From contig NC_065872.1 in assembly GCF_933775445.1 (NCBI RefSeq), positions 9,300,001 through 9,364,000 of the forward strand: a DNA stretch of 64,000 bases, read 5' to 3'. Each line of letters begins with the position of its first letter. Position 1 is the stretch's first letter. The position numbers were made by a program, and so were the translations under genes. The notes under the pieces were generated by a model, which saw only the letters and a program-made list of their open reading frames with translations, was not told the DNA's origin and made no database searches. The DNA comes from Argentina anserina (taxonomy: Eukaryota; Streptophyta; Magnoliopsida; Rosales; Rosaceae). Of the stretch, positions 1 to 64,000 are shown in pieces.

Positions 1-759
1 TGACTTTGAGAGCAGAACGATTCAGAGAATGGAGCTATTGGTGTTGAGTACATTGGAGTGGAAGTTGGGTTTAATCACTCCTTTTCCTTATCTCCATAAC
101 TTCATCAATAAATTTTGCTGTGAATGTGAATCTAGACCAAAAGGACTAGTCTCTGGTGCCATAAGACTCATTGTTGGAATGACAAAAGGTAATCAGTGAT
201 ATTTGAACATTGATGGTAGTGATAGCCCTAATATAATCTAATGAATGTGCATTTATTGCATCTTATAAATCTGCTTTCTTTTATTGCAGAGATTGATTTA
301 ACAGATACTCGACCATCTATTATTGCAGCAGCTGCAATATTAGCACTAGATGATGGTCAATTGACTAAAAACCTTCTGGAGCTTAAGATGAGCTCCATCT
401 CATTCTGGCATTCTGAAGATCATGTGAGTGTGCTAGCTACTTCCCCATTTGTTCATTGAGATTATTGTTTGAGGACTTCAAAGTCGATAACTAAGTGGTA
501 ATTCATTTAAACTGATTTCAATCTCACATTGCCATTGCAACAGGATCATATATATTCCTGTTACAATCTTATGCAGAATATTTTGGAAAGGAAAGATAAG
601 ACACCACCCAAGTTTTCACTCTCTTCCTCTTATGTGTTACCAACACAGACAAGCACAATTGATGTGCTTGAAAACACAGTGGGCACAAAGAGAAGGCTTA
701 CCTTCAGTGACTCTGATGACCTCATCAGTTGCCCTACAAAGAAAATTCACATGCCATAG
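1..759 (+). CDS. CYCD5: D-type cyclin, 3' part (last three exons)
   Basis: Partial gene cut by the left window edge. Coding parts are 2-188, 290-423 and 544-759, stop TAG at 757-759; each border has GT..AG and the phases join. The first exon encodes the end of the cyclin box, with the typical D-cyclin stretch TIQRMELLVLSTLEWK followed by an ITPF motif; the second carries the C-terminal cyclin fold (DLTDTRPSIIAAAAILAL). The last exon is a short, poorly conserved tail ending KKIHMP. D-type cyclins bind CDKA and promote G1/S entry by phosphorylating the retinoblastoma-related protein; the LxCxE motif expected near the N-terminus lies outside the window. Assignment to the D5 group is from general resemblance and is less sure than the D-type call. 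Confidence 0.82.
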
Positions 760-3700
760 TTAGCAGGGTTTGTTCTTCTGCAGAAAAAAAATATTGATTT
801 GTGTTCATTGATTAGATTATAGAGTTCTTTACAAATGAGAAATGATTCTTGATATTAGGTGGGTTTTAGGTCTAATGAGAGTGTTATATTTACCAATTTT
901 TTGGTATATATGATGTGCAGTTTGGTGATTGGGATTCCAATTTCCAATACCAAGCTAAAGTTTTCAGTTGGTGAGTGGTGATAACCAAGAGAAAAGGGAA
1001 AGTAAATAAATAAAAGGGTATGAGCGCACTACTTTAGCCTATAGGAAGAAGTAAGAAGCTGACTGAGGTTCAAAGCCAATGAGAAGGGGAATGAGTTTGA
1101 AGGCCAAGAGAGTTTGCTTCAAGGCCATTGATGACACTTTTTCTATAAGTGATCTTTAGTAGTATTTGCTTTCACATAAATGCTACTATTGCTTGCCACA
1201 TCTTTTTTCAATTTGGTGTGTTTTTCTCCTTGCTGTTATTATTTTATTATGTCTATGTTTCATGAAAGAGAACATTTATTGATGTACTTATTCATCACTT
1301 GCAACCCTGCTTTTTATGGGGGGCTTGGGATGTTTCCTATCTGTCTTTCAAAAGGCTGAAAGCCATAAGGGAATGAAGAATTGTTTTTCTTTGATTTGAT
1401 ATATCTGTGAGTTGCATTTGGGGCCATATTGGAAAGTATACAAAGGTGAGTGTGATTATACTTGCTGGGAATTTTGTGTTTACCCTTTTGATGAGTGGAA
1501 AACTTCTTTGATGAATAGGAAACCCCAAACACTATTAAGGTTGCACTTTGGTTAGGAGTCCTTGAATGTGTCTTGAGATGAACAATTACATACCAAAGAG
1601 GTGTATATATTTTGTTCAAGTAGAGTATTCCACCACCAAAAACCAAAAGCTCCCACAATCCCCCATTAATATTTGAATAAAGGGCTAGGCTTGTAGGTTA
1701 TGAGTTGCTCAATTATGAATGAGGGACTGCATTTCCAGATTAATCAAGTGGGGGACTAGGAGAAATTTTCTAAACACACACACACACACACAATGGCCAT
1801 TGCTCTCATCAAGCAAATGCAAATGCATCCTGCTGATATTTTCTGGGTACCATTTCACTGACGTATGTAGGTCCCAAATAACCAATCATCATGAACATAG
1901 TGACCCTTAATTTTTGGGGTGGGGCGGTGGAATTGGGGCATGAGATTCATGGCAAATGGTGTCAGAAGGCTCCACTCATACACATACCTTCTTAGGGTTT
2001 CATAGGCTTAGTCTGGCATATACCACAATTGCATTGTATTCTAGCCTGAAACTGGTAACTAATCGTTCCAGAATAGTGAATATGAATGTGAAATCATGAA
2101 TATGTTATGGTAGTATGTGTAAGTATTCTTTTCTTTTCTCAGGAGCCAAAAGACCCACTCTTAACTGCTCCCTGGTCGTAAAGCTATAAAGATTATTGTA
2201 CATACAAAGGCTGGTGGATGATGAACAAGGACAGAGTCACAGACTCATCTAGCCTTAGGTACAAGAAGAGAATCAACATAGATGGCTAGGACTGGTTTTG
2301 TCTATTATTGTTTTCACTTTTGGTGCTTCCATTTAATCTTATGTTGAATCCAGTTCACCTTCAGTCAGTAATTGAAAGGCTTCAGTTAAGTCTAGAGGAG
2401 AATCATTTTCTATCTGGCTAGCTGTTCTTTCAGATGGTTGATGATACACTTTGTAGATTTGTAAATATACATTCCATGTTTGCAGAAATGCACTCTAGGA
2501 TGCTTTGATCCAACCCCATAGCAAAAAAGATGAACCCAATTAGTGTTCCATGACTTCCATCACTCTATTGCCCCATCTAAGGGTACAAGCTCCTTGACCC
2601 CAAGGATTGGAGTGTTAGTGCCTCAAAAAGTATTGTAGCATGAGTGGGACTGCTGCAACTCTTTTTAATGGTCACCTTATAGCTGGTTATCAAATATTAA
2701 TCACTGATGCACAAAACTTTACTAACACAAGGAGCCCCAGTGAGATTAGACTGTTTGGAGCTCAGAAACAACCATAATGAATTAGCGGAAGAATGACGAG
2801 GAAGTTTCTATGCAATGTAGAATTGAGGATATCTTTAAAATCTTAAGTTTTAAACCCCAATGCTTTGCAAAATATTTAAAGCATAATAAGTTAATCACCC
2901 CTACCCTATCCCCATTCAAGGAGGCAATGTCCTCATCCAAACGAAAGATGGGTACCTTACTTAGAGTATATGAATGAGTGAGTTAACTCACAAGCTATTA
3001 AATATTTAGTTATCAAAAAATCCATCAGAAATGAGTTTTTATCTCAGTCCAAGTGAAAGATGCCCAGCGGGTAGTAACTCCGGCCCAATATTTCAAGCCC
3101 ATTATTTTCAGCGCCAACTATTTGAAATTGTAAACATAAAAAGCCGGTAGCCACACTAAGTCCCAGTTTGGTCTCGAAGTGTTATTGAAAAAATCTGCAT
3201 TTTGTAGATTTTAATTAATAACAACTTCTAAAAGTTTTATTTCACAGTTTTCATAATTTGTCTAAAAGTTGTATTGGAGTTTATGAACTTACAAAATAAG
3301 TTAATTTATCAAACACTTAATCAGATTATTTAATAATTTAAACCCATAATCTGGACTAAACTCGGGCCAACCTCAGCCTAAGTGGGCTAGAAGATGATTT
3401 GATTACATATTTAAATTGTTGAAAGAAAACCTTGATCAGCATAGGCATTTGCATGTTTGAGTGGGATCGATGCAACCTCTACGGTTCTAGGCTTTGTATG
3501 CCTTTCGGGGACTAAGCGTTAGAAAATGGGGGTGAAATTGATTAACTTTGCGGCAACATAGAAACCAACGGATCAAGAGAGTAGGAACGGAGATGGAACC
3601 CAGCAAAATACTGCGTTCGTAATTCTAGTTTCTAAGGATCGATCAAGAACTTATCTGATGCATCGTCTGCTTGAATCTGGACGAGTGAAAGAAAGTGACC

Positions 3701-3976
3701 ACTGAACAATCAATATGTGAATATGAATATCTGATGATGTCCTTTGAACAGCCAAGTACTTCCTAACTTCTTAGACATTGATTCGTTATGGATCCAAAGA
3801 AAATCACTGCCAAATTGAGGTTTTGTGAACTTGGAATGTAATTTAAATCTCAATATCACTTGGGGAAACACGAATCCATTTTGTACCGAGGAAAGAAGAC
3901 ATATTAAGATAATAATGATTGATACCCTGGTAGCTCCAGCATCACAAATGTGATTGTAAACACTAAAAAAATAATG
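760..3976. other. Intergenic, no gene seen
   Basis: About 3.2 kb between the cyclin stop and the 3' end of the RPW8-HMA gene. It holds the cyclin 3' UTR and AT-rich DNA with a short (AC)n tract near 1777-1791. No open frame resembles a protein family I know, and no terminal repeats or tRNA-like folds were seen. Confidence 0.5.
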
Positions 3977-5295
3977 TCACCGAGGTATAATAGGCTTGAA
4001 CCACTTGCAGATCTTGATATACTTTGATTTTCGTCCAATTGGATCAGTTGGCTTTCTCTCAGATTTTACTGGCTCCACTAGTAGTATTTCGGCATAGTAA
4101 TGCTTCCTTAATTTCGTGACCAAGCCAACGACATCAAATCCGTCCCCAATCACCTCTATTTGGTCCATGTCTCTTTTTATCGACGAACTGTAAACACCTG
4201 TTCAATTGAATCACGAATTTCTTTAGTTTTTCTTGGTCTAAAATCACAAATTAATCAATTCAAAATAGGTATATGCAAGCAGCTCATATTCTCTCTGTTT
4301 TAATGGGAATGCAGACTTCAAAATCTTTGATTGAGGGGTGAGGCATACCATGGATACCTACTACAAGCTTCAAAGCTTTGCTTCTGCTTCTTTCAGAGTC
4401 AAGTGACACTTTCACAACAATTCTTTTCACCATCTGGTATGAAGTTGTCACTAGTTGTCCGCCGTTAATCTCCAGTTGATTGTCAGAACCTCTGTAGTTT
4501 GAGCTTTCTAGAGGAGAAGGAAGGTGACCACTTGAGCTTCCAACTTCTGAATGTGGAAAGTCATTACAGTCGTTTGGTAAACACACTTCAGGGATGACTG
4601 ATGAGGCATATTATATTTGGAAGATCAACTACTCCAAAATGGGAAACTTTTGCTCTACAAACAAATAGAATACAGGAAGGAAGTTCCAAAATTTAGAAGT
4701 TACCTTGTATCTCACCCTTACCATGGAATTGCTGAAGATCTGTGCTAGTCGATGCGATGTTCCTTACTGAATCCAAGGTCAGTATGTGATGGAGTGCTTC
4801 CTGTGGTGCAATATTTAGCAGTCCTGTAGTTGAGAGCAAGCTCCCATATCCATCCCTGCAAGGTTCCTGATGCAAAGTCAGTCTAATTAGCAAGATCTGC
4901 ATCATGTGTCGGGTTTCCTTCACGTCTCTTATCGACTGCATCTTCAGCCTCTTTTCCAATATACTTAGTGACCTATTCAGGCCAGCAAGTTGACTGATGT
5001 ACAGAGAATCTATCCGATTCCATAGACAAGCATCAGAGAGTTCACTGATGATTCTTACTCCCTTGTTCAGTTCTTCTTCAAGAGCTTTCACATCCTCGTT
5101 CCGGAGACCCATTGCCTCGTTATGCCTCCCTATCTGTTGGATGACTTCTAGATCGAAAGACTCTAGAGTCAACTCGAGAGCTTCGAGTTGAGCTCTGAAC
5201 TTTGTAGTCCTGCCCCTCAGTTTCTTGACGCCTTCATACAGCGCTGTGAATACAGTTCCTATTCCAGCCCCGATAAACCACCCAGCCACTTCCAT
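3977..5295 (-). CDS. RPW8-domain protein fused to a degenerate HMA domain
   Basis: Three exons: 5295-4704, 4597 (or 4585)-4349 and 4197-3977, giving about 353 or 349 aa. Two tandem acceptors 12 bp apart at the second exon keep the frame. Residues 1-150 match the RPW8 fold: an N-terminal hydrophobic segment (AGWFIGAGIGTVFTALYEGV) followed by long amphipathic helices, as in the RPW8 mildew-resistance proteins and the CC-R domains of ADR1/NRG1. Residues from about 252 to 325 match the plant HMA (heavy-metal-associated) fold: RIVVKVSLDSERSRSKAL, then IEVIGDGFDVVGLVTKLRK and AEILLVEPV. The CxxC metal site is replaced (SERS), so metal binding is unlikely. The linker is Ser/Gly-rich. Splicing with donor 4348 and acceptor 4198 restores the HMA core across the intron. 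RPW8 proteins act at membranes in defence; a decoy or guard role for the HMA part is inference. A cDNA is needed to settle the exon joins. Confidence 0.75.
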
Positions 5296-5499
5296 TCTTA
5301 CACCAAAAGACCAGAAAACTCAGAGGTCACCTACTAGCCGATTACTGATACTTGATCCGGGTGTAGGTGTGGGTGTGGTTTCGGCATGTATATTTGTAAG
5401 GGATCGGAAGGCTTAGGCAGTTGTAAATGAACAAACTTCCTAGCAATTTCTACTCGGAAATAAGAAAGCACTGAAATGATTTTTAAAACTAGTACGCGG

Positions 5500-6666
5500 T
5501 TTCCTTTGTCAATGTCGGCTGGTTCATGCTAATCTTATGGGGCTCGTGCAACGTCTTACGGGGAACGCACTTCTGTTTAAGTTGTGGGAGTATCGGGCAC
5601 TTATTTGTGAGTGAAGGCTGGGAAGACAAAGTTGATGACACTATCCGTATCGAGCTTTAAGAGAGTGGAGTAAGAGAAAAAGTGGGGGAGTCCCAAGTGC
5701 TACAAGAGAAGTAGCGAAAGAGAGATTACTATGATCAGGCAAGAGGCCAAGAATGAAAAGGGGTGAATCAAGGCAGACTAGCTCACAAATGACGACCGAG
5801 AGAGTGTCGGGTGCTCATGCCACACCAGAATTGTAAGTCCCAAGGTGGGACAAGTTGAGAATGAAAAGGGGACTCTAGATAGTTGCGCGTGTGCAGAGGG
5901 TCCAAGACTTATATGCTAGTCGGAAGACTTCCAAGAAGGCAAATGCGTGTATGCTGGATGTCTTGCCTTGATGATGGTGCAAATCCCAAGCGAGGAGCTT
6001 AAGAAGCAAAGCCGGAAATGCTATCAAGGAAGCCGGCATAATCAGTAGAGCAATGAGAAAGGCGTGCGAGGGTGGAATGATAAACTCTAGATGGCTTATG
6101 CAAGAGTGAATGTTGAAGGTTGTCTTTGGCCAAGTTCACAACTGGGCACAAGTAGGTTGTGAAGACATTGTCATTTGCCAAGTTCACGAATGGGCGTGAG
6201 AATGTTATGACAAAGGCGTGTCATTTGCCAAGTTCATGAGTGGGCGCGAGAAGGTTGTGACAAGTCATGCACTAGCCAAGTTCATAGGTAGGCACGAGAA
6301 GGTCGTCACGAGATGTGATTCCAAGATTGGAAGGACAACATTAATTGAATCAAGTATGATTTTATGCAAGCCTATAAAGCAGTGTGAAGCAGACAAGAGT
6401 TGCACGTCAATGAAGGACATTGACATTAAGTGGGGGAGGATGTCACGCGCTGCACTCAAGGTTAGTGCAGGCGTCTGTCAATGAAGGGCATTGACATTGT
6501 AAGCGGGGGAGGGTGTCACGAGCTGTACAAATGGTTGTGCCATCATGACACTTCTTAGGGGCTATGCCGAAGAGAGAGTGTCAAACGACAAGCATGCGGG
6601 CTAATTAGTGGCATGTCCAAGTGGCAGTTTTGTAATTAAGATGAACTTCTAAGTTCCAGACACTTA
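5500..6666. repeat. Decayed repeat region upstream of the RPW8-HMA gene
   Basis: GC-richer than its surroundings, without introns or recognisable protein, and rich in GAGAATGAAAAGG-like phrases. It resembles the non-coding body of an old retroelement, but no LTR pair, primer site or polymerase frame was found. It appears to continue after the Harbinger-like insertion at 9086, since the two flanks join at the TTA target site. Confidence 0.35.
6126..6315. repeat. About four degenerate ~50-bp tandem repeats
   Basis: Four copies of a unit with the core GCCAAGTTCA, then GGGC(G/A)(C/T)GAGAAGGTTGTGA, begin near 6126, 6174, 6224 and 6273. The copies differ by substitutions and small indels. They lie inside the decayed repeat region. 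The open frame across them (6218-6484) only reflects the repetition and is not called as a gene. Confidence 0.6.
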
Positions 6667-7224
6667 GAGTATCTCCAATAAAGATGTTAAATTTTTGTGT
6701 CTAATTCAAATTTTGACAACATGGCAAATTTAAATCTTGCAAATTAGACTAATCTCACCTCCAATGGAAATGTCAGATTTCAAACTTAAACAAGCATTAA
6801 AAAAACTTTGAATCTAAATACAATAGAGCTGCAAATTGGAATGAAGCTAATCATCTTTAAACTGAACCAAACTTAGGAATAGATAGAGTATGTACATTAC
6901 ATAATGCAGTAAATTTAACAAAATACATTACATAGAGGACAACTGAATAGAACAACACTATAACTCATCTCTAATGTGATTACAACCTTTAAAAAAGAAC
7001 ATAAATCATTGGCCCAAAAGACTGCTCATACCTCACCAAAAGCTTCATAAGTTATAACATCAATTTTATAAGAGAAATATTAAGCATTGCAACCAAAGAG
7101 TGACCACCCTAAAATTACAGAACACTTATACATCATATGCCACCTTGCAAAATCTTAATTTGCAGATTGGAATAATATGACATTTGCTCATGATTCATAA
7201 CAAATGTATCCATAAACAAGTAAG

Positions 7225-7480
7225 CAAATTTGTCAACCACATTTTTTGATCACCCTCATGCCCACTCACCTAGATGAAAGTCACGTGTCTTTTTTACTTA
7301 CTATAGTTATACCATAGTTAACTCTTAAATTTCTTAAATTAATTATTGATTTATTTTTATCATGTGTTATTAATTTATATATATAACCATAGTTATACCA
7401 TAGTTAATCTATGACACATGGCTTTTATCTAGGTGGGTGGACATGACGTTGGTCAAAAAAGGTGGTTGGCAAATTTGTTT
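7225..7480. mobile_element. Nested MITE with long inverted ends
   Basis: The left arm (GCAAATTTGTCAACCAC, then CACTCACCTAGAT and CACGTGTC) reappears inverted on the right (GACACATGGC, ATCTAGGTGGGTGG, GTGGTTGGCAAATTTG). The arms run for most of the 256 bp, around a short AT-rich centre with two copies of CATAGTTATACCATAGTTAA. It would fold into a long hairpin. The target duplication was not resolved. Confidence 0.6.
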
Positions 7481-7890
7481 CCCATAAACATAATTCTCTT
7501 TCTCTCTCCATATATTGCATTCCATATCAGTAAGTGTATATTTGACTAATTCCATAGATGACTTAATCTCAAAATTAAAATTTAAAACTAGTAATGAATT
7601 TCATATTAGTAAGTACATATTTAACTTATACCATATATGACTTGATCTCAAAATTAAAAAAAAAAACAGTAATGCATTCCATATCAAAATCTCTACATCC
7701 AATGCAACACTAGAGATACATAAGCATTTGGTGATGTAGCTAACCCTCACCTTTGCCTTACATCAATTTCCTAGTCATCAAAGAAGAAACCGATTTAAAT
7801 TGATATATGTGTAAAATGTGCAAAGTAAGGAATAAAAAAAATCAGGAAAAAAGGACATTGTTTATATAAGCAAGTATATATATATATATA

Positions 7891-8380
7891 TAGTCCCTAT
7901 CCAGAGTGAAGTTTTAATTTTGGCACACTTTTCGGTCAAATTTTTTCACCATAAGCGTTTCAATATTTAGGTATGCTATTCAAGATTATCTCTATAAAAT
8001 TCCATCTACTTCGGATATCATTAAGGTATTAAAATTAGATTAAATCAATAAATGAATTAAAACTGTTCAACGTGAACCGTTTGTGTAATTCTCAATTTAA
8101 AATTCAATTTTTAAATTGAAATAGAAATAAAAAAAATCTGCATTTCATTTCAAAAATTTCTTGGGTTTTAGAGTAGTAATATAGTTTATGAATTATATAT
8201 ATTTAAGAATTTTGAAAGATCAAACCATTGTCAAATTGGATGAAACTTTGTAGACATGATCTTGAATAACATACCTAAATATTGAATCACTTATGGTGAA
8301 AAAATTTGACCGAAAAGTGTGCCAAAATTGGAACTTCACTCTGTAATTTCAGAGTGAAACTTCACTCTAGATAGAGACTG

Positions 8381-8382
<2 letters not shown>
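7891..8382. mobile_element. Nested MITE with ~100-bp inverted repeats in a TA tract
   Basis: The left arm starts AGTCCCTATCCAGAGTGAAG and continues with TTTTGGCACACTTTTCGGTC and CACCATAAGCG. The same series appears inverted at the right end, where an extra ~30 bp near 8340-8365 repeats the AGAGTGAA motif. Both ends abut (TA)n tracts, which fits insertion at a TA target or into a TA microsatellite. It has no coding capacity. Confidence 0.65.
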
Positions 8383-8411
<29 letters not shown>

Positions 8412-9085
8412 GTAATATGTATGAACTATGAAACGTCTTTACTTCAATAGCTAATGATAAATCCTACCCTCCGATTATTCATATACAAACAACATAGAAC
8501 ATGGACAGAAAGGATTAAACTTGTCAATCTAAATTGTTTGTAGTAACAATACAGAACATACATACCAAAACAAAGAACCCGAAAAATCCAACCAACTCTG
8601 TTATTGAGTATACCCATGATTCAAAACAAACAAAACATAAAACCAATGACCCAAATTTCAGTTCTCCCAAGCCAAATAGCAAAAAACCCAGAATGCTCTT
8701 GTAGATATAAACATAATCAATTTTCTAAGGAAAATCTTTTACAACACAGATTATAAAGAGAATACTCTTTAAGATAAACCTGGGTTCTTTGATCAGCCAC
8801 CGGAAGGTTAAAGAAGCTCTCTCTGGTGCGACGGGGGGGGGGGATTGTTTGGAGCAGAGAGCGATAGAGAGAAGGTTGATCGAAGAAAAAGAGAAACTGA
8901 GAAAGAGAAAGAGCGAATAAAAAAAGAATTGGCATAAGCTTTTTGCTATGTCAAATTTGACAGAGCCGGGGGGCTATGTCAAATCCAGTTGTAATTGAAT
9001 AATGGGTTGGAGGGTTCTCTATGTGACAAAATAGAGTTGTTGGGCTGACATGTCCAAAATAACTAATGAATTTGAGATGCTCTTA

Positions 9086-10630
9086 GGCTCGAAATTTGGG
9101 AAAAGTCTGAACACGAAAAATGTCAGGGACGTCGAAAAGAGTTCAATGAACTTGACAACATATTCTTAGAAGCTTGTATGAATTAATTATGAAAGTTGAA
9201 TCTCCTTGGATATTTGATGTTTCCTCCTGCCAAGTTTAGTTTTCTCTAATATGCTCTATAGGGGGGTACCTGGTGTCTGACTCTCCACCACCCTCGGTGT
9301 CAGCCTTATGAGGCACTAAGCGAGTCACTCCTGGGGGATCTTGGGGAACCTAGGAGCCGGGCGGATGTCGCCAAAGAGGGGCGGCATGCGTTTCCATGTG
9401 TCAGGATTTCTCATGGACAATATCAGTCGGCATGCCGATATTGCAGGTCCATGCAGGTGGCGAAGTTCGTACGTGGGCGATCCTTATGCCATCGGCATGG
9501 GCGAATGCGTGGGCTTAAGGAAGATATGTCGGAACCCCGTGTTGCGCAATGGCCACGGAGCACAATGACGATGCATAGGTTAGGGGTTCAACCTTGTTCA
9601 TATGAAAGAGTTGACAGCAAACCCAGAAGAACGACACCGTGCTAGAAGGAACGAAGCCTATAGTGGGTATATGCGGGCAAGTGACATATGAAAGAGTATG
9701 CTGGCGAGTTGGATACGTTGTCAGAATGATAGGTGGGAGGTGAGCTGTGAAGGCGAGCCTCACCCAACAAGTTAACACCCAGGGGCAAAGTTGCCCATAT
9801 GAATACCCCATTGGTGAGGGGTTGACAAGGGATGCCTATATGCCGAGTGAGCATGATGATGGATGCTCAGAAAGCAAGTAAGGTGCGCATGCTTCCAAGG
9901 GACGGTCAGATAGAAGGAAGCGAGGACCATCAAGGTCTCGGCCTACTGTCATGCCGCTTTCTATGAGGTGCAAGGTGCACGCTGGTCAGTAAGGGGTTGA
10001 CACTAGCCAGGATGGCATGGAAACCTATCGGTTGGGCGAGTGTCATGGGATTACCGTGACACAAGAAAGCGATCGGTAAGTCATAAGTTCTGAGAGTCAT
10101 GTGTGAGTAGCTTTCGTTGGTGGAACCTCACAAGCAACGAATGTATGTGAGAATGATCGGAATGACACGGGAGGCGTACAAGTAAGAAAGAAAGTTAGCA
10201 TCGTAGTTGCATGTTGAGTTAGGCTGGCCTTGGTTAAGAGTAATCTTGGCGCCGCACGGGTCATATTCCGATGCATAGTAATTCAACCCGTGACACTCTG
10301 CTAAGGTTTCTCCCTAGCCGTCAAAGTGATCAAACTTTCTCGATGCTGGCTTGAGTGGCTTCTCTATGGCTGGTGGTGATGCTGGACTTCAAGCCTAGAG
10401 TTCCATTGCGGCGTGGCTCTTGGATGGAGGGTGACCGCGTCAGTATAGCAATGTTGGATAGGTATCTCGATAACGATCGTACGAGAAAGGCATCAAAGAT
10501 GCTTTCCAACTCGATGACGACCTTGGTGTTCTCGTCGAAGGTCAGATCTATGCCTCCCAGAAACCAATCTGGGTCAAGGGTGACTGATTGTAGCGGCGGG
10601 AAGGTTCCTTTTCCTTAGATCGGGTATGCA
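9086..10630. repeat. Decayed repeat region, continued
   Basis: Continuation of the GC-richer region interrupted by the element at 6667-9082. Open frames here, such as 9341-9568 and 10355-10618, match no family I recognise, have no splice support and are not called. Probably an old retroelement body. The last 8 bp are the target copy of the hAT element that follows. Confidence 0.3.
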
Positions 10631-11364
10631 TAGGGTTGCAAGTATGCTCGAGCTGCTCGTATTCAACTCATGTTTGGCTCGATTTTAGTTCGTTCGGCTC
10701 GAACTCGTAAAGCTAAATGGGCCAACCTTAAGCTCAATATTAAGCCCAACTTTGAAAATGAGCTGAGCTTGAACAACAAGTATTCGGCTCATTCGACTTG
10801 TTTAGCTCGCGAGCTAGCTTGAACTCGTTAAAAGCTCAGCTCATTTATTAAGCTTGACTTAATAACTTTTGTAATATATATAGAGTATAATTTTTTATAT
10901 GAGAAATAATATTATAAATTTATTATAAATAATAATTAAATGAACCCAAATCTTATTGTACACTATATAAATAGTGTTTACTAGGAGCCATAATTCGATC
11001 AATTCCATAAATTTTTCACCACCCCAAATGGCCAAACCCTAAAGAAACAAACAACTCATATCGTCAATTCGTCATGGAGCCACAAGCAGGTACTCCACTA
11101 TTCTCTTCTTTTTTAATTAAAATAGATTTTATAAGATGCTATGACATCAAATTTTGAATTTTATTTTGAATTTCTTGATAATATTAATTTCAAATGATTC
11201 AGGTCGGCCCGAGCCCAACTCGAGCTTTTTCAAGCCGAGCCGAGCTTGAACATGAAGGAAAAAAAATCGAATTTTAACCCGGCTCGAACTTGATCGAATG
11301 AAAACGTACAAGCCAAACATAAACAACCCAGTACTCGGTTCGGCTCGACCCATTTACTCCCCTA
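10631..11364. mobile_element. hAT-type non-autonomous transposon, 734 bp
   Basis: Flanked by a perfect 8-bp duplication, GGTATGCA, at 10623-10630 and 11365-11372. The ends start TAGGG and finish CCCCTA. The inner ends are rich in GCTCG/CGAGC words (CTCGAGCTGCTCG on the left, CGGTTCGGCTCGACC on the right) and are partly inverted, with an AT-rich centre. An 8-bp target and short ends of this kind are typical of hAT elements. There is no transposase frame. Confidence 0.75.
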
Positions 11365-11372
11365 GGTATGCA

Positions 11373-12656
11373 AGGGGTGAAGGTTTGTGTTGTGATGGCG
11401 ACAACCTACGTTGTGAGGGCCTGCAACTTTGTCTGGAAACAATGAACTCAACGGGGACGACGTTGCCTTGATGGGATCTACCTGGAGGTTTTCCAGCGAT
11501 TTGGCGTTGGCAAGAGCGTTCCAATATGGCTTTGCGCAGGTCGGGTTTTGGGCTTGGCCGGGTTAGATTGGGCATTCGATTGTGGGTGAAGCTTGATGAC
11601 ACGGGACTGTTGGGCCCAATGCTAGTGATATGGAGGTTTGCCCGAGGGACAAAAACACTTTAAATGTTTTTCTAGCATATTACTATGTTTATATAAGTCG
11701 TAGAATATACTTATTTTTATTTTATTTATGTTTTAATTTGGGAATAGTTCTTAAAAAATAGTACTATGTTATGTACTGGGTTTGAGTTTCAGCTTAAGAC
11801 CTCTTGTCTGCTACTCGACAATAGCGCATGCTTATGTAATGATTATTCAGGCTTTTGTTTTATTTTAAAATTCAAGTGGATTCCATAAAATAAAAAAAAA
11901 ATACTCTAGGGCGTGTAGTTATGTTTTTGATACAGAGAAAACTGAAGCCTCTAGGGCATCCAGCCATCCAGACTATACAGTGTTAACAAGATCAAAGAGC
12001 AAAACATCAGAGGCCTCCTTTGGAACATGATCAATCCAAGAGGACGACATGCACAGTGGAGTTTTGTTGACTGGTTTTCGATGTGTAAGGATGAATCTGT
12101 AACCTTTGTCTACTTTTTTTTTTTTATCAAGCCTAACAATTTAGCAGGTTCATTATGGTGTTGCTAATCTTCTCTACATGGTATGAGCAAATGATATAAT
12201 ATGTTACTAACAATAGGCAATCCAGAGAACCAATTCTTTGTTGGATTCAGATAGGTGACATAGGCAATTACAGAGAGTTCAAGGAAATTATTACCAGAAG
12301 AACACAAGTAATTACATAAAGAAGAATAAATACAAACAGGGTATTACAAGACTTGCAGATATACTGTAGAGCCACCTTGCCTTCATGTTCACCCTGTAAA
12401 ACTTGAACTCAAATTTTCTTAAAAGCATCCAAGAAGTTAGAATCATTTCCAGTGATAAACAAGGGACGATTAGCTATTCTATCCGGCCACCTGGTAAAAG
12501 ACTATCAACTAGACCAATATAGTCGACCCAATATCATCTCATGCAGTCTGCATTGCAGGATGGTACTTTCAAAGATCTGCTTTCCGATGGTTCCTATAAA
12601 CTGCCTAATTGGTCTTTTTAAAGAAAAATAGGATCTAGTCTCTAATTCTGTGAGGT
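11373..12656. other. Intergenic; repeat remnant and 3' flank of the Ca2+-ATPase gene
   Basis: The first ~280 bp continue the sequence interrupted by the hAT element. The rest is AT-rich, and the part next to 12656 should be the 3' UTR of the minus-strand ATPase. No other gene is seen. Confidence 0.4.
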
Positions 12657-15600
12657 TCAAACAGGAATGGTCTTCAGGAAAGCAGCAATTGGCATCCCTA
12701 AAAAGCCAATGAAGACAGTAACAAACCATTGACACAAGGTGAGAGGTGCTGTGCTAGCAAACTTCCCCAGGAACTCAATAATAATGATTTGGAAAACAAC
12801 TGTGGAACCGAGGACTGCAACAAAAACGTAGTTATCCAATATGCCCTTGAAAACATCTATTTCTTCCATCTCACGCGAGCTTATCTCGTTAAACACCTGA
12901 AAATAATTATCATTGTTACCTTTGAATGTAAACATTAACTAAAGTGAAGTAACATGGTATATATGAGAACTTCACATACCTGACAGAAGACGAACGTATT
13001 GAAAATGAGTGTGTTTAAGATGACATGAGAGTTTGGTCCATCAAGACGAAATATTGATTCTCCTTTTGCCTGAAGAAGCCAAATTACTGTAAATTGATAC
13101 AAAGACTGCCCTAAAATATTCCTCCACATTACATTACTGATGAAATTTTGCCTCTTTCCAACCGGCGGACGCTTCATTAAATCATTAGTTGGAGGCTCAG
13201 TTGCAAGTGCAAGTGCTCCTAGAGTGTCCATAATCATGTTCACCCACAATAGCTGAACAGCAGTGAGGGGAGCACTACCTGGAAAATTGTGCAGGAGAAA
13301 GAAAACATGCATCAAAAACGTTTTCAATGATGTAGATAAAAGGAAGGTGAAACTGTGAAAGCCATAACAGAATTGCACAGAATATGTGAGTGAGCATGCT
13401 ACCTGTTAAACAGGCTGAGGAGAAGTTGACAATCAATGCGACAATATTAACAGTCAGCTGGAACTGCACAAATTTTTGAATATTGATGTAAACTGAACGT
13501 CCCCATTTTGCCACTGTAACAATTGTTGAGAAATTATCATCTAGAATTATAACATCAGCACTCTCCTTAGCCACCTGAAAATAGGAAAGGTAATTGAGGT
13601 AGAAGCACATAAAAAGAAGCATGTAGTTTTGCACTTGCATGTCCTTTACTCACCTCAGTTCCGGCAATGCCCATAGCCAATCCTATATCTGCCTCATGAA
13701 GTGCAGGGGCATCATTTGTTCCATCACCAGTTACAGCAACGACCTCATCAAATGTGGTCCTCAAGTGCTTTACCAGGGTATGCTTGTCTAAAGGCGATGA
13801 TCGCGCCATAACCTACAGCAGGAACTCAAATTTTAGTGTTACATACTAATATAATTATACTCGGTTAGGCCTAAACTGTAAATGTTTAGGAACTTAATTC
13901 CTCAAAAAGAAAATAAAGTTCACCTGAATTTTAGGAATCAGTGAAAGCAGTTCTTCTTGACTCTTCTCCCTGAACTCCGGGCCTTCAATGGCTACTCCAT
14001 CATCGGTAAGAATCCCACATTCCCTTGCTATGGCCTTTGCAGTGTGGATATTGTCTCCTGTAACCATTCTTACTGTGATACCAGCTGAACGGCAAACTGC
14101 AACAGACTCCTTGACACCAGGACGAACAGGATCTTTAATGCCAACAATTCCTATGCATGTATATCCAGAAGTTGGAATGGGATCCTCTGCCGAGAATTTG
14201 TCTAATTCCATATATCCAAGGCATAAAGTTCGAAGAGCCTCACAAGCAAAATCATTGATAGTAACTTGGAGATGCTTAATGGATGATTCATCAAGAGGAA
14301 CAGATTCACCACTTGAATTCATCACCTTATCACAGTTTGCCAATATAATTTCCGAAGCACCTTTTGTGTGTGCTCTAAAACCTCCACCTTCAGGCAGCTC
14401 CAACACAACCCCCATTCTTTTCTTTGTTGAGTTGAAAGGCTCAACTTTCACAATTGTAGAAGCTTTTCTCTCGGCTTGAAAGTCTCCACCAAGTGCCAAG
14501 CCAAACGCCAACAAAGCAGTGTCGGTAGGTGTTCCCAGCATCTCATTCTTGCCACCTTTGTTAACCACAACTTCTCCACCAGTGTTGTTAAATATGGATT
14601 GCAGCAAAACCTTCTTAACAGATTCCGGAAGATCAGAGAACAAGCTTGAAGCATCACTGAGGTTGCTCACATCTTTGACATTCATGCAAATGCATGACTT
14701 CACAACAGTCATTTTGTTGGTAGTCAGTGTCCCAGTTTTGTCACTGCAGATGTTGGTGGCCGATCCCATAGTTTCGCAAGCTGCTAGATGACGAACAAGT
14801 GCCTTATCATTCATCATTTTCTTCATGGCAAATGCAAGGCTCAATGTCACAGCCAGTGGCAACCCCTCAGGGACAGCAACAACAACAATTGTAACGGCAA
14901 CAGCAAAGAACTCTAGCAATTTCATTGCATCATCTCCATTCCAGCTCCAGTGAGTCCCTTCGCTCAATTTTTGACTAAACAGTCCTTGCACCATAACAGC
15001 AAAAGTCACAACAGCAAAGAAAAGTCCTATCTTACCAATGATGGTTGCGACTCCATTCAACTTGACCTGCAATGGGGTTTCATCATCTCCGCCTTCACTA
15101 AGTGTAGCCATCAATTTGCCCCATTGAGTTCTCATCCCAACTGTGGTAACCATCATCTTACATGAGCCATCTTGAACCTTCGTTCCAGAAAGAAGAAAGG
15201 GATTTTCTGGAGTTACCATAATAGGCTCACTCTCACCAGTTAAACTGGATTCATCAATCAAGACAGAAAATCCAGATACAAACAGACCATCTGCAGGTAC
15301 TTGGTCTCCAATAGAAAGGTGTACAATATCACCAGGAAGTAGTTCATATATAGACATTTTGTGCCTATATCCATTTCTTGTTACTTGCATAGCAATCTTT
15401 TTCTTCTCCTTGTCCAAGTCCTTGAACTGTAGTGATTGGCGATAATCACTTGAAGCTGTGACAAACACCACCAACATAATACTGGCAACAATTCCAAGCC
15501 CATCATGAGCTCCAACTGGCCATCCTTCCATTGCTATCCCAACAATCAGCGACACAAAAGCACACACTCCAAGTATCATAAGAGTCATGTCCTGCAGGGC

Positions 15601-17052
15601 TTCCCAAATAAATACAAAGAAACCACGCTGTTCACTCTCTGTAAACTTATTGATGCCGAAAAGCTCTTGTCGTTGAGTGTGCATATCAGTTTCGGTATTA
15701 AGCCCATCTTCTACTGATGTGGACAGCTTTTTTGTAAGGCCACTTACCCCTCCATGAAATTTTAGCTTCTTCACATCATGGCCTTCCACAATGGATCCCA
15801 ATTCATCAGCACAGATCTCAAAACCCGCCGCTTTAACTTCCTGAGGTAGAACATAGTCACTTGGTTGTACACCTGCATCCAGAAACCAGGAATTTAGAAT
15901 AAGCATGGTCATCACCATATAATGTGATGATACTGTTTGTATATCTCTATACTGAATATTCTCACCCTGAATAAATTGAAATGCAGCTTTAGATACCAAA
16001 ACTGCAATCCTCAATTTCTCCTACAAAATGAAAGTCACGAAAGATATCAGTATTTAGTTGAAAAAATGCATGGCAGAACTTACAATTCATCCTCCTAAAC
16101 CAAATCCATTACTCCACTTCTAAGTCTAGCACCATATGGAAGACATAAAAAAAAACAACACACCTCTCCATTTGTGAAAGTATATTACAAATTAAATTAC
16201 AGTAACCTAAGAAACAATATCCAGAGGCATAATTTTTCATGACAGTTTATAAATTATAACAAAGTTATAACAAATCCAATATATTGAAAAGCTTTGCATT
16301 TTTTTACTATACAGAGTAATTTGTCATCATGTCTATAACCAATAACTGCCCGTCTATAAATTACGGGTTCTGGGTTCTGCTCTACATTGAAGTATGTCAT
16401 ACATATAATAGTGTGTGGTGATAGAATGGGGTGTCATAACATGCACGAGGGTGTGTGTGGTAGTGTGTGGAGGAAAAAACTAATGCATGCTATACAGCAG
16501 TCTAGGCTAGAATTTTCCATAAATTACTGTAAAATCATCATATCAGAACATGCGTTTGCCATTGACTTGTGAATTAAGAGCAAATAATATATTTGTGGCA
16601 TCTATCTTCTTGGTCTGTTTTATTTTTTTGGGCCATTAAGTTGACTGAGGACTAGTTGATGTTCTTTAAAAATACCCTTGAGAGTTGAATAAGACACAGA
16701 CTACGACATGACCGCGCACAAAGTAAACCAAAGGATTTTCCCATCTTTGATATATTGAACTTTGACGTTCTGGTAATTATGATATCATATAGTGTATCAT
16801 ATCCATTTGAATCACTCAAGAACAATGCACAGAATTACTAAGGATGTATTAAGCTGATATATATATATATATATATACCTGATTGGTACGGCGCATAGCC
16901 GCGGCCTCTATACGCTTGGAAAGATTAGCAGTGAAGCGAAACCTTCTTTTTGGGTTCTTCACTACTCCACAAAGCTTCCTCCAATTCTGCAACGTCTCTT
17001 CAGACGAACCCTTTGGCTTCACCTCCCCAAAGTTCTGCAAATAACTCTCCAT
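12657..17052 (-). CDS. ACA2: Autoinhibited Ca2+-ATPase (type IIB P-type), ACA1/ACA2 group
   Basis: Seven exons: 17052-16879, 16020-15966, 15872-13924, 13812-13654, 13574-13403, 13278-12980 and 12896-12657, joining in phase to 1015 aa, the usual length. It pumps Ca2+ out of the cytosol (ER or plasma membrane in this group). The N-terminus holds the calmodulin-binding autoinhibitory region ([12 protein letters not shown], about residues 36-47). Visible P-type motifs are TGES, the PEGL membrane motif, the phosphorylated aspartate in CSDKTGTLT (near residue 450), KGAS in the nucleotide site and the hinge [17 protein letters not shown] (near 755). The C-terminus ends LKTIPV, as in ACA1/2. The exon plan fits Arabidopsis ACA2. 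All key residues are intact. Intron 1 begins directly with a (TA)n run. Confidence 0.95.
16856..16877. repeat. TA microsatellite at the 5' splice site of ACA intron 1
   Basis: An (AT)n tract of about 22 bp. On the minus strand the exon ends ..AATCAG and the intron reads GTATATATAT onward, so the donor site is the first unit of the repeat. Length changes would alter the bases just after the donor. Confidence 0.8.
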
Positions 17053-17744
17053 ATTCTTCTTATTCTAACCTTTCTTCTTCCAAACACTGTCGTAACAAAT
17101 CACAAACCTCTTCCAAATCCTATATAAGCTTCAGCAGAGCAGCAGTGAGAGAATAAAACACGTAGGAAAGTCACGTAGGGGAAGTTTCAGCAACATATCT
17201 TGCATGGTGGCCTAGATAGCTTTAGGAAACAACATGGAGAGTGAGGTCTGGACTCTGGACCCGATCGGCTTTGTTTTTTGGTGGTCCGTGTAGCTCAAGT
17301 TGTGTAAACAAAATAGGAAAGAGTGAGTGAAACTAGGAGGAAGAAGACGGTAAGAGTATAGTAATGGGGATCCGAAATTTGGTGTGGTATTACTTGGTTT
17401 GGCTTAATTCTTGGCTATATGATCTTTCCTGGTATTGTGGGGGAAGAACAGACTCGCGGGGTCAACACTCTCAGTTTATAGAGTTTCTGAGATTGTGGGG
17501 TTAAATAGGGATTGAAATCAGAGCAGTTAATAATGAGAATATAACTGTCAAATCAGACGGACTACTACACCGCGTTTTTTTTATTTTTAATCTTTTTAGT
17601 GCGCGTTTGGGACGCGTAACGCGTTTGGTTATAGACAAAGACTTAAAAAATGCAAGTCATGCAGGTCTCGTCGTTTTATACTTACTATATGCTCGTCTTC
17701 TTTACTCTTTAAACTTTGATGTCATGATAATGTTTTTGAGTCTT
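17053..17744 (-). promoter_or_regulatory. 5' flank of the Ca2+-ATPase gene
   Basis: About 690 bp between the ATPase start codon and the target site of the next transposon. It must contain the 5' UTR and the core promoter. No clear TATA box was located, so the boundaries are only inferred from position. Confidence 0.35.
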
Positions 17745-18353
17745 TAAGAGCATCCGCAGCGGCGAGCAATTTTGCCGGCGTGCTCGAGCAGGAGGAGGGA
17801 CCAGCCGGAGGAGCTCGAGCAGGAGAAGGGGAGGCTCGCACCGGCGAGCAGGAGGAGGCGAGCTGCTCGCCCAGTCAACCCAGCCGCGGTGCTCGTCCGA
17901 TCGCTCGAGCAAATTTTGCTCCGGCGTTTGCTCGATCGCCTGGCGGAGCCCACCGCCCGTGGGTGACGTCAGGCGCGGGCGAATTTTTTTTATGTTAGGC
18001 GCGTGCAACGCACGCGCCAAAAAAAAATCGAGCCAATGAATGGCTGCCACGTGTCAAGCAGATTGGCCAACGGTCCAATTGATCTGGGCCTTCCATTTTG
18101 AATCTGAAATTTCGATCCAACGGTCAGAATTAATTGGCAACGGCTACTATTTGATCATAACGGAAATAAACCCAAAAAATTGTAAAAAAATCCCCAAAAT
18201 TTCAAAATTCTCCCAACAAATTGCCTATAAATACTACTTCAATTTGTTATGAACTCACACCAATTTGTGCACAACAAATTTCACATCTTCCTCCATCTCC
18301 TCTCTCTTTTCGTATCTCCTCTCTCTTTTCGTTTAGCATTTTTTTCTCAAACA

Positions 18354-18461
18354 ATGGGCACCCATTGGCTTCCTTCCGAAGATTTACAAATGTGCATTTC
18401 TTTTGTCCGTCATAGCATTGATGAATATGACGGTAACAAACAAAAGAGGGACAAATTGTAA
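18354..18461 (+). pseudogene. Truncated ORF1-like (Myb/trihelix-like) fragment of the Harbinger element
   Basis: A 35-aa frame starting MGTHWLPSEDLQMCISFVRH and ending at TAA. The pattern W..SED..M..SFV..S.D..G..Q is like the first helix of the Myb-like DNA-binding ORF1 found beside PIF/Harbinger transposases. It stops before the second and third helices, so it should not be a working protein. The call rests on position and a weak motif. Confidence 0.4.
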
Positions 18462-18508
18462 TAAAATGCAATTTATTTATTAAGTTGAAATTGAAATACA
18501 CATTGGGT

Positions 18509-20096
18509 GCATCTAAGTTGATTTTTCTCCGTTTTAAGGTGTGTTATGGCCTTTAGAAATATTGTTTTTCAAGTTTAATACCCCCAGTAGAAGTTTACTA
18601 CCTCTAGTAAACTTTAGTAAAAATTTTACTAACCCCAGTAAACTTTATTTTTTGCATCTAAGTTGATTTTTCTCCGTTTTAAGGTGTGTTATGGCCTTTA
18701 GAAATACTGTTTTTCAAGTTTAATACCCCCAGTAGAAGTTTACTACCTCTAGTAAACTTTAGTAAAAATTTTACTAACCCCAGTAAACTTTATTTTTTGC
18801 ATCTAAGTTGATTTTTCTCCGTTTTAAGGTGTGTTATGGCCTTTAGAAATACTGTTTTTCAAGTTTAATACCCCCAGTAGAAGTTTACTACCTCTAGTAA
18901 ACTTTAGTAAAAATTTTACTAACCCCAGTAAACTTTATTTTTTGCATCTAAGTTGATTTTTCTCCGTTTTAAGGTGTGTTATGGCCTTTAGAAATACTGT
19001 TTTTCAAGTTTAATACCCCCAGTAGAAGTTTACTACCTCTAGTAAACTTTAGTAAAAATTTTACTAACCCCAGTAAACTTTATTTTTTGCATCTAAGTTG
19101 ATTTTTCTCCGTTTTAAGGTGTGTTATGGCCTTTAGAAATACTGTTTTTCAAGTTTAATACCCCCAGTAGAAGTTTACTACCTCTAGTAAACTTTAGTAA
19201 AAATTTTACTAACCCCAGTAAACTTTATTTTTTGCATCTAAGTTGATTTTTCTCCGTTTTAAGGTGTGTTATGGCCTTTAGAAATACTGTTTTTCAAGTT
19301 TAATACCCCCAGTAGAAGTTTACTACCTCTAGTAAACTTTAGTAAAAATTTTACTAACCCCAGTAAACTTTATTTTTTGCATCTAAGTTGATTTTTCTCC
19401 GTTTTAAGGTGTGTTATGGCCTTTAGAAATACTGTTTTTCAAGTTTAATACCCCCAGTAGAAGTTTACTACCTCTAGTAAACTTTAGTAAAAATTTTACT
19501 AACCCCAGTAAACTTTATTTTTTGCATCTAAGTTGATTTTTCTCCGTTTTAAGGTGTGTTATGGCCTTTAGAAATACTGTTTTTCAAGTTTAATACCCCC
19601 AGTAGAAGTTTACTACCTCTAGTAAACTTTAGTAAAAATTTTACTAACCCCAGTAAACTTTATTTTTTGCATCTAAGTTGATTTTTCTCCGTTTTAAGGT
19701 GTGTTATGGCCTTTAGAAATACTGTTTTTCAAGTTTAATACCCCCAGTAGAAGTTTACTACCTCTAGTAAACTTTAGTAAAAATTTTACTAACCCCAGTA
19801 AACTTTATTTTTTGCATCTAAGTTGATTTTTCTCCGTTTTAAGGTGTGTTATGGCCTTTAGAAATACTGTTTTTCAAGTTTAATACCCCCAGTAGAAGTT
19901 TACTACCTCTAGTAAACTTTAGTAAAAATTTTACTAACCCCAGTAAACTTTATTTTTTGCATCTAAGTTGATTTTTCTCCGTTTTAAGGTGTGTTATGGC
20001 CTTTAGAAATACTCTTTTTCAAGTTTAATACCCCCAGTAGAAGTTTACTACCTCTAGTAAACTTTAGTAAAAATTTTACTAACCCCAGTAAACTTT
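18509..20096. repeat. 145-bp tandem repeat array, eleven copies
   Basis: Copies begin with GCATCTAAGTTG at 18509, 18654, 18799, 18944, 19089, 19234, 19379, 19524, 19669, 19814 and 19959, always 145 bp apart. The last is about 7 bp short. By eye only two differences are seen in the whole array: 18562 (T instead of C, first copy) and 20014 (C instead of G, last copy). Each unit holds a perfect 10-bp stem with a 4-nt loop (AAGTTTACTA, CCTC, TAGTAAACTT; 18591-18614 in copy 1) and a palindrome AGTAAAAATTTTACT. There is no coding frame across the unit. Confidence 0.95.
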
Positions 20097-20338
20097 TGAA
20101 TAATATCGAGTCGATAATGACACGTGGCACATTATTATTGGTTGTAAATATATCTGATAAAAAAAATTAATTATTACACAACAAGACAAAATTGAATTGC
20201 TCAAACAAATTGTAAATGGGTGTGTGAAAAAATCGATTTGCTTGAGCAAAATATGAAATCGATTTGCTTGAAGCAAAATTTACTTCTGGCCCTACCATTT
20301 GCTTGAGCAAATGCAATTTATGGGTGCGGATGCTCTAA

Positions 20339-20726
20339 GGAAAAGAGTGTGGTGTTCGATCACTCCCTGATGTGAGACATTTGAGTAATAGAGTGGTACC
20401 GTGAAATGCGCCTTCGCGCAAGAGTAGGGCATTTGAGTATATTATGGTATGCTATTTCGTTTTAGTAGTTCTTAGGGGAAAATTCTAGCGTGTGTTGCTG
20501 TATGGGCTTCATCTATCACACAATCACACCACCACCCCACATGCATTATAATCTTCCCTCTCTATTCACTTTCAGATCTTGTTGTATGCTATACAGCAGA
20601 TGTACATGTTCTTAAATAGATATTGTTTTCATGTACCGGGTTTTGCACTTTATGTGTCATGTTCGCTCTATTGAGACGGCGAATTCCTTGATTTGTCAAG
20701 TAGTCGCAATCTATTAGTAGCAAGAT
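20339..20726. other. Short spacer between two DNA transposons
   Basis: About 390 bp without a gene or repeat that I can name. The last 8 bp (20719-20726, AGCAAGAT) are the left target copy of the following hAT element. Confidence 0.4.
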
Positions 20727-21292
20727 CTAGGCTGCACAGAATCGGGTACGGGTATGTGGAAGCGAAACGTTTCGAAACGCGGAAGCGTGTTTTTCAAAAA
20801 ATTTAGGAAGCGGGTACGTTTTGGAAACATCGAAATAAAAAAATTATATAAATTATACAAAAAATAAATATAATAATAAATTTTTAGTTTAAGTAACTCA
20901 AAATCTCAAATAACTTCAATAACTTGGTGTTCAACATTCGAAATAATATAAATATAATAAGAGATCTAGGTATTAACAAGAGAGAATGAGGGTCGGCGAC
21001 TCGGCGGGAGGTCAAAAATATGTCAAAATAAGTCATTTGACTCGACGAATGTAAGTCTAGCCCTTCATTTAAAAAATAAAATAAAAAAACATAAAAAAAA
21101 ACCTTTATTTTTTCGGAAACTCGCGTTTCTAATTCGTTTCCAAAATACATTTTCTGGAAACACATTTCCGGGCATTTCCGGCACGTTTTCGGGCATTTCT
21201 GGCACGTTTTCGGGCGTTTCTGTCGCGTTTCCAGAGTGGTTCCACTTCGGAAGCGAGAAACGCAGGTGAAGGCACGTTTCCATGCTTCCTAG
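20727..21292. mobile_element. hAT-type non-autonomous element, 566 bp
   Basis: Starts CTAGGCTGCACAGAATCGGG and ends CATGCTTCCTAG. The flanks AGCAAGAT (20719-20726) and AGCATGAT (21293-21300) match at 7 of 8 bases, fitting an 8-bp hAT target. The right end, read inverted (CTAGGAAGCATGGAAACG), resembles the tip of the larger hAT element at 22416, so the two may be related. The inner ends are full of GGAAGCG/CGTTTC words, including about three degenerate TTTCGGGC(A/G)TTTCTG repeats at 21150-21235. Confidence 0.6.
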
Positions 21293-21300
21293 AGCATGAT

Positions 21301-22407
21301 GAAATTTAGTGTCACTGGTATTTTACAGTGACAACGTAGTAGGAAAGCTGATAGACATGGTAATTTATGGCTCCGCATGAGCATTTTTTTATGTTATGTC
21401 GCTAAATTTGTAAAGTAAATGGTTGTATTAATGGTGCACACCTTGCTAAAAGGTGTTTACTAGAATGCATAGGTTATGTAGCGACGTCTGATATTATTTC
21501 AGGATGTTCTTACAGTATGAGGTTTAGACTCAATATCTCCTCTTGTATTTTGCAGTTTCATTAAATACGGCGTGATGACCGCCAATAGCCCATTTAAAAA
21601 TAAAAAATAATCACATGTCGTAGGCAGACCTGCCCTAGCGATATTGGTTTTTTCGAGCTAAAAGATTGTTCATTATCTAGAATAGCTAAGAGCTTGTTCC
21701 ATTCAATTTCAGAAGTACCTGACATGTAACTTGGGGAGAAATTAAGTGTGCACTGCCAGCACGTACTGGCCGGTTCACGTTCTTTATGTTTACGTACGTT
21801 CGATTCAGATACACAAGTTTTAATGTTGAAGATAGTGAGTACCACGAATTTAACAAACGTCCAGTAATTTGAAACCAAATGTGGTGCTCCATTAATTGTA
21901 AACAACATTAATTAGTTGAGTTGATTATTCAAAAGTACCATGCGTAATGCATGCGTAATTGCGAAACACATGAGGGAAAATTGAATAGAGACTGAGAGCA
22001 ATAGGAAATAACTGGTCCTTCATTAGAAGGAAACGTAGAATTGGGGAAGTTTCACGTACTGACGTACTCACTTGTCCTGGCCGATCAAGAAGATATGTAT
22101 ACGTACATGAGGAGTCCATAGCAGCTCTACTGCTGTTATACAATTAATTGGAAGAACTGAGCCAATGACTCTGAGTACTTGCAATGTGTTCGTCAAGTCA
22201 CCTACTCGAGTTCAAACTAACTAATTTTATGAATAAAATTCATCTTAGTAAAGACGTGTGGATAGTGTATATGTTTGCATTCTCACTTGGAAATTGTACC
22301 AAAGTTCTTGGTCCGTCAGCTCAACCACACCAATCATGCAATCAAGAAAAATGACAACAACCTTTACGTACAAGACCGTCAAACCCTCCATCGATCATTA
22401 CTTGTTT
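21301..22407. other. Intergenic, no gene seen
   Basis: AT-rich spacer between two hAT elements. The minus-strand frames (for example 21594-21908) have no family match and no splice context. Nothing else is supported. Confidence 0.4.
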
Positions 22408-22751
22408 CTTCTATGCTAAGAAGCACGGACACGTTGCCTAGGCTGCGTATTGTGTGTCGGACATGGACACGGACACGGACACGACACGCCCGGACACGCT
22501 CGGACACGCGAATTGATTATGGATACAGTTCGGACACGCTGCAATACACCTTTAGACACGCTGCAATACACCTTTAGACACGCGCGTGTCGTCTTTGGAC
22601 ACACAATTAAGGAGGACACGGTGGGGTATTTTTGTTCTTACAAAATTGATGGACCAAAATCCTCTCACGTCTCAATACGCAGTCTTCTTGCTAAGACTCC
22701 TTACTTTTAACCTCCGAGCCTCTTCCTTGTCACCACCGGTTTCGCTCTAGA

Positions 22752-23215
22752 ATGTCAGGGATAGAGAGGCTCCATTGGATGTTCGTCGGCGCCGAAGGAG
22801 CTCTGGGTCACCCACTACCCGATTCGCCTACTCTCGATACCTCAGAACAAGTCTACATCTCCACACTTGCGTTGTTGAAGATGCTTGAGCACGGTACACG
22901 TCTATTTAGCTCTAATCTGAATCCCTAATTAGGGTTTGGTTTTATAATTGCTTAGCTTTCGAATTGATGTATGGACTTTAAAAACCTATCTGAGTTGTTA
23001 GGGTTGTAGATTGTAGCGAAATTATGCATTTTAGATCTCAATTAGGGTTTGATTCTTATAGACTTGAAACTAAATTTGATTTGGTGTTTTACTTACCGGA
23101 TAATCGGAAAAGCTAGGGTTCCCGAAGGTGATGGGCTTGATGCTGGGAGAGTTTGTGGATGACCATATTAGTTAAAGTTGTGGATGTGTTTGCCATGCCG
23201 CAGAGTGGCCGGTAA
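22752..23215 (+). pseudogene. Captured fragment of the 26S proteasome subunit RPN11 (PSMD14)
   Basis: Exon 1 (22752-22893) starts at ATG and reads as the RPN11 N-terminus: GALGHPLPDSPTLDTSEQVY and STLALLKMLEHG, ending at a GT donor. Exon 2 (about 23118-23211) contains MGLMLGEFVDDH and VVDVFAMPQSG in different frames, so it carries small indels and a stop. RPN11 is the deubiquitinating subunit of the proteasome lid; its catalytic JAMM histidines lie further on and are absent here. Intron sequence between the pieces shows capture from genomic DNA, not from mRNA. Confidence 0.8.
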
Positions 23216-23300
23216 AGTCTTAAGTTTGGTTCTACTTTTGTTGCAGTATCTGAATTTTAGTAATATTAACACTCACTATGTTTGCTTGATTAATACATAG

Positions 23301-24041
23301 GATGGAACTTGGGGAACTGTTAAAGGAAGTTGCATTGTAGTTAGAGACATTGCAGACTTGTGTTACCATTCGTATCCACTCTACTTGAAGGAGTTGCGCG
23401 AATCCCCTGCTTCAGAAGAAGTTCGTACTTTAAGGTAATCGTATTTAAATTAGTACTCTGGTGATACATGCTGGAGAAAATGATTAGAGTTAGACTGTTA
23501 TGTAATCTCAGATAGGCTAAGTGGTTTTCTTAGGAGTTGTCTTGTAGGTTGATTCATATACCAGCATGTATACTAGTTGGTGTTTTAGGGCTAATGGTGG
23601 CGATTCCTCTTTACATTGTAATTGTTGTTGTGAAGAGTCCATATATGTTATTTAAAGGCTGGTATCGACTGATCCACGATATGATTAGTCGAGAAGGACC
23701 ATTTCTTGAAGTAGCTTGCATCCCAATTTTTGGTTTGATAATCCTTATATGGCCAATTGTGGTTGTTGGAAGTATCATACTCACATTTGTCTCCAGTATT
23801 TTTTTTGGATTATATGCAGCAGTTGTAGTATATTAGGTTTGCTCTTAGTAAACTATGATCTTTTTTTTTTGCACTCTCTTTTGCTTTCCATGATAAATGA
23901 AATGATGTATTCTCTAACAATTGATGAATGAAGGAAAGATCTTTCACGAAAGGTGTGACCTACATGATCGTAATTGTTGCCGAGTTTGATGAGTACACAA
24001 ATGACTGGGGTTATATCTTTCAGAAGGCACAATCTTTCTGA
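23301..24041 (+). pseudogene. Captured fragment of an At3g27390-like membrane protein
   Basis: Three exon-like pieces: 23301-23434 (GTWGTVKGSCIVVRDIADL, YHSYPLYLKELRESPAS), 23548-23836 (membrane spans ILVGVLGLMVAIPLYIVIV and PIVVVGSIILTFVSS around SPYMLFKGW and ISREGPFLE) and about 23934-24041 (VAEFDEYTNDWGY, then a stop). The pieces join through GT/AG sites, but the second ends at TAG where a CAG-GT junction would be expected. From memory it matches the plant family of uncharacterised membrane protein At3g27390. A further piece at 24245-24345 (SRSVREAIHEVKMVQ) may be another exon of the same source. Confidence 0.68.
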
Positions 24042-24867
24042 TGTTAGTAAAATTTACTTCATTATAAAAGCTAAAGCTGACGGGAAACCAATACTACAGC
24101 TTGCTAGATTTGGTGCCTTTTTCTATGGTAAATATTAACAATATCAATCACATTTTGTGCAGTTAGGCCCCATTATCAAAAAAGAGATGTCTCTCAAATA
24201 TCATAGCTTTCTGTCTGAGGAAGGCGAGCAGCTGAAGGTAAGCTCAGATTTGCTCCAATGGAGGCACTTGCAATGCATATGCCAAGTTTGGTCAATTCCA
24301 GATCAGTTAGAGAAGCTATACATGAAGTAAAAATGGTGCAAGTATGCTTTATAGTTCATTGGTTTAGTTGCAATGGTGTATGCATTTAATTTCTATCAAA
24401 AGAGCTGATTTATAACTAGCTAGGGATGCAATTTGGCTATTGCACATTGTTGTAATTTGGCTTGCTCATGTTAGGAGGTATTTGAAGTTTGAGATGATTT
24501 TGTTCTAATTTATGAAACTATATTTTTTTCTTCTTAATTAGGTATATATATATATATTTTTTTAAATAATTAACGTGTCCAAAATGTGTCAATGTCCAAT
24601 AAAAATTTTATGTGCCGTGTCTGCGTATCGAATTGTATCCAATACAGACACTCGTGTCTGTATCCGTGCTTCTTAGCTTCTATGTTATAGTTGTAGCCTC
24701 GGTTCAACTCAAACCGATCATTCAACCTAACTTCTTCTACTTGCGTGACGAATTACAGTAGCTTCACTTGTTACAACATTAATGCATGCTCTAATTACTC
24801 TGACTTGTGCTAATCACTAGATGAAATATATAAGTGAACATTTTCATTCTATTAGGATGTTCATTTA

Positions 24868-26907
24868 GGGGGGTGTATTGAATCAAGAATATGTGCGATT
24901 GTGTTGTATTTCAAGAATCCTTTAAAATTGGCAGGTATTCAATCACGATTTTAAAAATTCATTTAGAATCTTAAGGTATTCAATCATGATTTATAAAAAT
25001 CATACGAAACCGGGTGGTATTCGAAACTCCATCGATTTTGAATGATTTATCAGAAGGTTGATTCAAGAGATTCTAAAGGGCTTGGTATAAATACCAAAGC
25101 CTTTCAGAAATCACAAGATAAGTGGTCGGATTTCACAAACACGGCGACACTGCAGCTTCATTTTCTCTGCGATTCCTCTTCTCTCTTCCACCCAAGGAAT
25201 TTCCGGTCATCTACGTTCATTTTCGACTGTCTCCAACCATCATGGATCTCATTCCGTTGTTTTCAGGTAAAATCTACTTCACATATAAGTCTTGTTTGTG
25301 TTTTTCGATCTGCCATTGTCTGTAGAACATTCAACTTCATCCTACCAAATGATATTTCTCTCTAATTCGATGGGTCCTCTTCCCTTATGACTTGTATTAT
25401 GAATTTAAGTCATGGGTGGTATGAAATTTGGATTAATTAACATTTGAGTTCTTGTGGTTACAGATTTGTGGCAAGTTCTTGTATTCGTTAATCTTCTAAT
25501 AACCTCCCTATCTCAATGTATTTGAAATTGATGTCCTTCTGTCAATGTAGTTTGATTAAGAGGTACCCTTTGTCTATTTCAGTAATTTGATTGTTGTTAG
25601 CGTACTGAGGTCCAGTTTGTCGATTTTAGATCAATTGGGACTTTGGAGGCACCATTTTCGTCTAAATCGTTCAAACGTCTGTCATTTTTAGGAGGCCTGA
25701 AGATATCAATGAAAAGCCACATTTTATCAGGGATGCACTTGAGAAGATGAAGCCTTTCTTGGTGACATATGAGGGTATTCAGAGTCAGGAAGAGTGGGAG
25801 GTACATTTGCTTACTCTTTTCTCAATTTGTTTCACTGATTTGGCCAATGTGCATATAGTTATGTGTTTAGTTCAGTTCAATGGTTTAAGAAATAGGTTAT
25901 TACTTATTAGCTTGTTTCGCTGTTAATTTTTTTTTAGGGTAAATTGTTCCATGCTGTAAAGCTTCAAATTTTGATGGGGAGGCATTTCCTTTTTTCTCGC
26001 AATTAAGCCTATATCTATCGGCTATGCTTTCACTCATATATGCTTAATGGCTTCTTTTGATATACAGCTCACAATATATACCATCTCATGTTTCTTCCCC
26101 TGGAAAAAATTCCAGATTCCCTTTACTGCCGTTTATATTGATTGTAGCTTTGGTTATAATAGAAGACGCTTCCCATTAATGAGAGCTGTGTCAGCAGACT
26201 TAGCAGAGCCACAATCGGATCAGCTCAGGGCCAAGAAAAATTCTCAGGGAACTGGGGCCAAATGGAATCGATTGATTCTCAAAAGTCAAAATGTATTCGG
26301 ACAATGTTGCCTTTTCTATTGGTCTAATGCCAGTCCTTTTATTCTTGAAATGAATTCAAGCTGAATTAATATACATTTGTTTCAAATCCAATTTGTTTTG
26401 AGAAAGTGTTGCTTTATATTTTTTTTTCGATCTCATGGTCGCCAGATATGCTGGTTTGACATGGAGCTATAGTCTTATTGATAACCAAGTATTGCTAGTT
26501 GACAATACCATAAATCATATTTGCTAGTTTTAACCAGTTCACAATGTTAACCTAACATGTGTCTTGTTGAGTGAATGTTGTTCCCTATATGTGCAATCCA
26601 GATCTATATGGTTTACTGCATATCAGAGACATGCCCAATGTAGCAATGTTGCCGGTCCTCCAACTAATGTCTTATAATGGTTCTCAACATCAATTTTTAT
26701 AAGATCAATTCTGTTGGTACTGATAATAGAACATAAAGAAAAATGAAAAGTTTATAAAATCCAATCAAATCTTTCTAATTCAATGTAACAATCTGCTAAA
26801 CTCAACATGGAGTTCAAACAATCTATGGATTCTACAAATCAATAAGACTCTACGAATTATAAAGAGTCAAACAAAATCAATTAAAATCTAGATTGAATAC
26901 ACCTCCT
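24868..26907 (+). mobile_element. TIR element with TTA target, PIF/Harbinger-like, 2040 bp
   Basis: Starts GGGGGGTGTATTGAATC and ends GATTGAATACACCTCCT; the inverted ends match at 15 of 17 bases. TTA flanks both sides (24865-24867 and 26908-26910). GGTATTCAATCA(C/T)GATTT words repeat near the left end, and inverted forms occur near the right. No transposase is seen. The inside has exon-like pieces: a short ATG exon ending at GT (about 25242-25266), a 37-codon piece ending at GT (about 25690-25800) and 26122-26270. Placement in PIF/Harbinger rests on the TWA target only. Confidence 0.55.
25690..25800 (+). pseudogene. Exon-like fragment inside the TTA-flanked element, unrecognised
   Basis: An open piece after an AG acceptor and before a GT donor, reading RRPEDINEKPHFIRDALEKM and then KPFLVTYEGIQSQEEWE. 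Its composition and splice borders look like a real protein exon, so it may be a captured host gene piece or part of an element gene. I cannot name the family. A second open piece, 26122-26270 (FGYNRRRFPLMRAVSADLAE), could belong to the same source. Confidence 0.35.
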
Positions 26908-26910
26908 TTA

Positions 26911-27205
26911 GTTTGATGTCAAGTCAAATTCACGATGAAGGGTAAAATGGTGAATTTACATGTAAATTTCCACACTGGCTGCTTTCCACGTTAAAAAAAA
27001 GGACGGGAGAATAAGAATAGTACTCCCAAATCACTGAATCAACGGCCTCCCATGATCGTAATCAGCAGATCAGATGACAGCCGTTGATCCTCGCACAGAC
27101 TCGCCACCACGAAAATAACAAACCTCTCCTCATTTCCTCACGCACACCTCTCTCTCTCTCTCTCTCAAATCTCAGATTCTCTAAGGCCGTCTCTGCCGAG
27201 CGAAG
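26911..27205 (+). promoter_or_regulatory. 5' flank and leader of the VDAC gene
   Basis: About 300 bp between the transposon and the VDAC start. A (TC)n run at about 27149-27166 lies 40-60 bp before the ATG and is likely in the 5' UTR, as in many plant housekeeping genes. The transposon thus ends less than 300 bp from the coding start and may have replaced upstream promoter sequence. Confidence 0.45.
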
Positions 27206-29328
27206 ATGAGCAAGGGACCGGGACTCTTCTCCGATATCGGCAAAAAGGCCAAAGGTAAAACGCTCCGTCACCGAAGCCGACGCTACTCTTCTCTTTTGAT
27301 ATTTTGTACTGTTTTGAGCTGATTTGATTCTGTGAAATTCGCATCTGAAACGCTGCGTTTCGGCTTCGGTTGCAGATCTTCTGACCAAGGACTACAACTC
27401 CGATCAGAAGTTCAGTGTCTCCACCTACAGCCAAGCCGGTGTGGTGAGCTCTCTCTCTTACCTCTCCAATTCTCACATTCTTTTACTCGCTTTCACTTTT
27501 GAAATCGATACTTAGGTTTCGTTGCGTTAATCTGTTGCTTTTGTTTATGTAATTAATGACTTCGTGATGATTCGCTTGGTATATTGATTGTGTGTTTGAA
27601 ATGGAGACCTTAGTGTTTGAGAGTTGAGTCATTTTGAGGAGCTCAGCAATGAGTGTTGAGTTGAATATTGTACTCGGTGGCAATGGCGTGTTATTTGCTT
27701 ATGATGAAGTCGATTTGAGTTTTCGGAGATTTTTTTTTCGAGTTAAGCAATGATGTGATTTTGATCATTTCTGCTTGAACATTTATGTTGTCCTTGTGTT
27801 TGTTCCGAGATGAAAGAGAATGAGGTCTCGTAGGATTTTGTTTTAAACTCTTTATTTTGTTCGTAGTTGAATTTGTTGTTTGGCTCATGCCAGAAAATCT
27901 TCCTCTCTGCTTTTGTATGCATGCGTATGTTGCCACACGCAATTTCAAGATGTTAGTCTGGCTGTTTTCCTTTACCAGGCAGCTTTTTTAATTGTCTAAT
28001 TCTTCTTACGGTTTAAGAATTCTGTGTTCAAATGTTCATGTAGAGATATGAGAAAGATGGCTCGGTGGCATATACTTCTATTATTTTTCATTGAAGCTCC
28101 AAAACTTGAACTTAATATCAGCTGTTACTTGGCTGCATTTATTTTCGGATTGATCATTATAAAAACTTCTAGATTTTCAAGATCTGATTGAACTTTAAAA
28201 CATCTTGAAATGTTGTTGGTTTTGTAGGCCACTCTTTGGACTTTTTCATGCCGAGTTTTTTTCTTATTGTTAGAGCAGTTATTTATATGTCAGTAACTTC
28301 CAATGCCTCTTTTTATGCTTTAGGCTCTCACATCAACAGCAGTCAAAAAAGGAGGACTGTCTATTGGGGACATTGCTTCACAGTACAAGTACAAGAATGC
28401 AGTGGTTGATGTCAAAGTTGACACAGATTCAAATGTGAGTAGCATCCCTTTTAGGGTATATTATACAAAGTAATGCTGTTGTTCTATTAAGAATGTCTAC
28501 TTATATCTTGTTTGGCAGATCTCAACAACCTTCACAATCACAGATATTGTTCCATCCACAAAGACCATTGCTTCATTCAAAGTGCCGGACTACAACGCTG
28601 GCAAGGTATACAGTCTTTAATCTTACTGATGCACATATATGTGTATATGTATACCTTAGAGACAACTGTGGGATTAATTTTCTGTTTTTTTTTTTTTTGT
28701 AGTTGGAGGTTCAGTACTTTCATGACCATGCAACCTTGACCACAGCTGTTGCTTTGAATCAATCCCCAGCCGTTGATTTTTCAGTTACGATTGGTACCCC
28801 AACCATTGCATTTGGTGCTGAAGCTGGTTATGACACCACTGCTGGGAACTTAACTAAGTATACTGCTGGATTAAGCGTGACACAATCAGTTAACAGTGCT
28901 TCAATAATTTTGTAAGCATTTGCACTATGACCATCATGTATGACTGTATTTGTGCTCTGGTTGCTTTTTGAAATATCAACTTGTATATTCTTAACAAGTT
29001 AGCTTTCTTTCTCTTTCTCAGGGGTGACAAGGGAGACAGTATAAAAGCATCTTATGTCCGCTATGTGGATTCATTGAAGAGGAGTGCTGGTGTTGGAGAA
29101 ATTACCAGAAAGTTTTCGACAAACGAGAACACTTTCACTGTGGGAGGCCAATATGAAGTTGATCCATTGACGACAGTGAAAGCAAAGCTCAACAATCATG
29201 GCAAGCTGGGAGCCCTCCTACAGCATGAAGTGATGCCGAAGTCTCTGCTTACAATATCTGGTGAGATTGATACCAAGTCCTTAGAGAAACATCCCAAATT
29301 CGGGTTGTCCATTGCCCTCAAGCCTTGA
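27206..29328 (+). CDS. VDAC: Mitochondrial outer-membrane porin (VDAC)
   Basis: Six exons: 27206-27254, 27376-27443, 28324-28434, 28519-28605, 28703-28911 and 29022-29328. All borders are GT-AG, the phases agree and the product is 276 aa, the usual plant VDAC length. It forms the 19-strand beta barrel that passes metabolites such as ATP and ADP through the outer mitochondrial membrane. The N-terminal helix MSKGPGLFSDIGKKAKDLL is typical. Strand regions such as FSVSTYSQAGVALTSTAVKK, GAEAGYDTTAGNLTKY and the C-terminal HPKFGLSIALKP are recognisable. Nothing is truncated. Several plant paralogues exist; which VDAC number this is cannot be told by eye. Confidence 0.95.
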
Positions 29329-29979
29329 TGTTTTTGCCATTAGATGATTCCTCGTTGGAACCCCAGTACCTGGTTTTTTGGCTGGCTCCTGAGAGGAGCA
29401 CTTAATAAGTTGTTCCACAGATATATGTTTGCTAGTTGTCTATGACTGTGGATGGATTGTTTGATGCTTGGGCAGTTGGGCTCGACCGCCTTTTCTTTTC
29501 ATATATTCTTTTGATTTTTAATTGTAGGTCTTTACGGCATTCAATATTCACATTCTAGTCCCCTTGAATGGAGAAAACCTTAGAATCTGATTGATAGAGA
29601 ATTTGTCTACTAGTGTCAAGTGATATGCTACTGTCTGTCTTGAATGACCGCACCCTCCATGAGGGTGTTGCTGTTTTATAAATGCAGTATTGATGCATTG
29701 CTTTGCACTGTGTCCAGTTTGTTTTTTGTACGCCATAGCCTTTCCCATCTTGAATCCTTAGATAAAACTACTTTTGAGGTTCATAGGGCACCGCAAGTGA
29801 TATACTTGCTAGGCAAGTCTGCTGGAGTTGGCAATGGAGAAATGTTTTAACATGAAAGTGGAAGGTTCTCCAATTCTTGGGCGTGTTTACCGTGTTTGCT
29901 TTCGTTCATTGCTTCAGCTTAAAGAAGGACCCGGTCATATAACAATCAGGTAAAATTAGGACTGAACAATCAAAGGCAT
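29329..29979. other. VDAC 3' UTR and spacer
   Basis: Should hold the VDAC 3' UTR (T-rich to about 29550) and then unassigned spacer. No gene seen. Confidence 0.4.
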
Positions 29980-30490
29980 ATGATCTAAATAGCGGTTATC
30001 GGCATCGTATCGGTTTTATAAAATAAGGATATAACGGGGATATATCGAGATATATTGGATTATATCGGATTTATTGTTTTTGCTCATTTTTAATTAAATT
30101 TAATATATTTATAAACATATACATCAAAATATACTAAATAAACTTGAAATTAAAATTTATAGAAGTAAATGTACTAAATAAACTTCATTAAAAAAATATT
30201 TGATTGTTTTGACAATTAAAATACATAAATAGTATTAATTAATAAAAATAGAGGTGATTATTCATCATAAACTCTCTCGTCATCTAATGTTTTCGACGAA
30301 ACTTTCATTTTCTTTAAATTATATTTTCAAAACGACATGGTTTTTTTTTTTAAAAAGCACCGATATAGGTATGACCCGATATATCGTCATTTGACTTGAT
30401 TTTTCGGGTTGACCGATATAATAGACCGATAAGCAACTTATCGTATCGTTTTCTTAATATTAGGGATATATCGGGATATTTAGATCATTG
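29980..30490. mobile_element. Foldback/MITE-like element rich in CGATAT words
   Basis: The ends ATGATCTAAATA and TATTTAGATCAT are inverted copies. CGGTTATCGG, CGATATAT and GATATATCGG words cluster at both ends in opposite orientations around an AT-rich centre. It could fold back on itself. No clear target duplication was found, so the exact ends and class are open. Confidence 0.45.
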
Positions 30491-31804
30491 GACATACGTA
30501 TGAACCAATATTTTGGTATTAAAATTGAAAAAGAGAACATAATCGTGGAATGAACTTTGGGTTAACGGGATCGGCCCCCAAGGGGTTCAATGTCTAGGCT
30601 TTGGAGCCATTAGCAAAGTAGAATGATACACATTTGTAAACAACAGAATCAACTCCTGTACACTGGCATTGTATTACTGAACTAGTGCGAGTCCAGTATC
30701 CTTCACCAGTCACAAGCAATTATGAACAACCTCGTGAAATTACAACTTCCAAGCAAAAGTGATACACCGATCAAACAATGAACCAGTATTCAATGGAACA
30801 AGAGAAACCAGGAACAATCGACAACCAAGTAAGGCAGCAACATTAAGGCAAACTTAAACTCTACTTCAAGTTGTTCCCGCATAATATCTAGTAACAAGGT
30901 AAAGGAAGTGGGATCGGCCCGGACCTAGGTGGCCGATGGAGGCTGCAATACCTATACAATCCAACCGATGATAGAAAAACTTGGGGCTGCACTATCTATA
31001 TATGGCAACTCCACCCACACAAGTACCATTTGAAAAGCAGAGAGTGTGACAAATCCTAAAAGGCTAACAACTTTAGTGATCGCTGAGGGCAGAAAACAAC
31101 TCCACAAGGAGAAACTTCTTCCACCAATCCCTCATCCTAGACATGCAGCCTTCCAGCTCAAAAAACAAAAAACCATCACAGAAGATCAAACAAATCAACT
31201 TCCATGCCTCCCAACTGTAATCGGTATCTTAATCGCATCTTAAACCTACATATCTCATCAGATCAGCAACATCCTTAAAACCAACAGCCTAGGACTAAGA
31301 TCCTGATCCGGAAAGCTCAATCTCACACTAAAATGAGACAGACACCACATTCTCAAGCTAATACCAAATCTTCATCTCAGTTCACATATCACTCATCAAT
31401 AGTCCACACAATCGTAATCCAATTGACAAGGCTCAGAGTACCTCTACCAGAAACCAGCCATCCCATTCATTTAGCATACCAGATATCTCATCGTAAGTCC
31501 TAACCCTATCCATCTACCAGAACACAAATCAACACAAACCACAGACTAACAATACACTCAAAAACCAAATCAAGGCAAAAAAAAATATTATCGGCGGCAA
31601 TATCAAAAACACATTATAGCATTTAAACCACCACAAAATCCATACGTCTCCTATCGAAGATCCAATACACATAAACCAAGCATTAAAACATAAACACGGT
31701 TCCGAAATCTCCATCCATTCTTAGCTTAAAAACTAAGAAAAGCATTTCACCGAGTCACTAATTTCCGCTACCAAAATCAATCAAAGAGCCGGCGACCCCA
31801 AACC
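30491..31804. other. Spacer and 3' flank of RPL26
   Basis: About 1.3 kb. The part near 31804 should be the 3' UTR of the minus-strand RPL26 gene. The frames at 31046-31243 and 31529-31714 have no recognised product. Confidence 0.4.
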
Positions 31805-32245
31805 TCAGTCGACGTTCTGCATGATATCCTCGGCGGTGAACTTGGTGCCCTTGTCCTTATCGGCGGCGGCTCTCCCCTTGGCCTTGCGGTCCAGCAGCGA
31901 CTTGCGATCCTTGTCGAGCCTGAGCTTGGTGATGAGCACCTTGGAGGGGTTGATGCCGACGTTGACCGTGGAGCCGTTGACCTTCTCGCGGGTGATGCGC
32001 TCGATGTGGATGACCCACTTGCGGCGGTAGACCTGGACGACCTTGCCCTCGCGGCCCTTGTAGGTCCCGCGCACCACCTGGACCTCGTCGTCCTTGCGCA
32101 CCGGCATCGACCGGACGTTGTACTTCGACCGGAGGTCGGTGGAGAGCGGCGCGCTCATCAGCACGCGGCGGACGCTCGACGGCGCCGTGAAGTGGGCCTT
32201 GCGGCTCTTGCGGCGGGAGCTCGAGACGCGTGGGTTCCTCTTCAT
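31805..32245 (-). CDS. RPL26: 60S ribosomal protein L26 (uL24)
   Basis: One uninterrupted frame of 146 aa, the usual length of plant L26. Recognisable parts: [19 protein letters not shown] at the start, the conserved [20 protein letters not shown], and the KOW motif ([20 protein letters not shown], about residues 59-78) that binds rRNA near the exit tunnel. The tail is basic and ends [10 protein letters not shown] content is much higher than in the neighbours, as common for highly expressed plant ribosomal genes. Intact frame and upstream promoter boxes speak for a working gene, not a processed copy. Confidence 0.97.
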
Positions 32246-32270
32246 CTTCTCTCCGGGCTCTTTCTCTCTC

Positions 32271-32449
32271 TTAGGGTTTTGCTCTCGGCCTCTGGCTCTT
32301 TTAGCTCTGTGACGGCAAATGAGAGAGAGAGGTTTAACTAGGAGAAGAACACCGAAACGACGTCGTAGGGATGTATTAGGGTTTTCTTGAGTATGGGGCA
32401 GGCTGTGGCTGTGGGCTCTTATGCATTTGCTGTGTTATACGGAGGCCCA
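32271..32449 (-). promoter_or_regulatory. Telo boxes and site II element of the RPL26 promoter
   Basis: Read on the gene strand there are two AAAACCCTAA telo boxes (32271-32280 and 32376-32385) and a site II motif TGGGCCT (32443-32449), 26 to 205 bp before the start codon. This pair of motifs is the known signature of plant ribosomal-protein and other growth-linked promoters (TCP factors bind site II). Confidence 0.7.
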
Positions 32450-33530
32450 ATGGATGGTGTCATATCAGAATCACAAACTAAACTAGCTATGAACAATTCC
32501 CTGTTTTGTTTCCGGTAGAGGTCAATTCGTCACATACGAAATCGCGACTATTCTAGTGAAGAGTTGGCAATTTGGCGTCCTCTAGTGTGCACACCACCAG
32601 AGGTTGTGTTACAATTCGCAGTCTAGTTTTGTTGTTGTTTTTTTTTTATATAGAAAAAGTAGTGAACACAAATTAAATAAATGGTCGAGTTTGTTGTACG
32701 GTTGTTTGTGAGTGTTATGTTTAACACGGTTATATTTTGCTCGTGCATCCGGTACCAAAAGCTAAAACATATTCATGGCTAGTATGTCAATTTCGTATAT
32801 TGTATTAGATTACATGAACCGGTTGTGTTTCCTAGTGCATTTGATGTTTCCGCGGAAGGAGAAAATCACTTCAATCGTCACAAACAAGTCACTGTGCGGA
32901 TTTGTCACACATACATAAGCAATGCCCCGTGTTACAAGTCCCATACAATATGAAAGTCATAGTCATAGAGGTATTGATATCAGATACAGTTAGCAACACA
33001 AATGGAGATATCATTCTGTATCACACTATATTATGCATGAATCTTCACTGATGTCTCATGACGTACTGGTATATATTGCTTGATATGCGATTCGATGTTT
33101 CACTGCAGTTTCTAATTTGTTGTTTAACGTTACTGTTTTATTTTTTTTCGATGAAAATTGTTAACATTATATACTTTCACTGCTTGAGAAATGCAACAAT
33201 TTTCACAATAGTGGTTAGAATCAAATGCAACAATTTCACTTTGATAATATATATCCTTACATAAACGCAAGTACTAGGGGTGGTAGGGTTCGAAACTTTG
33301 AATCAAATGCAACAGCTTTGCACGTTGATGATCAATATCTTTATAAAAACGCAAGTACTAGGGATGGTCGACGGATGGTAGGGGCTTCAATGTGGCCACC
33401 GGTTACTATCTTTTTTTCCATTGATGGTTTTTAAGTATCGATGAAGGTTCTTGGTCCATTCCGTTTAAACAAGAAACCAGTATGTACAATGATATCTCAA
33501 TCCGACACATTTAATCCAATTATGGTATTA
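32450..33530. other. Intergenic, short AT-rich repeats
   Basis: No gene. At about 33218-33375 a segment with CAATTTCACTTTGATAATAT-like, AAACGCAAGTACTAGGG and AATCAAATGCAAC words is repeated about twice with changes. Confidence 0.4.
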
Positions 33531-33535
33531 AGTAT

Positions 33536-33760
33536 TATTGAGGGAATGCAACATCCTTGTTTTATGACACCTTGTTTTATGCTTTCTTTGCTCCTTGTTT
33601 TCATACGTAGCTACTTTAGAAACACCACTTCAGTTTTTGTGGATTGTTAGTTAATAAGAATAGATTAGTTGATGTGTGTATATGTACTGAAAAACCTTGT
33701 AACAATATCAACTACTGAATATACAGTTTAAGTTGTTTTTCTCAATGATCATTTTCTTCA
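33536..33760 (+). repeat. 5' LTR of the copia element
   Basis: 225 bp, beginning TATTGAGGGAATGCAAC and ending CATTTTCTTCA. It differs from the 3' copy at the fifth base (G/A), at two sites near 33626-33631 and at a GA/TC pair near 33673. The start is TA instead of the common TG, in both copies. Confidence 0.93.
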
Positions 33761-33773
33761 TGATATCAGAGCA
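33761..33773 (+). other. Primer-binding site of the copia element
   Basis: TGATATCAGAGCA directly after the 5' LTR. It is complementary to the 3' end of initiator methionine tRNA (TGGTATCAGAGC) with one difference. Confidence 0.8.
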
Positions 33774-33836
33774 GTGATCCTCATAGGACCTGCTTCTGCT
33801 CTTGCCAATTATTATCATTCTCTGTCTTAGCTAGGC

Positions 33837-34847
33837 ATGGCTTCTGGTGGTTCTGAAATTGTTGTCACTGATTCATTACCAGTGAGAACTGAATATGTTG
33901 ATGGAGGTTCTAATCAAAGTATTGTTGCCACCAGACTTAATTAGTTCAATTTCTTGAATTGGTCGAGGAATATGGTAGTTGCAATCGGAAGAAGATCCAG
34001 GATAAGTTACATCAAAGAAAACAAGATTCCAGCTATTGGTTCTGAAAACTTTGATAAAGAAATGAGCAAGGATCAACAAGTTCGAGCTTGGATTCTTAAC
34101 TCTATGGAGCCAAGCATTGCAGAGGTTTTCAACTACCATGAGTCTGCATATGACTTATGGGAAGCATTAAAAGATTTATATGGAAGCATCAACAATGCTG
34201 CACGAGTGTTTCAACTTCAGAGGGACCTTTTTGAGCTTCAACAAGGTACAAACTCTTTTGTCCAACATCTTGGTATTATGAAGTCAAAATGGAATGAGAT
34301 CGATCAACTTAGGCCTTTCTCTACTGATGGAGCTGTTCTAAGAAGGAGGGCTGATGAAGACAAAGTCTTCCAACTCCTAACTAGTCTGGGATCTGATTAT
34401 GAACACTTAAGGAGCTACCTTATGATGAGTTCTGAGTTTCCAAGTCTTAACACAGTAACTACTGCTGTTCACAAAGAAGAAACACGCAGAAAAGTCATGA
34501 ATGTTGAAGTATGGTCTACAAGCAATGATGCAAGAGCATTTGCTGCAAGCAAACCTGCTACAAATAATAGAATGTACAAAGGGAAGAGACCTGATCTGAA
34601 GTGCACACACTGTGTGTCAATTGGGAGAGCTGGCATTGGCCACCAAAAAGAAACATGTTGGATTCTTCATCCAGAATTGAAGCCTAAGTGGCATGAAGAT
34701 CATAAAGGACAAAAAGCTTTAGCACACAAGTCAACTCTGAAAGCAAATTTGAATAGTGTCACTGAGCATATGGGTAACTATACCTCAAATCCAATCTACT
34801 TATCAATGCATTTGCTGAGTTTATTCAAAGCAAACAAGAAGGTGTGA
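33837..34847 (+). pseudogene. copia gag, broken
   Basis: Starts at ATG 33837, has an in-frame TAG at 33942-33944, and continues open in the same frame to a TGA at 34845-34847. It contains the UBN2-type capsid region (WILNSMEPSIAEVF, LWEALKDLY, LQRDLFELQQG) and a zinc-knuckle remnant (CTHC, then HQKETCW) with extra residues between the second Cys and the His. The reading frame of the polymerase part overlaps it from about 34790 in another phase, so a one-base indel lies near 34790-34810. Normal copia elements have one frame here. Confidence 0.88.
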
Positions 34848-37800
34848 GAGACAGTGAGGATGCAACTGCTATGCTTGGGAAATTTGCTGGTTTTCTGGAA
34901 AACTCAGACCTTGCTCCAGAAAAAGATATCCCAGGTATCATTACTGCTTTTTCTACGGCTTTAGATGTTAGTAAAAATGGTGATGTTTGGATAGTAGACT
35001 CAGGTGCCTCAGAACACATAACCAACAATTCCTCAAATCTCAGTGATTTTAAAAAACTTACTAAACCCTCTCATGTGTCAATTGCAAATGGACATTCTGT
35101 GCAAATCTGTGGAAAAGGAAAATTAAAAGTTTTTTCAAATATCATTGAGTTATATGTGTTGTTTGTTCCCACATTCCATTTTAAATTACTTTCTGTTGGA
35201 AAATGCACTCAGATATTAGATTGTCTAGCCATTTTCTCACCTCATAATATTATTTTCCAGGATCGTACCACAAAAACAAAGATTGGTGAGGGATTCTTCC
35301 TAAATGGACTATATTTCATCTCCATCACTGCACGTCTGTCAACATGTTTTTTAATGAACTCCAAGTCAACATCTCAGCAACTGTTGTGGCATAATCGACT
35401 TGCTCATCCCTCATTTCCAGATTTATCAAGACTGTTTCCTCATTTTTGTAAAATTGCTAGTGAGTGTGAAATCTGTCATATGTCCAAACAGACTAGGATT
35501 CCTTTTTCTCTTTCACACTCAAGAGCAAGCATGTCTTTTGAGCTTGTTCATTCAGATGTATGGGGACCGGCCTCAGTGAATTCCTTTGATGGATATCGTT
35601 TTTATGTAACTTTCATTGATGACTTCTCTCGTTCCACATTTGTGTATATGCTAAAATACAAAAGTGAAGTGTTTAAGTGCTTTCAAGATTTTCTTAATCT
35701 GGTCAAAAATCATTTTTCTTCCAAAATTTCAATTTTAAGATCTGATAATGGCACTGAGTACACTTCTAATACCATGACTAATTATCTAAGTGAACAAGGA
35801 ATTATGCATCAAACTAGTTGTATTGGCACACCACAACAAAATGAAATTGCAGAAAGAAAGAATAGGGATTTATTGGAAAAAGCTAGAGCCTTACTGTTGC
35901 AGAATCAAGTTCCTAAGAGATTCTGGTCACAGGCAGTCCAAACAGCAGCGTACTTAATCAATAGGTTGCCTAGCAGTGTTCTTGATTTTAAATCACCATT
36001 TGAAGTTCTTAAAGGCAGGAAGCTGGATATTAGTCATCTCAGAGTTTTTGGCTGCATCTATTATGTGCATGTTCAGGCAGATAAAAGAGATAAATTGGAT
36101 CCAAGATCAATTAAATGCATGTTTCTTGGATATTCATCTACACAAAAAAGGTATAAATGCTACAATCCTACAACTAGGAAAATCTTAGTATCTCGAGATG
36201 TTATTTTTCATGAAAAACATCCTTTTTACTGTGAAAATGATGAACAACTTAAGGGGGAGTTTCTCACAGATTTATTTCCCTCTTCAACGTCAACTGAAAC
36301 TACAGAAGATGTTGATCAATGTCTAACCTCAGAAAAAACAGTAGAATGTATTCATCGTGAAAATAGTGAACTGAAAGTAGCTGTTGATGAAGAAAGTCAT
36401 GACTCCATAAATCGCCCTACTTCTCCTAGTTTGCCTAGGAGAAATCCTCCTCGAAATAGAAATCCTCCTGAGAAGCTGCGAGATTATGTTACTTACTCCA
36501 CTAGGTATCCACTAAATCTTGAGCTCACAAAATGTCCTCCAGTTCATTGTGCATTTCTCAATAAAATCCTTGCAGATCGTGAACCAAGGAGTTTCTCTGA
36601 TGCAATTCAAATGCCACAATGGCAGAAAGCTATGAATGAAGAATTACAAGCTCTTGATGATAATCAGACATGGAGCATTGTACCTCTCCCTCGTGGTCAG
36701 AAACTTGTGGGAGCAAGATGGATTTATAAGCTCAAATATAACTCTGATGGATCTCTTGAGAGACATAAAGCTCGACTGGTCGCTAGAGGGTTTACTCAAA
36801 CATTTGGCGTTGACTACAAGGAGACTTTTGCTCCAGTGGCCAAAATGAACACTGTTCGTGTTCTTTTGTCTATTGATGTGAATTGTGGTTGGTTCTTGTC
36901 ATAGATGGATGTCAAGAATGCTTTTTTGCATGGTGAGTTAGAAGAAGATGTTTACATGAAAATTCCTCCAGGCCACCCTCGAGAGCATGAAGGTGGGATG
37001 GCTTGCAAACTTCACAAGGCTCTATATGGATTGAAGCAGTCACCTCGAGCATGGTATTCAAAACTCAGCTCAGTGCTTCTGTCTTCTGGATTTCAAAGAA
37101 GTCACTCTGACTCCTCCTTGTTTGTAAGAAATAGCAAGGTTGGAAAATTGGTTGTGTTGGTGTATGTTGATGATCTAATTGTTGCAGGTAACAATTCTGA
37201 TGAGATTCTATCACTCAAGAAGGCCCTACACGATTCATTTGCTATTAAAGACCTTGGCAAATTGAAGTATTTCTTAGGCATTGAAATGGATCATTCATCA
37301 CATGGATTGTTCTTAAATCAGCGCAAATATGTTATTGACATGTTAGAAGAAACAGAAATGACAGACTGCAAGCTTGCAAAAACTCCATTAAGCAGCAAAA
37401 TTGATTTGGACACCCAAGCTCCTGCTCTTCACGATGTAAGTACATATCAACGTCTTGTGGGCAAGCTGATTTATCTTACGATCACCAGACCTGATTTAAC
37501 TTATGCTGTGAGTTTGGTAAGTCAATTCATGCAATCTCCCAACTCATAGCATCTTGGCCTTGTCAAACGTATCATGCGATATCTCAAAGGTTCATTCAGT
37601 AGAGGCATTGCAATGCAGAAGAATAATCATTTTCAAATTGTTGGGTATTCTGATTCTGATTGGGCAGGAAATTCGTTGGATAGGAAGTCCACTACCGGGT
37701 ACTGCACCTTTGTTGGTGGCAATCTAGTTACTTGGAAGAGTAAGAAGCAGTCTGTTGTAGCACGAAGCAGTGCAGAGGCAGAATATAGAGCCATGACCTC

Positions 37801-38116
37801 TATTGCTTGCGAGTTAATCTGGTTGAAAGCCTTGTTGCAGGATTTGGGACTTCATCATTCATCTCCTATGATGTTGTATTGTGATAATCAAGCTGCAGTG
37901 CACATTGCTGCTAATCCGGTTTTTCATGAACGCACCAAACATATAGAAGTCGATTGCCATTTTATCCGAAATCAAGTGCAGACCAAGGTCATTGAAACAT
38001 TGTATACCAAGTCATGTGATCAACTTGTATACATCTTTACCAAGATTCTTACCTCGACACAGTTTGATCGTCTTCTTTCCAAGCTTGGATCAAGATATTC
38101 CCTCGATCCAGCTTGA
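34844..38116 (+). pseudogene. copia pol (protease, integrase, RT, RNase H), broken by two TAG codons
   Basis: One phase runs 34844-38116 with stops at 36902-36904 and 37547-37549. In order: protease with the DSG active site (WIVDSGASEHIT), the pre-integrase HNRLAHP zinc region, the integrase core (DVWGP, FIDDFSR, SDNGTEY), reverse transcriptase (KARLVARGF, then [10 protein letters not shown] and the catalytic YVDD) and RNase H (YSDSDWAG, SSAEAEYRAM, YCDNQAA). Each TAG sits where a sense codon is expected; the first replaces the residue just before the conserved [10 protein letters not shown]. Catalytic motifs are otherwise intact, in keeping with recent loss. Confidence 0.92.
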
Positions 38117-38123
38117 GGGGGAG
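38114..38123 (+). other. Polypurine tract of the copia element
   Basis: GAGGGGGAG just before the 3' LTR, the usual start site for plus-strand DNA synthesis. Confidence 0.75.
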
Positions 38124-38348
38124 TATTAAGGGAATGCAACATCCTTGTTTTATGACACCTTGTTTTATGCTTTCTTTGCTCCTTGTTTTCATACGTAGCT
38201 ACTTTAGAAACATCACTCCAGTTTTTGTGGATTGTTAGTTAATAAGAATAGATTAGTTTCTGTGTGTATATGTACTGAAAAACCTTGTAACAATATCAAC
38301 TACTGAATATACAGTTTAAGTTGTTTTTCTCAATGATCATTTTCTTCA
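38124..38348 (+). repeat. 3' LTR of the copia element
   Basis: 225 bp, beginning TATTAAGGGAATGCAAC, five differences from the 5' LTR by eye, and followed by the AGTAT target copy. Confidence 0.93.
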
Positions 38349-38353
38349 AGTAT

Positions 38354-39073
38354 GAATGAAGGTTTTTGGTCCATTTCTTCAAAAAGAGAAATTAGTGGTA
38401 CATCTCGTATCATCATCTCAATCTTACATAATTTATCGATTGAATCACATACATAACACTACACCACATTTGCCATTTGGCTGGTTTAAGTGAATCTGAT
38501 TTTCAAGTACTTAAGAGATTCTATGTAATGTACTTCGGTTTTAGTTAAGGTTCAAGCAAATTTGACTTCGATTCAAGTTCATTTCATACATTATTAATTT
38601 GAATTTGGTTTCGTTTCAGGCTGATCCGATCTATTTATAATGTTTTTTTTTTACTTTCTAACGGGATGAAGAGAAGTCAACCCAAACAAGTGGAAATGAT
38701 AAGGATCCAAAGCTGATGATATAGATCTTTAAATCAAAACCAGTAGAGGTTCAAAATTCCAAACTCCAAAATCAATCAAAATTGACAAAAAAGAGAATTA
38801 TTGTCAGAAAATCATTATTAAGAAACCAAAACTGCATCAAGTAAATGCTGAGAAAAATGCATTTATGAGTGATCACATGCACCCAATCAATTTAATGTAC
38901 CTAAACATTGAAAGCATCAGGGGAATTGGCTCACCAGATTCAGAACAAAAACCCTAATGCCAATAAAAGCAGCAGGTAATAATAAAAAAATCTCTCCCCA
39001 AAAAACTGTTTTTCTCTCAAGGAAGAAGAACAGTAGCTAAAGGGTCAGGGGAACACAAAGCAACTAGAGTGAA
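38354..39073 (+). promoter_or_regulatory. 5' flank of the BTB/NPH3-like gene
   Basis: About 720 bp, AT-rich, between the retrotransposon and the next start codon. It must hold the promoter and leader of that gene. No TATA box could be fixed with confidence. Confidence 0.35.
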
Positions 39074-41583
39074 ATGAGGAATTGGAAAAATCTAGGATTT
39101 GTTGAGACCATCTATGAAGAAGAAGATGACTGTGATTTCTCTTCTGCCTCTCCTTCTCTCTCCCCAGCCATCTCTTCTCCTTCTACCCCTCTCCATTCCA
39201 GAGTAGAATCATGGTAATAGTTCAGTGATTATATATCCTTTCTCTTTATATTTTAATATATATATATATGGGTTTCCATTACTTTAGTCTGGTATACATT
39301 TCTGAAATAATTTTGATGATTTAAAATATTTGTTCTAGGTCTCGGGCAACTGGGCACAGTGCTGAAGTTTTGATTCGAGTTCAGGGAAAATGTTTCCAAC
39401 TGCACAAGGTTTGTCGATTATATTCCTCAATCAATCCTTAGTTTTTCCTTTTGCAATTATCCTCGTAGGGCCTTTAGATTTGTATTGCTAATGTTGATGG
39501 CCGGGCCTATTTTCGTGGGAATTTACTGGAAATTTTGAGTTTGATTCTTTCATTCAGTCAAGTTCGTAGGCATAAAAGACGAACTCTTAATGTAAGCATA
39601 ACACTTCTGTCTAGAGTATATATTAAGCAGTTCTCAGGTTTTTTATGTCGTTGATTAGTCCAGCAGATCAAAGTACGTACAAACGTTCTGGGTTTCTAAT
39701 TGAGTTTTGTTTTAGAACACTGCTGCAAAAAGGGTACGAAATCTCTTGCTTACTGTAAAATGGTCAAAATCTTCAGATGGAAGATGATAAGCCAAAATGT
39801 GAATAGTGAGATTTATTAAGGAATTTAGGCTGTGAATTGAGAGTTTATCTTTTTGCATTTACTTCCTTTCTGTTAGCAGAAAACAAAACGTTTGTATTTG
39901 GAATGATCTCATTTCAAAAAAATTAATTGCATAGAAATTAAATATATTTTTTATCGTTTTCCGTTATCTATTTTTGTTCATAGGATCCACTGACATCAAG
40001 AAGCACATATTTAAAGCGCCAACTAACCGCCTTCGTCTCGGACTTCACGTTGCCTCTAAACATCTCCGCCGAGACGTTCACCCTCGTCGCCGATTTCTGC
40101 TACGGAGCTCGCCTCGTTATAACTCTGTTCAACGTCGCTGCCCTAAGAACCGCCGCGGAGCTACTTGAAATGACGGAGACTAATGATGACTACGACAACA
40201 ACTTACTCCACTTAACTGATACCTACTTCAACCAAGTCGTCGCCGTTAACAGAGACTACGCTTCCGTAGTGTTTAGATCTTGCATGCCATTACTTCCCGA
40301 AGCCGAAACGGTGGCCTTTCTCGTTAGCAGGTGCATTGAGGCATTGGCTCTATCGGGTGACGGTGACAGCCGTGTCGATTGGCTACATGAGGTTATAACG
40401 GTGTGTCCCGACGATTTTCAGATTGTCGCCGAGGTCATTCAACGCCGGTTCGGAAGCCATGACGTCGTTTACAAGCTTGTTGATTTATATATCATGGTAC
40501 GTGACTTTTCAATGTCGCCATCACTTGCTTCTACTATATACACATATACATGTATGTATGTATGTACTGTCATTGATACGCGCATGATCCAAGAGAGTAG
40601 CATTTTTACTGTTTATTGTATTAACTCACACAGTCACACATCGTTAGATCTTAGATGTGACATACACGCATATTTAGTATAAGTATTGGTTCGTAGATAG
40701 TTTACAGCTATATATGAATTTGTTAGTGGACAATGAAGTGTGTGCGAAAAATGCAACCTTTATTCAGCGCGCAGTAATATGCTCTTGAGTTTGATAGAAT
40801 TTTCGGGTTTTACTCTTGCAGAGATACGATGGCAAAATCACAGAGGAGCAGAAGGCACAAATATGTAGTTCCATAGACTGCAGCAAGCTCTCTCCGCATA
40901 TCCTTCTAGAAGCAGTGCAAAACCCAATAATGCCTTTACGTTTCGTGGTCCGAGCCATGCTGATCGAGCAGCTCAACACTCGCCGCACCATTCTCACCGC
41001 AGCCACTGCAGCTACTTATCATCACCACATTCAACTTCCTCTCCTCCAGCATCACTATGACGTCGCCAAATCAGACCCCGAAGCTGCGCCAGTAGCTACA
41101 CTAGGTTCCCTCCTCCAACGTGACACTATGGTCAGTCAATCGGCGCAGCTGAAGGCCACTATGGCCGCGACAAGCTCGCGGATCAGAACCCTAGAAGAGG
41201 AGCTGAGTGGGATGAGGAAGTTGCTGGAAGAGTGTCATAATGAGAAGAACGAGCGGAGCATTATGGAGGAGGCTGGTGGTAAACGTAGGTCTGCGAGCTT
41301 TCATTTTGGGAGTAGCGATGAGAATAACTCCAGTAAGATGATTTCGAAGTCTGGTTCTTCGTCTAGTTTTCGGCTCCTTAATTATAGAGGCAAAGAGAAA
41401 ACGGACGGGAATAATTGGTCGTCTTGTACTGGGACTCCGGGGTTGACAAAGAGCATTAGTCAGAGGCTGATTAGTGGATTGAAGAAAGCATTTCGGGTTT
41501 CTGGTTCAAAGGATGTCTCGGACAAGAAAATCGTCAGCCATGGCGATGGTGGCGACAATGAGGATATCATTGTGATCGAATAA
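39074..41583 (+). CDS. BTB/POZ domain protein of the NPH3/RPT2 family (At3g49900/At3g22104-like)
   Basis: Four exons: 39074-39213, 39339-39408, 39984-40496 and 40822-41583, all GT-AG and in phase, 494 aa. After an acidic Ser-rich N-terminus comes the BTB domain (about residues 50-120: AEVLIRVQGKCFQLHK, TFTLVADFCYGA), then an NPH3-type region (TAAELLEMTE, LPEAETVAFLVSRCIEAL, DWLHEVITVCPDDFQIVAEV, LCS-like QICSSIDCSKLSPHILLEA). A coiled coil (RIRTLEEELSGMRKLLEE, about 360-378) and a basic Ser-rich tail follow. Family members serve as substrate adaptors for CUL3 ubiquitin ligases and as light or auxin signalling scaffolds. The NPH3 region is shorter than in NPH3 itself, as in this subgroup. The specific role is unknown. 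Confidence 0.85.
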
Positions 41584-43288
41584 TGGGAAACATTTTATGA
41601 TCGTTTCTACTGTACGTATAATTCTTTGCAAGATGATCAAACCACTTTGCTTGATAGAGACTTTCATTGATTGGCTTAGGTCTACCCAATTTTGATTTCA
41701 TGAATTATACTACGTACTGTTCGACGTAAATTAGAAGATCAATTATTGATCCATTCACATTTTATATTGTGAAATGTGAATCATTGAAGAAATGGCCAAG
41801 AAAGATTAGCCTCTATATTTATGAAACATGAACCAATTAAACATGTAGCACAATTCTTAACAACAATCCTCGGCCTTATTTTTTCAACTTTTCTCAAAAA
41901 CGTATTTTATTTTCCTTCTCATCCCCTAGTTTAGTCATTTAACTGGCAACTGCTCCAATTTTACATTGCTATAGGCTCTGAAAAAAAACAACAAGATGAC
42001 TAGAAATTGTCTGGTCATTCATCCAATAACAATCACATGAATCAGTGGTTTATATATATTGGGGGTGAAACCCCAAATATGTTGCGTTTCTTATTGCATA
42101 AATGACAATAAACACCATCCATGCAATTAAGGACTCGTCTCGCTAAAACGAAATATAATGAAAGAAACTTAGTAGATGCCAACTGTAGAACTTATTCTTA
42201 GTACATGTTAAACGACACATCATAATAGGATAACAGGATTAGCTTCATCATAAGTTGGTGGTTTGGATAAGCACAATTGATGTACATGTCCATTAGCAAA
42301 AGGGAGCAACCAACTAGTGCTCCAAATGTCAATTACCACTAAGATGAAAGATCAGAAAAAAAAAACTTTGTTCAAGTAAACTAGCTCCCAAATATATCGT
42401 GCAAATCGAGCATGGAAGATTCGAGCAATCGTCGTTCATGTGGGGCTGTGATTAGGAAACCACACAAACCAGGTTTTTTGTTTTCCATTTTTTGATTGAA
42501 CAACATAAGCCAGTTGAGAAGGACACTCTTGTTGATGGAAAGCAACAGCCGCGACATGATTAATTGGTCTTGCTTTTGCATCACAGAGCCAAAACTGGTG
42601 GAGGTGCGCAACAGGTAGATGACACCCTTCATAATTGTTTTAGGCATGAAAAGGCTACCGACTAAAATATATGCATGAAAAGGCTGAAAGACGTGCTCAA
42701 ATTGGATGTCGAAGTGAGCATCAACAAATTCATGATTTACCTAATCAATGCATCTTTTAATTATCTTAACATCGATCTACATGACCACACCCACTTTAAA
42801 CTACAAATATATAAAAATGAGACTGAATTGTGAATTCATATATCCCAAGTCTAAAATGATATTGTTTACACTTTTTTAAGAATTGCTCAATCGTAATTCG
42901 ACAACGTACAAATATAACAAAATTATCGAATACAATCAACTATTTTTTGAGTGTATATAAAAAAAGATATGTCATTTTTTCGGTATGTATAAAAAGGGGT
43001 GAGGTTTTTATCACGAAGCTATACTGAAAAATTCCCATCATTTCAAATCCTAACATCGGACCACCACCTAATAGTCGATCAAATCTAGCCTAACGGTGGA
43101 ACCACCCCTCCAATAAACCCGTACCCGGTCTCAGGTGAACCCATCAACCGAAGCGCCGACCCATCAATAGCAAAAACAACGAGTTCCACCATAAGCACGT
43201 GCCTAACTTCCACGTGTCCCCCCTCCCCTCCCCACCGCGAAAGAAGTAGGCACTCGAAAACGAAACCCGCCACCAGTCTCCGTCCATG
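41584..43288. other. Intergenic, no gene seen
   Basis: The BTB gene 3' UTR, then AT-rich DNA. A minus-strand frame at 42381-42647 has no recognised product or splice context. Near 43040-43250 the DNA becomes richer in C, leading into the promoter of the next gene. Confidence 0.4.
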
Positions 43289-43298
43289 TATATATAAA
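43289..43298 (+). promoter_or_regulatory. Probable TATA box of the APS kinase gene
   Basis: TATATATAAA, 195 bp before the start codon, followed by a C/T-rich leader (CCTCCTCCTCCTCC) typical of plant 5' UTRs. Confidence 0.5.
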
Positions 43299-43492
43299 CC
43301 ACCCTCCTCTGCCTCTTCTTCCTCCTCCTCCTCCTCCCACCACTAATGGAACCAGAGCCGCTCCCCTTCTTCGTCCCCGCTCCCATTTCTTCTCAGCCTC
43401 CCCTGCCTCTCTAATTTTACTTCATCCCTAAAAAGAATCAAGCTGTGTAAGCCGTCAGCAACGCCTTCCGTTAATTTCATTGAAATCTCAGC

Positions 43493-45051
43493 ATGAATGT
43501 GTTGAAGGCAGCGCGACCGTGGATTTGTGCCCTGACGCCGCCGGACGCTGAATTCGGATCTCCGGCGGCGAAGAAATCAGGATTCTTGAAGGTTTATAGG
43601 AGCAATGTGACTACGAGCTTGAGTGTGAGAAGTGGAGTTGATGCAGGATCCAGCGGTTTAAGGCCGATCAAGGCCGTGGAGGATCACGCCGCCATTAATG
43701 GTACTATCTTCAAGCTTTCTTTCTGGAATTTTAATAAAGGCCAAATTCAGTTTTTGGTTCTGCTGATTTTCTTTTTATATAATTAATAAAAATTAAGTTT
43801 GATGCGAATTTGGGTTTGGTAGAATTTTGTATATTTGGTAATTGGCTGAGTCATGCTACCTCATTGGATGGTTGTGAAGGCATTTGCTTACTTCATATTA
43901 GGATACGAATATCTTTGCTTTTTGTCAACTCCTCTCTTTGCATCTATAGCTCTATACAACAACATTTCATTCTGCTATTGTGATCAGTGCCCACAGCTCT
44001 GTACGTTTCGACCGCAATCGAACCATTTCAAGCTGTCATCCTAAAGGTTTTGTTCTGTTTGTGTAGACTACTTGTTTTTTGTTTTTGCAATATTGATTGG
44101 CAGATGATGGATCTGGTGGATTGTGTTTTTTTTTTTTTTTAGATAGAGAATTATTAAGGACTCGCGCTTTGTATTTGAAGTTTTGATCAAATTTGTAGCT
44201 GTTAACTTGTTAGGCTTCGGCTTGAGAAAAGTTCTTGTGTTCTCTAGTCTGCAAGTAACCTGATTTTCTGTGTGTGAATTTTAATGTTCTAATCTAAAGC
44301 AATCATCTGACTAGGTAAAAAACTCCGCCAGATGTCAACTGTCGGGAACTCAACGAACATCGTGTGGCATAAATGTGCCGTCGAGAAGGTGGACAGGGAG
44401 CAGTTACTTCAGCAAAAAGGCTGTGTCATATGGATTACGGGTCTTAGTGGTTCAGGTTTGTTAATTCTATTGAATTTTGCTATGTGAAATGCCAAGCAGT
44501 GTTTATTGTAGTATGATTGTGATTGGTATGCACATCAACTCCACCAAAAGCTCATACATGGTAAAATTTATTTAAAAGTTTCCATACTTATGAGAGACTT
44601 TAAGGCATGAGGTGTCTAACTGGGACTTGTTGTTAGCAGTTTTACTTACGTAGAAATAGTCACGCGGATGATTCTGGCTGTATTTGTCTCAATAACCAGA
44701 AAGGAAAGTTGATGGTTAGTAGCCTTCCTTTTCAACAAATTTGTCGTAAGAGGATTCTATAAACTTTTTCATGGAATGAGTGTGCAGGCCCTCATACTTG
44801 CATGGACATAAGTGGACTTTAAACTTTCTCCTTTTGACTACAGATCTCATGTTCAGTGGTTTCCTTTTATGCTCTTCTGCTTCATTGCTGTAATTTGTGT
44901 TAACTTAATGTAAATTGGTTTGATTGCATTGACAGTATAAGACATCAGAGCCCCTGCAATTTTAACCTCAGTTCTTGCCAAGTGTTTACCCCTGCCTAAA
45001 CTCATCCTTTCAAGCATTGAACAAGCATTATCATTTGATAATATTAATTCT

Positions 45052-45088
<37 letters not shown>

Positions 45089-46920
45089 CTTTATCTGTGT
45101 ACTTAACTGATGAAGTGGTACAGATGACCTATAAGAGAATAAATAAACTAAATTACACTCTAACAATTCAGAAAGTTCCTGATCTCTGTTATTCTAAAAA
45201 ATTTTGGTGCTCCCATTGAGAAATTCATTCAAATATGTTAGTTTTAGTGCACACTAATATGAATGACACTTTCTCATATATTGATTCTCAATTTTAGGAA
45301 AAAGCACTGTGGCATGTGCTTTGAGTAAAGGCTTGCACTTGAGAGACAAGATGACCTACATTCTTGATGGTGACAACGTCCGGCATGGTCTAAATCGTGA
45401 CCTTGGTTTTAGTGCAGAGGATCGTGCAGAAAACATACGAAGAATTGGTGGGTAGTTTTGTAATTACATTTGCAGATTCGGTCTTTTTTACTTTTGATAT
45501 TTCTTTTACTGATATTTTGTTAAAAAAAGCTGAGGTCGCTAAGCTCTTTGCGGATGCTGGCATCATTTGTATTGCTAGCTTAATATCTCCTTACCGAAAG
45601 GACCGAGAGGCCTGCCGTGCACTATTTCCAGAAGGAGATTTTATTGAGGTAAGCAGCACTTTTAATAGGGGGAATAGGTTTGGTTTGTTATTACCGACAT
45701 AGTGAAAGAAAAGACCAAGAGCCTGTAACCAATTATGAGCTGACAAAACTAAACATTCTCAGGTGTTCATGGACGTGCCACTAAACATATGTGAGAATAG
45801 GGATCCAAAGGGCCTCTACAAGCTTGCACGAGCTGGAAAAATCAAAAGTATGTTGTGCTTCATTGTAATAGTTTTATATTTATGTCAATCTGGAATCTGA
45901 TTTCTGTTTCTTAAGAATAAAGTTAATTAACTATGATTTCAAATTAAGGTTTTCAACACCTATTAGTAAATATAAGTACATTTCACTTTGAAATTTGAAG
46001 CATCAACTTTGTCTTATCATATGGTGCTATCGTGTGATGTCAGTATCATTTTCTATGTTGGGGCATTGTTCATGTCACCGTGAACTATTATGATTCTTTT
46101 CTTGGGCGTTGAGGAAATGCAAAATTTTAGTATTTTTTTCAACATCGTTTCCTCAAGTGTTTATTTGAAATGGTGTGGCTTGCCTCTGTAAAGTAACTCT
46201 CAATAATTAGTGATTTTTTTTTGGCACTCTGCAGGTTTTACTGGGGTTGATGATCCATATGAGCCACCACTGAACTGCGAGGTATGTGTGTAAAGGAAGA
46301 TCATGGCATCAGGTTATTGTGAAGCTACTACATTGAAATTTTCTCCATACTTTGTTCTCATCCTAAGAAAAAGATCGCCTTTCTTTTACTGGTTGTGTTG
46401 GTTTCACATATTCAAAGTAAAGATTAGCTCACCTTACCACGTTAACGAAAGTGTGAGCCAACAATTGGAGTTGAAATCGGTAATTTATTTCCAGTATAGA
46501 ATATTCCAATTATTCAGTAAATATAACGAGGTGGAAGTGCGATTTTCACTGGCACCCTTTCACCAGATCCAGCATCTCATTAGAATATCGGAATTTGTAC
46601 CCTAATTTCCATGTAGTGGACTGATTAGGATGAAATGCCAAGGCTGGAAGTTTGCACATGAAAAATTGAATTGCACCATCTCAGTACTACATATTGGAAC
46701 AATGCAACATTAGTTTTCTGCTCCACATTCGCCATTAATGCCCCTACACTGCTTGTTTGCATTGTCTTTCTGTTTTTGGCACTTTTGTTATGTGTCTAAT
46801 CTCGTAGTGGTAATTTTGCAGATTGTGTTGCAGCAGAAGGGAAGGGACTGTGTCTCCCCAAGTAGTATGGCTGAAACAGTGATATCTTACTTAGAGGAGA
46901 AAGGGTATCTGAAGGCTTGA
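43493..46920 (+). CDS. APK: Adenylyl-sulfate (APS) kinase, plastid type
   Basis: Seven exons: 43493-43700, 44315-44455, 45298-45447, 45530-45648, 45763-45847, 46235-46281 and 46822-46920, in phase, 282 aa. The enzyme phosphorylates adenosine 5'-phosphosulfate to PAPS, the sulfate donor for glucosinolates and sulfated peptides. About 60-70 N-terminal residues look like a plastid transit peptide (Ala/Ser-rich, few acids at the start). The P-loop GLSGSGKST (about 112-120) is split by intron 2. Further family motifs: [44 protein letters not shown] and [11 protein letters not shown]. The C-terminus ends [11 protein letters not shown]. Exon 4 follows an unusual purine-rich acceptor (TTAAAAAAAG), but family alignment supports it. 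Confidence 0.93.
45053..45085. repeat. (CT)n microsatellite in intron 2 of the APS kinase gene
   Basis: An uninterrupted CT tract of 33 bp, likely variable between individuals and usable as a marker. Confidence 0.95.
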
Positions 46921-48920
46921 TAGCCGAGAAAAGGTTCCACATGCGAGTGTTAGAGCTTCTCTTGTAACATAATATGCTGCAAAACATTATTTTTCCCAGC
47001 TAAAAAGAAAAAAAGTACTTGCAAAATAGAATATCTCCCCTTTCCCGGCTAGGAAATTGCTTGTTTCCTTTGTATGAGTTCCAGCGATTTAGTTAATCAA
47101 TCGATTAATGAATTTAATTTGTTCAAAAGCTACCTTCTGAAATTTGAAGTGTGGCTTTTGATCCAAAATTGCAATAAGTAGTAGAACCTGGGAAAGGAGG
47201 ATTTCATTCTTTATTTATTTTTATTTCTTTTCAATCTGGAAAGGGAGATTCTTATATTGGTTGTGTCAATATGTCAGATAAAGATATCTCTTGTACCGTG
47301 GTTACTTTGTATGTATTTTTGTGATTAGATGAAGAAATTTAAAGAGAAACTGTTTCCATCATTAGCTCTTTGGTGAATGTTATGGAACTACATGTATCAA
47401 TGTTCAGATTGTCAGAATAACAGGGCATTCGACCTGGTTGAATATTTGATGGTGAATTGGTTATGTGAAGAACACTTGCCGAAATATGGAAATTGGCAAG
47501 TTAATTATGAAAGGACGATCAAAATACACAGAAAAGAGGTAACCAAGAATGCAGCATTCAAGTAACAGTACATCATGAAAAGAAGAAAAGAGGTCTGAAG
47601 TGACGAGAACCAATATCAAATGAAAGCGAAGCCCATTTCTGCACCTCTATATCTCTGAAGTGACAAGAAGCAGAAAGCCAGCGATATTGTTAAGAACAAG
47701 GCAGTTGAGTTCACAGCATTGAAGGTTGTGGAGATCCGTCGCTCCTGCAACCCCCAAAGAGTCCTCACAAACCCTCCCAAGCCTTCCACCACCATTGCCA
47801 CCACATGCGCCATATCGTCAGTGTCGAACCCGCCTGAGATTCTGCAAAACAGACCAGGTGGTCAAGTACTCTTGAGAGATTATTCTTTTTTAAGCTTATT
47901 CCTTCCTGTTTGAGCAAGGGATCAAAGATGGGGAAAGATGGGTTGTTTGATTGAGACCTCTTTGTTTGCTTTTCATCAAAAGAATTGAATGATGGGGCAG
48001 CTACATTGAGATAGAGAGAACGTTGATTTCATGTTGCTTCCTTATTACTTGAAAGGAGTGGTAATACATAGGCAGATCAGCAGCATGGGGCTGCCTTAGT
48101 ACTTAGTACGTGGGATGATGGGAAAATATAAAACTGACCCTTAGTATATGGGGGTCTTGTCGTTCTGGTTTAAGGTCCATTATTGACACTAGTTTGGTCT
48201 TGTTATAAAGGACTGCTTACTATTATTGGAAGCAGGTGTGTTGTAAGAGGAATGAATAGCTTAGAATGGTATATTTGATAAAATAAAATAAAAACAGCTT
48301 AGAATGGTATTGTTACAGCAAACAGAGGAAGAGAGGGAAGTCAAAAGGAATCCTTGTGAAACAATTACTGTAATCCTACCACAGCTAAAAGATGAGAACC
48401 ACATAAAACTAATACTAGGTGAAACAACCAATGGCGGTTTTCCAGAAACCTCTGATAATGCCAGAGTTACTGGTGTAGTGACTTTCATCAGTTCATGGAT
48501 CTTCATAATCCTCAATTATATTGCAACGAAATCCCTTCCGGATACAGAAAGTACTTCATAATCCAACTCACTTGACAAAGTGATTTTTCTGCATTATAGA
48601 TAACAGCACTTCTAAGTAAATACAATAACATTATTTGAGCCAGAAGGTTAAATAGATTACTTGTAACTGGAAAGTAGTGTGTAGCGAGGAAAGCAAATGA
48701 AAGGGTCCAACCAAATGGCTGCCAACGAAAAATTGCCAATGCAATCACAATCATCATGCAACAAAACACCATGGAAAAATGCCTGGTGAATGTTTGTCTA
48801 CATCTGTTTGTTTGCGATTCTTTACACTACCAACACCAACAAAACAAGAGTGCAGGAAGAAGATACAAGAGTACGCGACAGATGAAAGCAAGTATATCAT
48901 TTTCATCGCATGGCTTTATA
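46921..48920. other. Intergenic, no firm gene
   Basis: About 2 kb. It holds the APS kinase 3' UTR and the far 3' flank of the next minus-strand gene. A minus-strand frame at 47616-47813, preceded by a good acceptor (TTTTGCAG near 47843), has a hydrophobic stretch (STALFLTISLAFCFLSL) but no recognisable family or upstream exon. Confidence 0.4.
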
Positions 48921-49171
48921 TTGCATTTCTCTGGCAGTATAATGTAGCGATATTTTCTTACCAACTTTTTTTAGCTGTGCTACTCTTACCTATTCTCTTT
49001 TGGCCGCTGTCTTTCACAGCTGCTTTTTTTTGCCACTACTTTCAGTGATGCCTTTTTTGAACTGCATTTCTCTGGCAATAGAAGGTAGCCATCTTTCTCC
49101 CCTAACTTTTTTGAGCTGTGCAACTCTTTCCTCTTCTCTTTTGGCCGCTTCTTTCGCTGCTGCCTCTTTAG
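48921..49171. repeat. Imperfect ~110-bp direct duplication at the 3' end of the coiled-coil gene
   Basis: Copy A at 48921-49030 and copy B at 49062-49171 share GCATTTCTCTGGCA, TAACTTTTTT(G)AGCTGTGC-like, CTCTTTTGGCCGC and CTTTC(A/G)C(A/T)GCTGC blocks, about 141 bp apart. Copy B is coding (minus strand); copy A lies mainly past the stop codon, which falls inside it. Confidence 0.65.
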
Positions 49172-50092
49172 CTTCTAGCCTAGACAACGCTCTCTGACAT
49201 CTATCTCTTGCTGCAGACACTATCTCTTCCCCATCAACAGCAACAGATTGGATTTGTTGCTTAAACTGTTATCACATACACAAAGACTTACCATTAATAT
49301 ATAACGACCAAAGTGAAGCTAGCTAGTCTTCAAACAACAAACAAAAAGGAGCAATTAGGAGTGTATCGATAAACAAACAAGACCTTCTTTGATTTCTCAT
49401 TAGTCTCTTTTCCCGGAAGAATTCTCGGTCTCTTCCTAGGCGCTTGTTCCTCTGGCAGCATTCAAATAATACATCAATAGGTAATCCCTAAAACTCGCAT
49501 ACCAAGTAACTAGTTGGAACTTGGCGACATAAAATGCACACATTAGTGTGCTCAATACTGAAACCTAGTTATCGCAAATTTTCGGATCCTTAATACACAG
49601 CCAATATTACCAGCATTTTCTCTTCCCATCATGACAATTATATAAGAGCAGCAGCTGTTGAAGGGTTTACTTACCCACATGATCGAAAACAATTCCACGT
49701 GGAGCATTTTTGAACAAGCGAACACCAACTTCCTCATCGTTACTGACAGCTTCATCATCTGGTTCAGGAATAGAACTAGGCACTATCTCCAATGACTTCC
49801 CTATTATGTCATCCAAAAGCTTCTGTGCCTGCAACATTAAAACATGCGCTTGGTACTTCTAACTTGAAACTATAAACTACCCATCAGTCCCTGAAAAAGA
49901 AATGAGATTGAAAACAGAGTGAAGGACCTTGATTTGGTAGTGCTTGGGGAGTTTGGTGTGGCTGGAATCTTGGGCAGGCAGCTGGGTTGGTTTGGCGGAT
50001 AGGCCGTTGAGAAAGGAGGAGGCACCTGTCGCGGCTGATCTAATGGCGGCTTTCCACGCCGCATCTCCATCTTCCTCACTGCTGCTGCCCAT
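49014..50092 (-). CDS. Uncharacterised plant protein with C-terminal coiled coil
   Basis: Four exons: 50092-49928, 49828-49675, 49451-49384 and 49265-49014, GT-AG with matching phases, 212 aa. I do not recognise the family. The N-terminus is acidic/Ser-rich (MGSSSEEDGDAAWKAAIRSA), followed by a middle acidic stretch (PSSIPEPDDEAVSNDEEVGV), a basic nuclear-signal-like patch (APRKRPRILPGKE) and a strongly helical, charged C-terminus (ALSRLEAKEAAAKEAAKREE) ending KKKQL. This suggests a small nuclear scaffold or subunit, but that is only inference. It is divergent from CYP65 with 622 bp between start codons. The last exon shows an internal duplication with its 3' flank. Confidence 0.75.
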
Positions 50093-50714
50093 TTTCCGGG
50101 ACTAATAATTTGGGGTTTTAGAGAGACTGCTCAGAATCTGCAGGGTTTTAGAGATGTCGAGGGCTCCCTGTGAGTTTCAAAGGGGTATTGTTTTTGGCTG
50201 ACCCGCCCGACCCGGCCAGATTAATTGTTTTATTTTTGTATGCTAGAATGGAAAGTTGGGAAAGAAAAATTACGAAGACAATCGCACTTAACTGATCCAA
50301 ATAGGAAGCTCGAGTAGAACGAGTATTCGATCATGACCAAGTCAGCTAAATGGTTAACCTACACATGCTCACTTTTGGTAAATAGTTATCAAAGTATCGC
50401 GAGTGCCTATTGAATCTAACTACGAAAAACGTATGTTGTGTGCTTAATTTTTAATGTAATGCATGTTAGTTAAGAAGAATTTGTAATCTAATTCAGCAAG
50501 CATATTTTGCTTGATTTCCTATATCAAGGTCTTTTCCAAAATTAAATAATATTTAAAATCCACAAGCTTATTTCGGGCCTTAGCAGAGACCGAGGCGGTG
50601 GTCGTCGTCTCTCTAAACCACATATACTCCGATCGATTGCCACACTAAAACAGACACCCCCAATTCTCAAAACAAGAGCAGCTAAACCCTAAACCGCCGC
50701 AAAATCAAGCAAAA
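50093..50714. promoter_or_regulatory. Divergent promoter between the coiled-coil gene and CYP65
   Basis: 622 bp between the two start codons, so both promoters and leaders share it. CTAAACC and AAACCCTAA-type words lie close to the CYP65 start (50680-50700). The two genes could be co-regulated; this is positional inference. Confidence 0.5.
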
Positions 50715-53700
50715 ATGGGGAAGAAGCAGCACAGCAAGGACCGAATGTACCTGACCAAAACGGAGTGGGCCACCGAATGGGGCGGCGCCAAGTCCAAGAT
50801 CGCCACTCCCTTCAAACGCCTCCCCTTCTACTGCTGCTCGTACTCTCTCTCTCTCTAGAAATTTCAGCTTTGATTTTGAACCCTAATTGAGATTATGAGC
50901 TCGCTTTCCGATGCAGGCTGACGTTTGTGCCGTTCGAAGACCCGGTCTGCACCGCCGACGGCAGCGTTTTCGAGATAATGTGAGCTTTTAAGCTGACTCT
51001 GGTTCGGATTTGGAAGCGCATTTTGATTATGCTTGGGATTAATGTGTTTTGGTGCAGGAGTATAGTGCCGTATATCCGAAAGTTCGGGAAGCATCCGGTG
51101 ACCGGAGCTCCGTTGAAGCAGGAGGACCTCATTCCATTAACGTTCCACAAGAACAGTGATGGTTTGTGCTTGTTTACTTTACTTATGTTTACGAGTTTCG
51201 CATTTGGTCGGAGAAATATGGAGTTGGAATTTATTGCTAGACCGGAAAATGAGGTGTAGGAGTTGGAATTAAAGTGAAATTGGAACTTAGACTGTAGTTG
51301 AGTTTTGGTAAAGGATCGAGTTATGAGCCTGTTATAGACTAATTGTATAGGTGCAGCGAGTGCTTTTTAAGACCATACTATTAGGTGGTTCATATACACA
51401 TGCGAAAGCATGAGCCTGTTATTTGGAGATAAGTTGTTTAGTTGCTGCGAGTCATTTTGGTACGGTACTTTTAGTAGGTCATTGGAAAATGATCCTGAAG
51501 ATATTGATTGGGAAAGTCCTATTATGTGGTGTGGTACTAACTGTGTTCCCAGATTTTGAGCCATTGTTCAAGCTTTTTTTTTCATTTCACTAGTGCAAGA
51601 TATGTGCTAAGGAGGAAATCTGAAAGTCTATTGATTTCGAACTGTGAAGTTACCTCATATCTAATTAGAACTTATCTCCATTATTCCTTAGTTCAAACCA
51701 AGATTGATGGGACTTAGGAAATTGTTGTATTAATATCTGAATAGTCAATATGGCTTCTTCAGTTTTCTGATAGCGAATATGTCTGTGTCATTCAAAGTAT
51801 CACCATCACTCCCTTCAAACCAATATTAACTGGACTGGGATTTGTGGAGGCCATACATGTTGGATGGTACAGATGTAGGTGGAACTAACATCTACTTGAA
51901 TATCTCAAGCCAATAGAATTGGATGGATATTTCTAATCAAACAATATTGCTCTGGTTTCTAATCTTTTTGGGTGATAACATCAGCATAGTTTGCTTATTG
52001 TTTTCCTGTTTCTGTATAGGCATGTGAATCTGTTAGCAGTATGAAATTTTATTTGATTTTGCTAGTTTTATGATTGTGTCCTTATGGTTCTCTAGTTAAG
52101 TCTTTTGCTTTGTTATTGTGTATTGGTGATTCAGTTCCTTCTCTTGCTTCTTGTGCAGGAGAGTTTCAGTGCCCTGTTTTAAACAAAGTCTTCACTGAAT
52201 ATACGCACATAGTTGCTGTGAAGACGACAGGAAATGTCTTTTGCTATGAGGTTGGCTATCCTTCTGTTATGTAAAGTTAGTTATCTTGAACTCTTGTAGC
52301 GTATATTTTAATTTCTCTTAAGATAATGCGACTATATTGTAAGCTCCTCTTATCTAACCTCCAATTCTTTTGCTTTTCAGGCAATTAAAGAATTGAACAT
52401 CAAGACCAAGAACTGGAAGGAGCTCCTCACAGATGAACCATTTTCTAGGGGCGACCTGATAACCATTCAGGTATACATACTTCTTCTAGTCAAATCTTGT
52501 TTCGTTGTGTCAAAATTTTGCAAGTTATATTCTTCCTTGTGTGAATATTCACAATTCTATATGGATGCACTTTGCAGAATCCGAATGCACTCGACAGCAA
52601 AGTTCTTGTGGAATTTGACCATGTTAAAAGTGGTTTAAAAATTGATGATGAAGGTGAGCTACAGACTTCTTTGTTAAATGGGTCAGCTGTACACTTAGTT
52701 CTTTTCTAATTGTTGTTGCCCGTTAATTTATTTACTCATCTATTTTTCAGAGTTGGACCGAATGACTTCTGATCCAACCTATAACATAAATGTAACTGGC
52801 GATATCAAGCAGATGCTCAAAGAGCTTGGAACTGAGAAAGGAAAGCAAACTGCACTGCATGGTGGTGGTGGCTCAAAGGCCCAAAATGAGCGGGCTGCTG
52901 CACTTGAAGACATTTTAGCCGCAAGGGCTCGCATTAAAGAGGATCCCAAATCAAAATCAAATGGGGAGACCCCTCAGGCATACAGTATTGTAGATGCTGC
53001 TTCTGCTTCAGTACATGGAAGAAGTGCTGCTGCTGCTAGAGCCACATCTAGTGATAAAACTGCTGCTCGAATAGCTATGCACAAGGCCGGTGAAAGGGCA
53101 CCAATCAATGCAAAGATGGTTAGTAAATTCTATTTCCAACTTTTTGTACATAACATTACAAGTTAAGAGTCTCCTTATGATTATTGATATAACTTGGGTC
53201 TTCTCTACATGATTTAATTTAGTATCAATATTACTATCTTTCCTGCATTGGGGTTTTTTTTTGCTGTATGTTGATTTGACACACATATGTAATGTAGGTA
53301 AAGAGCAAATATACCACTGGTGCTGCTTCTAGATCCTTCACTTCTACTGCCTTTGATCCTGTCACTGAAAATGAATTTGAGTATGTCAAAGTTGAGAAGA
53401 ATCCAAAAAAGAAAGGATATGTACAGCTTCATACAACACATGGTGATTTGAACATCGAGCTACACTGTGATATAACCCCCAGAGCTTGTGAGAACTTCAT
53501 CACACTCTGTGAACGTGGTTATTATAATGGAGTAGCTTTTCATAGAAGCATCAGGTATATTGAAATTTTAGTTCTGTAATAACTTCTAAATTTACTCTAT
53601 TTAGCATAATCTTATAGATTCATCGTTATCTTTTATGTTTAGGAATTTTATGATCCAAGGTGGTGATCCTACCGGTACTGGGAAAGGTGGTGAATCTATA

Positions 53701-54715
53701 TGGGGAAAGCCTTTTAACGATGAATTAAACTCTAAGTTAGTTCACTCTGGAAGAGGTGTTGTTAGTATGGCCAACAGTGGCCCTCACACCAACGGTTCCC
53801 AGTTTTTTATCCTTTACAAATCTGCAAACCATTTGAACTTTAAGCACACAGTTTTTGGTGGAGTAGTTGGGGGCCTGACCACACTGGCAACAATGGAAAA
53901 AGTTCCAGTTGATGATGATGATCGACCTTTGGTATGTTCATTATGTTCTTAGTTCTGGTTCTAGACTAGCCTTCTGTATATTGTTGGTTCTGTTTATCTT
54001 TTTATAAACATATAGTATAAGTTTAATTCAAGCTTGTTGATATGTTTGTGTGTGCGTCTAGTTTTGTGTTTGTGCACCTGTCGATGCATATGGCTGGATA
54101 AATGTCCCTATAGTTTGTCATCATGTGGATGTGCATCTAGTTTTGTGTTTATGCACCTGTCCATACATACGGCTGGATGAGTGTCTGTAGTTTGTCATCA
54201 TGGGCCTCGATCATGTTGCTCAGTGTAATAATAATTTGCTGAATCACAAGATTTTCTGAATTAAGATCAAGGCTAGGGAGTTCCAAGGCCTCACTTCTTT
54301 TTTGTTTCTATGGAGCAGGAGGAAATCAAGATTACAAGTGTTACAGTTTTCGTTAATCCATATACAGAACCTGATGAAGAGGAAGAAGAGACTAAAGTGA
54401 AGGAAGTGGAGGATGAAGATAACGTTTGTCACTTAGACCTTGTGCTTTTCATATTCCATTTCTTCTTTTACAATAAATCTAGAACTAATTTTCTGTAACT
54501 TTCAGGATAAAGTTGGGTCTTGGTATAGCAATCCTGGTACCGGAACAGCAGGATCCGGTGTTGGTGGTGGCGGTGGCGGTGTAGGGAAGTACTTGAAAGC
54601 TAGGAGTGCTCTACCAGAATCAGCTATTGTTGACGCTGGTTCGACAGAGTCTGCTGTGCCGAAGAAAAGGAAATTGGCTTCCGCTGGAGAATTCAAAGAT
54701 TTTTCCTCTTGGTAA
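50715..54715 (+). CDS. CYP65: U-box/cyclophilin protein CYP65 (PUB49, PPIL2 orthologue)
   Basis: Eleven exons: 50715-50839, 50917-50979, 51058-51161, 52159-52250, 52381-52470, 52578-52653, 52751-53118, 53298-53554, 53643-53931, 54319-54423 and 54506-54715; 592 aa, close to Arabidopsis CYP65. It joins an N-terminal U-box (about 35-110: [37 protein letters not shown]) for E3 ubiquitin ligase activity to a cyclophilin domain (about 347-495: [54 protein letters not shown]). The catalytic Arg in FHRSI is present; the cyclosporin-contact Trp is His here (SANHLNFKH). The tail has an acidic run, a Gly-rich linker and KKRK. The human counterpart is spliceosomal and nuclear. Confidence 0.96.
54052..54201. 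repeat. Tandem ~79-bp duplication in CYP65 intron 9
   Basis: Two copies starting TG(C)CTCTAGTTTTGTGTTT-like at 54053 and 54131, both containing GCACCTGTC, GGCTGGAT and TAGTTTGTCATCAT. They differ by several substitutions, so the duplication is not new. It lies within the intron and does not touch splice sites. Confidence 0.8.
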
Positions 54716-57700
54716 TGGCCAGTTTCCCATATGTTGTATTGTACCAAATGTAGATAATGTTCCAGAGTAATTATTAGGCAGCATTGTATACTGTTTTTGA
54801 GCTAGGATGAATTAATTACAGAAAGAAAATAATAGATTGAAATTGATGAGTGTGTGATTCTTTCCATCAACACCTGATGGGCATAGAAGATGGAACCGCC
54901 CGGCTTTAGAATAAAGTTTTGTGTGTCAGAGTAAGCACCAGATATTGTTTAAAGAGTTGTACTCTCAGTGACTCAGTCTCTCCTTATTGTGCTACTCCTA
55001 TTTCTCTAGTGTGCCCCTATAGGGGTAGGCTATGACTCCTTATGTTGCTACAATAGTGCTGCCCTTTTATTTGAAGGAGCCGTAGTACTAACATTGGTAG
55101 TGTGGACCTTCGGAATGTTTGTGGATGTACGTTTTCATGCCCATACTTCAAATATGTTAGGTCTCAGTACTATTTTCTGTTTGGTAAAGAAAGAGAGACG
55201 CGAATACTGTGGGAAAAGGAGTTGAAGGACTTAGAAGTTAGATCTAGAATAGTTCAAGGGTCATTTGAGGAGGATTGGATAGGACTGTTGGAGATTCTTA
55301 ATCTGACCACACTGGAATTGTTATTAAGGGTTGAAGCTTAGGGGATTAAAACGTTGGTTCAGAAGGATGGCCTAAGCACATGGAAGCTGCTTTACTCTCA
55401 ACAGTAGATGACAATGTGCAGAAAAGCATGTGTACGAAGATCATATCTCTGAATCGCTACATGGACATGAAAAAATATCTCCTTTTCAGAAATGCAAACG
55501 CACAATATTGATGACAAGGTTGCACTTCAGGCATGTAAATGCATAATATTGATGACAGATTTGCACTTAGAAGATATAATAACTCGGAAGAATGAACCAC
55601 AATACGTGCATTTTCCTAAGCGTTTTATTACATATGATCATATTCTTTCGATTTTTCTTTAGTCCGTCTGATATTGAATAATGTTTTGATCAAGTTTTCT
55701 TGGAGAAATTAAAATGAATGCGAACTTTGTTAGATGCCGTAGAACAACCGTCCATTGATAACAAGGTAACACCCGATGTGTGATTGTTAAGTTAACAAAC
55801 ATGGTATATGTATGATGTAGATTGCAGAGCTCTAATTTTAGATCAGTTTAAAGAGCTAGTTCCAAAATGTCTCCATAACCATAATCGAATAATTCGATGA
55901 CAACTCATAATTAACCCTTTAGTAGGGCCTCCCGACATCATCAATTAACATCGAATTTTCTATAAGTTGAGTAATTAACTCCTAATGAGGATTAGAAAAA
56001 GGCAAAATACATGTAGGAGTGCAGGACCATGACTACAACCCAAAGAAATTTTATTATTGTTAAGTAGATAGTCTTATCACATGATTGATGTTAAGTATGT
56101 TGGTCTAAATTCACAACTTAATTAATCATTTCTCACATCTTAATCTAGGTTTCATATTAAACTAGAGAAGATAATGGTTCTTTAATTCATGACTAAACAA
56201 CCAACCACACTAAGAACGTAACAACTTGTCCTAATCCACTGCAATTTAATTTTGTATCATTGCTGAGGCAGTGACATTTCATCTGCATAATTTACGTTAT
56301 AATAATTTGTAGCTAAAACCAAGGATATGAAATGCATCAAAATTGAGAAGAAAACCATCCTTCAAATTTATGTAACTTACTAAAAGGTTCCTTTATTTGA
56401 CAGAAGATTAAAAGGGTTGATACACACTTCTATAATATTTTTACCATGCAGTTTTGGCAGTAGCTAGGGGGAATATTTTCTTGAGTCAATTCTGGTAGAT
56501 AGTTACTTTCCCAATCAAAATGCTCGACTGTTGGCAATACTCGGGTATGGGGAAGATGCCAAGATTCTTATATGTGCATAATAATGTCTCCCAAGAAAAC
56601 ACTTCCTTATTTAACAAAGATTCCAAGCATGGAATTTTCCTTACGATTCCTCCATGAAAACAATCGAGAAAAACCAGAAGAACCAATGAGACTTCCCAGC
56701 TTGGGTCCTTGACAATTGACATGGATAGAACATTAAATCTTTAACAGAAAACTAGATCCACTGTATTATTTTCAAGAATATACTTGAACACTTGAGCAGT
56801 TGCTGAACTTGATGAGTTGATGGTAGAGCTTAAGGCTATTCTGGGCCAAGGAGACCAAGATTTTCTCTCTAGAAGGGAAGGAATTAATGCTTAAGCATGA
56901 AGCCAACAAGGTTAAGACAATGAACAATAAAGTTGGGGACTTGGGTTGCAATCATATATATAAAGAACCAGATTGGCTAAAGCTATGACAATTCATCAAG
57001 GACTTGGTCTTTAAGTAGTGGGTGAGGTCTTAGATTTTTGGGACAGTACCCATAATGAAGACCACCATAGAGGCATAGAGTAATCACTATGAAACCCTGT
57101 TTAAACTAAATATAGACAGAGGGCTTACGTTAGCTACTTAACTAGGGTCATGGGTGATATGGAGTAGTGAGATTAGAATGCATGTGGGTTTTTATAAACT
57201 ATGAGGAAAGACATAATTATATTAAGTGGGAATTGGGAAAAGAGTGAAAGGCATGCCCTGGATTTTGGTGAAGGGGTACATATAATTTGGTATTATCTAT
57301 AGGTATATGATGGGGGCTCTATGACATTGGTGTATGGGGGTTTATAACTTAACAGCTAGAAAGGAAATAAAAAGAGGTGGAATTTTGGCAGGGTTTGAAT
57401 GAGAGGCTTAGGAGGCAAGAAATGGTGAGTGGGTTTTAAGCAAGTATACTAGTATTTTCGATCGATGGTGGTGGCTTTGATGATGATGATGATGAGGCAC
57501 GCCGGCAGCAGCTTTACTTGTGTCTCTATCTCTCCTCTCATCTTCTCCAAACCCAATTGGCACGCCTGCTCCCACTCATCAACAACATATTCCAAACCCT
57601 AATGGATTCTCTCATTGTTTCACAACACAACCCAACACAGAAATTGGAATAGAAATTGAAAGAGACAGAGAGGGAAAGAGAGTAAAAGAATGAAAAAGGG

Positions 57701-58568
57701 TAACCCACTCAGCCATTTGGTGATCTAGGCTAGACCATCTTGTTTAACTTTTTCTCAGACCCTTGTTTTGATTTTCTTCATCTTTTGTCAGGAGGGAATT
57801 CTAGTTCTATTTTCTAAAACACCCAGATAGTCTATTCAACATTCTTATGTCACAATTTTAACAGAGAACCTAACTTATCAGTCAGTCTTGGTCTTACATG
57901 TGAAAGTTTATCTGTTTATGGGTAAATAATGTGAAGCTATATGAGCTAGAAAATTAAAGTAACCAACTCCACTCATCTCATATTCCTCATCGATTTCCTC
58001 AAAAGAAGGTAAATGTTAAGCACTGTTAGGTCCTCCCACTTCTCTAATCCATCGAATATTCAAGGTTCATCAGTTCATGTTAGTTTAATTTCCAAATGAT
58101 CCAGAATTTCATATTTATTTAGTTTGAGTTCAATTTAACAATGAATTAACCTTCTCTCGACCTTGGTTTTTGCAGTTGAAAATTTACATGACTCCTAAAT
58201 ACACAGTGTCCAACTAATTCAATCTATATGTATTCGAGTCTTCGTCTAATCAAAGTATCAAACCCTGATATTAAAAGTACTCTATATGCATATTAGTTTA
58301 ATGTTGGTCTAGTCTCAATATTTTTTCACTTCTCACCAAAGAAATTAAAGGAATATATCTTACCCAACACAATTCCTCCTGCTTCAATACCTGTTTTTTC
58401 GAAATCAACCCAGCTAAAATCCAACCCCAAGATCTTCTCTCCCTTCTAATCATTTTCTATCTTCTATTCCTCGCAGTTAAAAACACAAAGACCCAACTCA
58501 CCTGTCCAAACAAACAACCAAAGCAAAAACTAGACTTCTCTCCCTTTCTCTCTCTCTCAAGCTCATTG
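54716..58568. other. Long intergenic region upstream of SHORT-ROOT
   Basis: About 3.85 kb. The first few hundred bases are the CYP65 3' flank. The rest is AT-rich and carries no convincing exon; the frames at 55102-55341 and 56486-56722 match nothing I know. A (GAT)n/(ATG)n tract lies near 57478-57494. SHR genes are known for tissue-specific transcription, so enhancers are likely here, but none can be pointed out. Confidence 0.4.
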
Positions 58569-58586
58569 ATGTGGGTCGTTGCATAG
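58569..58586 (+). promoter_or_regulatory. Short upstream ORF in the SHORT-ROOT leader
   Basis: ATG TGG GTC GTT GCA TAG: a five-codon frame ending 5 nt before the SHR start codon (58592). If the mRNA starts upstream of it, ribosomes would meet this start first and might lower or tune SHR translation. Transcript start not known. Confidence 0.55.
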
Positions 58587-58591
58587 GTTAA

Positions 58592-60106
58592 ATGGATACC
58601 TTGTTTAGGCTAGTCACTCTTCAACAACAACAGCAGCAACAACAATCTGAACAATCTTTCAATTCATCCACCAGAACCACCACCACCACTTCCAGCAGCT
58701 CCAGATCCTTCACTCACCACCCGCAGCACAACCATCACTACCCCCAACAAGACGACGTCGAAGAATGCTTCAACTTTTTCATGGATGAAGAAGACTTCTC
58801 CTCTTCTTCTTCTAAGGCTCACTACTACCCCACCCCACCAACTCCGACCCCGCCTCCTCCGCTTACCACCACCACTCCCACTCATACCGATTTCTCCTTC
58901 TCTCCCGCCCACGACCTTCTCAACTTCGAATTCTCCTCCCCTAAGTGGGCCCCTGACCTCCTCTTAGAAACCGCCCGGGCCATTGCTGACAAGAACAGCG
59001 CAAGAGTTCAACAGCTCATGTGGATGCTCAACGAGCTTGGCTCTCCTTACGGCGACACCGATCAAAAGCTCGCCTCCTACTTCCTCCAGGCCCTCTTCAG
59101 CCGCATGACCGAATCCGGAGACCGCTGCTACCGCACCCTAGTCTCTGCCTCGGAGAAAACATGTTCTTTTGAATCCACCAGAAAAATGGTCTTGAAATTT
59201 CAGGAGGTGAGTCCATGGACTACATTCGGTCACGTCGCTTGTAATGGTGCAATTATGGAAGCCTTCGACGGTGAGGCCAAGCTTCACATAGTCGACATCA
59301 GCAACACTTACTGCACGCAGTGGCCGACTCTACTGGAGGCGCTCGCGACCCGAACCGATGAGACCCCGCATCTACGTCTCACCAGTATCGTCCTCAGCAG
59401 AGCTGGGGACGGCTCCGCTGGCGTTGGCGCCACGCAAAAAGTAATGAAGGAAATTGGCGCCAGAATGGAGAAATTCGCGCGCTTAATGGGAGTGCCGTTC
59501 AAGTTCAATGCCATCCAGCATTCTGGTGACCTAGCGGAGCTCAACTTGGCAGATTTGGATGTCAGGGACGATGAGGCCTTGGCCATAAACTGCGTTGGAT
59601 CGTTACATTCAATCGTGGCCGTCGGAAACCGCCGTGATTATTTGATCTCCGCTTTTCGGAGTTTAAAGCCGAGGATCATAACTGTTGTGGAAGAAGAGGC
59701 TGACCTAGACGTCGGAGTTGACGGGTTTGACTTCGTGCAAGGGTTTCAGGAATGCTTGAGGTGGTTTAGGGTTTACTTCGAGGCTCTAGACGAGAGCTTC
59801 GCTCGGACTAGTAATGAGAGGTTGATGCTCGAGCGCGCGGCCGGCCGAGCCGTCGTAGACTTGGTGGCCTGTGCCCTGCCGGACTCCGTCGAAAGGCGTG
59901 AGTCAGCCACGCGCTGGTCAAGACGTATGCATGGGGCCGGGTTCAGTCCAATTTCATTTAGTGATGAGGTGTGCGATGACGTACGGGCCTTGTTGAGGAG
60001 GTACAAGGAAGGGTGGTCAATGACGCAGTGTGGTGACTCCGTCGCCGGAATATTCTTGTCGTGGAAGGACCAGCCGGTGGTTTGGGCAAGCGCTTGGAGG
60101 CCTTAA
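58592..60106 (+). CDS. SHR: GRAS transcription factor SHORT-ROOT
   Basis: A single intronless frame of 504 aa. The start [14 protein letters not shown] followed by Gln/His, Ser/Thr and Pro-rich runs is the typical SHR N-terminus. The GRAS domain fills residues 120-504: first Leu heptad ([17 protein letters not shown]), VHIID-like [20 protein letters not shown] (231 onward), second Leu heptad, PFYRE-type and the final SAW motif ([19 protein letters not shown]). SHR is made in the stele, moves one cell layer outward, binds SCARECROW and sets endodermis identity and ground-tissue divisions. The NTYCTQWPT stretch corresponds to a region known to matter for movement. A five-codon uORF sits directly upstream. 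The low-complexity N-terminus varies between species and fits expected length. Confidence 0.96.
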
Positions 60107-63100
60107 TGACGGTCGGAGCGGTGAAAATATTCACATAGGGTAATTCATGCGTGCGATAGCTTTTTGTTGGCACGTGCATAAAAATGGTGCTTGTGGGTGG
60201 TTGTGAGGTATTGTGGTGTTTGAAAGAAGAAAGGAGGGAGAGTACGGAATATTTTGCTTTGGTTTGGATAGAATTTTTAAGTAAATCAATGCCAATTAAT
60301 TGGGAATTGCCATCATTACCTTGTCAATTGTTGGTAATTATTTGCATGTGATTGATTTTGCTATTTTTATAAGATTCAAATAGGCTGTTGTTTTGGTTTT
60401 TGATCGATCATTCTATATTTCTATACGCAAAAAATTTATGTTCTAAAATTTCTCATTTTTTCACCAACGAAAAACTTTTCATTACAAGTCCTACATCCAT
60501 GGCTACCATTCCCGTGTTTCAGGTCAAATGTTGACCGGAGTCGGCGAGCTTCATATTGTCTCTATGCTTAACAAACAATGTCCCCTTGCTTAATCCACAA
60601 TTAGTCTATTAGGGCTAAGCACTTTGCTTATGTAATTATTAAAATGAGAACAATTTTTTTCTGTTTTTCGTCCGACGAGTGGGACAGGAAATTGAGATGT
60701 GGTGGTTTGATATTTGGTGTGTTCAAATCAGGATGATATCAGCTAAAAATTACAGGTATGAAGAACTAATTAAAAAAGTTAGCATCATTATACTTAATTT
60801 GAAGCGTGTTTAGTTAAAGAATGGGCTTAAACCCTTAAACTAGAAAAAGGTCGTTATCTAAATTTTGGTGCCAAAGAATCTTAGGACGGCAATGGAGTCG
60901 GGTTTGCGTTCGGGAATCTCTCAAATAAAAAGGTGTTTGGTCACTAGCGGCGTACACACATTTGTAAAATAGGGTTTTAGTGGCCAGCATGCTCTGGGTT
61001 TTGGATACTTAGTCTGATATGGTCCTATTCAAATTTTCCTTTCTAAAAAGGCTTATCGAACACTTACAATTTCTTCTGTGATGTGCCCCCCACCCACCAA
61101 AGCCACTACCACCACCACCAGCTCCATCAAAATCAAAACACTTTATAGTAAAAAGGAAATACAAAATCAATAATAATGTGAAAATTATTAAAGAAAAAAA
61201 AAGTGGGAACTTCTTTTAACGAGCTTTGCGGCCTTTGCGTCCTATCTTAATCCTTTTGATAAGACTTGCCCCCCTCCCTTACACTTTCTCCATTCTGGAA
61301 ATGTAGAAAGAATTATTGAGAGTCAGTGTTTTTCTGAGTTTGGTGTTTTTATAGAGTAGTGCTTTGATATGCTTGATGGCCCATGCTCTTCTTTTGGTTA
61401 AAGGGTTTATACTATGCGTGTGTATATATGGTTTCCATCTTCTCTTTGTTTGTTTGCTTTCACACCAAAAAAAAAATCTTCTCTTTGCTTTTTATTTTTA
61501 TGATCACATCACCAATGGCTAGCTGGTTGCTTTTTTTTTTTCCTTCTTCATCAGTTGGACCAGGTTCAACTTGCAGAGATTATAAGCAAAACCCTTCAAA
61601 GCTCTCTTAGCCAATAGTTCATGGATAACGTACGATGATGCGTGCCCTGTGCGTTTGTGCTTGTAGGAGAAAAGAAAATAAATAAAAACAAAAGTTTGAT
61701 GCAACTGAGGAAAGATCAGGTTAGTATGAAATGCTGTAGACTTTAGTTATATAGGCCGAGAGAAGCACTCATGTGAGCAGCCTAACTTCAGTGGGTGGCG
61801 GATCTTGAAACTAATTTCTGGAGGGCTAAAATCTCTAGAAGGGCTAATTTAGTATAATATATGGAACTAAATACTAAATATTACACAATTATACCATATT
61901 TAAAAGAAAATTATACCATAATAATATACAATTAAATCATAATTATAGCAATCATACTATAATTTTATGCAATTATACCAAAACGATCAACAAATATATT
62001 GGATGGAGATTTTTCTTGCAAGGGAGTGTACATTTGAGTTGATGTTAAAGAGAGGTGATTTGCCAAATTTGGGATGAAAGATAAATACTGGCGATTTAGG
62101 GTTTAGGCTCTAGAGGAATAGGATTCCTTGTACAATTTGGCCCGGTTTGTTTAAATGGAATATGAGAAAATGAAAATGATTTGATTTCCTTTTCGAGCTG
62201 ATATAGAAATGGAAAATGTTTTGTTAATTCATATAAGTGTTTGGTATATATCATAAATTAATATAGGAAATCAACTTTTCATTCCTATTGTAGTGTTTGG
62301 TAAGCTCATTAGAATGGAATATATATTGTAATTTCATATTACACCCTTTTACAATTTAAACTATACATCAAATTGTAAAACACAAGAATTTGCCAGTAGT
62401 GCGAAGCATTATACATAGCTTATTGAAGGTATATCTATCCATTCTAAGGTTCTCAAAACAAGCTAGATCATTAGAATATATAAGTCGCCTAAGATTGTCA
62501 TCTCGTATACCATTTCTATTAGCCTCTGGTTCATTCTTCAACAAATATTTTCTATAATGTCGTTAGAGACATCATACACATAATATTAAAAATATTGATC
62601 ATGAATGACAATGCAAGCATAATTTTTTCACTTATTTGCAAAAGTCTACGGGCCATGCTTCAAAGTTAGAAAGCATAGATGTAAATAAATATGAAATTGT
62701 AATACATAAATCAAAATTTTAAGAAGCATATACACCAATACGTATGGTAGATATATATATTTAGAAAGCAATTCAGATTACAATTTCAATAGATCAATCA
62801 ATCTTTAACAAAAATCTGGAATCTTGTTTGTTGGATTCATAATACAGGCAATTCATATTGATAGAAACCTAAGAATTTAACTAAATCATACGACTTTTTA
62901 GAAACCCAACAAAATTGATCTATAGGTTATGGCAAACACATGTATATATAGAATCAATCTTTAACAAAAAAAACTTGAATCTTGTTTGCTTTCTAAAGAA
63001 GATAATTGTATTGTTTTAGTATTATCTTCTTCTTTCAATAGCAGAAGAAAAAGGAATTCAAAGACAAATCATAAAAAAGAAAATCAAAAGAAGGTTACCT

Positions 63101-64000
63101 TTAGCAGCAAATTGAAGACCTAGTTTGTCGATGTTGAAGGCTGTAGAGAGAGAAGTTTTTAGCGATCTGTATATACTCATCCAATAGCGGGAACTACAAA
63201 CCCAAAAATAATGGTTGAGCGAGATAATTTTTTTTTAGGGATACTTTATGTAATTTTGTCTTTCACGGTGGGAAATGGAATTAAAATATCACTCCTAACT
63301 AAGGAATTCAATCAGGCTTTATGATGGAATTTCATTCCAATTAGATCATGTTTTTTTATTTCCTTTCCGGTCTCAATTTACAACCAAACACCACATCGGA
63401 ATGGAAAACTAAATTATTTCCCATTCCATATCAAGATTTCCTGCATTCCAAAAGGGGCATTGGTGTGTATATGGTTGACTTTATCGATGGAATTTAGTTC
63501 CAGAGACAACAAAAACTTAAATAAATTTGATCACTGTAATTATTGTATTTCTTGATACTTAAACTAAGGAAACTTATTCTTAAAAAAAAAAAAAAAAACT
63601 AGGGTAGCTTGGTTACTCGAGCTCATGCCCTGGCCTGTCGTGAGAAATTAAAACTCACCGAAATAACCAGATCGAGATCCAAAAAAGAGTTTCAGAGTTT
63701 TAGAAATATAATTTGTCAATATCAATCAGAAATATACAAGGGGCAATATAGTAGCTTTTCGTTATGAATTGCCCATAAAGCTGGTTTAGTATTTGATACC
63801 ATCATTCATGACTGGGACTGCATTATCGTCGTTGGTTGTACTACAAGGAAATGGGGACTCAACCCTCAGACATAACAATATTGACATATGGCCGGTGATC
63901 GTCCTTGGTCCTTACTGACCGGCCTAACTATGCTGGGGTATCTTATTATTAGACCCAAATAATGCGAGTGCTTAATTAGGTTCATATATAGGCCACAGGT
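60107..64000. other. Intergenic 3' of SHORT-ROOT, no gene seen
   Basis: About 3.9 kb to the right edge. It holds the SHR 3' UTR and AT-rich DNA. Frames at 61383-61610 and 61519-61704 match no family. At 61840-61985 the words ACCATA and AATTATACCA recur. A candidate decayed TIR element lies at 62140-63465. Confidence 0.4.
62140..63465. repeat. Candidate decayed TIR element
   Basis: The left end has GGCCCGGTTTGTTTAAATGG then AATATGAGAAAA; the right end has TTTCCTGCATTCCAAAAGGGGC. Read inverted, the right resembles the left only loosely (TGGAAT..GAAA, and GAAATGGAAAA against CATTTCC words). It recalls Tourist-like ends, but no target duplication was found. Confidence 0.3.

What the first reader, a model, noticed from the sequence alone, without database searches (positions are those of the whole stretch)
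3977..5295. RPW8 domain fused to an HMA domain that has lost its metal-binding cysteines
Seen: one gene model in which an RPW8 exon is followed, in phase, by two exons forming an HMA fold with SERS in place of CxxC; the HMA core is rebuilt exactly across a GT-AG intron. Known: RPW8 proteins and CC-R domains act in plant immunity, and HMA domains integrated in NLRs such as Pik-1 and RGA5 bind pathogen effectors. Inference: this NLR-free RPW8-HMA protein could be a compact effector trap or guard. I am not aware of a described function for this arrangement.
Basis: partly seen in the sequence, partly recalled or inferred. Interest (0 to 1): 0.78.

Follow-up and report, generated by a model that had tools for sequence, protein, structure and literature searches.

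The report
RPW8–HMA fusion gene in silverweed
A silverweed plant gene joins an immunity-type RPW8 domain to an HMA domain of the kind that fungal effectors grip in rice, a pairing I did not find described; it may be a small bait-plus-alarm protein, but no function has been shown.

Summary
Window 3977-5295 (- strand) carries a three-exon gene whose spliced product equals, letter for letter, the 336-aa annotated protein LOC126805054 of Argentina (Potentilla) anserina. RPW8 passes Pfam (48.2 bits, cut-off 30.4). The HMA fails Pfam (12.9 bits, cut-off 24.8) but matches solved HMA chains: OsHIPP19 E 3.2e-13, then ancestral Pik-1 and RGA5. Two of four unnamed relatives, P0002 and P0004, show the same exon 1-exon 2 join and an HMA start. 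The missing CxxC is not special: the three own-genome HMAs compared and OsHIPP19 lack it too, and the HMA intron sits where HIPP-type genes have theirs, so such a gene was captured with its intron. Both partners have precedents; the pair is not named in the searches made. Best reading: an NLR-free bait-plus-executor protein, inferred, not shown. Against it: a complete HMA was seen in 0 of 4 relatives, so the domain may be fast-evolving or decaying.

The parts
4704..5295 (-). Exon 1: start codon to residue 197 (plus one base); RPW8 domain and a tail of about 64 residues
   Evidence: Spliced translation equals P0001
4897..5271 (-). RPW8 (CC-R type) domain
4547..4703 (-). Intron 1, GTAACTTC...ACATTCAG, 157 bases
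   Evidence: the frames of P0002, P0004 and P0005 pass over it
4349..4546 (-). Exon 2: about 38-residue linker and first part of HMA
4386..4397 (-). SERS in the place of the CxxC metal site
   Evidence: coordinates counted by me
4349..4430 (-). HMA, first part (from residue 237)
   Evidence: profile of three own-genome HMAs built without the window: residues 239-308, 66.3 bits; phmmer to 7b1i_B; coordinates counted by me
4198..4348 (-). Intron 2, GTATGCCT...TTGAACAG, 151 bases; same place and phase (G|GV) as in own-genome HIPP-type genes
   Evidence: donors of L011, L012, L014 and acceptors of L011-L014; these splice sites are my reading, not annotations
3977..4197 (-). Exon 3: second part of HMA, C-terminal tail without a CaaX box, stop codon 3979-3977
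4064..4197 (-). HMA, second part (to residue 308)
   Evidence: coordinates counted by me

Best explanation
A real three-exon gene encodes an RPW8-HMA protein without NB-ARC or LRR. Shown: gene anatomy as annotated, RPW8 family, HMA of the OsHIPP19/Pik/RGA5 group, an HMA intron at the position and phase used by HIPP-type genes of the same genome (so capture at DNA level), absence of CxxC and of a CaaX box. Inferred: the HMA is bait that resembles host HIPP proteins which effectors bind; the RPW8 bundle with its hydrophobic glycine-rich N-terminus is the membrane-active, cell-death part. Effector binding to the HMA would release or cluster the RPW8 part, which then acts on a membrane itself or sets off an RPP7-like NLR, as Arabidopsis RPW8/HR proteins do. 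Losing the lipid anchor while gaining the RPW8 N-terminus would carry a HIPP-like surface to the membranes where RPW8 proteins act.
Confidence: 0.4

Rival explanations
1. A fusion by capture that is real as a transcript but drifting: RPW8 does the work, the HMA tail is being lost or is neutral.
For: 0 of 4 relatives show a complete HMA; the first HMA part is poorly conserved in P0002 (10 of 29) and P0004 (11 of 28) against RPW8 (95 of 130; 83 of 133); keeping intron 1 gives an RPW8-only product that ends GNF-stop in the window, and P0003 reads into that intron.
Against: In the window the HMA is open and complete, with 66.3 bits over residues 239-308 to a profile built without it and 37 of 72 identical to OsHIPP19; a long-neutral tail would hardly keep this.
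Confidence: 0.3
2. The HMA is not bait but a regulatory or addressing module: a HIPP-derived surface that binds the usual HIPP partners or sites such as plasmodesmata and so positions or restrains the RPW8 domain.
For: Several HIPPs, OsHIPP19 among them, sit at plasmodesmata (PMC12835825, passages); sequences behind the bundle are discussed as regulating RPW8/HR and MLKL (PMC6684095, passages).
Against: The CaaX box carried by L011 and L014 (ending CSIM) is absent, and mutating it compromised the plasmodesmal placing of AtHIPP07 and HvHIPP43 (PMC12835825, passage).
Confidence: 0.22
3. Two separate genes (RPW8 and a HIPP remnant) merged by the annotation.
For: Reads of this species were not examined here; a kept intron 1 would end the protein after RPW8.
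Against: The frames of three relative sequences (P0002, P0004, P0005; whether from different species is not known) pass from exon 1 into the linker without the intron, two of them with HMA sequence following.
Confidence: 0.06

Closest known systems
RPW8/HR proteins of Arabidopsis (RPW8.1, HR4)
   Same: N-terminal potential membrane segment plus RPW8-type coiled-coil bundle, no NB-ARC, variable part behind it; P0002 has a unit of 25-26 residues twice between RPW8 and HMA
   Different: They carry 21- or 14-residue repeats and a short tail (PMC6684095, passages), not an HMA
RPW8-X fusions of strawberry (RPW8-Pkinase_Tyr, RPW8-IQ; Zhong and Cheng 2016, PMC5039405)
   Same: RPW8 without NB-ARC joined to another domain, in the same plant family (Rosaceae)
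   Different: The partner is a kinase or IQ; the terms HMA and heavy metal do not occur in the main text (passages; its supplementary tables were not seen)
Integrated HMA of Pik-1 and RGA5 (rice NLRs)
   Same: HMA of the same sequence group, degenerate metal site
   Different: Those sit in CC-NB-LRR receptors; here no NB-ARC or LRR was found
HMA-bearing tandem kinases (RPG1; Rmo2)
   Same: HMA in a non-NLR resistance protein: RPG1 is tabulated as HMA-pseudokinase-kinase (PMC12835825); the integrated HMA of Rmo2 matches at E 6.6e-4 (that Rmo2 is a barley tandem kinase is my recollection)
   Different: The partner is a kinase pair, not RPW8
HIPP/HPP proteins (OsHIPP19; own-genome L011, L014)
   Same: 37 of 72 identical to each of OsHIPP19 and L011, 28 of 72 to L014; same HMA intron as L011 and L014; no CxxC
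   Different: L011 and L014 read as stand-alone genes ending in CSIM; here an N-terminal RPW8 and no CaaX

Membership tests
RPW8 family (PF05659) | Profile match over the curated cut-off | tested here: met
   48.2 bits against 30.4; 50 bits in genome search
RPW8 family (PF05659) | Four-helix bundle like CC-R | tested here: inconclusive
HMA domain (PF00403) | Pfam profile over the curated cut-off | tested here: not met
   12.9 bits against 24.8
HMA-like domains of the HIPP/Pik group | Significant sequence similarity to solved members over the whole domain | tested here: met
   7b1i_B (78 residues) E 3.2e-13, chain residues 4-77
HMA domain (PF00403) | M/LxCxxC metal site | tested here: not met
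   LDSERS
HIPP | C-terminal CaaX isoprenylation box | tested here: not met
   Ends KPIIPR
NLR with integrated domain | NB-ARC and LRR in the same protein | tested here: not met
   Only RPW8 listed by Pfam at E <= 10 for P0001; no NB-ARC match in the window among the 123 of 338 candidates scored
Integrated decoy | Binds a pathogen effector and triggers defence | not testable with these tools
   Needs binding and cell-death assays

The most novel reading that the evidence does not exclude
A one-protein, NLR-free immune receptor: an HMA bait of the Pik/OsHIPP19 type wired directly to an RPW8 executor, so that effector capture itself clusters the membrane-active bundle, and whose bait diversifies quickly among silverweed relatives.
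Probability: 0.25. Interest if true: 0.82.

Novelty: new variant of a known kind. Interest (0 to 1): 0.55.

Why it matters
HMA domains are found built into NLRs and tandem kinases as likely effector bait. If the same bait was joined to a bare RPW8 domain, it would show that a sensor domain can drive an RPW8 executor without an NLR, would point to HIPP proteins as effector targets in Rosaceae, and would give a very small receptor for dissecting how RPW8 proteins are switched on. Surveys of integrated domains that start from NLRs would miss it.

Tried and rejected
The alternative exon-1 end at 4722 (CATG|GTAAGG) is open too, but P0001 and the three relatives that pass the intron do not use it.

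Loss of cysteines as a hallmark of the fusion: rejected, because the three own-genome HMAs compared and OsHIPP19 lack CxxC too.

Retroposed copy of a HIPP: rejected, because the HMA intron is kept.

A second RPW8-HMA gene in the genome: not found, but not excluded. The HMA piece as protein query gave 6 matches: two are this gene, four are HIPP-type places (one on C6, three on C3), none near an RPW8 match. P0002 as query gave HMA similarity only at this gene. A four-member HMA profile that included the window sequence, run over 49 sources (window, L001-L048), hit only this gene and L011-L014. The 20 stretches of 7-10 kb fetched around RPW8 matches hold 22 of 36 RPW8 matches whole; of the 14 others one is this gene and one is split between two stretches; twelve were not covered by those stretches. 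At DNA level the gene had one match, itself. Linker and tail were found nowhere else in the 49 sources.

More relatives: residues 225-336 as region returned only P0001; the HMA alone had 1 candidate and no hit, although HIPP-type proteins are common in plants, so absence there means little. Foldseek on the whole model had no match at E <= 0.001.

Papers: no paper holds the strings RPW8-HMA or HMA-RPW8. Listings (20 of 30 seen; 20 of 37; 1 of 1; 10 of 29; 15 of 18) show no title naming such a protein, and passages of PMC5039405 and PMC12787737 name none; most of these papers were not opened. The library lacks most subscription journals and all bioRxiv.

Full report
Where it is. The window is C1:9300001-9364000 of an assembly of 236.8 Mb in 146 contigs. 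Contig C5 is 28,859,254 bases, equal to the scaffold N50 printed for drPotAnse1.1 of Potentilla (Argentina) anserina, and the six chromosome lengths seen (C1, C2, C3, C5, C6, C7) agree with its table to within about 0.03 Mb (PMC11162522, passages). C1 is 24,688,758 bases against 24,716,281 for the contig of P0001, so the versions differ slightly. The closest protein is an annotated Argentina anserina protein. I take the window to be silverweed.

The gene. Exons 5295-4704, 4546-4349 and 4197-3977 on the - strand give a protein identical to P0001, LOC126805054, 336 aa. The annotated protein is a prediction; whether reads support it could not be checked here.

Support for the fusion from relatives. 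One search returned five proteins: P0001 and four without names (P0002-P0005, source label lgn, which I read as public read assemblies). P0002, P0004 and P0005 continue from the end of exon 1 (GEIQ or GDIQ) into the linker (EVGSSS or GVGRSS), as the window does after removal of intron 1, while P0003 reads on into GNF..., as the unspliced window does. I infer that the first three come from spliced transcripts; their DNA, species and independence are unknown. Against a profile of three own-genome HMAs that excludes the window, P0001 scores 66.3 bits over residues 239-308, P0004 27.1 and P0002 24.2 over the first part only; P0005 has nothing and P0003 is not listed. A complete HMA was thus seen in 0 of 4 relatives; P0004 stops in what resembles intron 2.

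HMA part. Pfam does not accept it (12.9 bits); of the four HMAs of alignment A2, three match PF00403 weakly, best E 0.0014. phmmer of the piece alone finds OsHIPP19 (7b1i_B, 3.2e-13), the reconstructed ancestral Pik-1 HMA (1e-10), an NLR HMA, 6fu9_A (7.8e-10; Pikm by recollection), RGA5 and, weakly, Rmo2 (6.6e-4) among 23 sequences; 7B1I is named as AVR-PikF with OsHIPP19 in PMC12835825 (passage). Identity is 37 of 72 to OsHIPP19, 37 of 72 to L011, 32 of 72 to L012 and 28 of 72 to L014. The window has SERS, L011 DEKS, L012 SEKR, L014 SEKC, P0002 GDKC, P0004 SDKC. Lack of the full metal site is a trait of this group, not an event tied to the fusion; other HMAs of the genome, 19 matches to PF00403, were not compared. 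The HMA intron falls between the same codon bases (G|GV) in the window and in the donors of L011, L012 and L014 (for L013 the script printed another place) and the acceptors of L011-L014. These HIPP-type splice sites are my reading. Capture was therefore at DNA level. L011 and L014 end in CSIM; the window ends KPIIPR and L012's open frame has no CaaX.

Surroundings. The nearest scored NB-ARC match on C1 is about 0.8 Mb away (123 of 338 candidates scored). Of 20 other open frames of the window scanned, 7 matched Pfam: two of a P-type cation ATPase, three of a Copia-type retrotransposon, one cyclophilin, one GRAS (7 of 10, 0 of 10). No immune gene cluster is seen, though not every frame was scanned.

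Mechanism. Shown: anatomy, families, capture route. Inferred: bait plus executor. Used from papers, passages only: HMA-like domains are effector targets, are bait in NLRs and occur in tandem kinases (PMC12835825); RPW8/HR proteins resemble MLKL and HET-S, and their C-terminal repeats and tail go with RPP7-dependent hybrid necrosis (PMC6684095). Here the C-terminal part is the HMA. The drop of identity between P0001 and P0002 (RPW8 95 of 130; linker 26 of 38; first HMA part 10 of 29) fits a fast-changing sensor or a decaying tail; I cannot separate the two.

Known or new. RPW8 fusions to kinase and IQ domains are reported from strawberry, with 58 RPW8 genes there (PMC5039405, passages). HMA integration is well known. 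The pair RPW8-HMA was not found, whose limits are given under Tried and rejected. I file it as a new variant of a known kind.

Noticed in passing
window 33945-38113: Copia-type retrotransposon: open frames with gag, integrase and reverse transcriptase matches (the last frame, 37550-38113, was only listed); described only
   Followed up: no
window 12938-16020: P-type cation ATPase gene on the - strand
   Followed up: no
window 58592-60103: GRAS gene, open frame of 504 aa; SCARECROW-like by my recollection
   Followed up: no
window 53605-53949: Cyclophilin exon
   Followed up: no
window 6121-6311: Four 45-base repeats spaced 48-50 bases upstream of the gene, the other three 62-89% alike to the reference copy; origin not known
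   Followed up: no
P0002 residues 148-229: A unit of 25-26 residues (LTLDPVSDIASTSTVLQQIHSNGEI and a variant) occurs twice between RPW8 and HMA, reminiscent of the C-terminal repeats of RPW8/HR proteins
   Followed up: partly
L012-L014 (C3:32.94-32.99 Mb): Group of HIPP-type HMA genes in the same genome whose HMA intron acceptor is in the same place as in the window gene
   Followed up: partly
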